Both the position numbers and the translations under genes were made by a program. Shown piece after piece: positions 1 through 46,681 of a stretch of 46,681 nt of DNA. The DNA is taken from the NCBI GenBank assembly GCA_021824625.1, contig JAKAKE010000052.1, positions 1-46,681 on the forward strand. Direction: 5' to 3'. How positions within the stretch are numbered: position 1 is the first letter of the stretch; each line of letters begins with the position of its first letter. The notes under the pieces are model-generated. The model had not been told where the DNA came from and did no database searches. It saw nothing but the letters and a program-made list of their open reading frames with translations. This stretch comes from Bacteroidota bacterium. GTDB lineage: Bacteria > Bacteroidota > Ignavibacteria > Kapaibacteriales > UBA2268.

Positions 1-346
1 CCATCCCCGCCACCTCACACTAAAGTGTAGGGTTAATCCAAATCACACAAATCACCGTTCAGACAACTTGCGTCTCTGCATGAGAATAACCCCATGCTTC
101 AGCATGGGGGGAGAGACATGAGACCGGACCCACAGCCCCATCCCAGCCACCTCACACTAAAGTGTGAGGTTAATCCAAATCACACAAATCACCGTTCAGA
201 CAATTTGCGTCACTGCATGAGAATAACCCCATGCTTCAGCATGGGGGGAGACACATGAGACCAGACCCACAGCCCCATCCCAGCCACCTCACACTAAAGT
301 GTGAGGTTAATCCAAATCACACAAATCACCGTTCAGACAATTTGCG
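1..346. repeat. 137-bp tandem repeat array (2.5 copies, two hairpins per unit)
   Basis: Units begin at 1, 138 and 275, so the period is exactly 137 bp; the third copy stops after 72 bp at 346. Copies are nearly identical. Each full unit carries two inverted repeats: CCTCACACTAAAGTGTGAGG (150-169 and 287-306; partly broken in copy 1 at 13-32) and CCCCATGCTTCAGCATGGGG (90-109 and 227-246). I see no open frame running through it. The array touches the window edge and probably continues to the left. Function is unknown; it resembles REP-like structured intergenic repeats. Confidence 0.93.
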
Positions 347-480
347 GTAAAATATATAACCACAATTCTCACCGAAACTCTGTGCAAAACTCTGCGAGAC
401 TTAGTGAAACAAATTAGATTTATAATCTATTCTGCATTTTAAATTAAGAATTAAAAATTCTTCCCTAACAGTCTAACAGC

Positions 481-1578
481 CTAATCATTATTTGATACAC
501 CAATACCGGGAATATATCTTGTTGATATGCCGAAATAATAGTCTCCATTTCTTGGTATGACTGCCCAGAAACCAATCTTTATGTCTCCAAGGTCAATGGC
601 TCCTGGATAGATATTTATGTTACATAAATTATTCTCTTGTCCGCTGAACAATACGGAAGCTAATAGTGAATTATTCCTGTCCCAAAAAAGTCCTGCATTC
701 CATGTCAAATTCAATGTGTATTGTCTTGAGGAAGCAATGGTATCAATGATATATCTCGAAGCACCTCTTGTTCCGAGTCCAAGTGATATAGATTCATCAT
801 CACTCGTTTTGTAAGATACACCACCCAATCCGTTCAAGCCATAATAACCAAATAAAGCGAGTTTATTATAGAATGGTAAATACCACCTGACAGAAAAATA
901 CTGCCCGTTATTTTGAAGCTCCCATGATGGAATCGTAATTGAAGGTTGTAAAGACCAGTCTGCAAGATTCAACTCTTCCCTGAAAAATTTCTTGACATCA
1001 TCAAAACTGAAAAGAACAATACTTGCAATATCGAAAATATATAAATCTGCTATTGGGTCAACTGTCCAACCTTGGTAATCCTCTATTTCAACAACCTCAT
1101 TCCAGTAATGATAGAACATTGTTGTTATTGCGGAGAATAAGTATGGCTGAGGAAAATTATGATAATCATACCATTCCTCGAGTGAGGCAAAGGTCATTCC
1201 TCCACCTATTAAATGCATGCCATAATTGGGCCACCATTGCATTCCTTCCTTCCGGAATGTCAAAGGAAAAACTTCATTAGAAATGAAATTCCAAGTACCG
1301 TATTCATTGATTGATTTAAAAGGTTTCCCAAGATTCTTCAGAAGATTTGCACTGCCTATTCCATAAGGCAGTTCGAATATTTTTCTGCTGTTGCTTTCGA
1401 ACTGTATAATATCAAAACTTCCATTTAATATTACATACAGTGGATTGTACAGGTATTCATTGCCATAATCCTTACCTGTATAATAATATTTTTCACCGGA
1501 TTGTAATACTGAAATGGAAATAAATAGGATAAGTATTTTAAAAATAATACTGAAATTTGAATCTTTTTTTCTAATCAT
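481..1578 (-). CDS. exported protein of unknown function, probably outer-membrane beta-rich
   Basis: A 365-residue protein with an N-terminal signal-like segment (basic MIRKK, then a hydrophobic stretch at about residues 10-27). The middle (about 115-200) contains a Gly-rich patch (IGGGMTF), many aromatic residues and hydrophobic segments around a DPIADLYIFD motif. The C-terminal 150 residues alternate in the manner of amphipathic beta strands (for example the segment ending GISTRYIPGIGV), which suggests a small outer-membrane barrel. The general layout recalls DUF3943-like envelope proteins, but I cannot confirm this. It is divergent from mgtE, sharing a 140-bp intergenic region. Treat as hypothetical. 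Confidence 0.8.
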   Translation of the reverse strand: MIRKKDSNFSIIFKILILFISISVLQSGEKYYYTGKDYGNEYLYNPLYVILNGSFDIIQFESNSRKIFELPYGIGSANLLKNLGKPFKSINEYGTWNFISNEVFPLTFRKEGMQWWPNYGMHLIGGGMTFASLEEWYDYHNFPQPYLFSAITTMFYHYWNEVVEIEDYQGWTVDPIADLYIFDIASIVLFSFDDVKKFFREELNLADWSLQPSITIPSWELQNNGQYFSVRWYLPFYNKLALFGYYGLNGLGGVSYKTSDDESISLGLGTRGASRYIIDTIASSRQYTLNLTWNAGLFWDRNNSLLASVLFSGQENNLCNINIYPGAIDLGDIKIGFWAVIPRNGDYYFGISTRYIPGIGVSNND

Positions 1579-1718
1579 TTATTTATCCAATTAAAACAAA
1601 TCATTTCAATCAACGACAAAAACTTACAAATTTACTAAAATGAAATTAATATGTAATTTTGAAATGAATCTTGAGGAAAATATACTATGAAGATATTGAA
1701 TTCAAATGAGGAAAATAT

Positions 1719-3098
1719 ATGATTATACAAATTTTGCTTCCCGAAATCAAGGAATTGTTCGACAAAAGAGATTTCGCAACAATAAAAGAAGTTTTGATGG
1801 ATTGGAATCCCGCAGATGTTGCGGATTTTATCAGTTTACTTGGTAATAAAGATAGAGTTCTAATATTCAGAATTTTACCTAAAGAGTATGCTACCGATGT
1901 ATTCGAGTATCTTCACACAGACCTTCAGTATGATTTAATAAAATCTATGGGCGATTCAGAAATTGCAGTAATATTAAATGAGATGGACCCTGATGACCGT
2001 ACTTCATTGTTCGAAGAAATACCTGCACAAGTTGCTAAACAGCTTATTATGAACCTGTCAAATGATGAAAGAACAATTGCTCAAAAGCTACTGGGTTATC
2101 CGGAAAACAGCGTCGGAAGATTGATGACGCCCAAATATATTAGTGTTCGCGGGCAATGGACTATTAATGAAGTGTTTAAATTCATCCGGGAAAACGGGAA
2201 AAATAGTGAAACACTCGAAATGATTTATGTTATTGACGAAAGAGGCAAACTATTAGACGATATTAAAATTATTGATATACTTCTGGCTCAGCCGGATGCA
2301 ATAATTAAAGACCTGATGGATGAAAATTTCATAACGTTAAATGTAAATGACGACCAGGAAACAGCATTACATGTTTTCAAAAAGTATGACCGGAACACCA
2401 TCCCTGTTACAGATAGTTCAGGTATCCTGATTGGCATCGTAACCAGTGACGATATACTCGATGTTGCCGAAGAAGAAGCCACAGAGGATATTCAGAAAGG
2501 TGCTGCTGTCAGAACTTTAGAAGAACCGTATCATTCTACTTCACTATTCGATATGGTGAAAAAGCGGGTGTCCTGGCTCAGTATTTTGTTTTTGAGTGAA
2601 ATGCTGACAACTACTGCCATGCAGTTTTTTGAAAGTGAGTTAAGCAAGGCAGTAATATTGGCTGTATTCATCCCCTTAATCATATCAAGCGGCGGAAATT
2701 CCGGTTCGCAGGCATCATCTCTTGTCATTCGTGCATTGGCTTTAAGAGAAATTTCTATCAAGGATTGGTTTAAGGTTTTCAAGAAAGAAATAATAACCGG
2801 CTTATTACTTGGAATAATATTGGGATTGATTGGTTTCATTAGAGTGTCAGCAGCACAATTGATTAGCAGTTCATTCGGCATACACTGGCTGTTAATCGCG
2901 GCGACAATAGCAGTCTCTATAGTTGGTGTTGTTGCATGGGGCACTCTGATGGGTTCCATGCTCCCGCTGATTATAAAGAAACTGGGATTTGACCCGGCGA
3001 CATCATCGGCTCCATTTGTTGCCACACTCGTTGATGTTACGGGATTAATAATTTATTTTTCAGTTGCAATGCTTGTATTGAGAGGTTCTTTGCTTTGA
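1719..3098 (+). CDS. mgtE: magnesium transporter MgtE
   Basis: A 459-aa homologue of the MgtE/SLC41 Mg2+-gated Mg2+ channel of the inner membrane. Domains in order: the helical MgtE N domain (about 1-130; WNPADVADFISLL, EMDPDDRTSLFEEI), a CBS pair (about 135-255; LMTPKYISV, VTSDDILDVAEEEA), a linking helix, and a five-helix membrane domain (about 285-459). The pore signature GFDPATSSAPFVATLVDVTG is intact, including the Asp at about 439 equivalent to the selectivity Asp of characterised MgtE. Length is normal. The ATG is preceded by GAGG. The phosphatase gene follows immediately, with overlap or 17 bp spacing depending on its start. No Mg2+ riboswitch leader is apparent in the 140 bp upstream. 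Confidence 0.97.
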   Translation: MIIQILLPEIKELFDKRDFATIKEVLMDWNPADVADFISLLGNKDRVLIFRILPKEYATDVFEYLHTDLQYDLIKSMGDSEIAVILNEMDPDDRTSLFEEIPAQVAKQLIMNLSNDERTIAQKLLGYPENSVGRLMTPKYISVRGQWTINEVFKFIRENGKNSETLEMIYVIDERGKLLDDIKIIDILLAQPDAIIKDLMDENFITLNVNDDQETALHVFKKYDRNTIPVTDSSGILIGIVTSDDILDVAEEEATEDIQKGAAVRTLEEPYHSTSLFDMVKKRVSWLSILFLSEMLTTTAMQFFESELSKAVILAVFIPLIISSGGNSGSQASSLVIRALALREISIKDWFKVFKKEIITGLLLGIILGLIGFIRVSAAQLISSSFGIHWLLIAATIAVSIVGVVAWGTLMGSMLPLIIKKLGFDPATSSAPFVATLVDVTGLIIYFSVAMLVLRGSLL

Positions 3099-3115
3099 CA
3101 AAAGATGAAAAATAT

Positions 3116-3778
3116 ATGAGACGTATTGTTATCGGTGATGTTCACGGATGTTTCAGGACTTTTCATAAATTGTTATACGATAAACTTAGAATTTCTAAGG
3201 GTGATAAATTATATTTTGTTGGTGATTTAATTGACAGAGGTCCTCGGAGCAAGGAAGTAATTGATTTGATATTATCACTTAAAAATGAAGGATATTCAAT
3301 TAATCCTGTTATGGGTAATCACGAGTCTCTGCTCCTCAATCATTATTACGGCGGGGACTTCAAGAGCTGGCAGCTTAACGGTGCCGAATCAACTCTTAGA
3401 AGTTTCGGAATCAGTAGTATTCATGAACTTGAAAGAAAATATCTCGACTTCTTTTTGAATTTATCCTATTACATCAAACTCGACGACTTCATCATTTGCC
3501 ATGCAGGAATGAACTTTGACGAAGCAAATCCTTTTGATGAAACTTTCTCAATGCTCTGGACACGCGACGATTATGTTGATATGCTCAAAACCGAAGGAAG
3601 AAAGCTGGTTTGCGGGCACACTCCCCACACATTGGAGCAAATTCAATTCAGCATGAAACAAAATAAAATCCAGCTCGACGGAGGCTGTGTTTATTATGGA
3701 AGACATCCCGGTATCGGCTTCCTCTGTGCGATAGAATTGAATACCTTGAAACTGTATTATGAGCAAAATTGTGAGTAA
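3116..3778 (+). CDS. PPP-family serine/threonine phosphatase / metallophosphoesterase
   Basis: A calcineurin-like metallophosphoesterase of the PPP family (PrpA/ApaH-like). All metal-binding motifs are present in order: GDVHG close to the N-terminus, GDLIDRGP, GNHE, CHAG and CGHTPH. Proteins of this size and type remove phosphate from Ser/Thr/Tyr residues or cleave dinucleoside tetraphosphates; sequence alone does not decide. Two starts are possible: TTG at 3095, overlapping the mgtE stop and preceded by AGAGG nine bases upstream, or ATG at 3116, which places GDVHG at residues 6-10. I prefer the ATG because family members usually begin just before GDVHG, but the TTG has the better ribosome binding site. 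Probably co-transcribed with mgtE. Confidence 0.93.
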   Translation: MRRIVIGDVHGCFRTFHKLLYDKLRISKGDKLYFVGDLIDRGPRSKEVIDLILSLKNEGYSINPVMGNHESLLLNHYYGGDFKSWQLNGAESTLRSFGISSIHELERKYLDFFLNLSYYIKLDDFIICHAGMNFDEANPFDETFSMLWTRDDYVDMLKTEGRKLVCGHTPHTLEQIQFSMKQNKIQLDGGCVYYGRHPGIGFLCAIELNTLKLYYEQNCE

Positions 3779-3839
3779 ACAATAAAATAAAAAATGTTTA
3801 AAATAGTTATTAAATTAGTATTATTAAAAATTAAAAATT

Positions 3840-4070
3840 ATGAAAACATTTTCAAGAATAGAACTAAATCCGGCAGTAATGGGGGGGAAACCCTACATTA
3901 AAGGGACAAGGGTTACAGTTGGTACAATTGTTGGATTAATTGCGTCCGGTGCTTCTTTTGAAAGCATACTAAAGGATTATCCATATTTGAAAAATGAAGA
4001 TATTACCGAAGCACTTGAATATGCTGCTTGGAGAACATCTGAAGTTGAAGTCGAATTAGAACCTGCATGA
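3840..4070 (+). CDS. DUF433 antitoxin-like protein (orphan)
   Basis: A 76-aa protein with the DUF433 signature: NPAVMGGKPYIKGTRVTV, then a GLIASGASFESILKDYPYL segment and LEYAAW. DUF433 is a small winged-helix/VapB-like fold usually paired with a downstream PIN-like (DUF5615) toxin. Here the stop overlaps an ATG (ATGA at 4067) that opens only a 14-codon frame (MKFNYSLIFTSMID), so no complete partner toxin follows. It is the first of several toxin-antitoxin pieces. The family assignment is strong; a role as an active antitoxin without a partner is uncertain. Confidence 0.9.
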   Translation: MKTFSRIELNPAVMGGKPYIKGTRVTVGTIVGLIASGASFESILKDYPYLKNEDITEALEYAAWRTSEVEVELEPA

Positions 4071-4132
4071 AGTTTAATTATAGTTTAATTTTTACGTCAA
4101 TGATCGATTGAAAGAAAACGCTTACAAATATT

Positions 4133-4315
4133 TTAATATGCAGTATCTAACTGCTTTTCTTTTTCTTTCCTTTCTTTGAAAAAATGATATAATTCACTTT
4201 CCTTTGATTTTTTATCTAATAATTCCAATAACTTCTTGAAGTCTCCACCTGCTTCTTCAATAAATTTATTTCTTATATCTCTTTGAAATTTTACACAATC
4301 GAATGTCTTAGTCAT
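4133..4315 (-). CDS. small partner of PIN toxin, putative antitoxin
   Basis: About 60 residues, charged and helical (MTKTFDCVKFQRDIRNKF... ending KEKEKQLDTAY), with no recognised DNA-binding fold. The start is the ATG at 4315, which has a strong GGAGGTGA ribosome site inside the end of the PIN gene; a TTG six bases upstream is also possible. The two frames overlap by 8 bp (ATGACTAA), so translation is probably coupled. A short acidic/basic helical protein immediately after a PIN gene suggests an antitoxin that wraps the toxin. This is inferred from position and size. Confidence 0.75.
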   Translation of the reverse strand: MTKTFDCVKFQRDIRNKFIEEAGGDFKKLLELLDKKSKESELYHFFKERKEKEKQLDTAY

Positions 4316-4769
4316 TGTCAATCACCTCCCTTGGAGTACGGATTTCTAATGGTTGATAATCAAGCATCAGGTTAATAGAATTATAAATATGAATCCTCCT
4401 AAGATTTACAATATGTTTAAAATTCCAACTCACCAGAACATCTGCCTTATTAACTGTAGCCATAGCTATATGCAAAGCATCTTCCTGATATTTTATTGAA
4501 ATTGCATGATGTTCAATGTATTTTGAGGCAAGAGATTCAGCTTCATCATTTTTATCAATATATTCAACCAAATTCTTAGGAATTTCTTTAATTTTATTTT
4601 TTACATAATCAGGTGCTGGTTCTATCTCAGTAGTAGTAACATCAGAAATCATCGCAATTAACTTACCTGAAACAAACAAATCAAATAGTTTGTTCGACCA
4701 CTCCTGAAACTCTTCGTCAAAGCAGCCGCCGATTACCGATGTATCAATATATATTCTTGGTTTATGCAT
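4308..4769 (-). CDS. PIN-domain ribonuclease toxin (VapC-like)
   Basis: A PIN-domain protein of about 153 residues starting at the ATG at 4769 (MHKPRIYIDTSVIGG); a TTG two codons upstream is less likely. PIN acidic residues are visible: the D of YIDTSV near the N-terminus, an acidic residue in the TTTEIE segment, and the EDALHIAMA segment followed by VLVSWNFKHI, the usual C-terminal PIN pattern. PIN toxins are Mg2+-dependent endoribonucleases. It precedes its putative antitoxin, the reverse of classical vapBC order. Likely an active toxin-antitoxin module. Confidence 0.9.
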   Translation of the reverse strand: MHKPRIYIDTSVIGGCFDEEFQEWSNKLFDLFVSGKLIAMISDVTTTEIEPAPDYVKNKIKEIPKNLVEYIDKNDEAESLASKYIEHHAISIKYQEDALHIAMATVNKADVLVSWNFKHIVNLRRIHIYNSINLMLDYQPLEIRTPREVIDND

Positions 4770-4797
4770 ATCCAAATTTATATAATATTTATCTTAA

Positions 4798-4869
4798 TTA
4801 CAACAAGTTATTAACTTTGTTCCTATATTCTTCTTTTCTGTGGATTACTTTGACAACTTTAATTGGAAA
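4798..4869 (-). pseudogene. remnant of RelE/ParE-type toxin (C-terminal end only)
   Basis: Directly after the stop of the decayed antitoxin, in the same frame, about 23 codons remain that read FPIKVVKVIHRKEEYRNKV... and end at a TAA (4798-4800). The KVVKVIHRKEEYR stretch matches the conserved C-terminal strand of RelE/ParE toxins (pattern IKIxxxGHRxxxYR). Everything upstream in the toxin (about 60-70 residues) is missing, as if removed by one internal deletion that joined the antitoxin stop region to the toxin end. Confidence 0.7.
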
Positions 4870-5040
4870 TCAGGAGAATAATTTTTTTACTTCTTCATGG
4901 TCAACTGTATCTTCATTTGTCCTGTCGGCAAAAGCTTTATAATCTTTCAAATCTTACATCAGTTCTACATAGTCGTTATAAGGCAAAAGAATATCAGTCT
5001 TATTGCCATCACTGTCAATTATATATTTTGGTTCAACCAT
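4870..5040 (-). pseudogene. decayed Phd/RelB-type antitoxin with in-frame stop
   Basis: From an ATG at 5040 the minus strand reads MVEPKYIIDSDGNKTDILLP, then YNDYVELM, a TAA at 4954-4956, then in the same frame DLKDYKAFADRTNEDTVDH and EEVKKLFS before TGA (4870-4872). This is the usual layout of RelB/Phd-like antitoxins paired with RelE toxins (YxxYxxLxEDLxD...HEEV). A single G-to-T change (GAA to TAA) would explain the stop. Together with the toxin remnant downstream it is a dead module. Confidence 0.78.
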
Positions 5041-5075
5041 AAAAACCTTTATCATTAATTTTTAATAATTATATT

Positions 5076-5321
5076 TCATGCGGTTTTGTAAGAGCTATTT
5101 TGCCGTTTTGGATAAGATTTTATTATAGCTCTTAAAATATTATTAACATCTTCAGATGTTTTAAAAACCTTTGCTATATCAGGCTCTAATTTTACTAAAT
5201 TTTCTTGCTTCCTAAGCTGTGCAGTATATGGATTTGGCTTTGATTTTGTAAAATCAAAATCATATTCAGGTAATAAATCATCATGAATATCTTTATTAAC
5301 TTTTTTTTTAGAATTCTTCAT
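5076..5321 (-). CDS. brnA: BrnA-like antitoxin
   Basis: About 81 residues, charged, with an LPEYDFDFTKSKPNPY segment followed by VKLEPDIAKVFKTSEDVNNILRAII, which looks like a ribbon-helix-helix dimerisation/DNA-binding region. It overlaps the end of brnT (14 bp from the ATG at 5321, 29 bp from the alternative ATG at 5336). In known BrnTA modules BrnA neutralises BrnT and represses the operon; that is family knowledge, not shown here. The start choice between 5321 and 5336 is open, neither having a strong ribosome site. Confidence 0.82.
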   Translation of the reverse strand: MKNSKKKVNKDIHDDLLPEYDFDFTKSKPNPYTAQLRKQENLVKLEPDIAKVFKTSEDVNNILRAIIKSYPKRQNSSYKTA

Positions 5322-5586
5322 ATAATTTTCTTTCATTTTTTGTTACTTTTCTCGCACTTATAATTCTGATTTTATCATTTCTTTCAGTATAGCTGAAGAC
5401 AAGTAATCTATTTTTATTTGAATAACCAAAAATTATTTCACGAAATTCATTTATTGAGTTTAATGGGTCATCAAACACCCTGGCGAAATCATCATTGAAA
5501 ACAGACTTTGATTCTTCAAAACTAACATTATGCTTCGTAAGATTACTTTCGGATTTCTCTTTATCCCATTCAAATTTTATTGTCAT
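5308..5586 (-). CDS. brnT: BrnT family ribonuclease toxin
   Basis: A 92-aa protein with the BrnT pattern throughout: FEWDKEKSESNLTKHNVSFE at the N-terminus, VFNDDFARVFDDP, a central FGYSNKNRLLVFSYTER and a final IRIISARKVTKNERKLYEE. BrnT folds like RelE and cleaves RNA. Length is typical. It is the first gene of the pair, with brnA overlapping its 3' end, the order known for brnTA operons. The key His and Arg residues of the family (KH near residue 18, RIISAR) are kept, so the toxin is probably functional. Confidence 0.93.
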   Translation of the reverse strand: MTIKFEWDKEKSESNLTKHNVSFEESKSVFNDDFARVFDDPLNSINEFREIIFGYSNKNRLLVFSYTERNDKIRIISARKVTKNERKLYEEF

Positions 5587-5721
5587 CCATTACACTGAAA
5601 TTTTTCTTATGAGTGCAAAAATAATAATTTTTTAGAATTGATATTGGATTAATCTTATGGATTATCTGAAAAAATATTTTGAAAGTGATTAAATTAATTA
5701 CTTTGTATTATCTTTGAATTG

Positions 5722-6072
5722 ATGAATCTCGAATCATTCAGAAAATATTGCCTGAGCAAAAAAGGTGTAACGGAAGACACTCCTTTTGATGAGACAACGC
5801 TTGTGTTTCGCGTTGGAGGAAAAATATTTGCTTTGACGGATATCGAAAGAATTCCATTCCGATTCAATCTCAAATGCGACCCTGAACTTGCATTAGAACT
5901 AAGAGAGAAATACGAGTGCGTTACTCCCGGCTGGCACATGAATAAGAAACATTGGAATACTGTCGAGCCTGATGCAAATATATCAGACAAAGCAATAATT
6001 GAAATGATTAGCCATTCTTATGAGTTGGTATTAAGCTCTTTGCCTAAAAAAGAAAGAGAGAAATTCAGATAA
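5722..6072 (+). CDS. MmcQ/YjbR family protein
   Basis: A 116-aa protein of the MmcQ/YjbR (DUF419) family, which has a double-wing CyaY-like fold and is sometimes described as DNA-binding. Family hallmarks: MNLESFRKYCLSKKGVTEDTPF at the start, VFRVGGKIFAL, the RFNLKCDPELALELREKY core, PGWHMNKKHWNTV, and LVLSSLPKKER at the end. The start is the ATG at 5722, one codon after a TTG. Function in the cell is not known. It is convergent with the M15 peptidase gene; the stops are 3 bp apart. Confidence 0.93.
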   Translation: MNLESFRKYCLSKKGVTEDTPFDETTLVFRVGGKIFALTDIERIPFRFNLKCDPELALELREKYECVTPGWHMNKKHWNTVEPDANISDKAIIEMISHSYELVLSSLPKKEREKFR

Positions 6073-6075
6073 TTC

Positions 6076-6687
6076 CTACGGTTTATCAAAATGGTGATTG
6101 TCTGCATAAGAACTGAATGTGCCTCCCCATCTCCAGCCTCGTTTTAAAAACTCCTGTACAATGTAATGTGATTGATAGAATGTTCCCGGTTTCGTTGTGT
6201 CGTATTTCGCTAACTTCGGGCTTGCACTTCCATCCTTATGAATCACAGGATTAAAAAAAGGATTCATGTCAATTGCTTTACCGAATGAATGGTTCGATAA
6301 TCTGTCGGTCCCGGCAATGTTGCGGTAATTGAAAGCTGATGTATTGTTGTCTTCCATCGAGGCATCGTCAGACCATTTGTATTTAACAATTGGAACAACT
6401 TTCATAATTGGAAATTTATTTTGAAGCATCAATCTGAAAATTTCTTCAATATCTTGCTTTACATCCTTATGAATAATCAACTGGCCGCGATGAAGTTTAT
6501 CATCTACCGAATAATAAACAACATCAATCATAACAAGATTTTCTATGACATTCTTTGGAGCCTTTGTTCCCTTAATAGCTTCATCGAATGATAATTGAGA
6601 GTCAATGATTGGCTCTTCTGATAGTGCTATTACTACAGTTATAAAAAAAAATGAATAGAAAGCTGCAATTATTTTAAAAGTATTCAT
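6076..6687 (-). CDS. M15-family peptidoglycan carboxypeptidase, exported
   Basis: A 203-aa protein with a signal-like N-terminus (MNTFKIIAAFYSFFFITVVIALS). The zinc peptidase motif of the M15 family appears as SNHSFGKAIDMNPFFNP (SxHxxGxAxD) near residue 135, and the second part as WRWGGTFSSYADNHHFDKP at the C-terminus, which gives the third metal-binding His. This matches the M15C/VanY-like D-alanyl-D-alanine carboxypeptidase or endolysin-like type. It probably acts on peptidoglycan in the periplasm. No operon partner is obvious. Confidence 0.92.
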   Translation of the reverse strand: MNTFKIIAAFYSFFFITVVIALSEEPIIDSQLSFDEAIKGTKAPKNVIENLVMIDVVYYSVDDKLHRGQLIIHKDVKQDIEEIFRLMLQNKFPIMKVVPIVKYKWSDDASMEDNNTSAFNYRNIAGTDRLSNHSFGKAIDMNPFFNPVIHKDGSASPKLAKYDTTKPGTFYQSHYIVQEFLKRGWRWGGTFSSYADNHHFDKP

Positions 6688-6699
6688 AATTTTGTTATA

Positions 6700-7317
6700 T
6701 TATTTCCAATTAACAGGTTTTTTCAATATATATCCGCTTTCAATTTTGATTTCATCAGCTAACAGTGATTTTTCAAAATAGTGTTTATAATTTTCAAGTT
6801 TTAAATAAGCATTACATATAGTTTTTAATTCATAAGAAAATCTCTGTGGTGGAAAATATACAATTATTTTATGTTTAGGTTTAATTTCTCTAATAAATTC
6901 AATAGATGGAATCAAATCACTATCTGCAGAAATTAATATACTAACATCACATTTTTCTAAAATTACATCCCTAATCAAATTCACTGCAATATTTACATCT
7001 GTTTGTTTTTCTTCAAAAGTCCTGTATTTAATACCCCCCAATTATACCAATTTTCCCAAATATTTACCAAGAATTAATTTAAATTTTGGATTTAACTTGT
7101 TTGCCGAAAAGAAAAGGTCTTGTCTATCGTGCTTAACAATGTCTTTAGGTATTGCTGAAAAATATTTTACTTCTATAAGTTCTTGATGTTTTCTTAAAAA
7201 TTTTGAACAAAATTCCACTACATCCAACCAATAGAATTTTTTCCACTTTTTTTCTTTCAAACCGAAATAAAAGTTGAAACCATCAATATAAAATATTAAT
7301 TTTTGTTTTCTATCCAT
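6700..7317 (-). pseudogene. NYN-domain ribonuclease gene interrupted by an in-frame stop
   Basis: Two halves of one NYN (PIN-like) protein lie in the same reading frame on either side of a TAA at 7042-7044. The first half (from ATG 7317, MDRKQKLIFYIDGFNFYFGL) carries the first catalytic Asp and ends ILGKYLGKLV. The second resumes with GGIKYRTFEEKQTDVNIAVN (second acidic cluster, D of TDVN) and SILISADSDLIPSIEFI (third, SADSD). All NYN catalytic elements are therefore encoded, and only the stop breaks the protein. A TTG right after the stop could reinitiate, but neither half alone has the whole active site. Either a recent pseudogene, a readthrough gene or a base error. Related intact proteins are similar to HspA/LabA-like NYN proteins. 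Confidence 0.85.
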
Positions 7318-7337
7318 AAAATTGATTAAAAATGAAA

Positions 7338-7383
7338 AGCCCACTGCAATTGTGGGCTCAACGTATAGATTTCTCACTATACG
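7338..7383 (-). promoter_or_regulatory. two-hairpin leader upstream of the NYN gene
   Basis: Read on the minus strand, the 5' leader of the NYN gene forms two adjacent hairpins: CGTATAG/CTATACG with an 8-base loop TGAGAAAT (7383-7362), then AGCCCAC/GTGGGCT with loop AATTGCA (7358-7338), followed by TTTCATTTTT. The second is terminator-like and ends 20 bases before the ATG at 7317. The frame can be extended upstream through the hairpins (giving EPTIAVGF), but that peptide is only the hairpin translated. This could be an attenuator or a structured RNA element. Confidence 0.6.
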
Positions 7384-7541
7384 GCGGTATGGGAATTAAC
7401 CCTTACAAATATACGAAAATATTTCTATTATTTTATAATTTCAAAGTTAAAATTTATAGTGATTAATTTATAACATTTCTAAATAAAATACATATTTTTG
7501 CTATCTAACGCAGAAACAATTGACTTATTATTTTTACATAA

Positions 7542-8576
7542 ATGAAAAAAGAATCAGGTAAAGGTTCGCAGAGAAAACCAAAACATAATACAGATAAGGC
7601 AAAACAGCCTTCAACAAAGTCATTGCAAAAAACTGATAAGGAACTTAAACAAGTTTCGGAACAACCTCGAATTAAGTTCGAATGGAAATTCCAAAATCCA
7701 AAATTCAGGGCTTCTCTATTGTTTTCGGTTTTTGTAATCTTATTTTTACTGGTCTGGAAAGAACCTGAGGTAAAGTCAATAGACCCCTGGTATGAAGGCT
7801 ATATGCTGGTTGATTCTTCCATGAAAGTCAGCGAACCTCAATTAAAGAAGGAACTTCTTAATCAAGGTGGAGACATACTACGTGAGCAAGTAAAAGAACA
7901 TCCTTATCACTCAAAAATTCATCTTCTCCTTGGGATTTACTATGAAGTAACAGGGCAGTGGGATTCCGCGATTGCCGAACAAAGTGAATCTATGCGTCTG
8001 GGTGCAGGTGGTACAATCAATCCTATCGAACAGGATGCAAAGAGACAGTTGCTTATATGCTACCTTAACAAATCAAACCATCAGTTGCAGCTTGGGGAAT
8101 ATGCCAACGCAAGAAAAACGATTGACAAAGCAATTTCACAAAATCTCAACCATCCTGATTTGGATAATCAAATCGGAATAATTTTTCATCGTCAGGAATT
8201 ACTCGACAGTGCAGAATTTTACTATAATAAAGTCCTGGGGGTTGTACCTAACCATGAATCTGCTTCAGCCAATCTCGCAATGATTTTATTTGTCAGGGGG
8301 AATAATCTTTTGAAGGATGGCAAATACGACCAGGCAATTCTGAAATATCAGCAGTCAATCGCGCTTGCTCCGAAAAATCCTGATACTTACATCAATCTCG
8401 GATATATTTACTCTCTCCAGAACAAATTTGATGACGCTGTCAAAGCCTATAAGAAAGCCATTGAAATCAAGCCTGACAATAAATTTGCGATCAACGGATT
8501 AATCAATGTTTACAGGCGAAAGGGTGATACAAGGTCTGCTAATGCACTTATTAAACAATTCGGATTAAACCAATAG
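7542..8576 (+). CDS. membrane-anchored TPR-repeat protein
   Basis: A 344-aa protein: a basic, Lys/Gln-rich cytoplasmic N-terminus (1-55), one transmembrane segment (FRASLLFSVFVILFLLVW, about 59-76), then an outward-facing region of tetratricopeptide repeats. TPR units are clear at about 110-150, 190-225, 230-262 (NHESASANLAMILFVRG) and 263-335 (DKYDQAI..., PDTYINLGYIYSLQNKFDDA, KAYKKAIEIKPDN). TPR arrays bind other proteins; no partner is indicated. It lies 120 bp before infC and may have its own promoter: TATTTTTG, a TAnnTTTG match, occurs about 45 bp upstream. Confidence 0.9.
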   Translation: MKKESGKGSQRKPKHNTDKAKQPSTKSLQKTDKELKQVSEQPRIKFEWKFQNPKFRASLLFSVFVILFLLVWKEPEVKSIDPWYEGYMLVDSSMKVSEPQLKKELLNQGGDILREQVKEHPYHSKIHLLLGIYYEVTGQWDSAIAEQSESMRLGAGGTINPIEQDAKRQLLICYLNKSNHQLQLGEYANARKTIDKAISQNLNHPDLDNQIGIIFHRQELLDSAEFYYNKVLGVVPNHESASANLAMILFVRGNNLLKDGKYDQAILKYQQSIALAPKNPDTYINLGYIYSLQNKFDDAVKAYKKAIEIKPDNKFAINGLINVYRRKGDTRSANALIKQFGLNQ

Positions 8577-8696
8577 GAAAATTCAATCGTCAATAAATCA
8601 GGAATAAATATTCCTTGCTCATTATAATAATTAATATTATTTTTGTTTGATTTGTTAAATTTATTAATTGGTATTATTCATAGTTAAAGGTATTAT

Positions 8697-9281
8697 TTGA
8701 AACAAATTTATTTTATTCATTTTACTCCGCCTACAAGATTTCAGAGACCTGAAAAAGCACACAAACAGAGAATCAATGAAGAAATTAACGCTCCCCAAAT
8801 CAGGGTTATTGACGACGAGGGAAAGGCTCTCGGAGTTATGACCCCCAGGGAAGCTTTGAAAATCGCTTATGAACGTGAACAGGACCTTGTCGAGATTGCA
8901 CCACAGGCAAAGCCTCCGGTATGCAAAATAGTTGATTACGGCAAATTCTCTTATGAACTTCATAAAAAAGAGAAGCACCAGCGTAAGCATCAGCAGCAGC
9001 AGCAGATGAAGGAATTGCGTTTCAAGTGGAGAACAGACACTCACGATTTCAACTTCAAAGTCAGGCATGCCCGTAATTTTATTGACGAAGGGCACAAAGT
9101 TAAAGCTACCGTTATGTTCAGAGGCAGGGAGATAATTCACCAGGAATTTGGTATAGAATTATTGAAAAGATTTGTTGCCGCCCTTGAAGATATAGCCAAG
9201 ATTGACCAGGCAATTAAAACCGAAGGAAAATTCTTATCAGTCATAATGACACCCGATAAAACTAAGAAAAAAGAAAAATAA
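8697..9281 (+). CDS. infC: translation initiation factor IF-3
   Basis: A 194-aa IF-3, which binds the 30S subunit, keeps it apart from 50S and proofreads the start codon. The N domain begins RINEEINAPQIRVIDDEGKA and contains LGVMTPREAL and PPVCKIVDYGKF; after the linker helix the C domain contains KELRFKWRTDTHDFNFK and VMFRGREI. No ATG exists upstream of MTPREAL; the best start is a TTG at 8697, six bases after AAAGG. A non-ATG start is a known feature of infC, allowing IF-3 to repress its own translation. First gene of the infC-rpmI-rplT group. Confidence 0.96.
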   Translation: MKQIYFIHFTPPTRFQRPEKAHKQRINEEINAPQIRVIDDEGKALGVMTPREALKIAYEREQDLVEIAPQAKPPVCKIVDYGKFSYELHKKEKHQRKHQQQQQMKELRFKWRTDTHDFNFKVRHARNFIDEGHKVKATVMFRGREIIHQEFGIELLKRFVAALEDIAKIDQAIKTEGKFLSVIMTPDKTKKKEK

Positions 9282-9346
9282 TTCTTATATTGTAATTCTT
9301 TTTTTAGCAAAATTTTGAATATATATATATTTGAGGCGATAAAGAA

Positions 9347-9544
9347 ATGCCAAAGATGAAAACAAATTCAGCCGCAAAAAAGCGTTTTAAGCTCACTGCG
9401 TCAGGGAAATTGAAAAGGGAAAAGGCTTACAAAAGCCATATTCTCACTAAAAAATCCAGCAAGACTAAACGCAACTTGCGCCAATCCACTACCGTTAATG
9501 CTTCCGATGAGGGTCGCATCAAGAAACTATTGGGTATTGGCTGA
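9347..9544 (+). CDS. rpmI: 50S ribosomal protein bL35
   Basis: A 65-aa basic ribosomal protein with the bL35 signature [20 protein letters not shown] and [10 protein letters not shown] near the end. Standard length. It follows infC by 65 bp and precedes rplT by 87 bp, the order conserved in nearly all bacteria. The infC-rpmI and rpmI-rplT spacers are candidates for binding of bL20, which represses this operon in other bacteria; I did not identify a specific pseudoknot. Confidence 0.98.
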
Positions 9545-9631
9545 TTAATCAATCAGAAAATAAAATAACTGGCAAAAGGGGTACGCAGGCTCTCCCTCAG
9601 CCGTTTTACTAAATATAATAATGGGTGATTT

Positions 9632-9979
9632 ATGCCAAGAGCAAAAAACAAAGTAGCTTCGCACCGCAGACGTAAAAACTTTCTCAAACTCGCAAAAGGA
9701 TTCTGGGGAAGAAGAAAAAATGTCTGGACAGTTGCAAAGCATCATATCGAAAAAAGTCTTCTGCATGGCTTCAGGTCAAGGAGACTCAAAAAGAGAACTT
9801 TCCGCAGTCTTTGGATTACAAGAATCAACGCCGCCGCAAGAATGCACGGTACTACCTATTCAAGGTTAATACATGCACTCAATCAAAAGAATATTACTAT
9901 TAACAGGAAAATTCTTGCTGATTTCGCTATGAATCAGCCGGCTGTGTTTGAACAGATTGTGAAAGAAGCGTTGAATTAA
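9632..9979 (+). CDS. rplT: 50S ribosomal protein bL20
   Basis: A 115-aa bL20 with the usual MPRAKNKVASHRRRKNFLKL start and the conserved FRSLWITRINAAARMHGTTY and LADFAMNQPAVFEQIV segments. It binds 23S rRNA early in 50S assembly and, in other bacteria, represses its own operon. Last of the infC-rpmI-rplT group. The downstream spacer to pheS holds a 67-bp palindromic repeat. Confidence 0.98.
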   Translation: MPRAKNKVASHRRRKNFLKLAKGFWGRRKNVWTVAKHHIEKSLLHGFRSRRLKKRTFRSLWITRINAAARMHGTTYSRLIHALNQKNITINRKILADFAMNQPAVFEQIVKEALN

Positions 9980-10018
9980 ACTTTACTTTTCATCAGAAAT
10001 GAGGAAAAAACTAAATAT

Positions 10019-10085
10019 TGTCATTCTGAACGAAGTGAAGAATCTCAATGAATCTAAGGGATTCTTCGTTGCACTCAGAATGACA
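10019..10085. repeat. 67-bp palindromic intergenic repeat
   Basis: Outer arms TGTCATTCTGA (10019-10029) and TCAGAATGACA (10075-10085) are a perfect 11-bp inverted repeat, and inner arms GAAGAATC (10037-10044) and GATTCTTC (10060-10067) nest inside. The same GTCATTCTGA(G/A)CGAAG core recurs at 43317-43343. This looks like a dispersed REP/MITE-type repeat sitting between rplT and pheS. On either strand it would form a long hairpin and could also limit transcription. Confidence 0.85.
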
Positions 10086-10118
10086 TTTCTATTATCCCTG
10101 AATTTCTAAGGCAAAACC

Positions 10119-11132
10119 ATGCTCGATGAAATAAATAAAATAAGGATAGAACTGGAATCCAGAATTTCGACTATTAAAAATTCGGAAGAACTTGAAAAGT
10201 TTCGTCTTGATTATCTTGTCAAGAAAGGCAGTATTCAATCTCTTTTCGACAGGCTGAAAGATGTTCCCAAAGATGAAAAGCCAATCGTTGGCAAAGAACT
10301 GAACATATTGAGAAGCTTTGCAGAAGAAAATTACAAATCATTAAAAGAGAAATTTTCTCAAACGACAGAAACAACTCCTGAAATTGATTTAACCTTGCCC
10401 GGGCGAAAAGGATTTACAGGCACTCATCATCCCGTTCTTCAGACAATGCGTGAGATGAATGATATTTTTATCAAAATGGGATTCTCGATTGCCGAAGGTC
10501 CTGACATCGAAGATGAATACCACAACTTCGATGCCCTGAACTTCCCTCCCGACCATCCCGCAAGGGATATGCAGGATACATTCTTCATCGAATCCAATAA
10601 AAAGTTATTATTACGCACACATACCTCTCCTGTGCAAATAAGGGTGATGAAGGGAATGAAACCGCCAATCCGTTGTATTATGCCCGGCAGGGTTTACCGC
10701 AACGAAGCAATCAATGCACGTTCACTTGCTGAGTTCCACCAAATTGAAGGATTATACATTGACAAGCATGTAACTTTTGCAGAATTGAAAGGCACATTGA
10801 TTCAGTTTGCAAAAAAAATGTACGGCGAAAATTCCAAATTCCGATTTAGACCATCATTCTTTCCGTTCACTGAGCCGAGTGCCGAACTTGATATAACCTG
10901 CTTTCTCTGCGGAGGCGAGGGCTGCCGTGTGTGCAAACACTCAGGCTGGCTCGAAATCGCAGGCTGTGGTATGGTACATCCCAATGTATTGAAAGAATGT
11001 GACATTGACCCTGAAGTTTATTCCGGTTATGCATTTGGTTTCGGCATCGAGCGCGTTACAATGCTCCGCACAGGCATAGACGACATCCGACTCTTATACG
11101 AAAATGATGTAAGAGTGCTGGAGCAGTTTTAG
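10119..11132 (+). CDS. pheS: phenylalanyl-tRNA synthetase alpha subunit
   Basis: A 337-aa alpha subunit of the (alpha-beta)2 class II enzyme that charges tRNA-Phe. An N-terminal coiled coil (about 1-90) is followed by the catalytic core: motif 1 region [11 protein letters not shown] with [24 protein letters not shown], motif 2 region [25 protein letters not shown], and motif 3 [15 protein letters not shown] Cys-rich insertion [20 protein letters not shown] lies before GCGMVHP; several bacterial groups carry this. pheT is not adjacent. Likely in the same region as infC-rpmI-rplT, as in many bacteria. Confidence 0.98.
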
Positions 11133-11153
11133 AATTTTTTATATAAATAATAA

Positions 11154-11375
11154 TTAATAAAAAATAAATAATAGTATAAAGACAATAAATTTGCAAATTG
11201 TAATTCCAGCGATTGAAACTAAAATATACAGAGCAAAAGAACTTCGATTAATCATTCCATTTTTAAAATGATCTTTATTTATCAATGATAAATATTCCGG
11301 GAAAAAGTGTTTAATATAAATGAATAGAAAAAAATATGTAATTAAAACACTTATTGAATAAAATAATAATTCCAT
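11154..11375 (-). CDS. small two-helix membrane protein, hypothetical
   Basis: A frame of about 73 residues from the ATG at 11375 (a TTG three codons upstream is also possible). It has two strongly hydrophobic stretches (about 3-25 and 48-71) around a short polar loop (SLINKDHFKNGMINRSS). I recognise no family. It is convergent with pheS, with 21 bp between the stops. Low complexity and AT richness mean it could be chance, but two clean membrane segments favour a real gene. Confidence 0.4.
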   Translation of the reverse strand: MELLFYSISVLITYFFLFIYIKHFFPEYLSLINKDHFKNGMINRSSFALYILVSIAGITICKFIVFILLFIFY

Positions 11376-11519
11376 TTTAATCAACCAATTTAGTTATTGA
11401 GTGAAAAAATAATTATATAGAAATTAATATACAGAAACCTCGAAAGTGGATTTAATATAATATTGTAGCTTAATATTTATTTTTTTCTTAAAGCCATTCT
11501 ATATTCCTTCTGAGCAAAT

Positions 11520-11543
11520 ATAGTTTACATATATGTAAACTAT
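11520..11543. promoter_or_regulatory. 24-bp perfect palindrome, possible operator
   Basis: A perfectly symmetric site with core GTTTACATATATGTAAAC, extended by ATA/TAT on each side. It lies in the 388-bp spacer between the small membrane protein (starting at 11375, minus) and the end of rubrerythrin, 145 bp upstream of the former. The symmetry and A/T-rich centre fit a dimeric repressor site; no regulator is identified. Confidence 0.5.
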
Positions 11544-11688
11544 GCCAAATTTTGATTTCTAAAATTCAATTCATCTTATTAAAAAATACAAAATAAAATC
11601 CAGAAAATAAATTATTTTTTTTTGGGGGGGGTAACTCCATTATTTTCAATGTCTTATAGAGGCTAAAATATTTTATCTATCCCCCAGC

Positions 11689-11751
11689 CGGGAGTAACTC
11701 CCGACAGAGTTGTTACAATCACTTCCCTGTCAGGAGCAACTCCTGACAGGG
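11689..11751. repeat. two related hairpin repeats downstream of rubrerythrin
   Basis: CGGGAG-TAA-CTCCCG (11689-11703) and a 12-bp-arm hairpin CCCTGTCAGGAG-CAA-CTCCTGACAGGG arms (11725-11751) share the core GGGAG/AGGAG-YAA-CTCC. They sit just beyond the rubrerythrin stop. No T-run follows on the minus strand, so they are repeat-like rather than clear terminators, though they may stabilise the mRNA 3' end. A G-tract (eight Gs near 11625) lies further along in the same spacer; otherwise the 11376-11763 spacer shows nothing but the palindrome. Confidence 0.75.
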
Positions 11752-11763
11752 TACAAATAAAAA

Positions 11764-12336
11764 TCAATAATTCTCTTTTTCCAATTCAAAATATGCTTTG
11801 GGATGCATACATGCGGGGCATTTCTCAGGTGGTGTGCTGCCCTCGTGAACATAGCCGCAAACACGGCATTTCCATCTCATTTTGCCTTCACGTTTGAAGA
11901 CACAACCCTCCTCGATATTTGCAAGAAGTTTCCTGAATCGTTTTTCGTGTTCCGCTTCGATTTTTGCAATCAAAGTAAATCTTGCTGCAATTTCGCTGAA
12001 TCCTTCTTCTCTTGCAATCTTTGCGAACTCGGGATAAAGCTTTGTCCATTCCTCGTTTTCACCCTCTGCCGCGGCTTTCAGGTTTTCGGCAGTCGTGCCG
12101 ATTTTTCCTGCGGGATATGTGGCAGTGATTTCAACAGGTCTCCCCTCGAGAAACCTGAAAAACTGCTTTGCGTGTGATTTCTCGTTGTCCGCTGTCTCCT
12201 GAAAAATAGCGGCGATTTGCTCGTAGCCTTCTGCTTTGGCTACCTTTGCAAAAAATTCATACCTGTTCCTCGCCTGCGATTCACCTGCAAATGCTTTTAA
12301 TAAATTCTGTTCAGTTTTTGTTCCCGCTAAACTCAT
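11764..12336 (-). CDS. rbr: rubrerythrin
   Basis: A non-haem diiron peroxidase that reduces H2O2 in anaerobes and microaerophiles. The ferritin-like domain (about 1-140) carries diiron ligands in AFAGESQARNRYEFFAKVA, ETADNEKSHAKQFF and LIAKIEAEHEKRFRKL; the C-terminal rubredoxin domain has CRVCGYVHEG and CPACMHPKAYFE. About 190 residues. The ATG at 12336 has AAGGAG upstream; a TTG/ATG eight codons earlier is less likely. The neighbour upstream on the same strand is a flavin reductase-rubredoxin fusion that could pass electrons to it, but the 231-bp gap argues for separate transcription. Confidence 0.97.
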   Translation of the reverse strand: MSLAGTKTEQNLLKAFAGESQARNRYEFFAKVAKAEGYEQIAAIFQETADNEKSHAKQFFRFLEGRPVEITATYPAGKIGTTAENLKAAAEGENEEWTKLYPEFAKIAREEGFSEIAARFTLIAKIEAEHEKRFRKLLANIEEGCVFKREGKMRWKCRVCGYVHEGSTPPEKCPACMHPKAYFELEKENY

Positions 12337-12567
12337 AATGTCTCCTTTTATTACTAACAATAATTTTTAAAAATTCATTTAATTCATGTTGTGCATAAGT
12401 ATTTATTTCAGTACTAATTAATTATCAATTTTCAATATTTTAATTTAAAAAAACTTACTTACTTTACAATTTATTAACTATTTATTACCTCGAATACTTG
12501 AATTTTTTTTAAATTTTATCATTTTAAATTCAATGAAAATTGAAAATTTGAAAATTGAAAATTGAAT

Positions 12568-13272
12568 TTACGCTAATTCTTCAAACATATCTTTGTTTGC
12601 ACCGCAAACCGGGCATACCCAGTTATCGGGCAAATCCTCAAAAGCAGTACCCGGCTTTATATGTTGTTCCACATCCCCTACTTCAGGTTCGTAAACATAA
12701 CCACAAACATTACATTTATATAATTTTCCTGTTTTCCCTGCCGGTTTCATTTTTTCAAGTTTTAACTTGTCAAAATATGTCGGAGAATTTTTAGGAGAAA
12801 CACCTTTAATAACATTCCTGTAATGATTATAAGTCAAAGGTATTTTGCTCTCATCAATTATCTCAGAGTCAATAACCTTTCCGATAAAAATAATATGAGA
12901 GCCGACATCAAATTTCTGAACAACCTCGCATTCAAAATATGCAGTGGTTTTATCGAGGACTATCGGTGCTCCAGTCTTGCCAATCTTGTAATTCACATTT
13001 TGGAATTTATTAAAATCCTTGCCCGTTTTGAAACCGTAATGTCCAATGTACTGCAAATCAACATCCTGTTCAATGATTGATACTGCAAACACTCCGCTCT
13101 GAAAAATGAAATCCGTTGTCAGGTTATCCTTGTTCGAACAAACTGCAAACTGGGGCGGCTCGGCAGTTACCTGAAAAACAGTGTTTGAAATATGGCCATT
13201 TAATAAATTTTCATTTTTTGAAGTAACAATGTAAAGGCCATAAGTGATTTTGAAAAAAGCTTCAATATTCAT
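12568..13272 (-). CDS. hrb: flavin reductase-rubredoxin fusion (high molecular weight rubredoxin)
   Basis: About 234 residues in two domains: an FMN-binding flavin reductase domain (about 1-165; [40 protein letters not shown]) and a rubredoxin domain (about 180-234; [14 protein letters not shown] and [18 protein letters not shown], giving the Fe-Cys4 site). Such Hrb-type proteins take electrons from NAD(P)H and donate them to flavodiiron or rubrerythrin-type enzymes. The start is the second ATG (13272): GAGG is seven bases upstream, but only one base from the first ATG. Next to rubrerythrin it indicates an oxygen/peroxide defence pair. Confidence 0.95.
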
Positions 13273-13723
13273 TTTCATACCTCATTAATATCCCAATTAA
13301 TTTAACAATAAAATATGAGTTAATCAATTCTAATTGCATATTATTATTCTATAATTTATAATTTTCAATTTTGCAATTTTCAATTTTGCAATTTTCAATC
13401 AATTCATAATATCAAATGTTAAAAATGTGATATAATAATTCAATAAAAAAGTTAAGAATATAAAACCCAAGCTAATTGAAAAAATTGAATATTTTGAAAA
13501 TTTTAATTTAAAATTCAATGAAATTTGAAAAATTGAAAATTCAAAATACTATATCTGTGTAAATATAAATCTGATACATTAATATTATTATAAAGAAAAT
13601 ACACTGAAAGACTAATATATTTGTTTTCCACAGACTTAAAAAGTATGTGCAGATAAGGCATTATTTCTTAATTTTGCTGTTTATATAATTTCGACATTTA
13701 TTAATATCCAAAACGAATAGAAA
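13273..13723. other. AT-rich intergenic region with heptamer-type low-complexity repeats
   Basis: The 451-bp spacer between the divergent hrb and smc genes has no credible frame. Around 13361-13400 it consists of CAATTTT-type repeats in tandem, and around 13440-13550 of loose GAAAATT-type repeats. The same motif occurs near 12534-12565. Divergent promoters of hrb and smc must lie here, but I cannot place them reliably. Confidence 0.6.
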
Positions 13724-16700
13724 ATGTATTTATCAAGTTTGGAAATAATCGGATTTAAATCCTTTCCACATAAAACGAATATAAAATTTGCAGATGGACT
13801 AACCTCCATCGTAGGACCAAATGGTTGCGGAAAAACGAATATAGTTGATGCAATCAGATGGGTTCTTGGCGAGCAGAAATCCTCCATTCTGCGTTCCGAA
13901 ATAATGGATAATGTCATATTCAACGGAACAGATTCAAGAAAACCCTTAGGAATGGCTGAAGTATCAATTTTTATCGAAAATAATAAGAATATATTACCTA
14001 TTGAATATACAGATGTCAAGGTTACACGCAGGTTATTCCGAAAAGGCGACAGTCAGTACCTGTTGAACAATACCCAATGCAGGCTGAGGGACATACTCGA
14101 CCTGTTCATGGACACGGGTATTGGTGCTGACACATACTCCGTAATCGAGTTGAAAATGGTCGATGCTATTCTCAACGGCAAGCCGGAAGAAAGACGCCAC
14201 CTAATTGAGGAAGCATCAGGAGTAACACGTTACAAGCACCAGCGAAAAGAAGCCGGGAGAAAGCTTACTACAGTTGAATCTGACCTCCTTAGAGTTTACG
14301 ACATAAACCAGGAAGTTCAGAAAAATGTTAATTCACTCTCGCGCCAGGCGGCAAAAACCAGGCGTTATAACAAACTTTTAGAAGAACTGAAGAATATAGA
14401 GCTAAATCTGATTTACCACGAATATGAATTAATCAAAAATGAATCTTCCACGCTTGAAACAGAGTTTGAAAAAATTCAGAAAGACAGGCAGAATCAGGAA
14501 CATGAATTACACTTGAAAGAAACCGATATTTCGGGTTTGAAGGGCAGCCTTGATTCTGTCGAGGCTGATTATGATGAAGCACTTGCACATGAAAGCACTC
14601 TTAATAATACAATATCGGGAAAAAATAAAGACAAAGCAGTTTCCGAAGAAAAAATTCTTTCATTGCAAAATGCCAAAGAGAGAATTTTGAAGGAAATTTA
14701 CGATTCGGGTTCTCTGCAAAGTGAATTAAAAGGAAAAATTGAGAAAACAAATGAAAATCTTTTATCGGCAAATAACAGGCTCGATTCCTTCGCCGGTGAA
14801 CTGGAGGATGCAAATGAACAAAAAGAACAGTCGCAAAATTCAGTTAATGCTTCGCGTGAAAAGTTCAACCGTGCCAACGAGGAATTAGTCAATCTGCAAG
14901 GGAAAATTGATTCTTCAAAAGATGCAATCGAAAGAAATAATTCAAGGTTAGACAACATCTCCGGGAGCATTGATTCAGGTAAAAATGATATAGAGAAAAT
15001 CAAATCCGAAGTTTCTGAAATTAATGCACATATAATAACTTCGCAATCAAATCAAACTGAATTAAACAATATATTCGTGTCAATTGAAAATGATTATAAA
15101 TCAGCACAACAGAAAAAATCTTCACTTGAATCAAATCTTGAAAATACAAGAACAGAATTAGCCGATTTAAAAAACGAGCTGAACAGAAACCAGGCGGCTC
15201 TTGAATTTATATCGGGAATTGTTGACTCCGATGAAACAACTAAATTTCTGATTAGTACAAAAGAATGGAAGCCGTCCGGTGAAAAAATTCTTCTTGCCGA
15301 AGCAATCGGGGCTGACGAACAGCACAGGATAGCCGTAGATGCTGCACTCGGCGATGCTGTCCGCTTCTTTGTAACCGGTACTTTATCCGAAGCTTTGTCA
15401 GGAATTGAAAAACTCAAAGAAAGTGGTAAGGGAAAAGCATCATTTATTGTTCGCGAATTAATTCCAAATGTATCCGCTCCTGAAAATATTTTTGCAAATG
15501 ACGGAATAATCGGCTGGCTCAGCGAGTTAGTAAGAGTTGATGATATACTCAGAAATGCCCTCCGTGCTATCCTCGGTAAAACACTCTTAATTGACAATAT
15601 AGACAATGCACTTAAAGTAATTAAGTCCGGTATAGCTGAAACAATCGTAACTCTGGATGGGGAATTAGTAAGAAGCAAGGGTATTATTCGCGGCGGTGCT
15701 GTAACTCAAACCGAAGGACTGACTGTCGGCAAAAAAGAAAGACTTGAAAATTTAAACAAAGAAATTTCAAATCTTGAAAAAAAGATAGAAACAGTTGAAG
15801 CCCGGCTTATTGAAATAAAATCCAAATATGATTCAATTGACCTAATTGCATTTGGCGAACGACTCCGGAAAGCAGAAATAGACCAGAACAATAATGAACA
15901 ATACATATCCCAGCTTTCACTAAAAAAAGAGAATGCCGAAAATAACTACAAAATTTTCGAGAATAATATCAGGCTTTTCAATGATGAAATAACGAGACTG
16001 ACAGGGGAAAATGATGGTTTCACCAAAGACATTGATGAAACCGAAAACCGTCTGACAATCCTTAATGACGAACTGATTGCTCTTCTGGAAGAACTTTCAA
16101 ATGCAGAAAGTAATTTGTCTGAAAAAACTTCTGCCTTGCAGGAAGCAGAAATAAAAAGGGCAAGGCTCGAAGAAGAAATAAAAGCTCTTGAAAAAGAAAT
16201 TCACACGTTTGAAGAACAAATAAAATCACTATCAGAAAAAGAAATTAAGAATCACAATGAAATTGTTGGATTCGATGCAAAAACAGAAGAATTGAAGACT
16301 CACACAATCATCATTGATGGCGAACTTGAAGAACTGCAAAAAGAATTGGAAGAAGCTCAAAACAAACGTGAGCAACTCCATGATAAAATTTTATCTGTGC
16401 AGGAAGAAATTCAACAGCAGACAAATTATTTGTTAATGTCAAGGAAGCAGTATGACAAGACTATCGAGCAGAGCCATAGCCTCGATGTAAAGCTCAGCGA
16501 ATTCAGAGTGAGGAAATCCGGTTTGATTCAAAAGGCATTAGAGGATTATAACATCACTCTTGAACAGGCTGAATTTGAACTTCAGGAGAATTTTAATATA
16601 GAAGAATCCAAATCAACTATTACATCATTAAAGGAAAAGCTAAGTTCGCTTGGCAATGTCAATTTCATGGCACTCGAGGAATACGAAGAACAAAGCCAGA

Positions 16701-17260
16701 GACTTCAATTTTACACAATGCAAATAAAAGACCTTGAAGAATCCAAACAAAACCTTCAGGAATCAATAGCCGAAATAAATGAAACGGCAGTTCAGAGATT
16801 TAATGAAACTTTTGAAAAAATTCAGGATAATTTCAGCCGCCTGTTTAAAACACTATTTGGACCCGAAGGTGAAGCCGAACTAATTCTCGGCGAAGGCGAC
16901 CCTTTAGATGCAGAAATAAGCATCAAAGCCAAGCCTCCGGGCAAGAAACCTCATTCAATTGATATGTTGTCGGGTGGTGAAAAGGCTTTAACTGCTATCG
17001 CAATGCTTTTCTCAATATATCTTGTCAAGCCAAGTCCATTCTGTATTTTAGATGAAGTTGATGCACCCCTCGATGACACTAATATTGATAAATTCATAAA
17101 TCTTATAAAAGAATTCAGTAACAACACCCAATTTATGATTGTTACACACAGCAAAAGGACAATGGAAGCCTCCGATTACCTTTATGGCATTACCATGCAG
17201 GAGAAAGGTATATCCAAAATTGTCTCAGTCAGGCTCGAACAGCCAAAATTGGTTAATTAA
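13724..17260 (+). CDS. smc: chromosome segregation protein SMC
   Basis: A full-length 1178-aa SMC ATPase, the core of condensin that organises and segregates the chromosome with ScpA/ScpB (not in this window). N-terminal ATPase half with Walker A GPNGCGKT (31-38) and VDAIRWVLGEQ; a long coiled coil (about 170-500); hinge (about 510-670; ILLAEAIGADEQHRIAVDAALG); returning coiled coil (about 680-1010); C-terminal half with the ABC signature LSGGEKALTAIAM (about 1081) and Walker B FCILDEVDAPLDD. Length and architecture are normal. A 119-bp gap separates it from the next gene. Confidence 0.98.
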   Translation: MYLSSLEIIGFKSFPHKTNIKFADGLTSIVGPNGCGKTNIVDAIRWVLGEQKSSILRSEIMDNVIFNGTDSRKPLGMAEVSIFIENNKNILPIEYTDVKVTRRLFRKGDSQYLLNNTQCRLRDILDLFMDTGIGADTYSVIELKMVDAILNGKPEERRHLIEEASGVTRYKHQRKEAGRKLTTVESDLLRVYDINQEVQKNVNSLSRQAAKTRRYNKLLEELKNIELNLIYHEYELIKNESSTLETEFEKIQKDRQNQEHELHLKETDISGLKGSLDSVEADYDEALAHESTLNNTISGKNKDKAVSEEKILSLQNAKERILKEIYDSGSLQSELKGKIEKTNENLLSANNRLDSFAGELEDANEQKEQSQNSVNASREKFNRANEELVNLQGKIDSSKDAIERNNSRLDNISGSIDSGKNDIEKIKSEVSEINAHIITSQSNQTELNNIFVSIENDYKSAQQKKSSLESNLENTRTELADLKNELNRNQAALEFISGIVDSDETTKFLISTKEWKPSGEKILLAEAIGADEQHRIAVDAALGDAVRFFVTGTLSEALSGIEKLKESGKGKASFIVRELIPNVSAPENIFANDGIIGWLSELVRVDDILRNALRAILGKTLLIDNIDNALKVIKSGIAETIVTLDGELVRSKGIIRGGAVTQTEGLTVGKKERLENLNKEISNLEKKIETVEARLIEIKSKYDSIDLIAFGERLRKAEIDQNNNEQYISQLSLKKENAENNYKIFENNIRLFNDEITRLTGENDGFTKDIDETENRLTILNDELIALLEELSNAESNLSEKTSALQEAEIKRARLEEEIKALEKEIHTFEEQIKSLSEKEIKNHNEIVGFDAKTEELKTHTIIIDGELEELQKELEEAQNKREQLHDKILSVQEEIQQQTNYLLMSRKQYDKTIEQSHSLDVKLSEFRVRKSGLIQKALEDYNITLEQAEFELQENFNIEESKSTITSLKEKLSSLGNVNFMALEEYEEQSQRLQFYTMQIKDLEESKQNLQESIAEINETAVQRFNETFEKIQDNFSRLFKTLFGPEGEAELILGEGDPLDAEISIKAKPPGKKPHSIDMLSGGEKALTAIAMLFSIYLVKPSPFCILDEVDAPLDDTNIDKFINLIKEFSNNTQFMIVTHSKRTMEASDYLYGITMQEKGISKIVSVRLEQPKLVN

Positions 17261-17378
17261 CACATAAATAAGAATTTTCTTGACTTTTATCGTAAATATT
17301 CATAATATTATAAAAAAAGAACTACAATTTGTTCATAATATTTATTAAGAATTGCTCTTTTGTTATTAGGAGATATTT

Positions 17379-17978
17379 ATGAGATTGTCATTTATTTTAA
17401 TATTGTCTGCTGTACTGACTTTACAAAGTTATGTATTTAATCCCCGTCTCTTTGCACAGCAGGAAGAACCGAAAAAAACAGAGGAACGGGTCAATGAAGA
17501 TGACAGGTTTAAAGAAGAAATACCTGAAAAGCTTAAATACTATAAAGAAAAATACGAAATCACTTTCGATGCTCCATTTGAAGTTGTCTTCCGGGCGGCA
17601 AAACAATCTGTCACAGAATTAAACTGTATGATTATGAATGAATCATACAACCAGACTAGTGAAGGATTATACAAGGGTAAAGTCAAATCCGATATATGTG
17701 TTTTGATTGATAGTAAGGACAGTACTTTTGATGTTTTGCAAAAATACAGCATTGACTTACCGATTATCAGGGGCGGTGTCTGGGTAAACGGAGGTATTCA
17801 ATATGATTTTATCATCAGGGAACAAAAGGATAGTAAAGTTAATGTTGCATTGAAGGCTGAAATGGATGGTTTCGAGGAATATGTAACCTACCAGAGACAT
17901 TACTGGGAATCTAACGGATACCTCGAAACTATGATGCTCGAAAGATTACAAAAAAACGTAGAAGGTTCGATGAAATAA
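17379..17978 (+). CDS. exported protein of unknown function
   Basis: A 199-aa protein with a signal peptide (MRLSFILILSAVLTLQSYVF..., probable cleavage after LFAQ at about residue 26), then a charged linker and a compact region rich in alternating strands. The segment YEITFDAPFEVVFRAAKQSV followed by later strands resembles periplasmic or lipoprotein domains with a small alpha-beta fold, but I do not recognise the family. No lipobox Cys is present. The ATG is preceded by AGGAGA. It may form a unit with smc, though no functional link is known. Confidence 0.82.
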   Translation: MRLSFILILSAVLTLQSYVFNPRLFAQQEEPKKTEERVNEDDRFKEEIPEKLKYYKEKYEITFDAPFEVVFRAAKQSVTELNCMIMNESYNQTSEGLYKGKVKSDICVLIDSKDSTFDVLQKYSIDLPIIRGGVWVNGGIQYDFIIREQKDSKVNVALKAEMDGFEEYVTYQRHYWESNGYLETMMLERLQKNVEGSMK

Positions 17979-18007
17979 CTAATGCATGAATGCAGTTTTC
18001 TTTTTTT

Positions 18008-19174
18008 CTAACTATGATAATGAAACTTTTTTTTATAAAGAAAGGTTACCGTAATTACTAAAAGAAAGATAAAAAAAGATGCCAATAGAAAAGTATGATT
18101 CAATCCGATTAATCTTATAAAAGGTTCCAAAATAATCGGCGACAAGAATTGGCCGGCATATAGGCTTGTTGTTAGAAAACCTGTGAGCCTTCCCCGGCCA
18201 TGTTCGGGGGCATAATCAAGCAATTCTATTTTTAAGTTTGGTTGAATCATCCCATTACCAAAGCCCGCAAAAATCAGCGATAGGTTTATCATCCAAAATG
18301 AATAGGACAAACTTATCCCTATATATCCAATAAACCATATAATAAAGCCGATAGTATAAATACTGCCAATACTAAATTTTTGTCTGTACACTTTGTAAAA
18401 CATTGATGCAATAGATGAACACAATATCCAAATCGCAAGGGTTAATCCTACCATAGAGGGCTGAATGCCATTTTTTGCAAGTAAAAAGGGGAGTTGTGTT
18501 GGTACCATAAGGAACAGCACCATAACCAGAAAAGCCATTAGATAAATTCTTATCAGGTTTGAATTGAATTTAATTTTTTCGAGATTATTATTGTTGCCGG
18601 CCAAATTTTTCGTTCTACGAATGGATACTAATATACCGAATAGAATAAAAAAAGCAAATCCAAAAATTAAAAAGGGAAGATTCCATTTTTTTTCAGCAAG
18701 AATGCCGCCTACCAACAGGTAAACAACCCCGCTGGCACTCATCAATCCCCCCTGGACACCCATAAAACGGCTTCTCTTATCTGATTGGAACAAATCCCCA
18801 ATCAGGACGATGAATCCCGTCATGATACCTGAGACAGTTATACCAACAAAAGCCCGGCTAAGAAGCAAAAAATATGGATTATCAATAAAATAACCGGCAC
18901 AACCTGATATTCCAAAGAGAATAATTGATAAAGTTATAACTACCTTTCTGCCTGTTCTTTCTATAAGATAACCTGCAAAGGGCGAGAAAAGAGCAATGAA
19001 AAGCGGCGGTACAGCTAACATTAGTTTTGACAGGAACTCGATATCGGGCACATTTGCAAAATGCCGGCTCATGCCGGGTAAAGATGGAGATATAGCCGCC
19101 CCGGCCAGAACTGACAAAGTACTTCCAAGCAGAATAAAAGCATCTCTTGTTCGATTTTTTGCTTTTAGATGCAT
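18008..19174 (-). CDS. major facilitator superfamily transporter
   Basis: A 388-aa inner-membrane protein with about twelve transmembrane segments. The MFS A-like motif is seen as GYLIERTGRKVV after helix 2 (about residues 68-79), with SRAFVGITVSGIMTG and RSRFMGVQGGLMSASG following. The second half repeats the pattern (GNGMIQPNLKIELL, GRGRLTGFLTT). It lies 13 bp after the TonB-dependent receptor on the same strand and is probably co-transcribed. In iron-siderophore loci such a protein exports or imports the chelator; the substrate cannot be read from the sequence. Confidence 0.93.
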   Translation of the reverse strand: MHLKAKNRTRDAFILLGSTLSVLAGAAISPSLPGMSRHFANVPDIEFLSKLMLAVPPLFIALFSPFAGYLIERTGRKVVITLSIILFGISGCAGYFIDNPYFLLLSRAFVGITVSGIMTGFIVLIGDLFQSDKRSRFMGVQGGLMSASGVVYLLVGGILAEKKWNLPFLIFGFAFFILFGILVSIRRTKNLAGNNNNLEKIKFNSNLIRIYLMAFLVMVLFLMVPTQLPFLLAKNGIQPSMVGLTLAIWILCSSIASMFYKVYRQKFSIGSIYTIGFIIWFIGYIGISLSYSFWMINLSLIFAGFGNGMIQPNLKIELLDYAPEHGRGRLTGFLTTSLYAGQFLSPIILEPFIRLIGLNHTFLLASFFIFLLVITVTFLYKKKFHYHS

Positions 19175-19187
19175 TTGAATTTATTTA

Positions 19188-21431
19188 TTATAAGTTTAAA
19201 GTTACTTTAACATTTGCCATTCTTGGCAGGTAGGTTCCTCCAAAAATCTGAATAATATCCGAATTAAATAAATTGAAAACATAAGCACCGATCTCGAGAT
19301 TTTCGATAATATAATATCCTGCATTTAGGTTCACGATAGTATATGCAGGGACTTGTCCAATAGTTGCTCCGGAAATCCACTTATAAGTATCAACGTATTG
19401 TAAAGTTACTTTGATATCATAGCTATTATTTTGCCAGTATTGAATACTTATGTTCGCTTTATTAGGTGCAGTATTTGAAGAAATTTCCGGTTCACCCGGT
19501 TTGATATTAATATTAGCATGATAATAGGAGTAGTTCCCACTAATAAGCCATTCATCCGAAGCATACCAGTTCAAAGATAAGTCAAAACCATATTGGTTAA
19601 CATTTCCAAAATTGCCAACTGACTGTATTAGAGTTGGCACCCCGTTATAAATAGATAATCTGTTTATATCATCCCCAACAAGCTTTTGATAGACCATATC
19701 GGTAACTCTATCGTTATATGCAGCTATACTATCGTCAAGATTAGCTCTCCAATGAAAAATATTCTTGTTGTAAGAAGGGCCAAAATTTGTAATAAAATCT
19801 TTAATTTTGTTGTAATAAACATCCGCAGTGAAAAAAATCGTATTTTCGAAAATTCCCTGATATCCAAGTTCCAAACCGAGATTTTGTTCAACTTTCAATT
19901 CACTGTTTCCAACAGCTAGGCCCCTAACCTTGTTCAAACCGAGGCTGACATCCTGAAAGTTTTGATTACCTGTCCATTCTTTTAATGAATCAGTAACCGA
20001 CTTATCAATATTAGCAATATTTTTTGCTGATGATGGATTGAAGCCCCTGTCAGGAGTAAACCTGTATAATTCAGAATAATTAGGACGTTGGAAAGAGCGG
20101 CTTGCAGATAATCTTATTTTGTGATTATCCGCTGCCGAATATACAACAGCCAGCCTTGGTGACAACTGAGATTCATGTACAGTTGCCCTATCATATCTTG
20201 CAGAAGCAACAAGATTGAGTTTGGACGTTAAATGCCAGTCAAGCTGACTGTAAATACCCGTATAATCAGCTTTAACAGGATATTTAAGTGTTGTTTCGAG
20301 TGTGTTCACATTTTGGAATTGCTGATTAGCCCCAATAATAAGATGTAGATTTTCAGAATCGTCCAAATGATTGTTATACTGCAAATCAAACATTATATCG
20401 TCATCATCTGTTAGAATGGGCGAACCTAATGGGAATCCCGGCCCGCGGTTGGCAAAAAGCAGCCACATTGAATCCCTGACATCACGACGCATGTAACTTG
20501 CCTGGAAATTCCATCTATCGCTATTATAAGCCAGTCTTGCAAAAGGACGCTGGGTATTTGTTACAAGGACTCGTCCCAATGGTTGAACAAACACTTCATT
20601 ACCGGAATCCGAATAGCCGCCTTCAAGCACGACCCTTTTGTCATTTGATAAATCATAATCAAATCTTAATGTTCCATAAGTTGCATAAGTGTTCCGTTCG
20701 TCGTCTGAAATAGGCCTCCGCTCAAGTTTTACACCCTGGTATTCGAGCATTGATGAGTCTGTTCTGCTTTTTGACAGATTGAGACTACTCGAGCGGCCAA
20801 CTGATACTTTATAAGTAATATTGTCTTTAATAAAACCCGCATTTCGAAAATCACCCCGGAAGGTTTTATAATCACCGGATGTAAGTGATACTTTTGTACC
20901 GATAACTTCTTTGGGTGCATAACTTGTTAGAGCCAGCACTCCATTAAAGCAGTTAGCTCCGTATAAAGCAGAAGAAGGCCCTTTGATAAGCTCAATTCTT
21001 GAAAAATCCTCGAGAGGAAGCGAACCTGAATTCCATTCCTGTGCACCGAGTAACGGCATTGCCAAATCTCTGCCATCCTGTAATACAAGTAATCGTCTGT
21101 TCAAACCGTTATTAAAACCACGGGCATTAACTATGAAGTCAGTTGTTCCATTTAAAAGTATATCTACACCCGGTGTACCTGTAAGTGCATTTGCAATTTG
21201 GTTTGAGCGGGAGGCTGTTTTAATTTCTTCTTTACTCAGACTTATAATTGCCGATGGAGAATCAGTTATTTTTTCCATCTTTTTGGAAGCGCCATAAACA
21301 ATCACTTCCGCCGTTTTATAGCTTTTTGTAGTGTCCTTAGGAGCATCTGATTTTTTTATCTGCGAAATTGCATATAAAGATGATAATTGTAATGTCAAAC
21401 AAATAATTAGAAAAGAAGTAAACCTACGCAT
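19188..21431 (-). CDS. TonB-dependent outer-membrane receptor
   Basis: A 747-aa receptor. Signal peptide (1-22), a TonB-box-like segment (KTAEVIVYGASKKMEKI, about 41-57), the plug domain (about 60-180; SPSAIISLSKEEIKTAS, TPGVDILLNG, VNARGFNNGLNRRLLVLQDGRD, ELIKGPSSALYGANCFNGVL), then a 22-strand-type barrel ending in an aromatic-poor but alternating terminal strand (MANVKVTLNL). Such receptors import iron chelates, cobalamin or similar ligands with energy from TonB/ExbBD. Neighbours (AraC-type regulator 84 bp upstream, MFS permease downstream) favour a siderophore. No iron box or riboswitch is recognisable in the 84-bp gap. Confidence 0.95.
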   Translation of the reverse strand: MRRFTSFLIICLTLQLSSLYAISQIKKSDAPKDTTKSYKTAEVIVYGASKKMEKITDSPSAIISLSKEEIKTASRSNQIANALTGTPGVDILLNGTTDFIVNARGFNNGLNRRLLVLQDGRDLAMPLLGAQEWNSGSLPLEDFSRIELIKGPSSALYGANCFNGVLALTSYAPKEVIGTKVSLTSGDYKTFRGDFRNAGFIKDNITYKVSVGRSSSLNLSKSRTDSSMLEYQGVKLERRPISDDERNTYATYGTLRFDYDLSNDKRVVLEGGYSDSGNEVFVQPLGRVLVTNTQRPFARLAYNSDRWNFQASYMRRDVRDSMWLLFANRGPGFPLGSPILTDDDDIMFDLQYNNHLDDSENLHLIIGANQQFQNVNTLETTLKYPVKADYTGIYSQLDWHLTSKLNLVASARYDRATVHESQLSPRLAVVYSAADNHKIRLSASRSFQRPNYSELYRFTPDRGFNPSSAKNIANIDKSVTDSLKEWTGNQNFQDVSLGLNKVRGLAVGNSELKVEQNLGLELGYQGIFENTIFFTADVYYNKIKDFITNFGPSYNKNIFHWRANLDDSIAAYNDRVTDMVYQKLVGDDINRLSIYNGVPTLIQSVGNFGNVNQYGFDLSLNWYASDEWLISGNYSYYHANINIKPGEPEISSNTAPNKANISIQYWQNNSYDIKVTLQYVDTYKWISGATIGQVPAYTIVNLNAGYYIIENLEIGAYVFNLFNSDIIQIFGGTYLPRMANVKVTLNL

Positions 21432-21515
21432 AAGTCCTCATTAAAATTAAAATAAAATTCAAATTTATAACAATTCAAGTTAATGTAATTGCATATAACG
21501 AATAATAATTTGCAA

Positions 21516-22562
21516 TTAAAGAAGATTATTTATTGCTTTTTGATAAGATTTTGGGGATATTTTGTATTTTTTTATAAATTCCCGTGTAAAGTGGCTTGGA
21601 TTGCTAAATCCCGTAATAAACGATATTTCTGTAATGTTTAGGTGGGAAGTTTCAATCAATTCTTTGGATTTCTCAAGTCTGATATTTCGTAAAAATGAAA
21701 AAATTGTTTGACCTTTGACACTCCGAAATATAAAGTTCAGTTTTGTGTGGTTTACACCTGCAATTCGGGACAATTTATCAAGAGAGTGTGGATTACGAAG
21801 GTCTGTTTTAAGAATTTCAACCAATTCTTCAACCATTCCTATATCTTTATCTGTTATACGGACTTTAACGGGTTTGTCGCTGTAAATCTCCTGTAATTGA
21901 TTTATTTTTAATGACATCAACTCAAGAGCTTTGCTTTCAAGAAACATTCTGCGAGAAATACCTTTCAGCATACAATCCAATATTTGGTTTGCAATCGAGA
22001 ACATTTGAGAATTCATTGAAGAAATAGAAATAAATGGATGATTTCTCTTATTTTTGATTAAATTAATCAAAGAGTCAGGTAAATTTTTTATATCGTTGGC
22101 GATAAAATTATTCAGAATTCCCGGGTCAACATGGATGGAGATTATTTTGATTGGCTCACCTCCGTAAAGCTCTAATCTCCCCATGCTGTTTGGTAAAAAG
22201 AAAATAGAATTTGACCCCTGACGAATGGAGAAATCACTCATTGGTATATTTTCGTTTTCGATAATAGCACGAATATTTCCGGATAAGCAAAAAGCAAATT
22301 CCAAAGGAGCTTCCTCAATCTGGAAATTGACCGTTATTGGCTTTTTTAAATTATAATCATTGATGATAATTTTCAAGCCCTCTCTCAATTCAATTTCACT
22401 CAGAAATCCTTTACGAATTTTATTAGATAACTTAAAAAGAGGTATTATCCTCTTTGTTGAAGCGGGAGGTTTTTCCAGCGATATTTTAATATCATAAGAA
22501 TTATTTTCTCCGGCAAGCCGGTTAATTACAAAATCTCCTATTACTTTTTTTATTCTGCCCAT
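21516..22562 (-). CDS. AraC-family transcriptional regulator (PchR-like)
   Basis: A 348-aa protein with an N-terminal ligand-sensing region (about 1-235) and a C-terminal AraC DNA-binding domain (about 245-348): helix-turn-helix 1 in NPHSLDKLSRIAGVNHTKLNFIFRSV and helix-turn-helix 2 in NITEISFITGFSNPSHFTREFIKKYKISPKSY. In PchR-type proteins the N-domain senses an iron-siderophore complex and activates its own receptor gene, which here is the next gene. It starts three bases after the menA stop, so it may be transcribed with menA. Regulation of the receptor is inferred from position. Confidence 0.93.
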   Translation of the reverse strand: MGRIKKVIGDFVINRLAGENNSYDIKISLEKPPASTKRIIPLFKLSNKIRKGFLSEIELREGLKIIINDYNLKKPITVNFQIEEAPLEFAFCLSGNIRAIIENENIPMSDFSIRQGSNSIFFLPNSMGRLELYGGEPIKIISIHVDPGILNNFIANDIKNLPDSLINLIKNKRNHPFISISSMNSQMFSIANQILDCMLKGISRRMFLESKALELMSLKINQLQEIYSDKPVKVRITDKDIGMVEELVEILKTDLRNPHSLDKLSRIAGVNHTKLNFIFRSVKGQTIFSFLRNIRLEKSKELIETSHLNITEISFITGFSNPSHFTREFIKKYKISPKSYQKAINNLL

Positions 22563-22565
22563 TAT

Positions 22566-23441
22566 TTATTTTCCGAATAAAAACCCCAAACATAAAAGCA
22601 AACCAAACATCATAAGCAGTAAACCGGTTTTTTCAAGAACTGAGTTCAAGTCTTTGCCATACTTGTTTTTGAGTTCTTTGCTTAATTTTACGGCTAACGG
22701 AATGGAAATTAACGGCAGGCAAAGCCAGTAGTTCAATGATATAAAGCCGGAAGCAATAACCGACAAATATGAAAGTAAGGAAGTGAAATTGTAAAGTCTG
22801 ATAGCATTACTTCTGCCAAGAATAATTGCAAAGGTTCGCTTATTAACTTCGCTATCGGTAGGTATGTCCCGTATATTATTTACAGCAAGAATGTTCGCAG
22901 AAAGAAAGCCCGGAGCCAACGATGCCAACACTATTCCGGCACCGGGTATTCCCGAGAAAATATAGTAGGTTCCCAAAACAGCCGCCGGCCCGAAAAAGAT
23001 AAACACAAATAAATCACCAAGAGCATTATAAGCTAAGGGAAAGGGACCTCCCGTATATAAAAACGCAAATAAAAGAGAAATAATTCCTAATGCCAAAATG
23101 ACCCAGTCCGAGTACATTACCAGCTTTAATCCGGCAGTGAAAGCAACAACTCCAACTATTGCAGAAGCAACCGTCATTTGCATAACGGTAATATCACCGG
23201 TTGATATTGAGCGTTTCGGCCCCTGTCTTTTTTCATTGTCTGCACCTTTCAAAAAATCAAAAATTTCATTAACGAAATTTGTGAAAATTTGAATCAATAC
23301 TGCACAAAAAAGAACCAAAAAAGTAATACTAATACTGAATTTAGGTGAATCAAGCGAGGCAAAAGAACCGATAAGAACCGGTATTATGCTTGCTGGGAGT
23401 GTTTTTGGCCTGGTTGCATATATTAAACTTTTGAAATTCAT
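22566..23441 (-). CDS. menA: 1,4-dihydroxy-2-naphthoate polyprenyltransferase
   Basis: A 291-aa UbiA-superfamily membrane enzyme that attaches the polyprenyl tail to dihydroxynaphthoate in menaquinone synthesis. The first Asp-rich motif appears as NEIFDFLKGAD followed by QGPKRSISTGDIT (about 55-85), the second as NNIRDIPTDSEVNKRTFAIILG (about 190-210). Nine or so hydrophobic segments span the chain. Length is typical. It is the first gene of the minus-strand run menA-araC-receptor-MFS, with a three-base gap to araC; this joining of quinone synthesis to an iron regulator is probably a local arrangement. Confidence 0.94.
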   Translation of the reverse strand: MNFKSLIYATRPKTLPASIIPVLIGSFASLDSPKFSISITFLVLFCAVLIQIFTNFVNEIFDFLKGADNEKRQGPKRSISTGDITVMQMTVASAIVGVVAFTAGLKLVMYSDWVILALGIISLLFAFLYTGGPFPLAYNALGDLFVFIFFGPAAVLGTYYIFSGIPGAGIVLASLAPGFLSANILAVNNIRDIPTDSEVNKRTFAIILGRSNAIRLYNFTSLLSYLSVIASGFISLNYWLCLPLISIPLAVKLSKELKNKYGKDLNSVLEKTGLLLMMFGLLLCLGFLFGK

Positions 23442-23684
23442 TTATGTTATCAAGAAAAATAAAAAAGGCAATATATAAAAAAAATAAAGATGAAATTTAA
23501 TAACTCACGATAAGCAAATATAAAATAAATTTTCAATTGTTAAATTTTAAAATATTTAGAAAATTCAGAGCACAAAAATATAATTCCTTATGATCAGGTT
23601 GATATTGAGTATGTATTTAATTGAATAATAGTTTTTTGAAATGAATTAAATTCTTTAAACAATTCTAATTATCAAGCTGTTAAA

Positions 23685-23717
23685 TGCTAATTATAGTATG
23701 TAGATTTATAATTAGCA
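23685..23717. promoter_or_regulatory. operator of the R-M controller gene (inverted repeat)
   Basis: TGCTAATTATA (23685-23695) and TATAATTAGCA (23707-23717) form a perfect 11-bp inverted repeat separated by 11 bp, ending 30 bp before the controller ATG and overlapping the expected -33 region. A further CTAATTAT half-site occurs near 23665. The left part, TGCTAATTATAGTATG, recurs with one change before the methylase gene. This fits binding sites (C-boxes) of the adjacent XRE controller. Confidence 0.72.
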
Positions 23718-23723
23718 AATACA

Positions 23724-23731
23724 TATTTTTG
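23724..23731 (+). promoter_or_regulatory. candidate -7 element of the controller promoter
   Basis: TATTTTTG matches the Bacteroidota sigma-A -7 consensus TAnnTTTG and lies 16 bp before the ATG at 23748. The region 20 bp upstream, where a -33 TTG would be, is occupied by the inverted repeat, consistent with control by the encoded regulator. A transcript would have a very short leader. Confidence 0.4.
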
Positions 23732-23747
23732 TTTGATTATAAAAAAA

Positions 23748-23978
23748 ATGAAGAAAAAGATTTTACATATATTCGGTGATAATGTTCGTAAAGAAAGATT
23801 AAAGAGAAATCTTTCGCAAGAAGCTTTAGCTGAGTTAGCAAATGTTCATCGCACTTATATTGGAATGATTGAACGTGCTGAAAAAAATATTACACTAATC
23901 AATATTGAAAAAATTGCAAATGCCTTAAAAATAAAAATTGCTGATTTATTAATTAATGAAAAACCCGAAAAGCGATAA
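23748..23978 (+). CDS. XRE-family controller protein of an R-M system
   Basis: A 76-aa helix-turn-helix protein of the Cro/C1 (XRE) type: FGDNVRKERLKRNLSQEALAELANVHRTYIGMIERAEKNITL, then EKIANALKIKIADLLINE. Its size, sequence and position immediately before a restriction gene identify it as a C protein, which delays endonuclease expression until the host is methylated. The start is the ATG at 23748 (a TTG five codons upstream is less likely). It overlaps the endonuclease gene by 23 bp, so the two are translated from one mRNA. The operator lies just upstream. Confidence 0.9.
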   Translation: MKKKILHIFGDNVRKERLKRNLSQEALAELANVHRTYIGMIERAEKNITLINIEKIANALKIKIADLLINEKPEKR

Positions 23979-24780
23979 GTGGATTGAAAAAGTACGGACA
24001 TACTGTTTATTGTACGATATTCCACTTATCTACTTACCAGAAATTATTAGCGAACCAAAAGTTATTCCTATGATAAGAGGAAAAGCATTTGAATTTTCTG
24101 TTTTTTTACGTTTAAAAGAAATTTTACCAAAGGAAACTTGGACAGTTGAAAAACCAATAATGAATGCTCAGTTTAGTATTCATGATACAGATGTAATAAT
24201 AACTCATAAAAAGTCAAAAAAAGTTATTAGAATTGAATGTAAACTCTCAGGAAAAGGCTCATTTAAAGTTGTAAATGATTATGAGTTCCAAATTAAAGTT
24301 AAATGTATGCGTTCTCGTACTTTAGGTGAAAGTAAAGTTAAGGATTTAGCACCAAAATTAGGTGTTACGGAAAATTTGTTAAAAGTTCATAATGATCAAT
24401 ATGTCCCATCTGACTTTGATTTAGTAATTACAACTATTGGAAATGCCTTTTATGATACCAATAAGGACACTAATCAATTTGTTTGGAGACCAACAAAAGA
24501 TGGAATAAAATTTTTAAGTAAATTGTCGGGTATTAAAGATATTAATAAATTACAGCATTATGCATATAATCAGATGTATGTAGCTTCTTCTAAAGATCTC
24601 GCAATTTCGGAAATAAATGAAATAATATGTACACGTAAAGGTTGCTCAATACCAAATAAATGTGGATTTATTCCCAATTATCCAGTTATTAAGTTTGCAG
24701 AAAGTTCTAAAGAGCCATTAAATAAATGGATGGCAATCGAAAAAAGTGAAAAATTATTTTTAGAATTAATTAAAAATTAA
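23956..24780 (+). CDS. Type II restriction endonuclease, PD-(D/E)xK
   Basis: A 274-aa protein. The nuclease core is visible as HDTDVIITHKK (D77/D79) followed by VIRIECKLSGKGSFK (E94-x-K96), the spacing of PD-(D/E)xK enzymes. An RGKAFEFSVFLRLKE helix precedes it. A Cys pattern CTRKGCSIPNKCG near residue 226 may be structural. No named restriction family is recognised; target sequence unknown. It follows and overlaps the controller gene and is convergent with the adenine methylase, the stops overlapping by 4 bp. The cassette is more AT-rich than most neighbours, in keeping with transfer. Confidence 0.85.
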   Translation: MKNPKSDKWIEKVRTYCLLYDIPLIYLPEIISEPKVIPMIRGKAFEFSVFLRLKEILPKETWTVEKPIMNAQFSIHDTDVIITHKKSKKVIRIECKLSGKGSFKVVNDYEFQIKVKCMRSRTLGESKVKDLAPKLGVTENLLKVHNDQYVPSDFDLVITTIGNAFYDTNKDTNQFVWRPTKDGIKFLSKLSGIKDINKLQHYAYNQMYVASSKDLAISEINEIICTRKGCSIPNKCGFIPNYPVIKFAESSKEPLNKWMAIEKSEKLFLELIKN

Positions 24781-25646
24781 AAAAGTACTAAATCTTCAAA
24801 ATAATTAGATTTATAATTTAGGATAAATAATTCTTTACCTTTATACCTTTCTCCTTTTTTCTTAACGTCATTAATTCCATTACCATTCTTTTTTTGATCA
24901 TCTGTGCGGTTAATTGTATAGTTCCATTCCTTTTCTAATATTTGTTTGGTCCAATCATATAATTTCCAAATTTCCGATGAATTATCGTAGGTCAAAAGAA
25001 ACTTAAATTTTTGAGAGTATTTTATTAAAGCTTTTTGTAACCTATCATGGTCATTCCTTGTGAAAGAATAGGTATAAAATTTATCTTGGTCTGCATTTAT
25101 ATATGGTGGATCAATAAAAATAAAGATTTCTTTGTTTTCAGGTAATTCATCAAGTACTTTTTCAAAATCGTAATCGGTTATTTTAACATTTTTCAATTTC
25201 TTTGATGTTCTAGTTATATTCATACCCCAGTTTTCAGGTCTCATACTGTATTTATCACCATAACCCCAGTAGCAATTTTTAATATTCATTATCCCAGAAT
25301 ACGAAGTTCTGTTAAGATAAAACCAACGCTGAGCACGTTCTAAATCATTTGTTGGAACAAAATCATTCTTATAGAATGAATGTCGTTCTTTAGTTGCAAC
25401 TTCACCTTTTAAAATATCAATTAATTCATTCGGATAATCTCGAATTATTTTATAAGTGTTTATTAAATCGATATCAATATCATTTAACCAATTATCTGCA
25501 ACTTTAGGTTTTGCAAAAAATATTGAGCCTCCACCAGTAAAAAGTTCAATGTAATAATTATGAGGAGTTATCTGCTCTAAAATCAATTTTCGAGCATAAA
25601 ATTTTCCCCCTGCGTATCTAAATGGTGAATTAATAGTCAAATTCAT
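24777..25646 (-). CDS. Dam-family (D12 class) adenine-N6 DNA methyltransferase
   Basis: A 289-aa alpha-type m6A methylase. Motifs: SAM pocket SPFRYAGGK (7-15) and ELFTGGGSIFF (34-44), and catalytic DPPY (179-182). The rest, including SGIMNIKNCYWGYGDKY, agrees with the D12 class (Dam, DpnII, EcoRV methylases). It protects the sites cut by the convergent endonuclease. The D12 class suggests a GAT-containing target such as GATC or GATATC, but this is an inference. Its own promoter carries the same motif as the controller promoter. Confidence 0.95.
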   Translation of the reverse strand: MNLTINSPFRYAGGKFYARKLILEQITPHNYYIELFTGGGSIFFAKPKVADNWLNDIDIDLINTYKIIRDYPNELIDILKGEVATKERHSFYKNDFVPTNDLERAQRWFYLNRTSYSGIMNIKNCYWGYGDKYSMRPENWGMNITRTSKKLKNVKITDYDFEKVLDELPENKEIFIFIDPPYINADQDKFYTYSFTRNDHDRLQKALIKYSQKFKFLLTYDNSSEIWKLYDWTKQILEKEWNYTINRTDDQKKNGNGINDVKKKGERYKGKELFILNYKSNYFEDLVLF

Positions 25647-25656
25647 ATTTTTCTCA

Positions 25657-25673
25657 TGCTAATTTTAGTATGC
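25657..25673. promoter_or_regulatory. operator-like motif before the methylase gene
   Basis: TGCTAATTTTAGTATGC lies 11 bp upstream of the methylase ATG (minus strand) and matches TGCTAATTATAGTATG at 23685-23700 in 15 of 16 positions. The match is in the same plus-strand orientation although the two genes point in opposite directions. Likely the second binding site of the controller, which would repress the methylase once established. Confidence 0.7.
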
Positions 25674-25909
25674 AAAATAATAAATAAGTAGACAAAAATC
25701 AAAATATATTTTTAGGTAATTTAAAAAATAATTGAAAAAAATTCTATTTTTCTATCTTGTAGTCATAATAATACTTACACCTATGAACCTATTTTTCATT
25801 CTTGATTACTTAAAGTGTACATTTGATTCAATTCCCAACCCCTTTCAAATTATTCTCCCTCATTATCTTCATTCTCCCACAATATTAAATATTTTGTTAA
25901 AAATACTTT

Positions 25910-26434
25910 CTACCCACCCTTCCTCTGTAATTTCACAAGCATTGCGAAGATTGCAAATACTGTTGTGTAGAGAGATGTCGCTAAGCCGTATTTAAGGAAA
26001 AAAGGGAAGAATGATATTTCAGTTGATTTGATGTAAAAGAAAAAGTAAATCATGTTATGAACCAATGAGCAGACAAACACAATAGCAAGAAATCGGAAAC
26101 TGCCGATTGTTATATTTGCTTTATTCTCTTTATAAAACCATCCGGCCACAAAAGCCGCCGCCGTCTTGGCAAGGGCATTTGTGCCGATGACGTCATGAGA
26201 AATGAAATCAAATAAAAGTCCGCACAAAAAACCTGCGATAATTCCGAAGAACTGCCCCTCAGTTACTGCAATCCATACGCACAGTATTAAAAGAAAATCG
26301 GGAGTTAGTGTGCCGACAGCGATGAAATCAAGAAGTACAATGTTAACAACCGACAAAATAAGGGCGGCAATCGCATAATTGATAATACTGCGAACCTGCG
26401 ATTTCCTTCCTTTTTGGTCAAAAATTATTTTCAT
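25910..26434 (-). CDS. mreD: rod shape-determining protein MreD
   Basis: A 174-aa hydrophobic protein with about five transmembrane segments (first at about 18-38, IINYAIAALILSVVNIVLL). The MreD pattern PDFLLILCVWIAVTEGQFFGIIAGFLCGLLFDFIS is clear. MreD works with MreC and MreB in the elongasome that directs side-wall peptidoglycan synthesis. It is the last of the minus-strand mreB-mreC-mreD series, 59 bp after mreC. The 263 bp between its stop and the methylase gene hold the methylase promoter. Confidence 0.92.
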   Translation of the reverse strand: MKIIFDQKGRKSQVRSIINYAIAALILSVVNIVLLDFIAVGTLTPDFLLILCVWIAVTEGQFFGIIAGFLCGLLFDFISHDVIGTNALAKTAAAFVAGWFYKENKANITIGSFRFLAIVFVCSLVHNMIYFFFYIKSTEISFFPFFLKYGLATSLYTTVFAIFAMLVKLQRKGG

Positions 26435-26460
26435 TTTAAATTTTGTATTTAAAATTCATT

Positions 26461-26495
26461 AAAAATTGAAAATTGAAAATTGAAAATTGAAAATT
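26461..26495. repeat. AAAATTG heptamer repeat between mreC and mreD
   Basis: About five tandem copies of the heptamer AAAATTG fill the mreC-mreD spacer. The same heptamer (or its complement CAATTTT) forms short arrays in several other spacers, for example 12534-12565, 13361-13400 and 41359-41395. Confidence 0.8.
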
Positions 26496-27351
26496 ATTTG
26501 GTATATCCTTTTCTCAATTTCAATAATTCATCCATCTTTTGAATGAGTTCAGTCCTTTCAGGATTTGGCAGATATTTAATCACAAATACTTCCTGCAGGG
26601 CACCAAAATTCACAAATGTCCTGACAGAAATAGTTTTAAATATATTCCCAGGTTCTTCCTTGATTTCAACTACCTTTCCAATTGGAACATCAGGTGGATA
26701 TTTATTACTAAAAGTTGATGTAAGAACAATATCGCCCAACCTAACATCATAAGCCTTTGGTACGTTTTTAAGTTCAAAAACCTCGCCGCCTTCCCAGACA
26801 ATCACACCGTCAATGCCGCTTCGCTGTAATTTTGCGGCTATTTTTATATCCCGGTTTTCAATCATTTCAACGAGAGCAAAATTATTGGTTGTTCCGATTA
26901 CAACACCGACGAGTCCGGCGTCATTTCTGACTGCCATACCGGCATGAACGCTGTCTGATGCCCCTCTGTCAATAGTCAGGTAATTTCTCAGTTCGATAAT
27001 ATTTTTTCCGACTACTTCCGAAGGAATGTAAAAGAGTTCCTGTTCTTCTCTAAGCTTCAGCATTTCCCGAAGTTTTTTATTTTCAATCACAGCATTCCTC
27101 ATCCTTGTCGCTTCAGTTGAAAGTTGAAGGTTGAGCTGCCTTAGAGATTTATTTTCGCTTTGCAATGCACCCGGTTTGGGTATCCATGTAAATACGCTCT
27201 GCATCCATCCGACAGTACCAATGACAACAGTCCTGAAGCCGCCAATCCGGGAAACATCACCGAGCGAGATAAAAGATAGGGAAAGTATAACAAGAGCTAC
27301 AAGAGTGAAGTATTCTTTATATTTTGCTACAAAATTTATAAAACTCTGCAT
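26494..27351 (-). CDS. mreC: rod shape-determining protein MreC
   Basis: A 285-aa inner-membrane-anchored periplasmic protein: one membrane segment (about 13-30), a coiled coil (about 58-100; SENKSLRQLNLQLSTEATRM), then two beta-barrel-like domains carrying the family motifs NYLTIDRGASDSVHAGMAV, GLVGVV, VWEGG and GDIVLTSTFSNKYPPDVPIG. It scaffolds the cell-wall elongation machinery between MreB/MreD and the penicillin-binding proteins. Length and motifs are typical. Confidence 0.96.
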   Translation of the reverse strand: MQSFINFVAKYKEYFTLVALVILSLSFISLGDVSRIGGFRTVVIGTVGWMQSVFTWIPKPGALQSENKSLRQLNLQLSTEATRMRNAVIENKKLREMLKLREEQELFYIPSEVVGKNIIELRNYLTIDRGASDSVHAGMAVRNDAGLVGVVIGTTNNFALVEMIENRDIKIAAKLQRSGIDGVIVWEGGEVFELKNVPKAYDVRLGDIVLTSTFSNKYPPDVPIGKVVEIKEEPGNIFKTISVRTFVNFGALQEVFVIKYLPNPERTELIQKMDELLKLRKGYTK

Positions 27352-27612
27352 AGATACTTCTATTCTGAATCTGACAATATTTAAGTATTAGTGATGGAAT
27401 AAATTTTCAATTTTCAAAGAATTCTCAAATGATAAATTTATAATTTTCATTTATTTTAAAATAATACTCCTTGAAAAAATAAAACCAATAAAATGTTTTT
27501 AAGTAAAAAATAATTTTAAATTCATAAATTAAAAATTGATTGAAAATTTTAAAATTAAAAATTTAAAAATTTTATAAATAGATAAATAACTTATGTGTTA
27601 AATGAATAATAA

Positions 27613-28638
27613 TCAATATCGAACACTCTTAATCAGAACCGAAGAGTATTCAGCCAGGTTCTCCAGAACCTTGCCTGTGCCTCTTACAACCGCAGTTAAC
27701 GGGTCTTCGGCAACATAAACAGGAAGACTTGTTTCACGTCTGAGCCTTTCGTCCAATCCCTTAAGCAAAGCACCGCCGCCGCTAAGCATAATGCCTCTGT
27801 CATAAATATCAGAAGCAAGCTCAGGAGGTGTTTTTTCAAGTAAATTCAAAACAGCATTAACAACTTCATTTACACATTCGGCAATCGCATCCCTGATTTG
27901 TACAGAGCTAATCTGTATCATCTTAGGGATACCTTTCAGCAGGTCACGGCCCTTTACTTCAAATTCAACTTCTTCATCAAGTTCAACTGCCGAGCCAACC
28001 TGGCATTTAATCATCTCGGCAGTTCTTTCACCAATAACTATATTGTGAATCTTCCTGAAATACTGAACAATAGCATCAGTCATCTCATCCCCGGCCATTC
28101 TGATTGATTCACTGCTGACAATACCTGAAAGAGCAATTACAGCTATTTCAGTCGTACCTCCACCAATATCAACAATCATATTTCCAATAGGTTCATGTAC
28201 GTTTAAACCAATCCCGATAGCTCCTGCCATAGGCTCTGCAATCAAATGAACTTCCTTAGCGCCTGCATGTTCACAACTATCACGGACAGCTCTTTTCTCA
28301 ACTTCCGTAATACCGGATGGGATACTGACAACAACGCGTCGTGCAGGCTGCCAGCTAAGAGATACCTTCCTGATAAACGCTCTCAGCATGCCCTCTGCAA
28401 TCTCAAAATCAGATATAGCACCATCCCTGAGAGGTTTTATTATTTGAATGTCCCTGTGCGTTTTTCCCAACATTGCCTGGGCATCATGCCCGATAGCAAT
28501 AATATGTTTAGTAAGGCTGTCGAATGCAACAATTGAAGGTTCATTCAGCACAATCCCCTTACCTTTCATCCAGATAAGCGTATTTGCCGTGCCAAGGTCT
28601 ATAGCCACATCATTCGAAAAAAGCTGGAATAATCCCAT
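27613..28638 (-). CDS. mreB: rod shape-determining protein MreB
   Basis: A 341-aa bacterial actin. Phosphate-1 motif AIDLGTANTLIW (about 11-22), AEPMAGAIGIGL, the phosphate-2 motif MIVDIGGGTTEIAVIALSG, ELDEEVEFEVKGRDLLKGIP, and the adenosine motif IMLSGGGALLKGLDERL all match MreB. It forms membrane filaments that guide rod-shaped growth. First gene of the mre group; 261 bp of AT-rich spacer with no visible gene separate it from mreC. Confidence 0.98.
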   Translation of the reverse strand: MGLFQLFSNDVAIDLGTANTLIWMKGKGIVLNEPSIVAFDSLTKHIIAIGHDAQAMLGKTHRDIQIIKPLRDGAISDFEIAEGMLRAFIRKVSLSWQPARRVVVSIPSGITEVEKRAVRDSCEHAGAKEVHLIAEPMAGAIGIGLNVHEPIGNMIVDIGGGTTEIAVIALSGIVSSESIRMAGDEMTDAIVQYFRKIHNIVIGERTAEMIKCQVGSAVELDEEVEFEVKGRDLLKGIPKMIQISSVQIRDAIAECVNEVVNAVLNLLEKTPPELASDIYDRGIMLSGGGALLKGLDERLRRETSLPVYVAEDPLTAVVRGTGKVLENLAEYSSVLIKSVRY

Positions 28639-28835
28639 CGCCGATTCAATCTCTTTTTAATAACAATTTTCAGTTTTAACAGATAACAAAAATACAATAA
28701 ATATCTTATAATATTAAGTAAAATTGGATTAATTAAAAATCATTAATGTTTAATTATTCGTTCAAATCTATTCATGTTGAATGAAATGAAAGAAAAATAA
28801 GAATAGAGGCTATATTAAAAAATTTATTGATTTTG

Positions 28836-29894
28836 CTATTCTGATTTTTTGAATTTTGAACCTTTACCCTTTGAATTTCTATCTCGTGAACCCCTGTCTC
28901 TTGATTTTCTATTAAGTTGACCTCTATCACCCCGAGTATCTCTGCCTATTGGAGGCCTGTCCAGTGGTCCTCTGTCTCCTCTCGAATCACTTCCTCTTGG
29001 ACTTCTGTCACGTGAATCACTATCTCTTGAATTTCTTCCTCTTGAATCTCTGTCTCTAGAATCCCTGTCTCCTCTGGAACTACGGTTTCGTGAATCCCTA
29101 CCTCTCGGCTTAAAATCTCTCCTGTCCCTGTCGCCGCCAAATCTTGGTTTTGGCTTATAATCCCTCTCCCTTGTCTCGGTAAAATAATTTCCTTCAAATA
29201 CAATTACAAACTCTCCCTTGAAATTCAGGCTTCTGAATTTTTCATATAGTTCGCTGAATGTTCCGTAATGATTTGTCTCGAAGTGCATGGTCAGGTTGCA
29301 TCCAATGTAAGCGCGCCTGTTGGGCATAAGCTTAGATGCGGCTTCGAGAACACCCATAAGCCTGTATGGTGCCTCCATCAGAACGACAGTTCTTTTCTCG
29401 TCTCTGAGATGTTTCAATTGCCACATTCTGTCTTCGCTGTTTCGACTTAAAAATCCTGCATAAAGAAAAGTGTTAAGTGAAAATCCGCTTTTTACAATTG
29501 CCGCCATCAAGCTTGATGCTCCCGGCACTACTTCAATGTGGTAATTTCTACGTATTGCTGTTTTTACTAACAGAAAACCCGGGTCGGCAAATACCGGTGT
29601 ACCGCAGTCAGAAATTAAAGCAAGCCTTTTACCTTCTTCAAGCAGTGCAATAATATCCTGGGTTTTCTTTTCTTCATTCTGCTCGTTCAACTCCTCAATT
29701 TCACATGACAGGTTGTTTTTTCTTAACAATTTGATTGCCGGTTTAGCTTCTTCACACACAACCAAATCACAATTTTTAAGGACTCTCAAAGCTCTGACAC
29801 TTATATCTTCATCGTTTCCAATTGGAGTTGATACTATATAAAGTACGCCTTGCTTTTTCTCTTCTTCCTCGGGAGTTTTAATTCTTTTTACCAT
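28836..29894 (-). CDS. RsmI-like tetrapyrrole-methylase-family enzyme with Arg/Asp/Ser-rich tail
   Basis: A 352-aa protein. Residues 1-240 form a class III SAM methylase related to RsmI (16S rRNA C1402 2'-O-methyltransferase): GVLYIVSTPIGNDEDISVRALRVL, LISDCGTPVFADPGFLLV, VEVVPGASS-type loop and GEFVIVFEGN. The usual CEDTR motif is changed to VCEEAKPAIKLL, a form seen in a second RsmI-like branch of Bacteroidota, so the exact target is uncertain. Residues 245-352 are a low-complexity tail of SRDRDS/RGD-type repeats with a basic end (KGKGSKFKKSE), not part of RsmI. A disordered RNA-binding or condensate-forming role is plausible but inferred. Confidence 0.9.
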   Translation of the reverse strand: MVKRIKTPEEEEKKQGVLYIVSTPIGNDEDISVRALRVLKNCDLVVCEEAKPAIKLLRKNNLSCEIEELNEQNEEKKTQDIIALLEEGKRLALISDCGTPVFADPGFLLVKTAIRRNYHIEVVPGASSLMAAIVKSGFSLNTFLYAGFLSRNSEDRMWQLKHLRDEKRTVVLMEAPYRLMGVLEAASKLMPNRRAYIGCNLTMHFETNHYGTFSELYEKFRSLNFKGEFVIVFEGNYFTETRERDYKPKPRFGGDRDRRDFKPRGRDSRNRSSRGDRDSRDRDSRGRNSRDSDSRDRSPRGSDSRGDRGPLDRPPIGRDTRGDRGQLNRKSRDRGSRDRNSKGKGSKFKKSE

Positions 29895-29918
29895 TTTGTT
29901 TAATCATTTTAATAAAAA

Positions 29919-29943
29919 AGCCGTCCCATTAATTGGGACGGCT
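29919..29943 (-). terminator. rho-independent terminator after the YciO/Sua5-family gene
   Basis: AGCCGTCCCA and TGGGACGGCT form a 10-bp perfect stem with a 5-base loop, and on the minus strand the stem is followed by six Ts. It lies between the stop of the YciO/Sua5 gene (29959) and the start of the RsmI-like gene (29894), so the latter must have its own promoter or rely on readthrough. Confidence 0.92.
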
Positions 29944-29958
29944 AAAATAAGTAGTTAA

Positions 29959-30603
29959 TTAAGGATTTTCAATATCAACATATTCAAGAACTTTGGTAAT
30001 CCCTGCACCATGTCTCATTAATCTGAATTCATCTGTTGTCATGTCTAACACTGTGGATTCACCTAAGAAATTATATGAATCGGAACGGACAGCTACATCA
30101 ACAAATGGTACAAACTTTTTAATCAACTCCTCCGGGTCATTGATTGTTAAACCATCCGGCATCTTTGCGGAAATAGAAATAATGGGACCATCGAGTTCTT
30201 TCAAAAGTAACTGTGATAGAACATTGTCAGGGACACGTATTCCCGCTGTTTTTCTTTTTGGGTCCCATGCAAATTTCGGGACCTGCTTGGAAGCAGGTAA
30301 AACAAAAGTGTAGGGGCCGGGTATCAATCTTTTAATTGTACGGTAGGCTGTATTGCTCACCTTGGCAAACTCAGATAAATTAGATAATGAACCGCACAAA
30401 AAAGTCATGGCTTTTTCTTCGGGAAGACGCCTGATGGCTCTTATCCTGCCAATAGCTTCTTTGTCTGCCAACTCACAACCTAATGTAAATCCGGTATCAG
30501 TCGGATATAAAATAACCGCACCCTTCCTCAAAGCTTCCGCAACCTCGGAGATTTTTCTCAACTCCGGTGTCTTTGAGTGTATTGTAAGGACTTCTGATGT
30601 CAT
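29959..30603 (-). CDS. Sua5/YciO/YrdC-family protein (threonylcarbamoyl-AMP synthase-like)
   Basis: A 214-aa protein of the YrdC fold, which binds RNA and makes threonylcarbamoyl-AMP for the t6A modification of tRNA in TsaC/Sua5. Motifs: ILYPTDTGFTLGCELADKEAI, RIRAIRRLPEEKAMTFL, LIPGPYTFVLPAS, TAGIRVPDN and ISISAKMPDG. The PTDTGFTLG and SLSNLSEFAKV forms are closer to YciO than to TsaC, so enzymatic activity is not certain. Transcribed alone on the minus strand and ended by a strong terminator. Confidence 0.92.
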   Translation of the reverse strand: MTSEVLTIHSKTPELRKISEVAEALRKGAVILYPTDTGFTLGCELADKEAIGRIRAIRRLPEEKAMTFLCGSLSNLSEFAKVSNTAYRTIKRLIPGPYTFVLPASKQVPKFAWDPKRKTAGIRVPDNVLSQLLLKELDGPIISISAKMPDGLTINDPEELIKKFVPFVDVAVRSDSYNFLGESTVLDMTTDEFRLMRHGAGITKVLEYVDIENP

Positions 30604-30719
30604 AAATACCTCATGAGTTTATAATAAATATTTTGATTAAGGAAGTAATGTATTCTGTATTTTGCTGCATAAATTTCATATAAATCAAAATTAAATTCTT
30701 AAAGTATAGTCTGATTATT

Positions 30720-32186
30720 TCAATTATTATTGTTTGGGTTGTTCATTTTATATTTTCTCTTAAAATAAATATAAAAAGGAATTCCGATTCCTACAAGTAA
30801 AATCCCAAAAAGTGAATTAATTATTTGCACTTTCCCTGCTATATAATTCTGAATATCATTATAAAGTGTAAACATTACAAATGCTGTTGCAAATATGACA
30901 AATATTGCAGGTATTACCGGATAACCGATTACTTTATAAGGCCTGTACCTGTCGGGCATTTTCTTTCTCAGAACAAATACTCCGAATGCTCCCAGCCCAT
31001 AAAAAATCCAGCTTACAAATATCAGCATATCTGTCAGTATATCAAACGTACCACTCAGCACAAGTAGTGATGCCCAAACTGCCTGCAAAATCAAGGCATT
31101 TCCGGGTGTCCTGTATTTCGGATGAACATTTCCGAAAATCGGGAATAACATACCTTTATTCGACATAGCATAGTAAACCCTTGCACTCACCATGATTGTT
31201 CCGTTCGAAGTGCCAAAGGTGGATATCATTACTGCCGCCGCAATAAATCCTCCTCCTACAGAACCAAGAACTACCTGAGCTACATCCGAAGCAACAAGGC
31301 TCGAACCTGCCATCTTTTCAACTGGTAATATATACAAATATGCAAGGTTGATTACTACGTAAACAACAATAACTATAATTGTCCCGGATATCAATGCAAG
31401 TGGAATATTTTTTTGCGGATTCTTGACTTCACCGGCTATATATGTAATATTATTCCATCCGTCATAAGCCCAGAAAGCACCGGATATAGCCGCCGTCAAT
31501 CCTGCAAACAAACCCACTCCGGTCATATTTAAAGTTGGTGCATCCTTCCAGAAATTATCATAAGAACCGTTTCCTATGGCAAACCCGAGTACAACCAGAA
31601 CAAGAATTGCAATTACCTTGGAGATTGTAAAAAAACTCGTAACCCTTCCGCCAAGCATCACACCGACATAGTTCACTCCACTAAGGAAAAAAATCACAAG
31701 AATCGTCAGAGATTTTACACCTATGTTTTCCAAAGGAAAAATATTTCCAATAAATGGAATATGAATAATAAAACTCTGTTCGATGGTATGTGAAAATTTC
31801 GGCAGTGTAAAGAAATACTGTGTATATTCTGAAAAAATATAAGTAATCGAGGCAATCGAACCTGTTTGTATTACAGCCAGAATAGCCCATCCATAGAAGT
31901 AAGCCGTCAGGTCGCCGTAAATCTCCTTGAAGAAAATATACTGCCCGCCCGTTTCAGTAATCATACCTGCGATTTCGGCATTTGTCAGTGCACCAAAAAG
32001 CGTTATCACACCTGCAATAACCCACACAGCAATCAACCATTCGGGAGAGCCAAGCTGTGAAGCCATAAGGGCAGGCTTTTTGAATATGCCCGAACCAATT
32101 ACGGCACCGACGACAATAGAAATAGTAATGAATAATCCAAGAGTTGGAAGTAGTGAGTGTTTTTCTTTCCCTGTAACAGCGTCCAT
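30720..32186 (-). CDS. APC-superfamily amino-acid permease
   Basis: A 488-aa permease with twelve or more transmembrane segments. The APC signature is present in helix 1 ([21 protein letters not shown]) and in the loop region [27 protein letters not shown]; helix 6 contains [25 protein letters not shown]. It belongs to the amino-acid/polyamine transporter group, close to LAT-type exchangers. The substrate is not evident. Its start is three bases after the stop of the DUF5618 gene, which suggests co-transcription. Confidence 0.95.
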
Positions 32187-32189
32187 TAA

Positions 32190-32597
32190 TTATTTATTAT
32201 TTTTGCCATTACCGGAATAAGGTTTCAAGGCAGTGATTATTGAAACAGCATCATTTAAACCTGTTTCCAAGGTTTCAATTTTACTTCCTCCGTCATAATA
32301 ACCGTATAAATGCAACACCTCATATCCATTATTAAGATGTTTTAGAAGTTTTTTATCCATTCCTGATAGAATTTCCTGATAATAAAATATAGATTTCCTA
32401 CCTCTACGTTTTGGAACATCTTTGATGTCAAAAAGAAAATCAAGTGCTTTGAGTAAGCCTGAATATGCAATGCCACAGGCAGACTTAACATATTTTTCAT
32501 CAAGATAGAATTTGTCTTCTTTCCCTGCTAAGCTCAGGGCTGTCCTTGCATTATCAATATAACGCATTGCCTCACGATATGGATTCTCGTATTTCAT
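32190..32597 (-). CDS. DUF5618 family protein
   Basis: A 135-aa protein with NPYREAMRYIDNARTALSLAGKEDKFYLDEKYVKSACGIAYSGLLKALD near the N-terminus, which matches the DUF5618 family of Bacteroidota. A long helical pattern and no signal suggest a cytoplasmic helical bundle. Its role is unknown. Three bases separate it from the permease gene downstream, so the two are likely translated from one message. Confidence 0.85.
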   Translation of the reverse strand: MKYENPYREAMRYIDNARTALSLAGKEDKFYLDEKYVKSACGIAYSGLLKALDFLFDIKDVPKRRGRKSIFYYQEILSGMDKKLLKHLNNGYEVLHLYGYYDGGSKIETLETGLNDAVSIITALKPYSGNGKNNK

Positions 32598-32678
32598 TTT
32601 TTATGTCTTTTAGAATATTTTTGTTAAGCAAAAATACGATTTTCAATTAAATAAATTGCACAAATCTTTTTTACAAAT

Positions 32679-33071
32679 TTATTGTTTCCTAAACGCAGTC
32701 TTCAAAAAATTTCCAAAAGATAGGGACTGGTCATCTGTTTTGACCGGATTTTGTTTCAGCATCTCTTTTGTGATTGCCGTTGAGTCATCTGTATTTATTA
32801 AATCGTGTATCTGATTTGGCTTTGAGTAATCGTGAACAAGACTCACGTGGTGGTCGGTTACACCTAACAGTAGCTTCTTATTTTCAGCTTGAACAATGTA
32901 TAAATGAGCTTTAGGAGACAGTGACATCCTCGAGAGAATTGATAATTCGCTGTTTTGTTTCTTTTGCTTTGTTTTTTTTGCAATTCTTTTAATGAGAAGA
33001 AGAATGATTCCAAGAACGGCAACAAGCAGAACCAGAGATAAAAACGATTTTAATAATGCACTTTCAGGCAT
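32679..33071 (-). CDS. fliO: flagellar biosynthesis protein FliO-like
   Basis: A 130-aa protein with a single N-terminal membrane segment (about 8-27) and a cytoplasmic tail with the FliO pattern: SILSRMSLSPKAHLYIVQAENKKLLLGVTDHHVSLVHDY. FliO helps assemble the FliP ring of the flagellar type III export apparatus. It follows fliN on the same strand after 243 bp of AT-rich spacer. fliP, Q and R are not in the window. Function is based on sequence pattern and position. Confidence 0.87.
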   Translation of the reverse strand: MPESALLKSFLSLVLLVAVLGIILLLIKRIAKKTKQKKQNSELSILSRMSLSPKAHLYIVQAENKKLLLGVTDHHVSLVHDYSKPNQIHDLINTDDSTAITKEMLKQNPVKTDDQSLSFGNFLKTAFRKQ

Positions 33072-33314
33072 CGCATAGCTCCATCTATTATTTAGGAAAT
33101 CCTTTTCTTTTTATTATAACTGAATTAATCAGTAATCTATTATTTTTTAATTTAAAATTTGAAATTTAAAATTTAAAATGAATTTTTAATATTAAATGAT
33201 TAAATTTTTAAACTTCTGTTATAATTTTTATTTATAATTAATTTCGATGATTCTAAATATTTTATTTTAATTATTAAAAATTATAAATTTTAAATTCATT
33301 AAAAATTTTTACGA

Positions 33315-33746
33315 TTACCTCTTTATTGCCCTCATCCTGTCAGTCGGGTCAATCAATGTAGTGATTCTAATACCGAAGTGCTTGTCAATCACTACGACTT
33401 CACCTTCGGCTACTTTTTTACCGTTAATCAACACATCAACCGGTTCACTCACAAGCTTGTCGAACTCGACAACCGAGCCTCTGCCAAGCCTAATTATATC
33501 CCTGATAAGCATGTTCGACCTGCCCAGCTCTATTGATACGGGTAACTGCAAATCATAGAGCAGTTCAAGCTTGGGGTCGAGCGGCGAAAAAATAGTCTGC
33601 TCGCCTCCATACTCCATCTCGGGAAATTTCACATCCCCGGCTTCGAGCGGACCGCCCTTGGTTGTAGCTACTGCACTGGTGTCGTTGGCATTTGCGGCAC
33701 CTTCGCCGCTTATCATTGAATCAATTTCTTCCTGCGACATTGCCAT
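33315..33746 (-). CDS. fliN: flagellar motor switch protein FliN
   Basis: A 143-aa protein; the C-terminal SpoA domain (about 60-140) is typical: LELLYDLQLPVSIELGRSNM, IRDIIRLGRGSVVEFDKLVSEPVDVLING and VVVIDKHFGIRITTLIDPTDR. The N-terminal 55 residues are low in structure and begin MAMSQEEIDSMIS, which resembles FliM N-termini that bind CheY. FliN forms the lower part of the C-ring. Its ribosome site (AAGGAGG) lies at the end of fliM, with a gap of two bases, so the genes are coupled. Confidence 0.97.
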   Translation of the reverse strand: MAMSQEEIDSMISGEGAANANDTSAVATTKGGPLEAGDVKFPEMEYGGEQTIFSPLDPKLELLYDLQLPVSIELGRSNMLIRDIIRLGRGSVVEFDKLVSEPVDVLINGKKVAEGEVVVIDKHFGIRITTLIDPTDRMRAIKR

Positions 33747-33748
33747 TT

Positions 33749-34780
33749 TTAACTCTCCTCCTTAAAGGAAATATCCTCCATGACGAAATCCTCTTCCGTG
33801 AGTTGACGTGTAATCCTTACAGCTTTTTTTCCTTCCACACTGCCTGGCCTGGCAGCTAATTTTTTTCTATCTGCTATTGTAATTTCCAATTCCTGGTTTA
33901 TTCTCTTATTAAGTTTTAAAATATCCCCTGTTTTCAAATCAAGAAGCTCCCTGACAGTGATTGCTGCTCTACCGAGTTCTGCAACAACAGGAAGATAAGT
34001 AGTCGTCATTTGTTGTTTCATAACCGACATATTCTCGCGTATTCTGGCGGGGCTTAGCTTCAGCACACTCGTTGAAATTTGCTGTCGGTTCAGTCTTGCC
34101 ATTACTTCTTCCAAAGCAAAAGTCGGAAAACACAGATTCATCAAATAGGTATTCACTCCGATATTGACATCAAGAGATACGACAATAACAATTTCCGATG
34201 CAGGTGCTATCTGCACAAAATCGGCTTCCATCTCAAGCCTTTGATACTTGAAATTGAGGTCGGCAATTGACCTCCAGGCATTTCTCAAATCAGACAGGGC
34301 ATGTTCAATCACATTCCTGATTACAGCCTGTTCGATTGGAGTAATTGCCCTTACCTTTGGTGGAGCATCAGTAGCACCGCCGAGAAGCCTTTCAATCACA
34401 GTCAATGCAAGCTGCGGACTGACTTCGAGAATACCGCTTCCGTCCGTTCCTTCAATATCAAAAATATATATACAACTCGGATTTGATACAGACAAAATAA
34501 ACTCTGAATAAAATAACTGGTCAACCGATGTTACGTTTATGGAAACTATCGTCTGAAGCTTTGAGACAAGGTAATAGCCAAATACCTCGGCAAAATTTTC
34601 ATGGACAGTCTGCAAAGTCCTGACCTGATTCTTGGATATTCTGTTAGGGCGGCGGAAATCATAATTAGATATCTCTCCTTTAGTAACCTTACCGCTCAGA
34701 ATATCATCAACATCCACAGAACCCGAAGTCATTTCGGACAGCAGATTATCAATCTCATTTTGTGATAAAACGTCAGACAT
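33749..34780 (-). CDS. fliM: flagellar motor switch protein FliM
   Basis: A 343-aa protein. It starts MSDVLSQNEIDNLLSEMTSG, the conserved CheY-P binding segment; the middle domain contains YDFRRPNRISKNQVRTLQTVHENFAEVFG (FliM signature), and the C-terminal SpoA domain has ELGRAAITVRELLDLKTGDILKLN. FliM forms the torque-switching C-ring with FliG and FliN. It lies 14 bp after fliL and two bases before fliN, the usual fliL-fliM-fliN order. Confidence 0.98.
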   Translation of the reverse strand: MSDVLSQNEIDNLLSEMTSGSVDVDDILSGKVTKGEISNYDFRRPNRISKNQVRTLQTVHENFAEVFGYYLVSKLQTIVSINVTSVDQLFYSEFILSVSNPSCIYIFDIEGTDGSGILEVSPQLALTVIERLLGGATDAPPKVRAITPIEQAVIRNVIEHALSDLRNAWRSIADLNFKYQRLEMEADFVQIAPASEIVIVVSLDVNIGVNTYLMNLCFPTFALEEVMARLNRQQISTSVLKLSPARIRENMSVMKQQMTTTYLPVVAELGRAAITVRELLDLKTGDILKLNKRINQELEITIADRKKLAARPGSVEGKKAVRITRQLTEEDFVMEDISFKEES

Positions 34781-34794
34781 TGTTCAATTCTATT

Positions 34795-35409
34795 TTACTG
34801 TATAATAAATTCCTGCAATATTGCTTCTTTCAGCACCATCTTGTTCGATAGAAAAACTCTTGTAAGTTTTGCATTAATCATTCTTTGTAATGTATCCCTT
34901 CTTATTGACTGAAGTTCCTGCACCGTCATTGAACCAAGCAGATTATTCACTTCTCCTTTAACAGATGACAATGGCCTTAGCATGAGCGGACTTTCCTCGG
35001 GTTTTTCTTTTTTGATTTCCTTCATTTGCTCTTCATTGACATAGAAATCAAGCCCTAAATCAACCACCACAAATTGATTTGACATACTTGGATTCGTAGT
35101 AATCCTGCCTGTTGACATAAACCTTTCGTTTTCCTCTTTTTTTATTTCTTCAGGATTGAAATCTTCATCCTTTGCCTGTTTCATTTCTTCTGTCTGAGCT
35201 TTGCCCTCGCCGTTTACCGACATTTTCTGAAGGTCAGGCTTAATAATAAGCATGTAAACTACAATCAGAAGAATGAATAAAACCACCACAGTTCCGCCAA
35301 CCATAATGAGCATTTTCATTAAGTTCATCTCACCCGGTTTTTTGGGCGGCTTTTCTTCAGTTTTTTTGTCTTGCGATTCAGTGCCTTCGGCTTCTTTTTC
35401 TTTTGCCAT
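34795..35409 (-). CDS. fliL: flagellar basal body-associated protein FliL
   Basis: About 204 residues from the ATG at 35409 (a TTG two codons earlier is weaker). A charged, Lys/Glu-rich cytoplasmic N-terminus, one membrane segment (about 33-55; MLIMVGGTVVVLFILLIVVYMLII), then a periplasmic domain ending in the FliL-type pattern MTVQELQSIRRDTLQRMINAK followed by VLKEAILQEFIIQ. FliL supports stator function and motor torque. First gene of the fliL-fliM-fliN unit. The 216 bp upstream are AT-rich and contain no clear gene. Confidence 0.93.
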   Translation of the reverse strand: MAKEKEAEGTESQDKKTEEKPPKKPGEMNLMKMLIMVGGTVVVLFILLIVVYMLIIKPDLQKMSVNGEGKAQTEEMKQAKDEDFNPEEIKKEENERFMSTGRITTNPSMSNQFVVVDLGLDFYVNEEQMKEIKKEKPEESPLMLRPLSSVKGEVNNLLGSMTVQELQSIRRDTLQRMINAKLTRVFLSNKMVLKEAILQEFIIQ

Positions 35410-35625
35410 TTTCAATTAAAATTTGATTTGTGGAAAAAATATTTTCACAAATTTAATAATCGGCTAATTGTTTGAAAATATTTAGTTTTTAGATAATAAA
35501 AAGTGTGCCAACATTAAAAATGTGTGTTATTCAAGACTTTATAAAATCCATAACGTTATAACAAAATTAAATTGAATAAAATGCTACAAATTAATGGCTA
35601 ATATTAAGCAGAAAAGCCAATAAAA

Positions 35626-38600
35626 TTAACCTTCCTCAACTATTCTAATCTCTTCCTCAGTTAAACCATAAAGTTCATAAACCATCCTGTCAATTTCTTT
35701 ATCGGTTCTATCTATGACTGATTTCAATTCCAGTGCTTTGGATTTTTTGGAATTAAATAATGATTGCCAATCAAATTGTTCAATTAATGGGATTCTTAAT
35801 TTTGCTTTTGTTAACTCTTCTAAAAATCCTTTGTAGTCAAGTTCATACCAGCTTTGCAATTTCGAGGAAAGTTTTTCAACTGGAAATTTATTCTTAATAA
35901 ATTCAATAAACTCATTCTTCACAATCATCAGTTCTTTGTTTTTCGTTAGCAATGTATCAACAAGATAGATGAAGGGTGCTTGTGAATTTAATGAAATGTC
36001 AGGTATAGGAAATTTACCTAAGTATGGAATGTCAAGATGAACAGTTAATATTGAATTATTCGTTGCTACATATTTTAAATAAAAAACAAATAATTTTGAG
36101 TTCATTAATGCTAATATATATTCATAACAAAAATCTTCATTATTAAGAATCAGATTATTTAGTGTATCATCTGTAATAGAATTAGAGTCTACAATAGTTG
36201 CAACAATTTTAGGGTCACTTGAAACCACATTTTGATAAACTATTCTACGAATTTTAAAAATATGCTCCTTATTTTTTATTTCTTTTCTATCTCGATGAAT
36301 ATAACGATTTGGCTTTCTTAAATTACCATCCTTAATTAAATATCTTTGAAGATTTGTACCTCCTAACGCTTGAATAAAATTTTCATTTTTTTCATCAATA
36401 TAATCCATAGAATTTATTGTTATTCCTCTGGGCATTAAAGAAATCGAGGATAACAGAATTTTATCATTCTCAATTTTTTTAACCAATTCAAATCTATCTT
36501 TATTCAGATAAGTCAAAATCTTGTCCCGGTTACTAAAAAAACTTTGTTCAATACAATTTATAAAAACAGAATTTGACTGAATAGTGACCTGATTGTCAAA
36601 ATGATAATCTTTATTGTAAATGATAATAATAGTTTCTAAACCAACTTCCTCAAATGCTGTACTAACATCATTGATTTTTTTTAAAGATGTATTATTCAAT
36701 AAAAAATTTCTTATTTTACTCCAGGAATCAACAGTCAGTAAAGATTTTGGAACAATATATCCAAGATTTCCATAACTATTAAGCAACAAATATGATAGTT
36801 TTAAAAAATTCATTGCTGTTTCAATTGTATTTAATTGATATTTATTATTTAAATATTCCCTTTCGTTTTTATTAGACACTGAATACGGTGGATTGCATAT
36901 TATTACATCAAAGCCGCCGACCTCGAATCCCTTGCTTCCGCTCTCATAAGAATATGACGGTTCTTTCAGCATCCTCTCTTTTATTTCCGAGTAATCGGGA
37001 TACATGGAACGTTTTTCTTCCAAAATTTCTTCGGGTGTGGGTTTCTTTTTATGATAATCCCTGAATCCGGGGAACACTTCGGGAAATACTTTGAACCAGT
37101 TGAAAGCCTTGTCACCTGCCACTTCCGGGTCATCAATCAATGAGTTGCCGCACTTAATATTGTGGTCTAATGCTGTGAGTTCCGATTTATTATTAGCAGT
37201 TTTTATCCATAATGAGAGTTTTGTAATTTCTACAGACTCGCTGTTCAAATCCACACCGAAAAGATTATTTGAGAGTATGTGTTTGTCGAGGTCGAATATT
37301 TCATGCTGTCCGTTTCTCAGTTCAGCGAGTTTATCATTTACTTTCTGGCCTTCTGCATAAAGATAATTGAATGCCTGATTCAGAAAAGCACCTGAACCGC
37401 AGGCAGGGTCAAGCACCCTGATGTTCATCAGCTTTTCTTTGTACTTCATCCAGTAATCATCATGCTTTTTTATTATTACCTGCTGTTCAGAATTAAGTTT
37501 GCCATTCCTGTTCAAAGGAAAATCAATTTCAGGTAATTCAAAAAAACCGAGTTGTTTTTTTCTTTCATCCAACCATCCGCCGACTGAATTTTCGACGATG
37601 TATTTAGTGATGTATTCAGGTGTATAATAAATTCCTTCTTTTTTCCTTTTGCTTTTCTTCTTATCAAATTCCTTTCCTTCGATACGTGCTTTTATTTCTT
37701 CTATATCGGTTATTGACTGCTCGAAAATATGCCCGAGAATATTTACGTCAATATCGGATTCATAATCATATTCAGTCAATTTTGTAAGTTCCTCGAGAGC
37801 TGAATCATTAATATTCAAACTGTCGAAATCCGAATCCTGTGCAAACAGTCCGCCATTAAACTTATTGATTTTATGAGCAGTTGAACCGATGTTTATGGCA
37901 TCGAAAAAGCCTTTCAACTCATTCCAAATTTTATTATCCGATTTAGTGAATGATTCTTTTCCACGTTTAATAATATTTTTAAAAGTTTTTTCAGGTAATA
38001 GTCTGTTGTCCTCACAAAAACATATAAATATAAACCTGTCAAGAAATTTTTGGGTTTTCTCCAATAAGAGCAGTTCTGATTTATCAGGGTTGCTTAGCTT
38101 TATATTTTCATATAAATTTGCTCTCGCCTGTTTAAATTCGGAATAAAATATTTTTGATATATTCTGTTCTTCTTCCTCATTTTTTTCGTATAACGCATCA
38201 ATAACACTTGCTCCTGTGTTAGATATCAGGTTTTCATACGAAAGTAGATAATAGAATTGGCAGAATTTTTCCCATTCCGAAAGTTCTCCAATAAGAAATT
38301 CTTCATATTCAGTTGAAGAAGAATGGTGGTATAACCTGATTGAAATAAAATTGGAAACAATTACCCATTTACAGCTTTTTCCTATTTTATGCTGATAGCT
38401 GAATGCCTGCTCGACAGGTGTTCTCGTATCGTTAAACCGATGCTGTCTCTCATCGAGATTAGTATTTGCATCTTTTAATTCGATTACTACTCTGACATCT
38501 TCTGAATCAGTAGTAAAGAAACCGAGTGAACCATCGGCAAATTTTGAATCAATAGTGGTTAATTGTTCCTGATTAAGGTTCCATTGTTCTGTGTTTTTGA

Positions 38601-38823
38601 TTCTGCTTCTATATCCGAGGACATCAGAGAAAAATTCATTAAGAAAATTCCCTTGTATTGAGGATTCTTTGGTTGAATATATATTTCCGCTTTTTATGAA
38701 GTCAATCCAAATACTAATTATTTTTTGCTTTTCATCATAATTGGAGATTGATGTTTTATCAATCTTTGAAAGCACCTGATTAAAATGCTTCCTGTTAAAT
38801 ATATGTTTCCTGATATTTGGCAC
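35626..38823 (-). CDS. Type IIG restriction-modification enzyme (Eco57I/TaqI-like)
   Basis: A 1065-aa single chain combining nuclease, methylase and target recognition. An N-terminal nuclease domain has VRVVIELKDANTNLD (E115-x-K117), with an earlier Asp (about 97). The central m6A methylase has the SAM motif RVLDPACGSGAFLNQA (D about 472), GVDLNSESVEITKLSLWI, and catalytic NPPY (about 644-647). The rest (about 700-1040; LMPRGITINSM, IPYLGKFPIPDIS) is a TaqI_C-like specificity domain. It starts with GTG; there is no nearby ATG. No separate methylase or specificity gene is present, as usual for Type IIG. BREX PglX is similar in outline, but no other BREX genes are adjacent. Confidence 0.93.
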   Translation of the reverse strand: MPNIRKHIFNRKHFNQVLSKIDKTSISNYDEKQKIISIWIDFIKSGNIYSTKESSIQGNFLNEFFSDVLGYRSRIKNTEQWNLNQEQLTTIDSKFADGSLGFFTTDSEDVRVVIELKDANTNLDERQHRFNDTRTPVEQAFSYQHKIGKSCKWVIVSNFISIRLYHHSSSTEYEEFLIGELSEWEKFCQFYYLLSYENLISNTGASVIDALYEKNEEEEQNISKIFYSEFKQARANLYENIKLSNPDKSELLLLEKTQKFLDRFIFICFCEDNRLLPEKTFKNIIKRGKESFTKSDNKIWNELKGFFDAINIGSTAHKINKFNGGLFAQDSDFDSLNINDSALEELTKLTEYDYESDIDVNILGHIFEQSITDIEEIKARIEGKEFDKKKSKRKKEGIYYTPEYITKYIVENSVGGWLDERKKQLGFFELPEIDFPLNRNGKLNSEQQVIIKKHDDYWMKYKEKLMNIRVLDPACGSGAFLNQAFNYLYAEGQKVNDKLAELRNGQHEIFDLDKHILSNNLFGVDLNSESVEITKLSLWIKTANNKSELTALDHNIKCGNSLIDDPEVAGDKAFNWFKVFPEVFPGFRDYHKKKPTPEEILEEKRSMYPDYSEIKERMLKEPSYSYESGSKGFEVGGFDVIICNPPYSVSNKNEREYLNNKYQLNTIETAMNFLKLSYLLLNSYGNLGYIVPKSLLTVDSWSKIRNFLLNNTSLKKINDVSTAFEEVGLETIIIIYNKDYHFDNQVTIQSNSVFINCIEQSFFSNRDKILTYLNKDRFELVKKIENDKILLSSISLMPRGITINSMDYIDEKNENFIQALGGTNLQRYLIKDGNLRKPNRYIHRDRKEIKNKEHIFKIRRIVYQNVVSSDPKIVATIVDSNSITDDTLNNLILNNEDFCYEYILALMNSKLFVFYLKYVATNNSILTVHLDIPYLGKFPIPDISLNSQAPFIYLVDTLLTKNKELMIVKNEFIEFIKNKFPVEKLSSKLQSWYELDYKGFLEELTKAKLRIPLIEQFDWQSLFNSKKSKALELKSVIDRTDKEIDRMVYELYGLTEEEIRIVEEG

Positions 38824-39002
38824 GTTTACCCAAATAAAAAAATGGATTTTTATGCAAATTAACTCAAATTGGAAAAAACTTCAAAAATAAGTTTGTTTGT
38901 TAAGAATTATTCTACTAGCTTTATATTGTATTTGAAATTATCTAAGTTTTAATAATTTTAAATTAATCATTAAAAATTCATTTTAAATTTTAAATTGAAA
39001 AT

Positions 39003-40352
39003 TTAATCTTTAATCCTCGAATTTATCCTTTTTCTACCAATGCAATAATATTCAAATCCCAATTTTGCCATTTCATCGAGGTTGTATAAATTTCTTCCGT
39101 CAAAAATAACCGGGTTATTCAATATTGTCTTAAGCTTGCTGAAATCAGGTTTCCTGAATAAATTCCATTCTGTTGTAATGATTAAAGCATCGGCATTTTC
39201 AAGACAATTATAAATACCGGTAGCATAAGCGATTTTATCTTCGTAAACTTGTCTGGTATTGCTCATGGCTTCAGAATCATAAGCTTTGACTTTTGCACCA
39301 TTCTTTAAAAACATATCAATTAACCTAAAAGCAGGTGCTTCGCGAGTGTCATCAGTGTTCGGCTTAAATGCCAATCCCCATAAAGCAAATTGTTTGCCAT
39401 TAATATTCCCGCCGAAACGCATTAAAATTAAATTGAAAAATCTCTCAATCTGATGCTCATTCACTTCCTGTGCGGCTTTTACAATCCTCATTGATGTGCC
39501 TTCGGAATCCGTTGAGTGTATCAATGCTTTAACATCCTTTGGGAAACATGAACCGCCGTATCCGATGCCTGCAAAAAGGAATCTCTTCCCGATACGGCTG
39601 TCAGAGCCAATACCTATTCTAATATTCTCAATATCGGCACCTACTTTTTCGCAATATTCAGACAGGTCATTCATAAAAGAAATCTTTGTAGCGAGGAAAG
39701 AATTTGCGGCATATTTTGTTACCTCAGCACTTTTCACATCCATTACTATAATTGGATTACCGCTTCGTACAAAAGGCTCGTATAAATCCCTCATGATTTC
39801 TTCGACAAGCTTACTCGAAGTACCAATTACTACTCTTTCGGGTTTCAATGCGTCATCGACAGCAAAACCTTCCCTTAAAAATTCGGGATTACTCACTACT
39901 TCAATTTTATTACCGGGTATCTTTTCATCAAAAATCCATTTAACTTTAGCTGCTGTTCCTACAGGCACTGTGCTTTTATTTATAATAATTTTATCGTTAT
40001 CTAATTTGTTCTTTAACATAATACCGGCAATATCTTCCGCACATTTCAATACATGCTGTAAATCGGCAGAGCCATCCTCATTTGGCGGTGTCGGAAGGCA
40101 TAAAAAAATTAATTTGCAATTTATAACTGCCTCTTCAAGGTTAGTTGTAAACCTGAGTCTTCCTTCTTCAAGATTTTTTTTCAGGTATCTATCGAGTCCC
40201 GGCTCGAAAATAGGAGAATTGCCCTTTTTCAGCATTTCCACTTTTTCTTCGACTATATCCACACAATAAACCTCATTTCCGGTTTCGGCAAAGCATGTGC
40301 CGCTCACCAATCCCACATACCCTGTACCAATCACAGCGACATTATATGCCAT
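39003..40352 (-). CDS. ugd: UDP-glucose 6-dehydrogenase
   Basis: A 449-aa NAD-dependent enzyme that oxidises UDP-glucose to UDP-glucuronate for surface polysaccharides. The N-terminal Rossmann motif is GTGYVGLVSGTCFAETG (about 9-25). INKSTVPVGTA and SNPEFLREGFAVDD follow, and the catalytic Cys lies in FAGIGYGGSCFPKDV; the C-terminal domain has ALWGLAFKPNTDDTREAPA. Length is typical. It lies 58 bp after pth on the same strand; polysaccharide genes are not seen in the window. Confidence 0.98.
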   Translation of the reverse strand: MAYNVAVIGTGYVGLVSGTCFAETGNEVYCVDIVEEKVEMLKKGNSPIFEPGLDRYLKKNLEEGRLRFTTNLEEAVINCKLIFLCLPTPPNEDGSADLQHVLKCAEDIAGIMLKNKLDNDKIIINKSTVPVGTAAKVKWIFDEKIPGNKIEVVSNPEFLREGFAVDDALKPERVVIGTSSKLVEEIMRDLYEPFVRSGNPIIVMDVKSAEVTKYAANSFLATKISFMNDLSEYCEKVGADIENIRIGIGSDSRIGKRFLFAGIGYGGSCFPKDVKALIHSTDSEGTSMRIVKAAQEVNEHQIERFFNLILMRFGGNINGKQFALWGLAFKPNTDDTREAPAFRLIDMFLKNGAKVKAYDSEAMSNTRQVYEDKIAYATGIYNCLENADALIITTEWNLFRKPDFSKLKTILNNPVIFDGRNLYNLDEMAKLGFEYYCIGRKRINSRIKD

Positions 40353-40410
40353 TATTACAATCCAACCTTTCTGATTTCACTTTTTTAAAAATTTGCAATT
40401 CTTCTTTTAA

Positions 40411-41070
40411 TTAACACTGTTTATTGACATTATTATTGAGAGTTTCTTCACTATCTTTTTCATTTTTTATAATTTTCTCCTTACACCATAATTTTTCCGA
40501 ATTCACATCAGTCATAGCCTTTGTTTTACCATGCTGAATAAGATATTCAATTCCTTCAACAGCTTTCCTGACCATAATATTTTTTTCTTCTATTTCATCA
40601 TCTGAAAAATCCGACAGTACATAATCAACCATCCCTCCCTGGGGAAAATTCTTTCCAATGCCGCATCTCAGCCTGAAAAATTCTTCCGTTCCAAGCTCTT
40701 CAATCACTGAGGCTACACCATTATGTCCTCCGTCGCTTCCTCCCTGCCTCAAATGTATTTTTCCCAAAGGAAAATTATATTCATCGCACACAATAATAAT
40801 ACGTTCAACCGGAATTTCAAAATTTTCAATTACTTCAGACACAGCTTCTCCTGAGCAATTCATGAAAGTCGTTGGAAGTATTACGAGTGCAAGCTGTCCG
40901 GCAATCCTGAGAGATGCGTTATAGCTTTTTGAAAAACTTTTCATCAAAGGCTTTTTATGTTTATTACACAGTTCAGCGGCTGCCATCCAACCTATATTAT
41001 GCCTGTTCCCTGAGTATTGACTCCCGGGATTACCAAGACAAACTATCAGCCAGTCAACTTTCTTTCCCAT
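40411..41070 (-). CDS. pth: peptidyl-tRNA hydrolase
   Basis: A 219-aa enzyme that releases peptides from stalled peptidyl-tRNA. Motifs: CLGNPGSQYSGNRHNIGWM (catalytic His within RHNIG), PTTFMNCSGEAV, VCDEYNFPLGKIHLRQGGSDGGHNG, and RLRCGIGKNFP. The C-terminus carries about 30 extra polar residues (ENNNVN-type), not needed for activity. In many bacteria rplY and pth are neighbours, as here, but a terminator and a 398-bp spacer separate them, so pth probably has its own promoter. Confidence 0.97.
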   Translation of the reverse strand: MGKKVDWLIVCLGNPGSQYSGNRHNIGWMAAAELCNKHKKPLMKSFSKSYNASLRIAGQLALVILPTTFMNCSGEAVSEVIENFEIPVERIIIVCDEYNFPLGKIHLRQGGSDGGHNGVASVIEELGTEEFFRLRCGIGKNFPQGGMVDYVLSDFSDDEIEEKNIMVRKAVEGIEYLIQHGKTKAMTDVNSEKLWCKEKIIKNEKDSEETLNNNVNKQC

Positions 41071-41410
41071 ATAATTTATTTATTTATGATATAATAATGA
41101 TATTAAAAAGCTACAATTTATAATTTTCAATTTTAACAATTTTCAATCAATTTAAAATATTTTAATGTTAAAAATTAATGGACTAAATAACATTATAAAA
41201 ATTTATCACATTTTGGAAAATAATATTAAATCAATCTATTGTATTGAAAATTATTTCATTGAAAATTCTATAGTCTCAAGGATTTGTCAATAAAATCATC
41301 CCACTAATTGAAAATAGCTGCAATACATTTAAAATACTAAATTAATTTATTGGAAATTCATTAAAAATTGAAAATTAAAAAAATTGAAAATTATATTAAT
41401 TATAACTTAT
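41071..41410. other. AT-rich intergenic region, no gene seen
   Basis: The spacer between pth and the rplY terminator contains no plausible frame. It includes short AATTTTCAATTTT-type stretches (around 41119-41150 and 41359-41395), part of the heptamer family found in other spacers. A promoter for pth should lie at its left end but is not identifiable. Confidence 0.5.
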
Positions 41411-41446
41411 AAAAAAAAGGTATTCCCATTCGATAAGAATACCTTT
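41411..41446 (-). terminator. rho-independent terminator of the prs-rplY unit
   Basis: AAAGGTATTC (41416-41425) and GAATACCTTT (41437-41446) form a 10-bp stem with an 11-base loop. On the minus strand it is followed by a run of eight Ts. It begins 23 bp after the rplY stop and so ends the prs-rplY transcript. Confidence 0.93.
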
Positions 41447-41468
41447 AAAAAAAAATATTAAAAGAAAA

Positions 41469-42137
41469 TTAGTCTTTTTTAGATTCTTTTTTAGTTTCCT
41501 TTTTTGAATCCTTTTTATCATCCTTTGCTGCCTCATCTGTCGGTGCCGCTTCTTCAGACACTTCTGCTGCAGGTGTTTCTTCCTTGACAAGCCGCGGATG
41601 GAGACATGATACTATAACTGTATCGAGTGCAACATCAAAGTGTATGCCTTCTCTCGTGATGTCCTTCACATGTACTGATTTCCCGATTGACAAATTAGAT
41701 ATGTCAATCTCAAATGAATCGGGCATATCAGCAGGTAAGCAATGCAGCTTAACCCTATGTGTAGTATGCTGAAGTACACCACCATCCCTTACTCCGATTG
41801 CCTGCCCTTTGAGAATGATAGGCACCTCGACACCCATCATCTTTCCGGTCTTCACTCCGAACAAATCAAAATGTAACAGCTTATCTGTTACCGGATGGAA
41901 AGCTGTATCTTTCAAAACACACTCCAATGGCTGTGTGGCATCATCAATAAATAAATCAAAAATTTTCTTGTGTGCCGTATAAACGATGGGCCTCAGTGCA
42001 AGCGGGTGAACTGCCACGGGAATTGATTCACTGCCTTCTGTGTAATATATGCCGGGAATCATGCCGTCTGCCCTGACTTTTTTTGCACCTTTTTTCCCGG
42101 TGCCCCGTTTAACTGCTTTTAATGTAATCTCACTCAT
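41469..42137 (-). CDS. rplY: 50S ribosomal protein bL25 (CTC form)
   Basis: A 222-aa protein with a bL25 N-terminal 5S rRNA-binding domain (MSEITLKAVKRGTGKKGAKKVR, PGIYYTEG, VLKDTAFHPVTDKLLHFDLF) and the long C-terminal CTC/TL5 domain (VEVPIILKGQAIGVRDGGVL, LSIGKSVHVKDI). The last 35 residues are a Lys/Asp/Glu/Ala-rich tail common in Bacteroidota bL25. It follows prs by 33 bp and is ended by the terminator at 41411-41446. Confidence 0.97.
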   Translation of the reverse strand: MSEITLKAVKRGTGKKGAKKVRADGMIPGIYYTEGSESIPVAVHPLALRPIVYTAHKKIFDLFIDDATQPLECVLKDTAFHPVTDKLLHFDLFGVKTGKMMGVEVPIILKGQAIGVRDGGVLQHTTHRVKLHCLPADMPDSFEIDISNLSIGKSVHVKDITREGIHFDVALDTVIVSCLHPRLVKEETPAAEVSEEAAPTDEAAKDDKKDSKKETKKESKKD

Positions 42138-42170
42138 TTTTCTATCCTTAAATCCTATTAATTTATAATT

Positions 42171-43109
42171 TTATCTTTCTATTTCAAACAAAGAACTTAT
42201 TGAGCGGTTGTCATGTGTCCTGATGATTGCCTCAGCGAGAAGCTCTGCAACAGATACAACTTCAATCTTACTGCATAACCTGTTCAACTGTATTGTATCA
42301 GTTACAAAAAGCCTTTCAATAGCTTTAGAATTTTCAATCCTTTCGAGTGCATCCCCCGAAAAAACAGGGTGAACACATATTCCGTGAATTGATTTCGCCC
42401 CCTTATCCTTTAGGACTTCTGCACATTGTACGAATGTCGAGCCTGTATCAATCAAATCATCAACAATAATAACGTTCTTATCTTTTACCTCGCCTATCAC
42501 GCTGACAATTTCCGCAACGTTGTGTGCAGGACGCCTTTTATCAACCAGAACCAAATCTCCGCCAATTCTCTTGGAATAAGCTCTTGCAGTTTTTACACCG
42601 CCAACGTCAGGTGCGGCAATAGCAAGATTATCGAGATTCAGCTTATTCAAAGCCTTTATCAGAACCGGCGAAGCATACAAGTGGTCGAGCGGTATATCGA
42701 AAAAGCCCTGAATCTGCGACGAATGTAAGTCGACGGTTATTACCCTGTCGGCTCCAGCCCTGACAATCAGGTTGGCAAAAAGCTTTGCCGATATTGAAAC
42801 TCTCGGCTGGTCTTTCCTGTCCTGCCTTGCACCGCCGTAATAAGGAATAACAGCCGTTACCCTCTGGACGGATGCACGCTTTGCCGCATCAATCATAATC
42901 AGCAATTCCATCAAGTTATCAGAAGGAGCATTCGTTGACTGAATTATAAACAAATCAATCCCGCGGACATTCTCCTCGAACTTAACCCAAATCTCACCGT
43001 CGCTGAAATTCCGGATAGTAACTTCAGAAAGATGAATTCCCTGATGCTCGGCTACCTTCTCAGCCAGAGCTATGTTTGAGCGTCCCGATGCGACTTTGAA
43101 ATGAGGCAT
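42171..43109 (-). CDS. prs: ribose-phosphate pyrophosphokinase
   Basis: About 312 residues from the ATG at 43109 (MPHFKVASGRSNIALAEKVA), which is preceded by AGAAG; the frame can be extended seven codons to a TTG but homologues start here. It makes PRPP from ribose 5-phosphate and ATP for nucleotide, His and Trp synthesis. Motifs: FSDGEIWVKFEENVRG, YYGGARQDRKDQPR (flexible loop), DRVITVDLHSSQIQGFFDIP and the PRPP-binding VIIVDDLIDTGSTF. Conserved order prs-rplY with tRNA-Gln just upstream. Confidence 0.98.
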   Translation of the reverse strand: MPHFKVASGRSNIALAEKVAEHQGIHLSEVTIRNFSDGEIWVKFEENVRGIDLFIIQSTNAPSDNLMELLIMIDAAKRASVQRVTAVIPYYGGARQDRKDQPRVSISAKLFANLIVRAGADRVITVDLHSSQIQGFFDIPLDHLYASPVLIKALNKLNLDNLAIAAPDVGGVKTARAYSKRIGGDLVLVDKRRPAHNVAEIVSVIGEVKDKNVIIVDDLIDTGSTFVQCAEVLKDKGAKSIHGICVHPVFSGDALERIENSKAIERLFVTDTIQLNRLCSKIEVVSVAELLAEAIIRTHDNRSISSLFEIER

Positions 43110-43149
43110 TTTTATCTTCTCAAATAACAATCAATACTCTGCTACTCTG

Positions 43150-43221
43150 CTGGGGCGGAGGGATTCGAACCTTCGAGTGTCGGCTCCAAAGGCCGATGCC
43201 TTACCACTTGGCTACGCCCCA
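43150..43221 (-). tRNA. tRNA-Gln (anticodon UUG)
   Basis: On the minus strand the sequence folds as a 72-nt tRNA: acceptor TGGGGCG/CGCCCCA with discriminator G, T8-A9, a D arm GCC..GGC containing AAGTGGTAA, an anticodon stem TCGGC/GCCGA with loop CTTTGGA (anticodon TTG, reads CAA), and T loop TTCGAAT. The U1-A72 start is typical of tRNA-Gln. The T stem has one A-C mismatch (GAAGG/CCCTC). CCA is not encoded. It lies 40 bp upstream of prs. Confidence 0.95.
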
Positions 43222-43280
43222 ATCTTTTGGTTTATAAAGAACTACAAAATTAATAGTTTTTCATAAGTTAACCAAATCTT

Positions 43281-43374
43281 TTCTGTTAGTTATTGCTAAT
43301 TTAATGTACATAATTCGTCATTCTGAGCGAAGCTAAGAATGACATCTATACCAAATTAGCAATACCTTCTGTTA
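43281..43374. repeat. small inverted-repeat element flanked by direct repeats (MITE-like)
   Basis: ATTGCTAATTT (43292-43302) and AAATTAGCAAT (43353-43363) are perfect 11-bp inverted repeats; inside them GTCATTCT/AGAATGAC (43317-43343) forms a second dyad related to the repeat at 10019-10085. TTCTGTTA occurs on both sides (43281-43288 and 43367-43374), like a target duplication. It lies in the 332-bp spacer between tRNA-Gln and recJ, in which I see no other gene. Confidence 0.6.
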
Positions 43375-43553
43375 ACTTCTTTCTCCCTTTTCCAGAGGGT
43401 TAAAAGTTTCAAATAAGGTCAAAATTCTTAAATAAATTAATATATTACTACAAAATAATGGAAACTGTGAAAAAAATTACACACTTTTTTTGGAAATGGC
43501 TTATGATTTTCGTAAATTTATAGTAATTAGAATAATTAACATGAGTTTTAGTT

Positions 43554-45284
43554 TTGAATTATCGTTGGACTTTAAGAAAAAGTGCTGATGAAGATATTAT
43601 CCACAGGTTAACAAGTTCACTAAAAATACCGGCAAGCTTGGTGCATGTGCTGGTTGCACGAGGTGTTGAATGTCAGGAAGATGCTAGAAAGTTCTTTGAA
43701 CCTACTCTTGACGACCTATTCGACCCCTACTTGATGGACGGCATGGAAATGGCTGTCGGGAGGCTATTGAGTGCAATCAGTAAAAAGGAGCTTATCTGGA
43801 TTCACGGCGACTACGACGTGGATGGTACCGCAAGCACAGCAATGATGCTTTTGTTTCTACGTGAAATAGGAGCAAAGGTTGAGTATTATATCCCTCACAG
43901 AATTAACGAAGGTTTTGGCTTATCTATAAATTCAATCCGCAGTGCAAAATCAAGAGGAGCATCACTTATTTTAACGGTTGATATTGGTATTACTTCTTAT
44001 GAATCGCTTATTTATGCTAAAAAGGAAGGACTCGAAACAATTATCTGCGACCATCATGAACCGATTGATGAGGTTCCGGATGTGTATTGCATCATTGACC
44101 CATTGAAACCTGGTTGTAATTATCCGTTTAAGCATCTTGCGGCATGTGGCGTTGCTTTTAAATTAATCCAGGGAATTTGCAAAGAATTGGGAACACCTGA
44201 AAAAGCATTTCAGTATCTTGACTTTGTAGCACTTGCCTCAGCGGCGGATATGGTTCCGCTCATAGGAGAGAACAGGATTCTCGTTCATTTCGGATTAGAG
44301 CAGATGAATAACAAGCCGCGTCCGGGATTGAAGGGATTGATTGACTGCACTCATTTAAAAGTCGGTTCGATTGATACATCGAGCATAGTGTATTCTCTTG
44401 CACCGTTAATCAATGCCGCAGGAAGAGTAGGCGATGCAAGGTGGTCTGTCGACATGATGACTGAATCCGATGAAACCGCATCCTTCCAGGTTGCACAAAA
44501 GCTGGAAAGGGAGAACAGGAAACGCAGGACATTCGATGAAATAACATTTGAACAAGCCGCTCCAATGGCTGAGGCTTACATAAAGAAAAATCCCGAATCA
44601 AGGGCAATAGTACTTTATTCACCCAACTGGCATGCAGGTGTAATCGGCATTGTTGCATCGAGGCTGGTTGACAGGTTCAATCTGCCTGCCGTCATGCTGA
44701 CAAAATTTGAAGACCCCGAAACGCACCAGGTATTGGCTAAAGGCTCTGCAAGAAGTATCTACGGATTTGACATTCACAAGGCATTAAAAACATGCAGGCA
44801 TTTATTGACTGAATTTGGAGGTCATAAGCACGCCGCAGGATTGTCACTTGAAATAAAGGATATTGATACATTCAGAACAGAATTTGAAGAAATTGCAAAC
44901 AAAGAAATAAGCAATGAAATGCTCGTTCCCGAAATAATTGTTGATGCCGAATTAAAACTAAGCGACCTCAATCCAAACTTCTTAAAAGTACTGAATAAAT
45001 TCGCACCCTACGGATTCGACAACAACAGGCCTATGTTTTTCTCGAAGGGTGTAAGGTCATCAAACGGAGTTAAGGTTGTCGGGAAGAATCATCTGAAATT
45101 CAGGGCATTCCAGATGTTTGAGATTGACGCTATCGGATATGGCCTTGCCGATAAGATAAATATCACTCAGCAGGGAAAGCCTTTCTCTATTTTATTTAAT
45201 ATTGAAGAAAGTTTATACAATGGTGTAACATATACACAACTACGCATTAAAGACATTAAACCCGACAGCAATGATACCCCATGA
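43554..45284 (+). CDS. recJ: single-stranded-DNA-specific exonuclease RecJ
   Basis: A 576-aa 5'-3' exonuclease used in recombination and mismatch repair. The DHH/DHHA1 motifs are intact: IHGDYDVDGTAST (about 79), LILTVDIGITSYE, CDHHEPIDEVPD, LASAADMVPLIGENR, NAAGRVGDA, HAGVIGIVASRLVDR and FGGHKHAAGLS, with an OB domain at the end. The first in-frame start is a TTG at 43554 (MNYRWTLRKSADED); an ATG 13 bases upstream is out of frame and opens only 15 codons. It overlaps the next gene by 14 bp. Confidence 0.97.
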   Translation: MNYRWTLRKSADEDIIHRLTSSLKIPASLVHVLVARGVECQEDARKFFEPTLDDLFDPYLMDGMEMAVGRLLSAISKKELIWIHGDYDVDGTASTAMMLLFLREIGAKVEYYIPHRINEGFGLSINSIRSAKSRGASLILTVDIGITSYESLIYAKKEGLETIICDHHEPIDEVPDVYCIIDPLKPGCNYPFKHLAACGVAFKLIQGICKELGTPEKAFQYLDFVALASAADMVPLIGENRILVHFGLEQMNNKPRPGLKGLIDCTHLKVGSIDTSSIVYSLAPLINAAGRVGDARWSVDMMTESDETASFQVAQKLERENRKRRTFDEITFEQAAPMAEAYIKKNPESRAIVLYSPNWHAGVIGIVASRLVDRFNLPAVMLTKFEDPETHQVLAKGSARSIYGFDIHKALKTCRHLLTEFGGHKHAAGLSLEIKDIDTFRTEFEEIANKEISNEMLVPEIIVDAELKLSDLNPNFLKVLNKFAPYGFDNNRPMFFSKGVRSSNGVKVVGKNHLKFRAFQMFEIDAIGYGLADKINITQQGKPFSILFNIEESLYNGVTYTQLRIKDIKPDSNDTP

Positions 45285-46681
45285 AACCGCAGAACATTTT
45301 CTGAAAGAACTAAATGACATTTTTGACGGCAATGAATTGACATTCAGGAAGAAGATTCTCTCTTTCAGAACCATATACCGAAAGTTAATCACGAAACTTA
45401 CAGAAAATGAGAAGCAATATTTTTCATCAGTGTTTGCAAGAGCTGTTTATATAGCCGACAAATATGAATTCCCTGAGGAATTAACAACAAAAATCAGAAC
45501 CTTCACTTCTATAGCTGAAAGAATAAGAAAAGATTTGAGTTTTGAAATCTCTATACAACATCTCAATTATGCTTATGTAACTTTGATTGAACTTATAAAT
45601 TTTCTTCACCCATCCGGGAACGAGGAATATTTAATTGATAAAATTAAAACACTCGGCACCAAAATACCACTGCCTAAATACGCGAGAACAAGCGACACTA
45701 TTGAATTTATCCGTGCAGTTGTAGTCGAAAAGGGAACTGTAAAAACATATTCCGAAAATTCAATTACTGATTATGAATTAATCTGCGAATCGGAAGAATT
45801 CGGAAAAATCAAACTGCGTTTCAGAAATCCATGGGGTAAGCTTCATTCATTGACCTGGAAAGGCGCTGTGCTGAATGTTTTTTCAGTGAAAAGAGACGCA
45901 CAGAGAAAAGATGAATTCAAAGCTGGAAACTCTACAATTATCGTTCTCGAACCCGATAACCTTGTTGATGTAACAGATATTGCTGAATGTTTCCAATATA
46001 ACGGTTCAAATGCACTTATTTATTTTTTATCAAAGTTTAAATTGAAATCCACAAATGCAAAGGCAATAACAGGAAATATTATTAATTCCTGCTTCGATGA
46101 AATACTCAATAATTCGGAATCTAATTTTGAAGATGCTTATGAAAATGCTTTGAAAATAAAACCGCTTCAAATTTTTGCTATTGCAACCAATAATCCAAAG
46201 GAAACAAAAGAAATAAAAGAGAATGCAAAAACTCAATATGATAACCTTCGGAGAATCACATCAGGATTAGATTATGACAGGTACAGCATAGAGCCGACAT
46301 TTATATCTTCAGATTATGGTTTACAGGGAAGGCTTGATGTGCTGATTGAATTTGAAGATGAAATTAACAGGAAAAATATAATAGAATTGAAGTCGGGTAA
46401 AGCTCCCGGTAAGGATATGAGTGCTGCTTTGCCCGATGGCAGATTTGTAAAAACAGGAATTTGGGTGAACCATTATATACAGGCAATCTGCTATAATCTT
46501 TTGCTTGACTCTGCTTATGATAGCCGCACAGGCACTTCGCAAATACTATATTCGCAAACTGAGGACGAACCTCTGCGTAATGCACCGAATATCATCCAGA
46601 AAAAGCAGGAAGCAATTGCAATCAGGAATGAAATTGTAGCTTATGAAAGGCAGTTTGCAGGAGGAAATTTCTCATTATTCG
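45271..46681 (+). CDS. Dna2/Cas4-type PD-(D/E)xK nuclease, N-terminal part (runs off the window)
   Basis: An open frame of at least 470 codons starting at the ATG at 45271 (MIPHETAEHFLKELNDIFDG), inside the end of recJ, with no stop before the window ends. Residues 1-340 are largely helical with no recognised motif. From about 350 a Cas4/Dna2/RecB-type nuclease core appears: GLQGRLDVLIEFED (Asp356), IELKSGKAPG (Glu372, Lys374), and NHYIQAICYNLLL, a RecB-family motif with the helix that follows it. In bacterial Dna2-like proteins a superfamily 1 helicase follows, which would lie outside the window. The overlap with recJ suggests a repair operon. The helicase part is inferred. Confidence 0.85.
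   Translation, partial: MIPHETAEHFLKELNDIFDGNELTFRKKILSFRTIYRKLITKLTENEKQYFSSVFARAVYIADKYEFPEELTTKIRTFTSIAERIRKDLSFEISIQHLNYAYVTLIELINFLHPSGNEEYLIDKIKTLGTKIPLPKYARTSDTIEFIRAVVVEKGTVKTYSENSITDYELICESEEFGKIKLRFRNPWGKLHSLTWKGAVLNVFSVKRDAQRKDEFKAGNSTIIVLEPDNLVDVTDIAECFQYNGSNALIYFLSKFKLKSTNAKAITGNIINSCFDEILNNSESNFEDAYENALKIKPLQIFAIATNNPKETKEIKENAKTQYDNLRRITSGLDYDRYSIEPTFISSDYGLQGRLDVLIEFEDEINRKNIIELKSGKAPGKDMSAALPDGRFVKTGIWVNHYIQAICYNLLLDSAYDSRTGTSQILYSQTEDEPLRNAPNIIQKKQEAIAIRNEIVAYERQFAGGNFSLF

Follow-up and report, generated by a model that had tools for sequence, protein, structure and literature searches.

The window, a 46,681-nucleotide stretch of DNA from a member of the Bacteroidota, contains on its minus strand a gene (28836..29894) whose 352-residue product resembles the 16S rRNA methylase RsmI followed by a long arginine-rich tail. 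This raises two questions: whether the gene encodes the RsmI of this cell, and whether the tail is a local repeat expansion or a lasting part of the enzyme. The gene is defined by its open reading frame, by matches to PF00590 and TIGR00096 and by orthologues in most of the near-complete genomes of the order.

Relationship of the window gene to RsmI

PF00590 is the single Pfam domain of the protein (residues 18-216), and the NCBIfam model for RsmI, TIGR00096, scores 191.2 bits over residues 17-239, which passes its equivalog cut-off of 167.9. The tetrapyrrole-methylase-type catalytic domain was assigned to residues 17-236 (29187..29846, minus strand) from these two models, an AlphaFold pLDDT mostly above 85 and matches in the PDB. 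In the AlphaFold model, built from a 45-row alignment, pLDDT is about 80-97 over residues 11-240, and the domain is confident up to roughly residue 238; from residue 240 on it is mostly below 50 and secondary structure is absent. The whole-chain rmsd was high, therefore the relative position of the two lobes is unreliable. The nearest solved structures, by sequence and by fold alike, are E. coli RsmI (5hw4) and an RsmI-30S complex (9pzg), for which our literature search found no paper. The preliminary description had read this protein as an RsmI-family methylase whose catalytic domain ends near residue 240 and continues into a disordered tail of R, D, S and G, and the end of the TIGR00096 match, the fall in pLDDT and the tail composition all agree with it.

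The window genome encodes three PF00590 proteins. On another contig (L002, C169:22213-22866) lies a canonical, tail-less RsmI of 243 residues with EDTR, HEHNE and REISK motifs, which matches E. coli RsmI at 2e-51, as against 1e-36 for the window protein. Since the genome has this canonical copy, the window gene is a diverged RsmI paralogue and not the RsmI of the cell, as which it had also been taken. The same arrangement of two copies recurs in nearly every one of 60 relatives: a tail-less canonical protein about 29-40% identical to the window protein, and a second one that is 42-95% identical to it. A maximum-likelihood tree calculated from 84 rows separates the paralogues from the canonical copies by a branch supported at 100/100, and L002 groups with RsmI. 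By this topology the window gene stands apart from the RsmI of other bacteria and is not a canonical RsmI orthologue. RsmH was found in 13 of 13 genomes tested. Presumably, it is the canonical RsmI that acts on C1402, together with RsmH.

The paralogues also differ from RsmI in three motifs. In the window protein CEEAK (residues 47-51; 29742..29756, minus strand) stands in place of the canonical EDTR region, LNEQNE (residues 69-74; 29673..29690, minus strand) in place of xHEHNE and CNLTM (residues 199-203; 29286..29300, minus strand) in place of R-E-(L/I)-(T/S)-K. According to residue counts, Glu49 is present in 41 of 43 order paralogues and Lys51 in all 43, and both are found in six of six further paralogues, whereas canonical and outgroup RsmIs carry Asp at position 49 and Arg at position 51 in 35 of 35 rows. 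Asn70 occurs in 39 of the 43 order paralogues and the position is also switched in the six further ones; 29 of 35 canonical and outgroup rows have His. The latter rows have Arg at 199 in 34 of 35 cases and Glu at 200 and Lys at 203 in every case, against Cys or Met at 199, Asn at 200 and Met or Leu at 203 in the order paralogues; in the six further paralogues the RELTK region is switched in part only. Judged by these counts, the clade lacks the EDTR, HEHNE and RE(L/I)(T/S)K motifs of canonical RsmI. The change to CEEAKP in the active-site region, which had been noted earlier as a reason to doubt the substrate, is thus a signature of the whole clade, and it points to an altered substrate.

The cofactor site is kept. 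E. coli RsmI contacts AdoMet through I21, T95, I98, D100, A124, Y169, E170, L198 and M228, and R174 is a proposed phosphate contact (PMC5053481). Mapped through the PDB alignment, the contacts correspond in the same order to I25, T99, F102, D104, S128, M173, E174, L201 and a position near 230 of the window protein, and R174 to R178. I25, T99, D104, E174 and L201 are identical to their E. coli counterparts; A124 is replaced by Ser and Y169 by Met, Leu or Phe. Among 31 paralogues I25, D104, R178 and L201 are invariant and T99 is nearly so. T99 and D104 lie in the loop TPVFAD (residues 99-104; 29583..29600, minus strand). The AdoMet-contact residues of RsmI are therefore retained, and since they are, catalysis with the same cofactor is likely; the substrate probably fits differently from that of RsmI.

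The paralogue is probably old. It is encoded in full by 83 of the 103 order genomes with a completeness of at least 90% (tallied by hand from the table), and 16 of the 20 without it belong to a single family of 19 genomes (f2). Beyond the order, 18 of 19 class-level genomes also encode it in full. In the rest of the phylum, the best matches read carry the canonical AEDTR motif. Among the best 80 loci of a scan of named genomes, a scope that leaves room for rare copies elsewhere, the CEExK kind was seen only in Ignavibacteria, Kryptonia, Kapabacteria and unplaced Bacteroidetes/Chlorobiota MAGs. Within those 80 loci the clade would be confined to the class of the window (Kapabacteria, Ignavibacteria, Kryptonia and kin). 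The nearest named relative, a Candidatus Kapaibacterium MAG with 63% identity, falls inside the family of the window in the tree, and on this ground the order is taken to be that of the Kapabacteria. A separate observation concerns family f2, most of whose genomes also lack the tailed paralogue: in all four f2 genomes read (L136, L137, L138 and L139 in G036, G045, G052 and G059) the canonical RsmI shares one open frame of 399-473 codons with a TadA-like tRNA adenosine deaminase, to whose C-terminal side it is fused.

The disordered tail and its turnover

The tail comprises residues 241-352 (28839..29174, minus strand) and is recognized by its pLDDT, its composition and its retention across the order. 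Its 112 residues include 31 Arg, 19 Asp, 16 Ser, 14 Gly and 9 Lys, with just 4 aromatic residues. The model and composition describe a disordered, basic, mixed-charge and arginine-rich low-complexity region as in GAR/RGG, RS or mixed-charge domain proteins, which form a functional class and not a homology family. RGG boxes are absent from the window tail, number 2-3 in G001 and G003 and reach 12-16 in G013, G043 and G057. An alignment of four congeners showed that the head of the tail (residues 241-264; 29103..29174, minus strand) is its best-conserved part at the genus level.

Of the 52 order paralogues that we read, 49 extend to their 3' end. Among these 49, the tail reaches 30 residues or more in 45 and 80 or more in 31, with a median of 131 and a maximum of 359. 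The preliminary description had proposed that the tail would be a local repeat expansion if relatives lacked it; with such retention this idea falls. The tail is 0-11 residues long in 19 paralogues from outside the order and 1-11 in 21 canonical RsmIs, and it is almost absent in G006 and family f5. The simplest history would be that the order gained the tail once, close to its root, and that f5 and G006 later shortened it.

Although the tail is widely retained, its sequence is replaced from genome to genome. SRDR-type repeats are found in the genus of the window, ERSGGFNRERRPDG in G012, KFGDKKFGDR in G041, GGFGGGERRPGG in L036, where the repeats are related to the RGG-box kind, and an N-rich WNNNRN in G046. 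The composition is more stable: Lys and Arg make up 30% of the order tails and hydrophobic residues 15% on average, and a net positive charge is found in 45 of the 47 unmasked tails that reach 30 residues (a contig end truncates three of the 47), but not in G051 and G046. The net-negative tails comprise G034 (partly masked), G051 (cut by the contig end) and G046 (slightly negative). Opposite charges alternate clearly above chance in 10 of 40 tails, so that alternation was dropped as a general rule. A comparison of G000 with G003 gave a dN/dS of about 0.03 for the domain, a sign of strong constraint, and of about 0.36 for the tail, the latter value being rough due to the alignment of repeats. 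Sequence and length appear to change through repeats that stay in frame, and both composition and reading frame persist. With hydrophobic residues at such a low average and the frame preserved, non-coding read-through is an unlikely origin of the tail.

Such an end is also unusual for the loci concerned. At least 22% Lys/Arg and at most 22% hydrophobic residues in the last 50 positions were found in 36 of the 49 complete order paralogues and in 3 of 208 other ORFs from the same loci; two of these three are tailed paralogues missed by the filter and the third is a purposely fetched DEAD-box helicase. As a query against its own genome the tail matched only itself. A proteome-wide habit was considered and set aside, since such tails are absent from the pseudouridine synthases of the genome, from canonical RsmI and from ordinary neighbouring ORFs.

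Several related architectures were observed in passing. The DEAD-box RNA helicase L198 of the window genome (around C2:35587-36087) has a basic RG/K-rich C-terminal tail of about 50 residues. In G012, a protein with the look of an RluB/RsuA pseudouridine synthase (L146:3712-4842) adjoins the tailed methylase and is extended at its N-terminus by about 140 residues rich in lysine. L036, in the Chlorobiota MAG RYN_334 (around 4001-4666 and downstream), is a 718-codon open frame with an acidic N-terminal extension and about 300 residues of GGFGGG(E/Q)RR(P/E)GG repeats behind the methylase domain. In G034, G046, G051, L217 (G192) and L219 (G212), an acidic D/E block precedes basic repeats, giving a two-part arm.

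At the DNA level, the tail holds an imprecise 15/30/45-nt repeat array (28977..29071, minus strand; TRF) and is overlapped by a second open frame (28946..29203, minus strand; an 85-residue ORF). Both the degenerate repeat and the second frame had been described before and both exist; the meaning attached to the frame does not hold. The alternative frame is open over 75 codons inside the tail, and it is no gene and carries no information, because 62% of shuffles of the tail codons leave it at least as open; it is a by-product of codon usage (AGA, GAT and TCA codons). An overlapping gene, or slippage into the second frame, was rejected on the same grounds. As to a change of tail length by slippage, which had been suggested previously, the tail repeats contain no homopolymer run of six or more, and the sole nearby run is an A6 right where the gene ends. 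The tails of the four congeners, measured from residue 237, are 106, 116, 122 and 151 residues long and differ by whole codons. Because these changes are in frame, single-base slippage is not a likely source, and in-frame duplication is the likely one. Tandem arrays occur in 28 of 47 tails, with periods that are multiples of three except for 16 nt in G001 and 10 nt in G024. Elsewhere in the window, the contig starts with a 137-bp tandem repeat (positions 1-346; 2.5 copies, 96% matches).

Possible roles of the tailed paralogue

We propose, with moderate confidence, that an RsmI paralogue as old as the class acts on rRNA away from C1402 and that an arm gained within the order helps it to bind RNA. 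The paralogue would have arisen prior to the split of the class, and its C-terminal disordered arm would be a subsequent gain, close to the base of the Kapabacteria-type order. The enzyme may still methylate RNA, probably at an rRNA ribose 2'-OH other than that of C1402. By analogy, the most likely role of the tail is RNA or ribosome binding: in yeast, KKE/D regions are needed for efficient rRNA methylation and pseudouridylation and aid accumulation near nascent rRNA (PMC11528048). Potentially, the tail binds RNA weakly and with no strict sequence preference, raising the local concentration of the enzyme on rRNA or pre-ribosomes. If binding is of this kind, selection would preserve charge, disorder and reading frame of the tail, not its order or length. 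Against this role counts that the tail is not indispensable, as the nearly tail-less members G006 and family f5 show. It is tempting to go further and speculate that a fibrillarin-like layout evolved independently in a bacterial order, which concentrates the enzyme on nascent rRNA, perhaps in condensates, for a novel bacterial ribose methylation; we regard this as distinctly doubtful.

Genomic context was tried as a clue to function and given up. The mreB/mreC genes on one side are common to the genus only and the Sua5-type gene on the other side to the genus and G015. No neighbours are conserved beyond close relatives, and the context does not indicate ribosome assembly.

Other explanations have to be weighed against an RNA-binding arm. 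The tail might be mainly a condensation device that acts by self-association or RNA coacervation, a bacterial analogue of the nucleolar compartment. The order tails contain 17.7% Arg and 7.3% Phe plus Tyr, with RGG and GGF enriched over shuffles, the L036 tail resembles the GAR domain of fibrillarin, and that domain has been linked to phase separation (PMC11599257). However, the window tail is poor in aromatic residues, many tails have only 30-70 residues, short for such a role, and charge alternation stands clearly above chance in just 10 of 40 tails; condensation as the main function seems unlikely to us. Slightly more unlikely is that the tail is a nearly neutral, functionless extension in which repeats expand and contract at a tolerant C-terminus. 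Its very fast turnover in sequence and length, and its shortness or absence in a few members, would fit. A neutral extension would hardly be retained across the families of the order with a basic, hydrophobic-poor composition that persists while the repeats are replaced, nor would one expect that no ordinary neighbouring ORF ends likewise, that the canonical RsmI of the same genomes is always tail-less and that dN/dS within the genus is below 1.

Improbable, finally, is that the window protein is a second C1402 enzyme or an inactive copy that merely binds the 30S subunit, even though it passes the RsmI equivalog cut-off and has RsmI and the RsmI-30S complex as its nearest structures. The clade-wide replacement of motifs near-universal in RsmI and the far closer match of the canonical copy to the E. 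coli enzyme argue against a second RsmI, and the retained AdoMet contacts and the low dN/dS of the domain against an inactive copy.

Comparison with known systems

As the paralogues exceed the RsmI cut-off, they may be annotated as C1402 methylases. For this clade such a label is probably wrong, and it would mask an RNA-modification enzyme in its own right that is spread through a class. Here a bacterial enzyme that modifies RNA has acquired a disordered, arginine-rich arm whose composition is kept and whose sequence is not, a clean case from nature in which the tail-less sister enzymes serve as controls. Should the tail bring the enzyme to rRNA, bacteria would have a counterpart to the tails of nucleolar modification proteins, tails that are discussed as a feature of eukaryotes. 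Our literature search, outside which most subscription journals lay, found neither a tailed RsmI paralogue nor a report on RsmI in Kapabacteria.

RsmI (YraL), the 16S rRNA (cytidine-1402-2'-O)-methyltransferase, shares with the window protein the fold family, the domain length, the AdoMet contacts and R178 (E. coli R174). The window protein differs by belonging to a separate clade with EDTR, HEHNE and RELTK replaced, by coexisting with a canonical RsmI and by its disordered C-terminal tail. A C-terminal extension is also seen in some canonical RsmIs from other phyla, where it measures about 60 residues and on inspection looks helical and not of low complexity. Within the same genome, the helicase L198 likewise ends in a basic tail, as a bacterial DEAD-box helicase with a basic RG-type tail, but it is no methylase and its tail is shorter and has no D/S-rich repeats.

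Fibrillarin also combines an enzyme of the rRNA 2'-O-methyltransferase type with an arginine-rich disordered region, its GAR domain, which was described as eukaryote-specific (PMC11599257). Both have tail-less relatives, in archaea for fibrillarin and among the paralogues outside the order for the window protein. However, the domain families are unrelated, the GAR domain is N-terminal and the window tail C-terminal, and there is no sign of the guide RNAs of fibrillarin for the window protein, so that the likeness is an analogy only. The KKE/D regions of eukaryotic snoRNPs similarly place mixed-charge, net-basic disorder on the rRNA-modification machinery (PMC11528048). They are lysine-rich and were shown to raise modification, whereas the window tail is arginine-rich and non-homologous. 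Thus the RsmI-type fold is known, and the novelty would lie in its presence in a separate paralogue that bears an arm of a type met mainly in eukaryotic RNA proteins.
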